This document shows positions 1 to 16,953 of a stretch of DNA of 16,953 nucleotides, piece by piece. A program made the translations under genes and the position numbers. This DNA is from Deltaproteobacteria bacterium RBG_13_61_14. Lineage in GTDB: Bacteria > RBG-13-61-14. The stretch covers positions 49,593 to 66,545 of the forward strand of contig MGQK01000041.1 in the NCBI GenBank assembly GCA_001797815.1. Reading direction: 5' to 3'. The notes beneath the pieces were generated by a model, which did not search any database, was not told where the DNA came from, and saw only the letters and a list, made by a program, of their open reading frames with translations. The stretch's first letter is position 1. Each line of letters opens with the position of its first letter.

Positions 1-2177
1 TCCATGATCTTGGCCAGCGAGTCGGAGCCGAAGATGCGCATCAGGTCGTCTTCCAGGGAGAGGAAGAAGCGGGAGGACCCGGGGTCGCCTTGCCGGCCGG
101 AGCGGCCCCGGAGCTGGTTGTCAACCCGGCGCGACTCGTGCCGCTCGGTGCCGATCACGTGCAGCCCGCCCAGCTGGACCACTTCCTCGTGCTCGGCCGC
201 GCAGAGCGGGCGGTGGTGCGCCAAGAGCTGCTCGTATTTCTCCGGTTCGTCCTCGGCAAAGGACTTGGCGATCATCTCCGGGTTGCCGCCCAGGATGATG
301 TCGGTGCCGCGGCCGGCCATGTTGGTGGAAATGGTCAACGCGGCCTTGCGGCCGGCCTGGGCGATGATCTCGGCCTCCCGCTCGTGGTGCTTGGCGTTGA
401 GGATCTGGTGGCGGATGCCCCGGTTCTTCAGCATCTTGTGCAGCCGCTCCGACTTTTCCACCGAGGTGGTGCCCACCAGGATGGGCTGGCCGACCCCGTT
501 CACCCGCTCGATCTCGTCCACCACCGCCTGGAACTTCTGCTTCTCGGTCTTGTAGATCACGTCCGCGTTGTCCTCCCGGATCATGGGCATGTGGGTCGGG
601 ATCACCATCACCTCGAGCTTGTAGATCTTGTGAAACTCCTCGGCCTCGGTGTCCGCGGTGCCGGTCATGCCCGCGAGCTTCTCATACATGCGGAAATAAT
701 TCTGGATGGTGATGGTGGCGATGGTCTGGCTGGCCTTGGCAATGGCCAGTCCCTCCTTGGCCTCCAGCGCCTGGTGGAGTCCGTCCGAGTAGCGCCGGCC
801 CTCCATCTTGCGGCCGGTGAACTCGTCCACGATCACCACCTTGCCCGCGTCCACCACGTATTCGTCGTCGATCTCGAACAGGGTGTAGGCCTTGAGGAGC
901 TGGTTGATGTTGTGCAGCTTCTCGCTCTTCTGCTGGAATTCCTGCTGGAGCGCCTCCAGGGTCTCGGCCTTGGCCTGGGGCGAGAGCTGGTCGTCTTTCT
1001 CGATCTCCGCCTCCCGGGTGCTGAGCTCGGGCAGCACGAAGACGTCGCCGATCAACCCGATCAGATCGCGCTGGCCTTCGTCGGTCAGCTCAATCGCGTG
1101 CTCCCGCTCGGACATGGCGTAGAACAGCCCGGCCTTGAGCCGGTCCGCCTCGTGGTTGATGCGCAAGTTGGAATGCAGCCGCTCCATCTTCTTCTTGGCC
1201 TCTTTGTTCTCCGCGATCAGGTTGAGCAGGTCCGGGTTCTTGGGATCGCCCCGCTCGACCTGGAGCAGCCGGAAGTAATAACCGTCCTCATCGTCCGGGT
1301 GCTGTTTCTGGTAATCCACCGCCTCCTTAAACAGCCGCTTCATCACCATCTTCTGCTTGCGCACCAGCCGCTCCACCGCCGGCTTCAGCTCGCCGAAGGA
1401 GTGCGAGTCGCGGTCCACCTCGCCCGAGATGATCAGAGGCGTGCGGGCCTCGTCAATCAGGATCGAGTCCACCTCGTCCACGATCGCGTAGCAGAGCGAA
1501 TCGGGCTGGACCATCTCTTCCAGCCGGTGCTTGAGGTTGTCGCGCAGGTAATCGAACCCGAACTCGGAGTTGGTGCCGTAGAGGATGTCGCGGCGATACA
1601 GCTCGCGCCGGGCGGGGTCATCGGCGTCGTGCTGGAGCGCGCCCACGGTCAGGCCCAGGCGGGTGTAGATGGCGCCCATCCACTCGGAGTCGCGCCGGGC
1701 CAGGTAGTCGTTGACCGTGACGATGTGCACGCCCCGGCCCAAGAGCGAATTGAGGAAGACCGGGGAGGTGGAGGCCAGGGTCTTGCCTTCGCCGGTCTTC
1801 ATCTCCGCGATCTTGCCCTGGTGGAGCACGATGCCGCCGATGAGCTGGACGTCAAAATGGCGCTGGCCCAGCGCCCGCTTGCTCGCCTCCCGCACCGCGG
1901 CGAAGGCCTCGGGCAGGATCTGCTCCAGCTTGTCCTTGAAGGGTTTCCATTCCTCTTTGGAAAGTTTCGCGGTCCGCTCCTGGACCCGGGTCCAGTCGTT
2001 GTCGCCGAAGATCTCGAAGCGGAAGCGGCGGGCGAGGTCGCGGAGCTCGTCGTCGCTCATCCGCTCGTATTTGGATTCCAGCTCGTTGATCCGCAGAACC
2101 AACGGCTGGATTCGTTTCAGCTCCCGCTCGTTCTTGGAGCCGAAGATCCACCGCGCGATTTCCATGATCGCAGCCAT
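1..2177 (-). CDS. secA: Preprotein translocase ATPase SecA, C-terminus cut by window edge
   Basis: SecA is the cytosolic/membrane-peripheral ATPase that drives preproteins through SecYEG. The first 725 residues are visible; the gene runs off the left edge, so the C-terminal helical wing and any zinc-binding tail are not seen. The N-terminus has the typical [14 protein letters not shown] start. Walker A is MKTGEGKT at residues 126-133 and the DEAD-type Walker B DEVD is at 234-237. The second ATPase domain shows [10 protein letters not shown] and, near the edge, [10 protein letters not shown] followed by [16 protein letters not shown] chose the ATG at 2177 because GAGG lies at 2186-2183, 5 nt upstream; an in-frame ATG at 2165 is the alternative. 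The gene is divergent from the pseudouridine synthase on its right. The family call is secure. Confidence 0.97.
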
Positions 2178-2188
2178 CTCAACCTCAT

Positions 2189-2196
2189 ATTATAAT
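2189..2196. promoter_or_regulatory. Possible bidirectional -10 element between secA and the pseudouridine synthase
   Basis: The 8-mer ATTATAAT reads TATAAT on the + strand (2191-2196) and TATAAT on the - strand (2194-2189), inside the only gap between two divergent genes. The -35 matches are poor on both sides; TTGTTT at 2217-2212 is the best on the minus strand. A minus-strand start 7 nt downstream would fall at about the secA Shine-Dalgarno, leaving almost no leader. Treat this as tentative. Confidence 0.3.
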
Positions 2197-2273
2197 TTGG
2201 TTGCAGGATTAAAACAACATCCTTCCGATTGACCCGATTGACTTGCGGGTCCGGGTTTCCCACAATAGAGCTC

Positions 2274-3179
2274 ATGCCCGCCTGGGAAAGGCTCGTGGAG
2301 AAAGAAGAGGATCGCCTGGACCGCTGGCTGCATCGCCGGTTGCCCGGCTATTCCCTGCGCCAGGTGCGGGAGCTGATCCGGGCCGGCCGGGTCCAGGTGC
2401 AGGGCAAGAGGGCGAAAAAGGGATCTCTCGTGCAACCCCACGACCGGGTCCGGGTGGAAAACCTGGAGCCCGGTGTGCCCGGGGTGCGGCCGGAGGCGGG
2501 GATCGTTTTCGAAGTCGTGTTTGAAGATGAAAGCCTGGCGGTAGTGGACAAGCCCGCGGGGATGCCGACTCACCCCCTGGACCCGGGAGAAACCGGAACC
2601 CTGCTCAACGGCGCCCTCGCCCGCTGGCCGGAACTCTCCCGGGTAGGAAAAAAGCCGCTGGAGCTGGGCCTGATCCATCGGCTGGACACCAAGACCTCGG
2701 GACTGCTGCTCCTGGCCAAAACCGAGCCGGCCCGCGTGTTGTTAGTGAAGGAGATGAAGGCGCGGAAGATCCGCAAGTATTACCGGGCGGTGGTGGAGGG
2801 GCATTTTCCCGAGGAAAGCGGCGAAATCCATCTTCCCCTTGGGCATCACCCTCAAGACGACCGCAAGATGGTGGCGGCTTTGCCCGGCCAGCGGCTGCGG
2901 GGCAAGCCGCAGGAGGCGATCACCCGGTTCCGGGTGCGGGAGCGCGGCCTTGACCGCACCTTGCTCGAGCTGGAGCTCGTCACCGGGGTGACTCACCAGC
3001 TTCGGGTTCACCTGGCCAGCCAGGGCCATCCCGTGAAGGGCGACGACCTCTACGGGCCGGAGCCGGACCCGGCCTCTTCCCGCTATCTACTCCAGTCCTG
3101 GCGGATGGAATTGATCCACCCGAAGAACAAAAAGTCCTTCTCGCTCGAGGCCAGGAAGCCTCTAACCTTGAACGATTAG
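2274..3179 (+). CDS. RluA/RluD-family RNA pseudouridine synthase with S4 domain
   Basis: This enzyme isomerises specific uridines to pseudouridine in RNA; RluC and RluD members act on 23S rRNA. The ORF encodes 301 aa, a normal family length. Residues about 11-62 form an S4 RNA-binding domain (EDRLDRWLHRRLPG, then RELIRAGRVQVQG). The catalytic signature HRLDTKTSG is at 135-143, with the nucleophile at Asp138. The later GVTHQLRVHL segment is also typical of the fold. The ATG at 2274 starts right at the S4 domain. An upstream TTG at 2229 would add 15 residues with no homology-like content and no clear Shine-Dalgarno. The exact target (RluC, RluD or another) cannot be decided from sequence alone. 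The gene converges on the holin-like gene, with only 13 nt between stop codons and no visible terminator. Confidence 0.93.
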   Translation: MPAWERLVEKEEDRLDRWLHRRLPGYSLRQVRELIRAGRVQVQGKRAKKGSLVQPHDRVRVENLEPGVPGVRPEAGIVFEVVFEDESLAVVDKPAGMPTHPLDPGETGTLLNGALARWPELSRVGKKPLELGLIHRLDTKTSGLLLLAKTEPARVLLVKEMKARKIRKYYRAVVEGHFPEESGEIHLPLGHHPQDDRKMVAALPGQRLRGKPQEAITRFRVRERGLDRTLLELELVTGVTHQLRVHLASQGHPVKGDDLYGPEPDPASSRYLLQSWRMELIHPKNKKSFSLEARKPLTLND

Positions 3180-3192
3180 ACGAGAAAGGCGC

Positions 3193-3456
3193 TCAGCCGG
3201 CCTTGGTTGCTTCCTTTCCGGCCAGCAGGTTATAGACTACGGCGAAGATCACGCCGGCAATGAAGCCGTCTATGAAGCCGTAGGCCAGGCCCGTGAACGC
3301 GCCCATCACGCTTACCTTGTAGCCCCAGTAAATGGCGGCGAGTAAGCTCAGATGCACGCCTCCACCCTGAAAGTAAATGAACAGGGTGATCACAAAGATC
3401 GCCAGGCCCAGAACTACTCCTCCCGCCACCCCTACCCCTAATACCCGCAGTTTCAT
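3193..3456 (-). CDS. Small holin-like three-helix membrane protein
   Basis: The protein is 87 aa and nearly all hydrophobic, with about three membrane segments (roughly residues 6-28, 36-57 and 60-80). The middle and end carry glycine-rich motifs, IYWGYKVSVMGAFTGLAYG then FIDGFIAGVIFAVVYNLL. From memory, chromosomal proteins of this pattern are often auto-annotated as 'bacteriophage holin', but there is no phage context here and lysis should not be assumed. A strong Shine-Dalgarno (GGAGGAG, 5 nt before the ATG) supports the start. It lies 34 nt downstream of the response regulator and is probably the last gene of the channel/CNBD/regulator operon. The function is unknown; being a membrane protein is certain from composition. 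Confidence 0.8.
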   Translation of the reverse strand: MKLRVLGVGVAGGVVLGLAIFVITLFIYFQGGGVHLSLLAAIYWGYKVSVMGAFTGLAYGFIDGFIAGVIFAVVYNLLAGKEATKAG

Positions 3457-3490
3457 GTTTCTCCTCCTTCTTTTCTTCTCGGGGTTGCTT

Positions 3491-3883
3491 TCAGGCCGAA
3501 GCCGGTCGGATTTTTTCCTTCACGATCTCCCGGATCCGGTCCACCATTTCCTCGATCTGGTTTGACTTCATGATAAAGCCCTCGGCCCCGGCCTCGTAGG
3601 CCAGGTCCATCAGGTCCATGTCGCGCTTGGCCGAGTGGATGACAATCACGATCTTCTGGGTGGCGGGATTGCGCTTGAGGTTCTTGCAGATCTCGATGCC
3701 GTCCACCTCCGGCATCATGATATCGAGCAGGATCAGGTGCGGCCGCCTCTCCAGCACTTCCCGGTACACGTCCATGCCGGAGCCGACGGTAACCACCTGG
3801 AAGCCCTGAGTCTCGAGGGCATCCTTGGTGATGGCCAGGAGGAGGCGGTTGTCGTCGGCCACCAGAATGCGGACGGGTTCCAT
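3491..3883 (-). CDS. Single-domain response regulator (CheY/receiver type)
   Basis: The 130 aa consist of one receiver domain and no output domain. The acidic pair is D10-D11 and the phospho-acceptor is D54 (LLDIMMPEVDG). The switch residue is S84 (IHSAK) and the invariant lysine is K106 (FIMKS). A full catalytic set suggests a phosphorylatable protein that signals by protein contact. No histidine kinase is in the window. The gene starts 6 nt after the CNBD gene, and its Shine-Dalgarno AAGGGG overlaps the last codons of that gene, which implies translational coupling. The context suggests a shared signalling task with the cyclic-nucleotide-binding protein and the K+ channel. The family call is secure; the role is inferred. 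Confidence 0.93.
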   Translation of the reverse strand: MEPVRILVADDNRLLLAITKDALETQGFQVVTVGSGMDVYREVLERRPHLILLDIMMPEVDGIEICKNLKRNPATQKIVIVIHSAKRDMDLMDLAYEAGAEGFIMKSNQIEEMVDRIREIVKEKIRPASA

Positions 3884-3889
3884 GCTCGG

Positions 3890-4411
3890 TCACCCCTTGG
3901 GCGCCGCCTTGCTCAGAGCCACGCTGAGCACGGTAGTCAGCTTGATCACGTCCTGGTTGGTCTTGCGCAGGCGCTTGGCGATGGTCTGGGCGATGTTGCG
4001 GATCAGGAGATAGGCGCTCTGGTAATCGGACTCCGCGAACTTCTTGAACTCGGCGCTGTGGATGCGGAGCAGCTTGGCCGGAGTGTTGGCAATAGCGGTG
4101 GCGGTGCGCTGGTCGGTGTCAAAGATAAAGGCCATCTCCCCGAACAAGGCGCCGGAATGCAGGCGCACCAGGCTCTTTTCCCGGTCGCCGACCTGGCCGG
4201 GCAACAGCTTCAAGGAGATGGTGACCGAGATCTCCACCTCGCCCTCCCGGATCAGATACACGCAATCGCCTTCCTCGCCCTCGTGGATGATGACCGCGCC
4301 CGCCGGGAACTCCACTTCCTCGCAGATCGAGGCCAACCGGCGCAGGCCTTCCTCCCCGATCCCGGCAAAGGCGGAAACGCTCCGTAAAAATTCGCTCACG
4401 TCCACTGCCAT
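3890..4411 (-). CDS. Stand-alone cyclic-nucleotide-binding domain protein
   Basis: The protein is 173 aa, with a cNMP-binding beta-barrel at about residues 10-130 (FPAGAVIIHEGEEGDCVYLI, then a phosphate-binding cassette). The cassette reads FGEMAFIF at 90-97 followed by QRTATA at 101-106. The Glu (E92) and Arg (R102) that contact ribose and phosphate in CRP/PKA-type domains are present. The C-terminal ~40 residues are helical and basic (RNIAQTIAKRLRK). They contain no recognisable helix-turn-helix, so this is not a CRP-type transcription factor. It starts 9 nt after the K+ channel gene with GGAG 6 nt upstream, and it precedes the response regulator. It may act as a detached ligand-sensing subunit for the channel or the regulator; that is inference. 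Confidence 0.9.
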   Translation of the reverse strand: MAVDVSEFLRSVSAFAGIGEEGLRRLASICEEVEFPAGAVIIHEGEEGDCVYLIREGEVEISVTISLKLLPGQVGDREKSLVRLHSGALFGEMAFIFDTDQRTATAIANTPAKLLRIHSAEFKKFAESDYQSAYLLIRNIAQTIAKRLRKTNQDVIKLTTVLSVALSKAAPKG

Positions 4412-4420
4412 GGGTCTCCG

Positions 4421-5635
4421 CTACCCCGACCGGGTCGGCTCGGCAAGGAACAGCACCTGGTCGTTCTTTTTAAGCCGATAGTTGTCCGGGGGGTTGAGCC
4501 GGACCTGGGTCTTCTTGCCCTTGAAAAAGTAATCGCTCTCCATCCCCTCGAACTGTTTCTTGATGAACAGGTCAATCGCGCTCATGTCCGCGGACAGGAT
4601 ATCGGTGAGCCCCACGCCGTGCTCTTCTTCCGAGACCACCCCGATCACCAGCGCCCGCTGCTTTTCCCGGAACTGGCGGCTCACCTCCGCGAACTCGTGG
4701 TCCACCAGCGGACCGGGCGTGGGCACTTGTTGCAGGAGGTGCCCGATCGAGGGGTTGAGGATCTCCTGGATGGCCAGGGTGACCCCCGGCGCGCGCACCG
4801 CCTGGGCGAGCAGGAAGTCGTGGTTCTCGCCGTAGACCACCACGTGCTGGACCCCGGCCCGGCGGAGGTGGCTGGCGTTCTCCCGGTTGACCAGCTCGGC
4901 CACGATGGTGATCGCCGGGTTCATCGCTTTCAGGGTCAAGGCGGCCAGGACCGCGCGCTCGTCCGCCTTGGCGAAGCCGGTCTCCACCTTGCCGTCGGCG
5001 AGGATGATCACCGAGCGGGCGTGGCGGATGTTGGCGCGGTCAAGCACACTCTCGCGCACGAAATCGCCGCGGACGAACTTGACCAGGTGGGCGCGGTTGA
5101 CATAAAGGAGCTCGTTGACCTCTTCTTCAGGCAACTCGTTGACCAGGACCACGCCCGCCCGCTCGGAATCGGTGCGGACCAGGGCGTCCACCAGGCTGCG
5201 GGCGTTCACGTTCCAGCCGCACAGCACCACATGGTTCTTGAGACCGATCCGCTCCATGCCCTTGCCCTCCATGATCCTCCGCTCCACCAGCCAGGAGGCG
5301 ATGGCCGCGGTCAGCAGGCTCATCATCACCACCGACAGGCCGATCAGGCCCAGCGCCAAACTCTTGCCCAGGGTGGTCTGCGGCGCGATGTCGCCGTAGC
5401 CGACGGTGGCGCTGGTCACCACCAGCCAATAGATGGCGTCGAACAGGGATTGGAACCGGGTGCCCGGCACGTAGTGCTCGGCCTCGAACACCGCGATGGC
5501 CAGAACCATGAGAAGCACGCCGATCACGGACAGGGTCCGCAGGGTCGAGGCGTGCATCATCCAGTCCCAGAGCACCGCCACGCGGTCCCGCGTCCGGCGG
5601 ACCTGCTCCCGGAAAAATGCGCCCACTTCGGCCAT
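4421..5635 (-). CDS. Two-TM potassium channel with RCK/TrkA-N regulatory domain
   Basis: The protein is 404 aa. TM1 is at about residues 34-50, the pore helix at 62-76, the selectivity filter TVGYGD at 77-82 and TM2 at about 89-115. The cytosolic half begins as a Rossmann-fold RCK domain (HVVLCGWNVNARSLVDAL, from residue 135). Its glycine motif is degenerate, GWNVNA in place of GxGxxG. A second RCK-like half follows to the C-terminus, giving the overall MthK-like plan. The start ATG at 5635 is bounded by an in-frame stop 5 codons upstream and lacks a visible Shine-Dalgarno. The gene heads a tight operon with a CNBD protein and a response regulator. Function is K+ conduction across the inner membrane, gated by cytosolic ligands. 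Ligand identity is not evident. Confidence 0.93.
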   Translation of the reverse strand: MAEVGAFFREQVRRTRDRVAVLWDWMMHASTLRTLSVIGVLLMVLAIAVFEAEHYVPGTRFQSLFDAIYWLVVTSATVGYGDIAPQTTLGKSLALGLIGLSVVMMSLLTAAIASWLVERRIMEGKGMERIGLKNHVVLCGWNVNARSLVDALVRTDSERAGVVLVNELPEEEVNELLYVNRAHLVKFVRGDFVRESVLDRANIRHARSVIILADGKVETGFAKADERAVLAALTLKAMNPAITIVAELVNRENASHLRRAGVQHVVVYGENHDFLLAQAVRAPGVTLAIQEILNPSIGHLLQQVPTPGPLVDHEFAEVSRQFREKQRALVIGVVSEEEHGVGLTDILSADMSAIDLFIKKQFEGMESDYFFKGKKTQVRLNPPDNYRLKKNDQVLFLAEPTRSG

Positions 5636-5649
5636 AAAAATTCTGCTTT

Positions 5650-5678
5650 AGAATACCACTTCTCCCCGCGGGGTTCAA
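5650..5678 (-). promoter_or_regulatory. Putative sigma70-type promoter for the K+ channel operon
   Basis: On the minus strand TTGAAC (5678-5673) and TATTCT (5655-5650) are separated by 17 nt. Each box matches 4 of 6 consensus bases. The predicted start is about 8 nt before the channel ATG, which would leave a very short leader without a Shine-Dalgarno. Moderate to low confidence. Confidence 0.45.
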
Positions 5679-5702
5679 GCTCGCGCCCGGGAGAGGAAGG
5701 GC

Positions 5703-5732
5703 TTGGAAATTTTGGAGGAGAAAGAGTATAAT
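5703..5732 (+). promoter_or_regulatory. Putative promoter for the aldolase / dehydroquinate synthase II operon
   Basis: TTGGAA (5703-5708) lies 18 nt before a perfect TATAAT (5727-5732), on the strand of the downstream operon. The predicted leader is about 50 nt and ends in a strong Shine-Dalgarno, AAGGAGG at 5773-5779, 9 nt before the ATG at 5789. It faces the divergent channel promoter. Confidence 0.6.
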
Positions 5733-5788
5733 TAGACAAACCAACCCGGAATCAGGGATCGGGCAGAGACGTAAGGAGGGAGTAAGCT

Positions 5789-6592
5789 ATGTTAATCGGG
5801 AAAGCCATTCGCCTGGAACGGATCATGAACCGGACCACCAAGAGGACGGTCATCATCCCCATGGACCATGGGGTGAGCAACGGCCCGATTCCGGGGCTCA
5901 TCAACATGGCCGAGACCATTGATAACGTGGCCCGGGGCGGGGCCAACGCGGTGGTCATCCACAACGGCCTGGTCGGCCAGGGCCACCGCCGCTACGGCCG
6001 CGACGTCGGGCTGATCGTCCACCTCTCCGGCTCCACCATGATCGCCGAAGACCCGAACCACAAGGTCCTGGTCTGCTCGGTGGAAAAGGCCATCCGCCTG
6101 GGCGCCGACGCGGTTTCCATCCACGTCAACCTGGGCGCCAAGGAAGAGGCCGAGATGCTGCATGACTTCGGGTGCGTGGCCGAGACCGCCTATTCCTGGG
6201 GCATTCCGCTCTTGGCCATGGTCTATCCCCGGGGCAAGAACGTGAAGGCGGAGAAGGACGTGGAGGTGGTCAAGCTGGCGGCCCGGGTGGGCGCGGAGCT
6301 GGGCGCGGACCTGGTCAAGGTGCCCTACACCGGCTCGGCGGAGAGCTTCAAGGGAGTGGTGGAAGGCTGCCCGATCCCGGTGGTGATCGCCGGCGGCTCG
6401 AAGCTCACCGATGAAGAAACCCTGGACATGATCGAAGGCGCGGTCAAGGCCGGCGCCGCGGGGATCTCCATGGGCCGCAACGCCTTTCAGCACGAGCACC
6501 CGGACCGGCTGGTCGCCGCGGCCTGCGCCATTGTCCACGACAACGCCAGCGCGGCACAGGCCAAGAAGATTCTGAAAGAAAAATCAAAATAA
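5789..6592 (+). CDS. DhnA-type class I aldolase, ADH synthase (archaeal-type shikimate entry)
   Basis: The 267 aa form a TIM barrel of the DhnA/FbaB-like aldolase family. In archaea the homologous enzyme (MJ0400) condenses 6-deoxy-5-ketofructose 1-phosphate with aspartate semialdehyde. The product is 2-amino-3,7-dideoxy-D-threo-hept-6-ulosonate (ADH). The Schiff-base lysine is K177 in [10 protein letters not shown]26 (PMDHG) and Y146 (VYPRG) are the other expected catalytic residues. The spacing D26-Y146-K177 (120 and 31 residues) fits the Asp33/Tyr153/Lys184 set I recall for the Methanocaldococcus enzyme. The next gene encodes 3-dehydroquinate synthase II, which favours ADH synthase over plain fructose-bisphosphate aldolase. 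The Shine-Dalgarno is strong (AAGGAGG). Confidence 0.92.
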
Positions 6593-6599
6593 TTTTACT

Positions 6600-6630
6600 A
6601 AGGGCAACAGGTTTCAAACCTGTTGCCCTT
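6600..6630. repeat. Perfect 31-nt palindrome between the two shikimate genes
   Basis: Two exact 15-nt arms (6600-6614 and 6616-6630) flank a single central C. The left arm reads AAGGGCAACAGGTTT. No T-run follows, so it is not a standard terminator. It directly abuts the GAGGA Shine-Dalgarno (6631-6635) of the next gene, so an RNA hairpin here could affect translation or mRNA processing. Its core resembles the palindrome at 8209-8230 (GGGCAGGT ... ACCTGCCC), which suggests an interspersed repeat family. Confidence 0.85.
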
Positions 6631-6641
6631 GAGGACAGACC

Positions 6642-7637
6642 ATGAGCAAGCGTTTCTGGGTCGAGGTCAAGAAGTGGGACAAGAACCTGGTCACCGCGGC
6701 TTTGGAGAGCGGGGCCCAGGCGGTGTGGGTAGGCAAGGGCATGACGCCCAAGGTCAAGGAGTTGGGCATCATCACCGTCATTGCGCCGGACGGGGACCTG
6801 AAGCCGGGCGAGGACGTGGTCGAGGTGATGGTCAACTCCAAGAAGGACGAGGACAAGGCGCTCCGCGCTCCGGCGAGCAAGTTCGTGGTGGTGCGGACGC
6901 AAAACTGGAAAGTGATCCCGCTGGAGAACCTGATCGCGGCGCGGGGCAACCTGATCGCCTCGGTTTCCAACAGCAAGGAAGCCAAGCTGGCGCTGGAGAT
7001 CATGGAGCGCGGCGCCGACGGCATCCTGCTCCATACCACCGACGTGAACGAGATCAAGAAGACCGGCAAGCTCATGGCCGAGCAAGGCGAGAAGCTTCAT
7101 CTGGTCCAGGCCAAAATCACCGCGCTCAAGCAACTGGGCATGGGCGACCGGGTCTGCGTGGACACCATGACCAACATGAGGCCGGGCCAGGGCATGCTCG
7201 TCGGCAACTCGTCCTCCGGCCTCTTCCTGGTCCACGCCGAAAACGTGGAGACTCCCTATTGCGCACCCCGGCCCTTCCGGGTCAACGCCGGCGGAGTCCA
7301 CGCCTACGTGCGCACGCCCGGGAGCAAGACCGCTTATCTGGCCGACCTGGCCGTGGGCGATTCGGTGCTGGTGGTGGACAGCCGGGGCAAGGGCGAGGTC
7401 ACTTACGTGGGCCGGAGCAAGATCGAGAAGCGGCCGATGATGTTGGTGGAAGCGGTTGCCCAGGGCCAGAAACTTTCCCTGATCCTGCAGAACGCCGAGA
7501 CCATCCGCCTGACCCGGCCCGGGGGCGAGCCGGTCTCCATCGCCAAGCTCAAACCCGGCGACAAAGTGCTGGCCTTCCTCGAAGAAGCCGGCCGGCACTT
7601 CGGGATGAAGGTGAAAGAAACCATCACCGAAAAATAA
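6642..7637 (+). CDS. 3-dehydroquinate synthase II (archaeal-type, NAD-dependent)
   Basis: The 331-aa protein is of the archaeal dehydroquinate synthase type (MJ1249-like), unrelated to AroB. In the known pathway it oxidatively deaminates and cyclises ADH to 3-dehydroquinate using NAD+. Family hallmarks are the N-terminal WVEVKKWDKNLVTAALESGA, the central TDVNEIKK, then GMLVGNSSSGLFLVHAENVE and PRPFRVNAGGVHAYVRTP at about residues 184-227. The C-terminal ~100 residues form a beta-rich domain (VGDSVLVVDSRGKGEVTYVG). The start is set by GAGGA 6 nt upstream of the ATG. It pairs with the preceding aldolase, and together they bypass DAHP synthase and AroB. The family assignment is firm; in vivo use by this organism is inferred from gene pairing. 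Confidence 0.94.
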   Translation: MSKRFWVEVKKWDKNLVTAALESGAQAVWVGKGMTPKVKELGIITVIAPDGDLKPGEDVVEVMVNSKKDEDKALRAPASKFVVVRTQNWKVIPLENLIAARGNLIASVSNSKEAKLALEIMERGADGILLHTTDVNEIKKTGKLMAEQGEKLHLVQAKITALKQLGMGDRVCVDTMTNMRPGQGMLVGNSSSGLFLVHAENVETPYCAPRPFRVNAGGVHAYVRTPGSKTAYLADLAVGDSVLVVDSRGKGEVTYVGRSKIEKRPMMLVEAVAQGQKLSLILQNAETIRLTRPGGEPVSIAKLKPGDKVLAFLEEAGRHFGMKVKETITEK

Positions 7638-7655
7638 GGGTCGAGGGTTAAGCAA

Positions 7656-7683
7656 CCCACCCTTCGGAAGACCGAAGGGCGGG
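7656..7683. repeat. Imperfect palindrome between dehydroquinate synthase II and the YkvA gene
   Basis: Arms CCCACCCTTCGG (7656-7667) and CCGAAGGGCGGG (7672-7683) pair with one mismatch around the loop AAGA. A T6 run occurs only after about 8 more bases (just before the next ATG), so a terminator function is possible but not typical. It may be another member of the interspersed palindromes seen at 6600 and 8165-8380. Confidence 0.7.
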
Positions 7684-7696
7684 CTACAAATTTTTT

Positions 7697-8125
7697 ATGA
7701 CCGAAGAGAAGCGCGAGCTGAACGAGCAAGAGCAGGCGTTTTTGCGCCGGAGCTTTGACCAGGCCCAGCAGCGGGTGGGCGAAGAGGACGTCGAGTATGT
7801 CCTGAAGAAAGGGCAGAAGACCCTCGACGATTTGGAAAAAGCGCCGACCTTCATGCGCCAGGTCTATCTCCAGGCCAGGCTGCTCTACCTGATGCTCCGG
7901 GACTGGTGGCAGGACCAGTATGAGCTGCCCTGGCGGGTGGTCGCGGCAATCACCGCCGGCCTGCTCTACGTCTTGAACCCGTTTGACCTGATCCCGGACT
8001 TTATCCCGGTCCTCGGCGCCATTGACGACCTGTTCGTGCTCGGCCTGGTAATCGCGCTGATCCGCTCCGACCTGCGGCGCTACTGCTCGGCCAAAAACCT
8101 GGACCCCAAGGATTACGGGCTGTAA
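7697..8125 (+). CDS. YkvA/DUF1232 family membrane protein
   Basis: The protein is 142 aa. Residues about 78-122 hold the DUF1232 signature: LLYVLNPFDLIPDFIPVLG followed by AIDDLFVLGLVIALI, one or two short membrane-inserted helices. The first ~70 residues are charged and helical (EKRELNEQEQAFLRRSF). The molecular role of this family is not established. It follows the shikimate genes by 59 nt, with a palindrome between. No convincing Shine-Dalgarno precedes the ATG, which comes straight after a T-run, so the start is less certain than the family. The stop codon (8123-8125) overlaps the first two bases of an inverted-repeat element. Confidence 0.88.
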   Translation: MTEEKRELNEQEQAFLRRSFDQAQQRVGEEDVEYVLKKGQKTLDDLEKAPTFMRQVYLQARLLYLMLRDWWQDQYELPWRVVAAITAGLLYVLNPFDLIPDFIPVLGAIDDLFVLGLVIALIRSDLRRYCSAKNLDPKDYGL

Positions 8126-8270
8126 TACCATTTTCTATTTGTCATGCAACAAACCCAAAATGAAAATGGGCGCGAATCCAATCGCGCCCTACGATTTGGC
8201 GCAACGTAGGGCAGGTTTGGATACCTGCCCGAACCTTAATTTAGTTGCATATCAACCGGAAAATGGTATT
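8124..8270. repeat. MITE-like inverted-repeat element of ~147 bp containing smaller palindromes
   Basis: AATACCATTTTC (8124-8135) is perfectly inverted at 8259-8270, and ATGCAAC (8144-8150) is inverted at 8244-8250 in matching order. These form the two ends of an element that begins inside the stop codon of the YkvA gene. Two short hairpins lie inside: GGGCGCGA/TCGCGCCC (8168-8175/8182-8189) and GGGCAGGT/ACCTGCCC (8209-8216/8223-8230). There is no coding potential of note. It could be a non-autonomous mobile element. Confidence 0.7.
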
Positions 8271-8293
8271 ATTGACGCTCATGTCGGCGCTGT

Positions 8294-8421
8294 CCACCCT
8301 CATTTTCTCGTGAACCGGGGGTAGGGGCGCGATTTATCGCGCCCTTGCCGGGAGGTGGGCGCAATCAATTGCGCCCCTACCAAGACCGAAAATACGCGGC
8401 GCTGTCAAAAAATGAGGGTGG
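8294..8421. repeat. Nested inverted repeats, including a 60-bp element with 10-bp terminal repeats
   Basis: An outer pair CCACCCTCATTTT (8294-8306) is inverted at 8409-8421. Inside it, GTAGGGGCGC (8321-8330) is exactly inverted at 8371-8380. The interior of that 60-bp unit can instead fold into two local hairpins, 8325-8332/8337-8344 and 8357-8365/8368-8376. CGGCGCTGTC also occurs as a direct repeat at 8285-8294 and 8397-8406. The layout suggests stacked insertions of small elements. Confidence 0.75.
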
Positions 8422-8439
8422 GCAAGCTCATACCGGCGC

Positions 8440-8468
8440 TTGACACGCTTTGGCTCCTATGGCATGAT
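8440..8468 (+). promoter_or_regulatory. Candidate promoter upstream of the methyltransferase cassette
   Basis: TTGACA (8440-8445, perfect -35) is followed after 17 nt by CATGAT (8463-8468, 4 of 6 for -10). If used, it would give a ~220-nt leader across the AACCAG repeat region before the methyltransferase start at 8698. It could also belong to a repeat element. Confidence 0.4.
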
Positions 8469-8497
8469 CCGCCTGAGGCAGTAGGCAGGGAATGAGG

Positions 8498-8612
8498 AGA
8501 GACTTTAGACATTAGGCATTGGGCTTTAGACTTGGAAACCCAAAACCAGAAACCAGGAACCAGCAACCAGAAACCACTTACCAGGCACCATGAACCAGAA
8601 ACCAGGAACCAT
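8498..8612. repeat. Low-complexity tandem region (TTAGAC/TTAGGC, then AACCAG-type units)
   Basis: From about 8498 the sequence is built of ACTTTAGACATTAGGC-like words, matching the 69-bp repeats at 11952-12115. From about 8536 to 8611 it is a degenerate tandem array of AACCAGAAACCAGGAACC-type units. A minus-strand open frame here is only a by-product of the repetition. Confidence 0.8.
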
Positions 8613-8618
8613 AAGTCT

Positions 8619-8690
8619 TGGCTTCTTCCTCTTGGCCGGAAAGAACAAGGCAATAGTTGTTAAGTTTAAAGTGAAGCGTTAACCCCAAAT
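8619..8690 (+). repeat. Left copy of the long direct repeat flanking the restriction-modification cassette
   Basis: The segment runs from TTGGCTTC through CTCTTGGC, AACAAGGCA and TTGTTAAGTTTAAAGT to ACCCCAA. It matches 11472-11542 in the same orientation and word order with scattered differences. It ends 7 bp before the GTG start of the methyltransferase gene. Its last ~30 bp also belong to the ATTGGGGTCA-type element family, read on the minus strand. Confidence 0.75.
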
Positions 8691-8697
8691 TACGCAC

Positions 8698-9900
8698 GTG
8701 AATGCACGAAAGACAAAGCAGGCTGCGAAGCGGAAGGAAGCGAGTTGCCTCCGTGAGTCTGGGGCGGTCTACACGCTGGGCAGGCGGACGACCGCACCAA
8801 GCGACCTTCTCCCCGGCTTTGACCTAATCATCCCCGGTGTTCCTCAATCCGATCCGACATACGCCATCGAGGCCGGATTCCGGAGATACGGACTAGAGGG
8901 AGAGGATGTTTTCCTCGCCCTTGCGGCGCGATGTGTACAGGAATCGCGCGGGCGGCACAACGGATTTGAGTTCTTTCAATACGAACGCGGACTGCAGGTC
9001 CTTGACCTAGTTACCCACGACCGACAGATTGATTCCATTCTCGCAAGGGTGTGCCTTGGTTCTGACGCGGTCGGTCATCTTCCCGTGTGGTACCAGTATT
9101 TCGTAGGTCGCCGTTTCAGAGAAGGATCGGGAAAGTTCTTCACACCAAGAACTGTCGCCCGATCAATGGCCAATCTTCTGCCACTCGATGCCGGACTGAC
9201 CCTCTGCGATCCCACATGCGGCGGAGGGACATTTCTTTCTGAGGCCGCTAGATTGCTTAATGGCACGCCGTGCGAGCTCGTCGGAAACGATGTGGATCGC
9301 ATGCTCGTTGGTTTGACCGAAGCCGTACTATTCTTGACTTGCGGCGGCACTCAGAAGCGGCATCTCTTCTGCAACAACGTCTATGATCGAGGCCCTTTCC
9401 TTGATGCTTATTCGAAACGCGTTGACTGCATTCTCGCGAATCCCCCGTTTTCCCTCCCGCTCGATAGCGTCGGTCTGAGGAGCACATTGTTCAACATGGG
9501 CTACCACAATAGCGACGCGGTTTTCCTGGACGTCTGTTTCGAACTTCTGAAGGAAGGTGGACACCTCGTTTGCCTTCTCCCCCATTCAATTGTTGTAAAC
9601 GTTGACTACTCGGAACTCCGGGCACACGTGGAACGCGAGTGGGACTTGTGCGGAATCATCACGTTGCCCGAGGGTGTTTTCTACATGACGGCCAGGACAA
9701 CCACACGTGCGGACATAATCCATCTTCGTAAGAAGACAGCGACAAAGACGGCGGCCTCCGGAGGGATCTACTTCGCCAACGCGCCCACCGTGGGGATACC
9801 ACTGAACTCCCGGGACACGATGTCAGGTAGCAACTCATTGGAGGATATCGCGGCGACAGTCCGGGCGAGGGGTTGTGTCGCAGGTGCGGCGGATTCCTGA
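8698..9900 (+). CDS. HsdM-like N6-adenine DNA methyltransferase (N6_Mtase fold)
   Basis: The protein is 400 aa, shorter than typical HsdM (about 500). A region of unknown fold (1-140) precedes an HsdM-type core. GSGKFFTPRTVARSMANLL (144-162) is motif X-like. DPTCGGGTFL (171-180) is the SAM-binding motif I and NPPF (248-251) is catalytic motif IV of N6-adenine methyltransferases. The predicted role is adenine methylation of a site chosen by the neighbouring S-like protein. The start is GTG at 8698 with no clear Shine-Dalgarno, directly downstream of a repeat; the true start could lie further in. Its stop overlaps the next ATG as TGATG, so the two genes are coupled. Base composition is less GC-rich than the flanking backbone genes, suggesting transfer. 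Confidence 0.9.
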   Translation: MNARKTKQAAKRKEASCLRESGAVYTLGRRTTAPSDLLPGFDLIIPGVPQSDPTYAIEAGFRRYGLEGEDVFLALAARCVQESRGRHNGFEFFQYERGLQVLDLVTHDRQIDSILARVCLGSDAVGHLPVWYQYFVGRRFREGSGKFFTPRTVARSMANLLPLDAGLTLCDPTCGGGTFLSEAARLLNGTPCELVGNDVDRMLVGLTEAVLFLTCGGTQKRHLFCNNVYDRGPFLDAYSKRVDCILANPPFSLPLDSVGLRSTLFNMGYHNSDAVFLDVCFELLKEGGHLVCLLPHSIVVNVDYSELRAHVEREWDLCGIITLPEGVFYMTARTTTRADIIHLRKKTATKTAASGGIYFANAPTVGIPLNSRDTMSGSNSLEDIAATVRARGCVAGAADS

Positions 9901-10547
9901 TGAAGAAGAATGGTTCATTCTTTCTATCGATTGTGGATCGGGCCTCATTGAAGCCGGCGATCTGGGACCCCTATTCCTACCGAGAGAAGAAGCAGACGCA
10001 GATACTTGGATACTTTGCATCGGTTCAGGCTCTAAAGGCTGCAGCGCTGCCTCCTCACGCTTTCAACTTCGCCCCTCTTGAGTATCGCCATATAGGCCGT
10101 GGCCACGTGCCAGTCTTCATTCTCGAATCTTCGGGCAGCGGACTTCAGAGCAGTTGTCACGGCGTTGGCGAGGGTGCGCTTTTATTCGGGACGATGCGGG
10201 CTTACTTGGGAAATGTGGTCGTGACGCCCCGTGCGGAATGGATTGGTGAACAGAGTCCGTTTGTCTTCGCCATCAAGTCCGAGTTCGTTCAGGTTGTGCC
10301 CAAGGATGGTTTGGTCTATTTCTGGTGGGCTTACCTACAAACACAGTCATTTCTTCACAGTCTTCCGATCGGCACGGGAGGGACACGTCCCCGCCTGCAT
10401 GCCTCATCGCTGTCTCAGACTCCTATTGAGGTTCCGACAAAGGACATTCGCGAGAGACTCCACGCACAGATTGAAGCCTTTGCGGCCAGTCTCTGGTCGC
10501 AGTACATGAAAACCCAGAGATTGCTCGAAAACACTATTGGACTCTAA
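9900..10547 (+). CDS. HsdS-like specificity subunit with a single target-recognition domain
   Basis: The ORF encodes 215 aa from the ATG at 9900, which overlaps the methyltransferase stop by 1 nt. Reading on from an upstream TTG at 9873 would add 9 residues. HsdS-type features are GEGALLFGTMRAYLGNVVV followed by SPFVFAIK, then GTGGTRPRLHASSLSQTPI and a C-terminal helix (RERLHAQIEAFAASLW). That helix may be the conserved spacer/coiled coil that docks on the methyltransferase. Classical HsdS has two target-recognition domains in ~400 aa; here only one fits, so the protein would need to dimerise or recognise an asymmetric short site. It is likely co-translated with the methyltransferase and followed after 1 nt by the nuclease-like gene. 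The fold call is from motifs only. Confidence 0.78.
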   Translation: MKKNGSFFLSIVDRASLKPAIWDPYSYREKKQTQILGYFASVQALKAAALPPHAFNFAPLEYRHIGRGHVPVFILESSGSGLQSSCHGVGEGALLFGTMRAYLGNVVVTPRAEWIGEQSPFVFAIKSEFVQVVPKDGLVYFWWAYLQTQSFLHSLPIGTGGTRPRLHASSLSQTPIEVPTKDIRERLHAQIEAFAASLWSQYMKTQRLLENTIGL

Positions 10548-10548
10548 C

Positions 10549-11274
10549 ATGACCGACATTAAAGAGAACGAACTTCATCGGTTGCGCAAAGCCTTCGCCC
10601 CATTGATTGGCCTTCGTATCACGTGGCTGTCCATTCCCGAGGCCGCTCTTGTTGGCTTTGAACCGAGTCAGATTGCGGTCATCGTCAACACCTTACTCGA
10701 CGCAATCCTCCCGCAAATACAGTTCCTTGCCTCTGACAAGGAGAATGCGGCAAAGCTCGCTGGCATCGGGCTGTCGAAGGCACCCGGCATCAAAGGTCAG
10801 CGAGAGACATATCCTGACTACTTGCATGTGTCGGGACGGCGAGTGGAACTGAAAGGGCTTTTCGTCGATAACCCCGACCTCGCCCTCAAAAGACCGCCAA
10901 CAGACCGAGAACCCAGCGCCCGCATTAAGGAAAATGTCACAATGGAGATCATCGATCCAGCCAACGACGCCCTCCTCGTGGCCGCTGTTAAATTGCTTCA
11001 GGATAAAACCGGGCGCTGTTCACCTTACGTCATAGACATCGGTGTTTTTTCTATGGTGGAGTGTGTGCGCGCCCGCGACGCGAGTCTTGCGGAGCGTGGC
11101 GGTAAGTGGATTGGTGGGATACCGAAAGTGGTAAAGAAGTCGAGCATGAGTAAGTTCAAGGCGAGCAAGCGACTTCAGAACTCCGACTTCGAAAAAGACA
11201 CCAATTTCGGCAAGTTGAAGCGCATACCATACCCGCCGCTGCAGGAGTTCATGCGGAAGCATGGGGCAATATAG
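10549..11274 (+). CDS. Predicted PD-(D/E)XK nuclease, candidate restriction subunit
   Basis: The ORF encodes 241 aa from the ATG at 10549, 1 nt after the S-like gene; an in-frame TTG at 10537 is possible. I do not recognise the family. The sequence YPDYLHVSGRRVELKG gives PD at 89-90, then E100 and K102, the PD-x9-ExK arrangement of metal-dependent nucleases. Residues 1-85 are helical, and the C-terminal third is basic (KVVKKSSMSKFKASKRL) and might bind DNA. No helicase, ATPase or methyltransferase motif is present, so it is not HsdR and not a fused type IIG enzyme. Position in the operon suggests it is the restriction partner of the methyltransferase/S pair. The nuclease call rests on one motif plus context. 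Confidence 0.68.
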   Translation: MTDIKENELHRLRKAFAPLIGLRITWLSIPEAALVGFEPSQIAVIVNTLLDAILPQIQFLASDKENAAKLAGIGLSKAPGIKGQRETYPDYLHVSGRRVELKGLFVDNPDLALKRPPTDREPSARIKENVTMEIIDPANDALLVAAVKLLQDKTGRCSPYVIDIGVFSMVECVRARDASLAERGGKWIGGIPKVVKKSSMSKFKASKRLQNSDFEKDTNFGKLKRIPYPPLQEFMRKHGAI

Positions 11275-11415
11275 CCAGACATAGATTGGAGATTGGGGTC
11301 AAAGCCTTGCTTTAAACATAAGGCTCAATCGGGCGGAAAGGCAATTTTCTTCTTGAATGGTGTCGGAGAGATGAATTAATTTTGGCGTTGAGGAGTAGGT
11401 TAAGAAGGCGAACTC

Positions 11416-11535
11416 ATGAGCAGAAGGAAGATGTTAGAATCAGTAAGTAGTTCATCTCCGCCGCTTCCTTTTTGGCTTCGTCCTCTTGGCGGAGGGAACA
11501 AGGCAGGGCTTGTTAAGTTTAAAGTAAAGCTTTGA
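11416..11535 (+). CDS. Doubtful 39-aa micro-ORF reading into the repeat
   Basis: ATG at 11416 opens 39 codons (MSRRKMLES ... KFKVKL) ending at TGA 11533-11535. Its C-terminal half is encoded by the direct-repeat copy at 11472-11542. There is no clear Shine-Dalgarno and no recognisable domain. The left repeat copy does not keep the frame. It is recorded for completeness and is probably not a gene. Confidence 0.15.
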   Translation: MSRRKMLESVSSSSPPLPFWLRPLGGGNKAGLVKFKVKL

Positions 11536-11542
11536 CCCCAAT
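11472..11542 (+). repeat. Right copy of the long direct repeat flanking the restriction-modification cassette
   Basis: Same word order as 8619-8690: TTGGCTTC, CTCTTGGCGG, AACAAGGCA, CTTGTTAAGTTTAAAGT, TTGACCCCAA. The two copies enclose the three-gene cassette plus about 200 bp. The intervening 11275-11471 holds one ATTGGGGTCA end and no convincing gene. Confidence 0.75.
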
Positions 11543-11638
11543 TTTTCGGTCAGTACCACTCACTTAGCAAAAGCGGGACTTCTCCTTTTCCCGCTGTGCG
11601 AAGACAGTGAAAGAAGAGAAAGAGAGGAAAAGAAGTCG

Positions 11639-11833
11639 ATGCTATGGATTCAGAGAATTTTTTCCTTGATTGTTGTAGTAATGTTTTTCGGAGTAGCGCC
11701 GCTAAGTTGCGTAAAAATAGGCCACGGCGAAGAGTGGATTGTTGGCGTATGGTTTTTAGCCTGGCTAATAGGAATTTATTTGACGTTTAAATATTGGAAA
11801 TGGAAAGATAGAAGAACAATTTATTTTGAATAG
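11639..11833 (+). CDS. Small hypothetical two-TM membrane protein
   Basis: The ORF encodes 64 aa, with hydrophobic stretches at about residues 6-24 (IFSLIVVVMFFGVAPLSCV) and 33-51 (WIVGVWFLAWLIGIYLTFKY) and a charged tail (KWKDRRTIYFE). The DNA is clearly AT-richer than everything around it, and A/T-ending codons dominate. A purine-rich stretch (AGAGAGGA) precedes the ATG by about 12-15 nt. No family is recognised. It lies between two repeat blocks just beyond the restriction-modification cassette, so a mobile or cargo origin is plausible. Confidence 0.5.
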   Translation: MLWIQRIFSLIVVVMFFGVAPLSCVKIGHGEEWIVGVWFLAWLIGIYLTFKYWKWKDRRTIYFE

Positions 11834-11887
11834 GATCTATTTCATAACCACTTTATCACCAAATAAGTCACAAGCAAGATGGAAGAG

Positions 11888-11913
11888 ATTGGGGTCAGAA
11901 CCTTGCTTCAAAC
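11888..11913 (+). repeat. Solitary ATTGGGGTCA-type element end
   Basis: ATTGGGGTCAGAACCTTGCT followed by TCAAAC matches the 11292-11317 element end with a few substitutions. The rest of 11834-11950 shows no gene. Confidence 0.65.
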
Positions 11914-11951
11914 TTAGCGGTTTCCTTCCGCTTTTCTTCTCGCCACGATGA

Positions 11952-12115
11952 AAGAGACTTTAGGCATTAGACATTAGGCTTTAGACTTCAGAAACATTAT
12001 GAGCGAATGGCCTAAGGTCTAAGAGACTTTAGGCATTAGGCATCAGGCTTTAGACTTCAGAAAGATTCTGAGCGCACGGACTAAGGTCTAATGCCTAAAG
12101 TCTAAAGCCCACCCT
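11952..12115. repeat. Two tandem 69-bp repeats plus an inverted tail reaching into the RND gene
   Basis: Unit 1 is 11952-12020 and unit 2 is 12021-12089. Both run AAGAGACTTTAGGCATTAG, GGCTTTAGACTTCAGAAA, TGAGCG and CTAAGGTCT, with about ten differences. The following ATGCCTAAAGTCTAAAGCCC (12091-12110) is an inverted form of the same words and carries the stop codon of the RND permease. Related words occur at 8498-8535. Confidence 0.85.
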
Positions 12116-15100
12116 TGCTCAGGCGTTTGCGCAGGGCTTCCATGTAGAGGTAGAAGACCGGGGTGACGTAGAGGGTCAGGGTCTGGGAAAAGATCAGCCC
12201 GCCCACCACCGCCAGGCCCAGCGGCCGGCGCGCCTCGGACCCGGCGCCGAACCCGAGGGCGATGGGGAGCCCGGCCATGAGCGCGGCGAAGCTGGTCATC
12301 ATGATCGGGCGGAACCGGACCAGGCAGGCTTCGTAGATGGCAATGGCCGGGTCCTTGTTTTCGGTGCGCTGGGTCTCGATGGCGAAGTCAATCATCATGA
12401 TCCCGTTCTTCTTGACGATCCCTACCAGCATGATGATGCCGACAAAGGCATAGAGGGAGAGGTCGGTGCGGAAGAGGAGGAGGGTGAGGAGGGCGCCGAA
12501 GCCGGCGAAGGGGAGGGCGGAGAGGATGGTGATGGGGTGGATGAAGCTCTCGTAGAGGATGCCGAGGACCAGGTAGATGACGAGGATGGCCAGGATGAGC
12601 AGGGTGCCCATTCCCTTGAAGGATGACTGGAAGGCCTGGGCAGTGCCCTGGAAACTGGTGCTGATGGTGGCGGGCAGGACTTGGCGGGCGAGGTTGTTCA
12701 CCTCGGTGACCGCGTCGCCCAGGGCCACCTCGGGCTTGAGGTTGAAAGAGACGGTGACCGAGGGCAACTGCCCGGAGTGGTTGACGGTCAAGGGACCCAC
12801 GCTGCTCTGGAGGCGGGCCACCGTGTCCAGGGGCACCAGCCGGCCGCTCTGGGAGCGCACGTAGAGCAGGGAGAGCGCGGCCGGGTCTTGCTGGTTCTCG
12901 GGCAAAAGCTCCATGAGCACATTGTAATCGTTGTTGGGCGTCAGGATGGTCGAGATCTGGATCGAGCCGTAGGCGAGCGAGAGCGCGGTCTCGATATTTT
13001 CGGCGCTGACGCCCAGGGCCGAGGCCTGGTCGCGCAGGATCTCCAGGTTGACTTGGGGGTTCTTGATCTGGAGGTCGCTGGTTACGTCCTGCAAGCCGGG
13101 CAGGTCCCGCATTTGGCTTTCGAGCAGCGACGCATAACGATACAGCTCGTCGGTGTCCGAGCCTTGCAGGGTGTATTGATACTGGCTCTTGGCCATCCGG
13201 CCGCCGATGGGGATGGAAACGGGGTTTTGCAGGAACACCCGGATGCCGGGGATGGGCGCCAGCTTGGCGCGCAAAACCTGGATGATCTGGTCCGCGGAGA
13301 GCCGGCGCTCTTCCCGCGGCTTCAACCGGATGAAGAGCATACCGGTGTTGGTGGTGCCGCCCCGGCCGCCGGCGGAAGACATGAAGGAAGCCACGTTAGG
13401 GTCCTGTTGGACGACCGCGCTGACCGCTTGCTGGTGCGCCACCATAGCATCGAAGGAAGTGCCCTCGGCCGCCTCGGTAGAACCGAAGATCTGGCCGGTA
13501 TCTTCGCTGGGCAAGAACCCCTTGGGGATGAGCACGAACAAGACGCCGGTCGCCGCCAGGATGATCCCGGAGAGGATCATGGTCAGCCGGCGGCGGTCGA
13601 GCACCCAGTGCAGGGTCCGGCCGTAAAAGCCAAGCATGGCCTCGAAGACCCGCTCGGAGACCGCATAGACCCGGCCGTGATGGACCTCGCTCGGCGGCCG
13701 CACGAAGCGGCTGGAAAGCATGGGCACCAGGGTGAGGGCGATGAAGCCGCTGACCAGGACCGCGATGGTGATGGTCATGGCGAACTCCCGGAAGAGCCGG
13801 CCGACCAGGCCGCCCATGAACAGGACCGGGATGAAGACCGCGGCCAGGGAGAGGGTCATGGAGAGGATGGTGAAGCTGATCTGCTCTGCGCCTTCCAGGG
13901 CCGCCTGCCAGCGGGTTTTGCCCATCTCCATGTGGCGGATGATGTTCTCGATCATGACGATGGCGTCGTCCACCACGAACCCGGTGGCCAGCACCAGGGC
14001 CATGAGCGAGAGGTTGTCCAGGCTGTAGCCGAGCAGGAACATGAGGGCGAAGGTGGCGACGATGGACATGGGCAGGGAGAGGCTGGGGACCAGGGTGGCG
14101 GAGGTGTTGCGCAGGAACAGGAAGATGACCAACACCACCAGGACCAGGACCAGGACCAGGGTGGACTCGACGTCGTCCACCGAATTCTTGATGGACTCGG
14201 AGCGGTCAAAGAGCACATTCAGGGAGACCGAGGCCGGGAGCCGGGCCCGGAAGGAGGGCAACAGTTTCCGAACCGCGGCGGCGACTTCCACGGTGTTGGT
14301 CCCGGGCTGGCGCTGGACGGCGAGCACCACCGAGCGCTGTTGGGAGGTGGAGTCCAGGTACCAGGCCGCCACCTTGTTGTTCTCCACGCTGTCCAGCACC
14401 CGGCCCAGTTCTGAAAGCCGCACCGGCGAGCCGTTGCGATAGGCCACGATCAAGGGCCGGTAGGCCGAGGCGTCGTTGAGCTGGCCCGCGGCCTCGATGG
14501 TGTAAGCCCGGTGGGGACCGTAGAGGGTGCCGGTGGGCAGGTTGACGTTGCCGGCTTGCACCGCGGCCGCCACTTCCTCAATCCCGATCCCGCGCGAGGC
14601 CAAGGCCCGGGGATCGAGTTGGATCCGGACCGCGTATTTCTGCGAGCCATAGACCATCACCTGGGCCACGCCCGGGACCGTGGAGATGCGCTGGGCCATC
14701 AGGGTTTCGCCGTATTCGTCGAGCGCCGAGAGCTCGAGGGTGGGGCTGGTGAGCGCGAGGAAGAGGATGGGGGAGTCCGCGGGGTTGACTTTCTGGTAAG
14801 AGGGCGGGCTGGGCATGTCTTGCGGGAGTTGGCGGAGGGTCTGGGCGATGGCGGCCTGCACGTCCTGGGCCGCGGCGTCAATGTCGCGGCTGAGGTTGAA
14901 CTGGAGGGTGATCTGGGTGGAGCCCAGCGCGCTGGTGGATGACATCGAGTCCACCCCGGCAATGGTGGAGAAGCGCTTTTCCAGGGGCGTGGCCACGGCC
15001 GCGGCCATGGTCTCGGGAGAGGCGCCGGGCAGGCGCGCGCTGACCTGGATGGTGGGGAAGTCCACGTTGGGGAGATCCGAGACGGGCAAGGCCCGGTAGG

Positions 15101-15182
15101 CCATGATCCCGAAGATCACAATGCCGACCATGACCAGGGTGGTCATCACCGGCCGGCGGATCCAGATGGCCGAGAGGTTCAT
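12102..15182 (-). CDS. RND multidrug efflux permease, HAE1 family (MdtB/MdtC-like)
   Basis: This inner-membrane proton antiporter of tripartite efflux pumps encodes 1026 aa, a full family length. It starts MNLSAIWIRRPVMTTLVMVG (TM1) and has two large periplasmic loops. The TM4 proton-relay pair is D405-D406 in ATGFVVDDAIVMIENI, and the TM10 lysine is in VGIVKKNGIMMIDFA. The SLDNLSLMAL segment resembles MdtB/MdtC-type pumps more than AcrB. The start at 15182 overlaps the stop of the membrane-fusion gene as ATGA; the frame is open further upstream but those codons lie in the fusion gene. The C-terminus (RKRLSKGGL) and TAG stop fall in repeat DNA. Exported compounds are unknown. Confidence 0.96.
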   Translation of the reverse strand: MNLSAIWIRRPVMTTLVMVGIVIFGIMAYRALPVSDLPNVDFPTIQVSARLPGASPETMAAAVATPLEKRFSTIAGVDSMSSTSALGSTQITLQFNLSRDIDAAAQDVQAAIAQTLRQLPQDMPSPPSYQKVNPADSPILFLALTSPTLELSALDEYGETLMAQRISTVPGVAQVMVYGSQKYAVRIQLDPRALASRGIGIEEVAAAVQAGNVNLPTGTLYGPHRAYTIEAAGQLNDASAYRPLIVAYRNGSPVRLSELGRVLDSVENNKVAAWYLDSTSQQRSVVLAVQRQPGTNTVEVAAAVRKLLPSFRARLPASVSLNVLFDRSESIKNSVDDVESTLVLVLVLVVLVIFLFLRNTSATLVPSLSLPMSIVATFALMFLLGYSLDNLSLMALVLATGFVVDDAIVMIENIIRHMEMGKTRWQAALEGAEQISFTILSMTLSLAAVFIPVLFMGGLVGRLFREFAMTITIAVLVSGFIALTLVPMLSSRFVRPPSEVHHGRVYAVSERVFEAMLGFYGRTLHWVLDRRRLTMILSGIILAATGVLFVLIPKGFLPSEDTGQIFGSTEAAEGTSFDAMVAHQQAVSAVVQQDPNVASFMSSAGGRGGTTNTGMLFIRLKPREERRLSADQIIQVLRAKLAPIPGIRVFLQNPVSIPIGGRMAKSQYQYTLQGSDTDELYRYASLLESQMRDLPGLQDVTSDLQIKNPQVNLEILRDQASALGVSAENIETALSLAYGSIQISTILTPNNDYNVLMELLPENQQDPAALSLLYVRSQSGRLVPLDTVARLQSSVGPLTVNHSGQLPSVTVSFNLKPEVALGDAVTEVNNLARQVLPATISTSFQGTAQAFQSSFKGMGTLLILAILVIYLVLGILYESFIHPITILSALPFAGFGALLTLLLFRTDLSLYAFVGIIMLVGIVKKNGIMMIDFAIETQRTENKDPAIAIYEACLVRFRPIMMTSFAALMAGLPIALGFGAGSEARRPLGLAVVGGLIFSQTLTLYVTPVFYLYMEALRKRLSKGGL

Positions 15183-16363
15183 GGAAGGGGCGCCTCGGCT
15201 TCCTCGGCGCTCTGCTTGATCTCGACCTTGGCGCCCGGGACCAGGCGGAGTTGGCCGTCGGTGACCACCTGCTGGCCCGGCTCCACCCCTTGCTCCACCA
15301 CGGCCTGATCGTCCAGCGTAAAGGCCACCTTCACGAGCTTCAGCTCCACGGTCTGGTCGGGCTTGACGATATAGACATAGGTTCCTTGCTGGCCGGTCTG
15401 GATCGCCTGGGAGGGGACCACCACCGCGTTTTCCCGCTGGGCCAGGGTCAGCACCACGTTGACGAACAAGCCCGGCCACAAGCGCTCCTCGCGGTTCGGG
15501 AAGGTGCCTTTGAGCAGGACGGTGCCCGTCGCCGGGTCCACGGCGTTGTCAATCAACGTCAGATCGCCTTCTTCCGGCTCGGAAAGGCCCGAAATCAAGG
15601 CGCGGACCGGGAGCTTGGCCTGGGCCAGATGCTCCCGGATTTCGGGCAGGTTTTGCTGGGGCACGGAAAAGTTCACGTAAATGGGGCGGATCTGGTTGAT
15701 CACCACCAGGGTGGCGTCGTTGGCCTTGAGCACGTTGCCTGGGTCCACCAGGCGCTGGCCGGTGATGCCGTCGCCCGGAGCCGTGATCGAGCAATACTCC
15801 AAATTGAGCCGGGAATTGGTCAGGGCGGCTTGATCCGCCTGAACCAGTCCCTTCAGCGCCTCGGCGTTGGCGAGACTGCTCTCATATTCTTCCTGGGAGA
15901 TCAACGCTCGCTTGAGGAGAACCGCGCTCCGGTCAGCTTCCTTGATGGCGTTTTTCAGTTGGGCCGAATCCCGGGCCAGGATGCCCTCAGCCTGCCTCAC
16001 CGCCGCCGCATAGGAGCGAGGATCAATCGTAAAGAGCAGGTCGTCCTTTTTCACGTGCTGGCCTTCGTTGAAATGCACCGCGGTAATTACCCCGCCGACC
16101 TGGGCTTTGATCGCGATGGAGTTATAGGCCGCCACTGTCCCGATGGCGCGGAGCTCGATCGGGACGGTCTTCTTTTCGACCAGCGCCACGGTCACCGGCG
16201 CCGCCGGGCCCGAGGCGCCGGCTTTGGATGGGTTCGGGGAATTGGAGTTGGAACAGGCGTTCAGCAGAGCCAAAGTCATTGCCAGCGCGCCGGCCAAGGC
16301 CAAGCGCAAAAGCCGCCGGGACTTCCGGGAGGAGAGGGCGTGAACTATTATGCCGGTCTGCAT
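15179..16363 (-). CDS. RND efflux periplasmic adaptor (membrane fusion protein), lipoprotein
   Basis: The 394-aa protein bridges the permease and an outer-membrane channel. The lipoprotein signal peptide is basic (SSRKSRRLLRLALAGALAMT), followed by lipobox LNAC with Cys37. Hallmarks are VAAYNSIAIKAQVGGVITAV and FNEGQHVKKDDLLFTIDPR (barrel-sandwich hybrid), an alpha-hairpin with LISQEEYESSLANAEALKG, then LEYCSITAPGDGITGQRLVD and VPSQAIQTGQQGTYVYIV. The start at 16363 is chosen because AAGGAG sits 7 nt upstream. A longer frame from 16453 would put 30 unlikely residues before the signal peptide and begin almost at the predicted transcription start. It is translationally coupled to the permease (4-nt overlap). 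No TolC-type gene is in the window. Confidence 0.95.
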   Translation of the reverse strand: MQTGIIVHALSSRKSRRLLRLALAGALAMTLALLNACSNSNSPNPSKAGASGPAAPVTVALVEKKTVPIELRAIGTVAAYNSIAIKAQVGGVITAVHFNEGQHVKKDDLLFTIDPRSYAAAVRQAEGILARDSAQLKNAIKEADRSAVLLKRALISQEEYESSLANAEALKGLVQADQAALTNSRLNLEYCSITAPGDGITGQRLVDPGNVLKANDATLVVINQIRPIYVNFSVPQQNLPEIREHLAQAKLPVRALISGLSEPEEGDLTLIDNAVDPATGTVLLKGTFPNREERLWPGLFVNVVLTLAQRENAVVVPSQAIQTGQQGTYVYIVKPDQTVELKLVKVAFTLDDQAVVEQGVEPGQQVVTDGQLRLVPGAKVEIKQSAEEAEAPLP

Positions 16364-16468
16364 GCTCGGACTCCTTTTACACGAAAGGCGGGAAGCGCCC
16401 CCGGTAAAAATACGAAGGGCGCAACTCTCCCGCCCAAAGAGTGTGCCGTCCAATCTGTTGACTAATTT

Positions 16469-16496
16469 AGAATAAGGCGATTACGGCCAAAGTCAA
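16469..16496 (-). promoter_or_regulatory. Putative promoter of the efflux operon
   Basis: On the minus strand TTGACT (16496-16491, 5 of 6) and TATTCT (16474-16469, 4 of 6) are 16 nt apart. The predicted leader is about 100 nt before the ATG at 16363. No operator palindrome or adjacent regulator gene was recognised. Confidence 0.5.
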
Positions 16497-16589
16497 GCAA
16501 AGGCGCTTCTGACAGTCTATCACTTTTTTCGGAAAGAAAACCGCAGAGTTCCCAGCGCGGCAGGGCCGCAACCAAAGAAGAATTGGAAA

Positions 16590-16772
16590 CCGCAGATGGA
16601 CGCAGATAAACGCAAATGAAGAGGAAGAAAGGATTTATCCACGAAAAGACACGAATGAGCGCGAAGGTAAGGGCTTTTAATACGGCTTCGTTTCTTCGTG
16701 TCCCTTCGTGTTCCTTCGTGGATAGATATCTTTTTTGTTTTTCTATCCGCGTTCATTCGCGTTGATCCGCGG
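16590..16772. repeat. Degenerate ~180-bp inverted-repeat element
   Basis: The outer arms are CCGCAGATGGACGCAGAT followed by AAACGCAAATGAA (16590-16620) and TTCATTCGCGTTGATCCGCG (16752-16772). They pair with a few mismatches and a 10-base extra segment on the left. The inner arms are TATCCACGAAAAGACACGAA (16636-16655) and CGTG-rich TTCGTG repeats ending GTGGATA (16695-16724). A - strand frame across it is a by-product. I see no gene in 16364-16953 apart from this element and the promoter. Confidence 0.75.
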
Positions 16773-16953
16773 ATAAAATTATCTTTCCAAATAAAAAGAT
16801 GTTGCCAGATTGCAATGCAGAGTTCCGGGTTCGGCCAGAAGCAAGCGGCTAAGAAGGTTCTGCGTAATCCTAAAAAAAATTTTCCCCTGGCCGCGCCAGC
16901 CTCGCCTGGGGCCAGCCGGGGAGATGAGGACCGATTCCATAGATAGAATTTTC

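Follow-up and report, generated by a model that had tools for sequence, protein, structure and literature searches.

The cassette and its surroundings

Three intact genes, M, S and R, lie in the same direction at positions 8698–11274 of the window (the whole 16,953-nucleotide stretch of DNA analysed here), as confirmed by an ORF check of the window. An imperfect direct repeat of about 74 bp brackets the three genes.

8618..8691, + strand: left copy of the imperfect ~74-bp direct repeat bracketing the cassette, 84% identical to the right copy
8698..9900, + strand: M, gamma-class N6-adenine DNA methyltransferase subunit, HsdM-like, 400 aa, GTG start
9900..10547, + strand: S, half-HsdS specificity subunit, 215 aa, one TRD and one C-terminal helix (residues 181–214)
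10549..11274, + strand: R, 241-aa PD-x9-ExK nuclease, predicted orthodox Type IIP restriction endonuclease
11472..11545, + strand: right copy of the imperfect ~74-bp direct repeat bracketing the cassette, 84% identical to the left copy

A longer reading of M is ruled out by an in-frame TAA at 8680–8682, upstream of its GTG start codon. M and S overlap by 1 bp (TGATG), the ATG of S lying inside TGATGA and sharing one base with the stop codon of M. The ATG of R is found one base past the TAA of S, leaving a 1-nt gap. These junctions are as described in the original prediction, which had also stated that the cassette lacks HsdR. In agreement with this, HsdR is absent from the window, and the three HsdR_N matches in the 4.7-Mb genome are all located on contigs other than that of the cassette (C41). 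Elsewhere in the same genome, contig C63 carries a Type I-like locus.

The cassette is surrounded by ordinary chromosomal genes. Upstream, these encode an aldolase, 3-dehydroquinate synthase II and a protein with DUF1232; downstream, they encode a pump of the AcrB type and the membrane-fusion protein that partners it. Its G+C content is about 52–57%, compared with mostly 61–66% for its neighbours, and the two copies of the 74-bp repeat are the sole near-full-length copies genome-wide. The lower G+C content and the flanking direct repeats are consistent with insertion of the cassette via horizontal transfer.

Further repeats are observed in this region. About 30 bp of the 74-bp repeat (around AAGTTTAAAGTRAAGC..TTGACCCCAAT) constitute a dispersed element, present at 12 more genomic places in both orientations. 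Downstream of the cassette, positions 11952–12089 of the window hold a 69-bp tandem pair with 90% identity. A motif of ~36 bp (AGAGACTTTAGRCATTAGRCAT...) is common to this tandem pair and to the upstream flank (8498–8533), and forms a second repeat on both sides of the cassette.

The methyltransferase subunits and the nuclease

M matches the N6_Mtase family of Pfam (PF02384, E 3.5e-19), and its best solved relative among the PDB sequences is the HsdM of StySJI (E 2e-19). The motifs DPTCGGGTFL and NPPF, from which an HsdM-like methyltransferase had been proposed, are both present, and DPTCGGGTF and NPPF are conserved among relatives. The methyltransferase match is the only one in M, the nuclease being encoded by the separate gene R.

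Searched alone, S has zero Pfam matches. A profile of the S family matches the HsdS of Thermoanaerobacter tengcongensis (3okg/5ybb) with an E of about 7e-20, and the alignment is confined to one half, the first, of an HsdS chain. The AF2 model of S (pLDDT 85) is composed of a single recognition domain and a single 34-residue C-terminal helix (residues 181–214), and it superposes on one half of the S chain of PacII (Z 13.7, residues 11–184 of 369–374). With its 215 aa, S covers just one half of the S chains of 370–475 aa. The profile match to one HsdS half and the anatomy of the AF2 model therefore identify S as a half-HsdS, modelled with a single TRD and a predicted dimerisation helix, which agrees with the one recognition domain originally assigned to it. 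The recognition sequence was not found in the paper on the Thermoanaerobacter HsdS, so none can be transferred to the TRD of S.

Three established classes were tried and rejected. Type I R-M was rejected because the window has no HsdR (SF2 helicase) and S has one TRD rather than two. Type IIB/IIG systems (BcgI, BsaXI) were rejected because M has a methyltransferase match alone and R is a separate gene. BcgI and BsaXI share with the cassette M and S domains related to those of Type I; in these enzymes the nuclease is fused to M and S carries two TRDs, whereas the window encodes a free nuclease chain and a one-TRD S. MADS was rejected because M scores 73 bits against mad2 (NF047738, cut-off 720) and S 13.8 bits (cut-off 400), and R has no match. 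MADS partner genes are not seen in the window.

The core of R is YPDYLHVSGRRVELK, which corresponds to the PD-x9-ExK signature reported earlier for this protein. The core residues D90, E100 and K102 are conserved throughout 40 aligned relatives, as is E38, with D90 unreadable in one of them owing to masked bases. No curated Pfam or NCBIfam family covers the R family, and the R of the window also has no PADLOC match. Among 40 R relatives, 25 give a weak match to the PADLOC model REase_II (PDLC03583) over a short segment at the C-terminus, with a best E of 3e-4. Searching the PDB sequences with an R profile returned noise only, and a sequence relation of R to any solved or named restriction endonuclease (REase) is not detectable.

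The AF2 model of R (pLDDT 89) has R.SwaI as its best structural neighbour (Z 7.5, 144 residues, rmsd 4.2), followed by HincII (5.7), NhoI/Eco15I (5.4–5.7), NlaIV (5.2), PvuII (5.1) and EcoRV (4.9), all within the range (Z < 8) that, according to the tool's own warning, may mean just a common arrangement. The likeness to the R.SwaI, HincII, EcoRV and PvuII fold group is moderate, at about 8–16% identity, a level at which homology is not detectable from sequence. Foldseek points weakly to the same enzyme families (best E 0.011). Nearly all listed structural neighbours are orthodox Type II REases, and this near-uniformity makes the class likeness telling, each single match being moderate. On the basis of its model, R is predicted to be an orthodox Type IIP restriction endonuclease.

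Relatives of R and their gene layouts

Searches with the single R protein (Pfam, NCBIfam, PADLOC, PDB sequences, plasmids, viral contigs and the genomes of 60 relatives) returned nothing outside its own genome. The family was opened by a search of phage records, which yielded a 43% identical protein in an element of Streptococcus suis. Later alignment-based scans gave 39 genome loci and 3 virus-contig loci with R homologues. Tabulation of the gene neighbourhoods, as suggested with the original prediction, reveals M and a half-S next to R in 38 of 44 R loci, distributed over many phyla. The arrangement is tandem as in the window in 15 of these, with M-S divergent from C-R in 17 and convergent in 6. 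In the other 6 of the 44 loci, R stands alone, the locus is incomplete or lies at the edge of a contig, or M is broken. Because the trio recurs in many phyla, it is not a chance association.

Two clades are distinguished. Clade A (60–84% identical) includes the window, cyanobacteria, Verrucomicrobia/Kiritimatiellota, Omnitrophota, Bacteroidota, Acidobacteria and others, with a tandem M-S-R operon in every case and no controller gene detected in its loci. Clade B (40–52% identical) includes S. suis, Lachnospiraceae, Chloroflexi, Proteobacteria, archaeal MAGs and others; in 17 of its loci M-S and C-R diverge (one of these has an M-S fusion), and in 6 M-S and R converge. Plasmids gave no match when an R of clade B served as the query. 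The small HTH controller (C) proteins of clade B match C.BclI (1.4e-10) and C.AhdI (8.7e-9) in the PDB, where three generic XRE-type proteins score higher. Between the clades, identity is about 45% for R and 25% for M, and the S proteins can be aligned by profile only, being homologous over their full length (hhalign probability 81, pairwise E 1e-5). The length of the half-S is nearly constant among relatives.

Several individual loci depart from these layouts. At L022 (3607–5568, − strand), M and half-S are fused in one 653-aa chain with the S match at residues 444–644, reminiscent of the single-chain methyltransferases of the M.DrdI type. A 321-aa ORF on a Nitrososphaera MAG contig (L028, 317–1282) matches both C protein and R, and is an apparent controller–endonuclease fusion. 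In the S. suis element, a gene with PvuRts1I-like and SRA domains (L002, 2629–3468, − strand; PF21598, PF18491) adjoins the M-S genes, and its domains indicate that it is likely a modification-dependent nuclease. S is split in an Acidobacteria MAG (L016, 5544–6023) and M in a Thiodictyon MAG (L025, 4926–5666), suggesting decay or assembly errors. Nothing usable on the methylome of the relatives was found in the literature. The R family is widespread and linked to half-S methyltransferases, and it appears to be without a name in the curated libraries searched.

The distribution of the trio bears on the idea of a degenerate or repurposed Type I system, in which M and S would be left over from a Type I locus, with R as an unrelated neighbour. 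M does belong to the same large family as HsdM, and the genome holds the Type I-like locus on C63. The conserved M-S-R synteny already contradicts this reading: the linkage recurs in 38 loci of many phyla with the catalytic residues of R kept, the half-S hardly varies in length, and R and S diverge together. We assign it next to no probability.

Use of the genes in modification-dependent or other non-R-M defence is also very unlikely. R would then cut methylated DNA, as suggested by two of its fold neighbours of intermediate rank, NhoI and Eco15I (Z about 5.4–5.7), whose structures were solved with methylated target DNA, or M, S and R would form an abortive or regulatory module, a use to which the best NCBIfam match of M, MADS mad2, points from far under its cut-off. 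However, a nuclease cutting the methyl mark of M itself would be lethal beside M, the window shows no visible MADS partner genes, and control by C proteins, as present in relatives, is characteristic of Type II R-M.

Source of cleavage specificity and class of the system

In the original prediction, S was proposed to guide cleavage as well as methylation. R would have no specificity of its own and would be recruited by an M2S2 complex, the half-S directing both methylation and ATP-independent cutting by a free-standing PD-ExK nuclease. The single tight operon of M, S and R in the lineage of the window, and the nearly invariable position of R next to a half-S, are compatible with this. Several observations nevertheless argue against it and leave it improbable. 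The R model resembles self-sufficient Type IIP REases, and conservation is higher in R than in M or S, the M of the other lineage being only ~25% identical. In clade B, R is mostly paired with a C gene, and the two form a unit transcribed separately from M-S. Furthermore, two copies of R survive where M and S are not recognisable. One is an intact R in a 1.9-Mb Clostridia MAG, a possibly incomplete record with no recognisable S or N6_Mtase. The other is a lone homologue with an intact PD-ExK on a phage contig (L006, 4995–5798; IMG/VR UViG_3300050821_010028), a 51.7-kb and possibly incomplete record with no recognisable M or S; it is possibly a phage nuclease recruited from the R family.

Specificity shuffling, the main gain of S-guided systems, is not seen in S. 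In Type I systems, the specificity domains of S are swapped while M and R remain constant (PMC3874165). Here, the identity of S correlates with that of R (clade A, r 0.96; clade B, r 0.89; Mantel p 0.0005) and with that of M (r 0.98 and 0.91, respectively). The shortfall of S relative to M never exceeds 5.5 points in clade A or 16 points in clade B. Conservation within the S proteins of clade A is higher in the recognition domain than in the C-terminal helix, opposite to the pattern of Type I. The co-divergence of S, M and R, the separate transcription units of clade B and the lone R copies favour a specificity residing in R itself, although correlated divergence is also expected from shared descent alone, or from an S-guided R whose specificity never changes.

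The combination of M, a single-TRD S and a separate small REase corresponds to a named subtype, one of the outcomes that the original prediction had listed as refuting it. Type IIH, as defined from AhdI, pairs a Type IIP-like REase with a methyltransferase whose M and S are separate and work as a 2M+2S assembly (PMC4081073). In a review of Type I systems the plan is called 'Type 1 1/2', with M.AhdI, M.PshAI and M.BsaBI each consisting of 2M and 2 single-TRD S (PMC3874165 Table 3), and the S subunit of AhdI, of 25 kDa, is about half a classical S (PMC2878638). The cassette has a Type I-like gamma methyltransferase from separate M and S genes (by the PF02384, HsdM PDB and HsdS profile and fold matches), a single-TRD S with one helix (181–214) that is half an HsdS, and a separate small REase (R, 241 aa) with no helicase or translocase on the contig (HsdR_N search). 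As all anatomical features tested match the Type IIH description, we count the trio as Type IIH, a placement drawn from gene layout and the published descriptions of AhdI, PshAI and BsaBI.

With AhdI, the cassette shares a separate gamma M, an S of about one TRD (25 kDa in AhdI) and a separate small REase, a likeness of layout. The AhdI system has a C protein, as does clade B, whereas the clade of the window has no C gene and a single M-S-R operon. PshAI and BsaBI, likened by description, share 2M + 2 single-TRD S methyltransferases and a separate REase (PMC3874165 Table 3). DrdI, XcmI and XmnI follow the same logic but with M and S in a single-chain gamma methyltransferase, a fusion seen in L022; in the window the two are separate.

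The cassette is thus very probably a horizontally acquired Type IIH (AhdI-like) R-M operon, with M2S2 methylating and the separate R cutting the same site. Two M and two half-S chains would join through the C-terminal helices of S, and the resulting M2S2 methyltransferase would methylate adenine at N6 in the two strands of an interrupted, symmetric recognition sequence. R would act as a separate ATP-independent, Mg-dependent PD-(D/E)xK homodimer, presumably reading and cutting the same sequence by itself when it is unmethylated. The earlier view of an R-M cassette with a nuclease-like third protein, no translocase and likely ATP-independence is retained, and its novel plan and S-guided cleavage are not. 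The trio had been said to fit neither of two known plans; the comparison behind that statement covered just the Type I and BcgI-like plans, and Type IIH was missed.

The operon is ordinary in kind and probably functional. The layout itself has been known since AhdI, and it is just the nuclease family that appears to lack a name in the libraries searched. This work documents a widespread REase family of bacteria, archaea and mobile elements, linked to half-S in three gene layouts. Its members are candidate new enzymes for cutting interrupted palindromes, and the family bears on the idea of Type IIH as a bridge between Type I and Type II.
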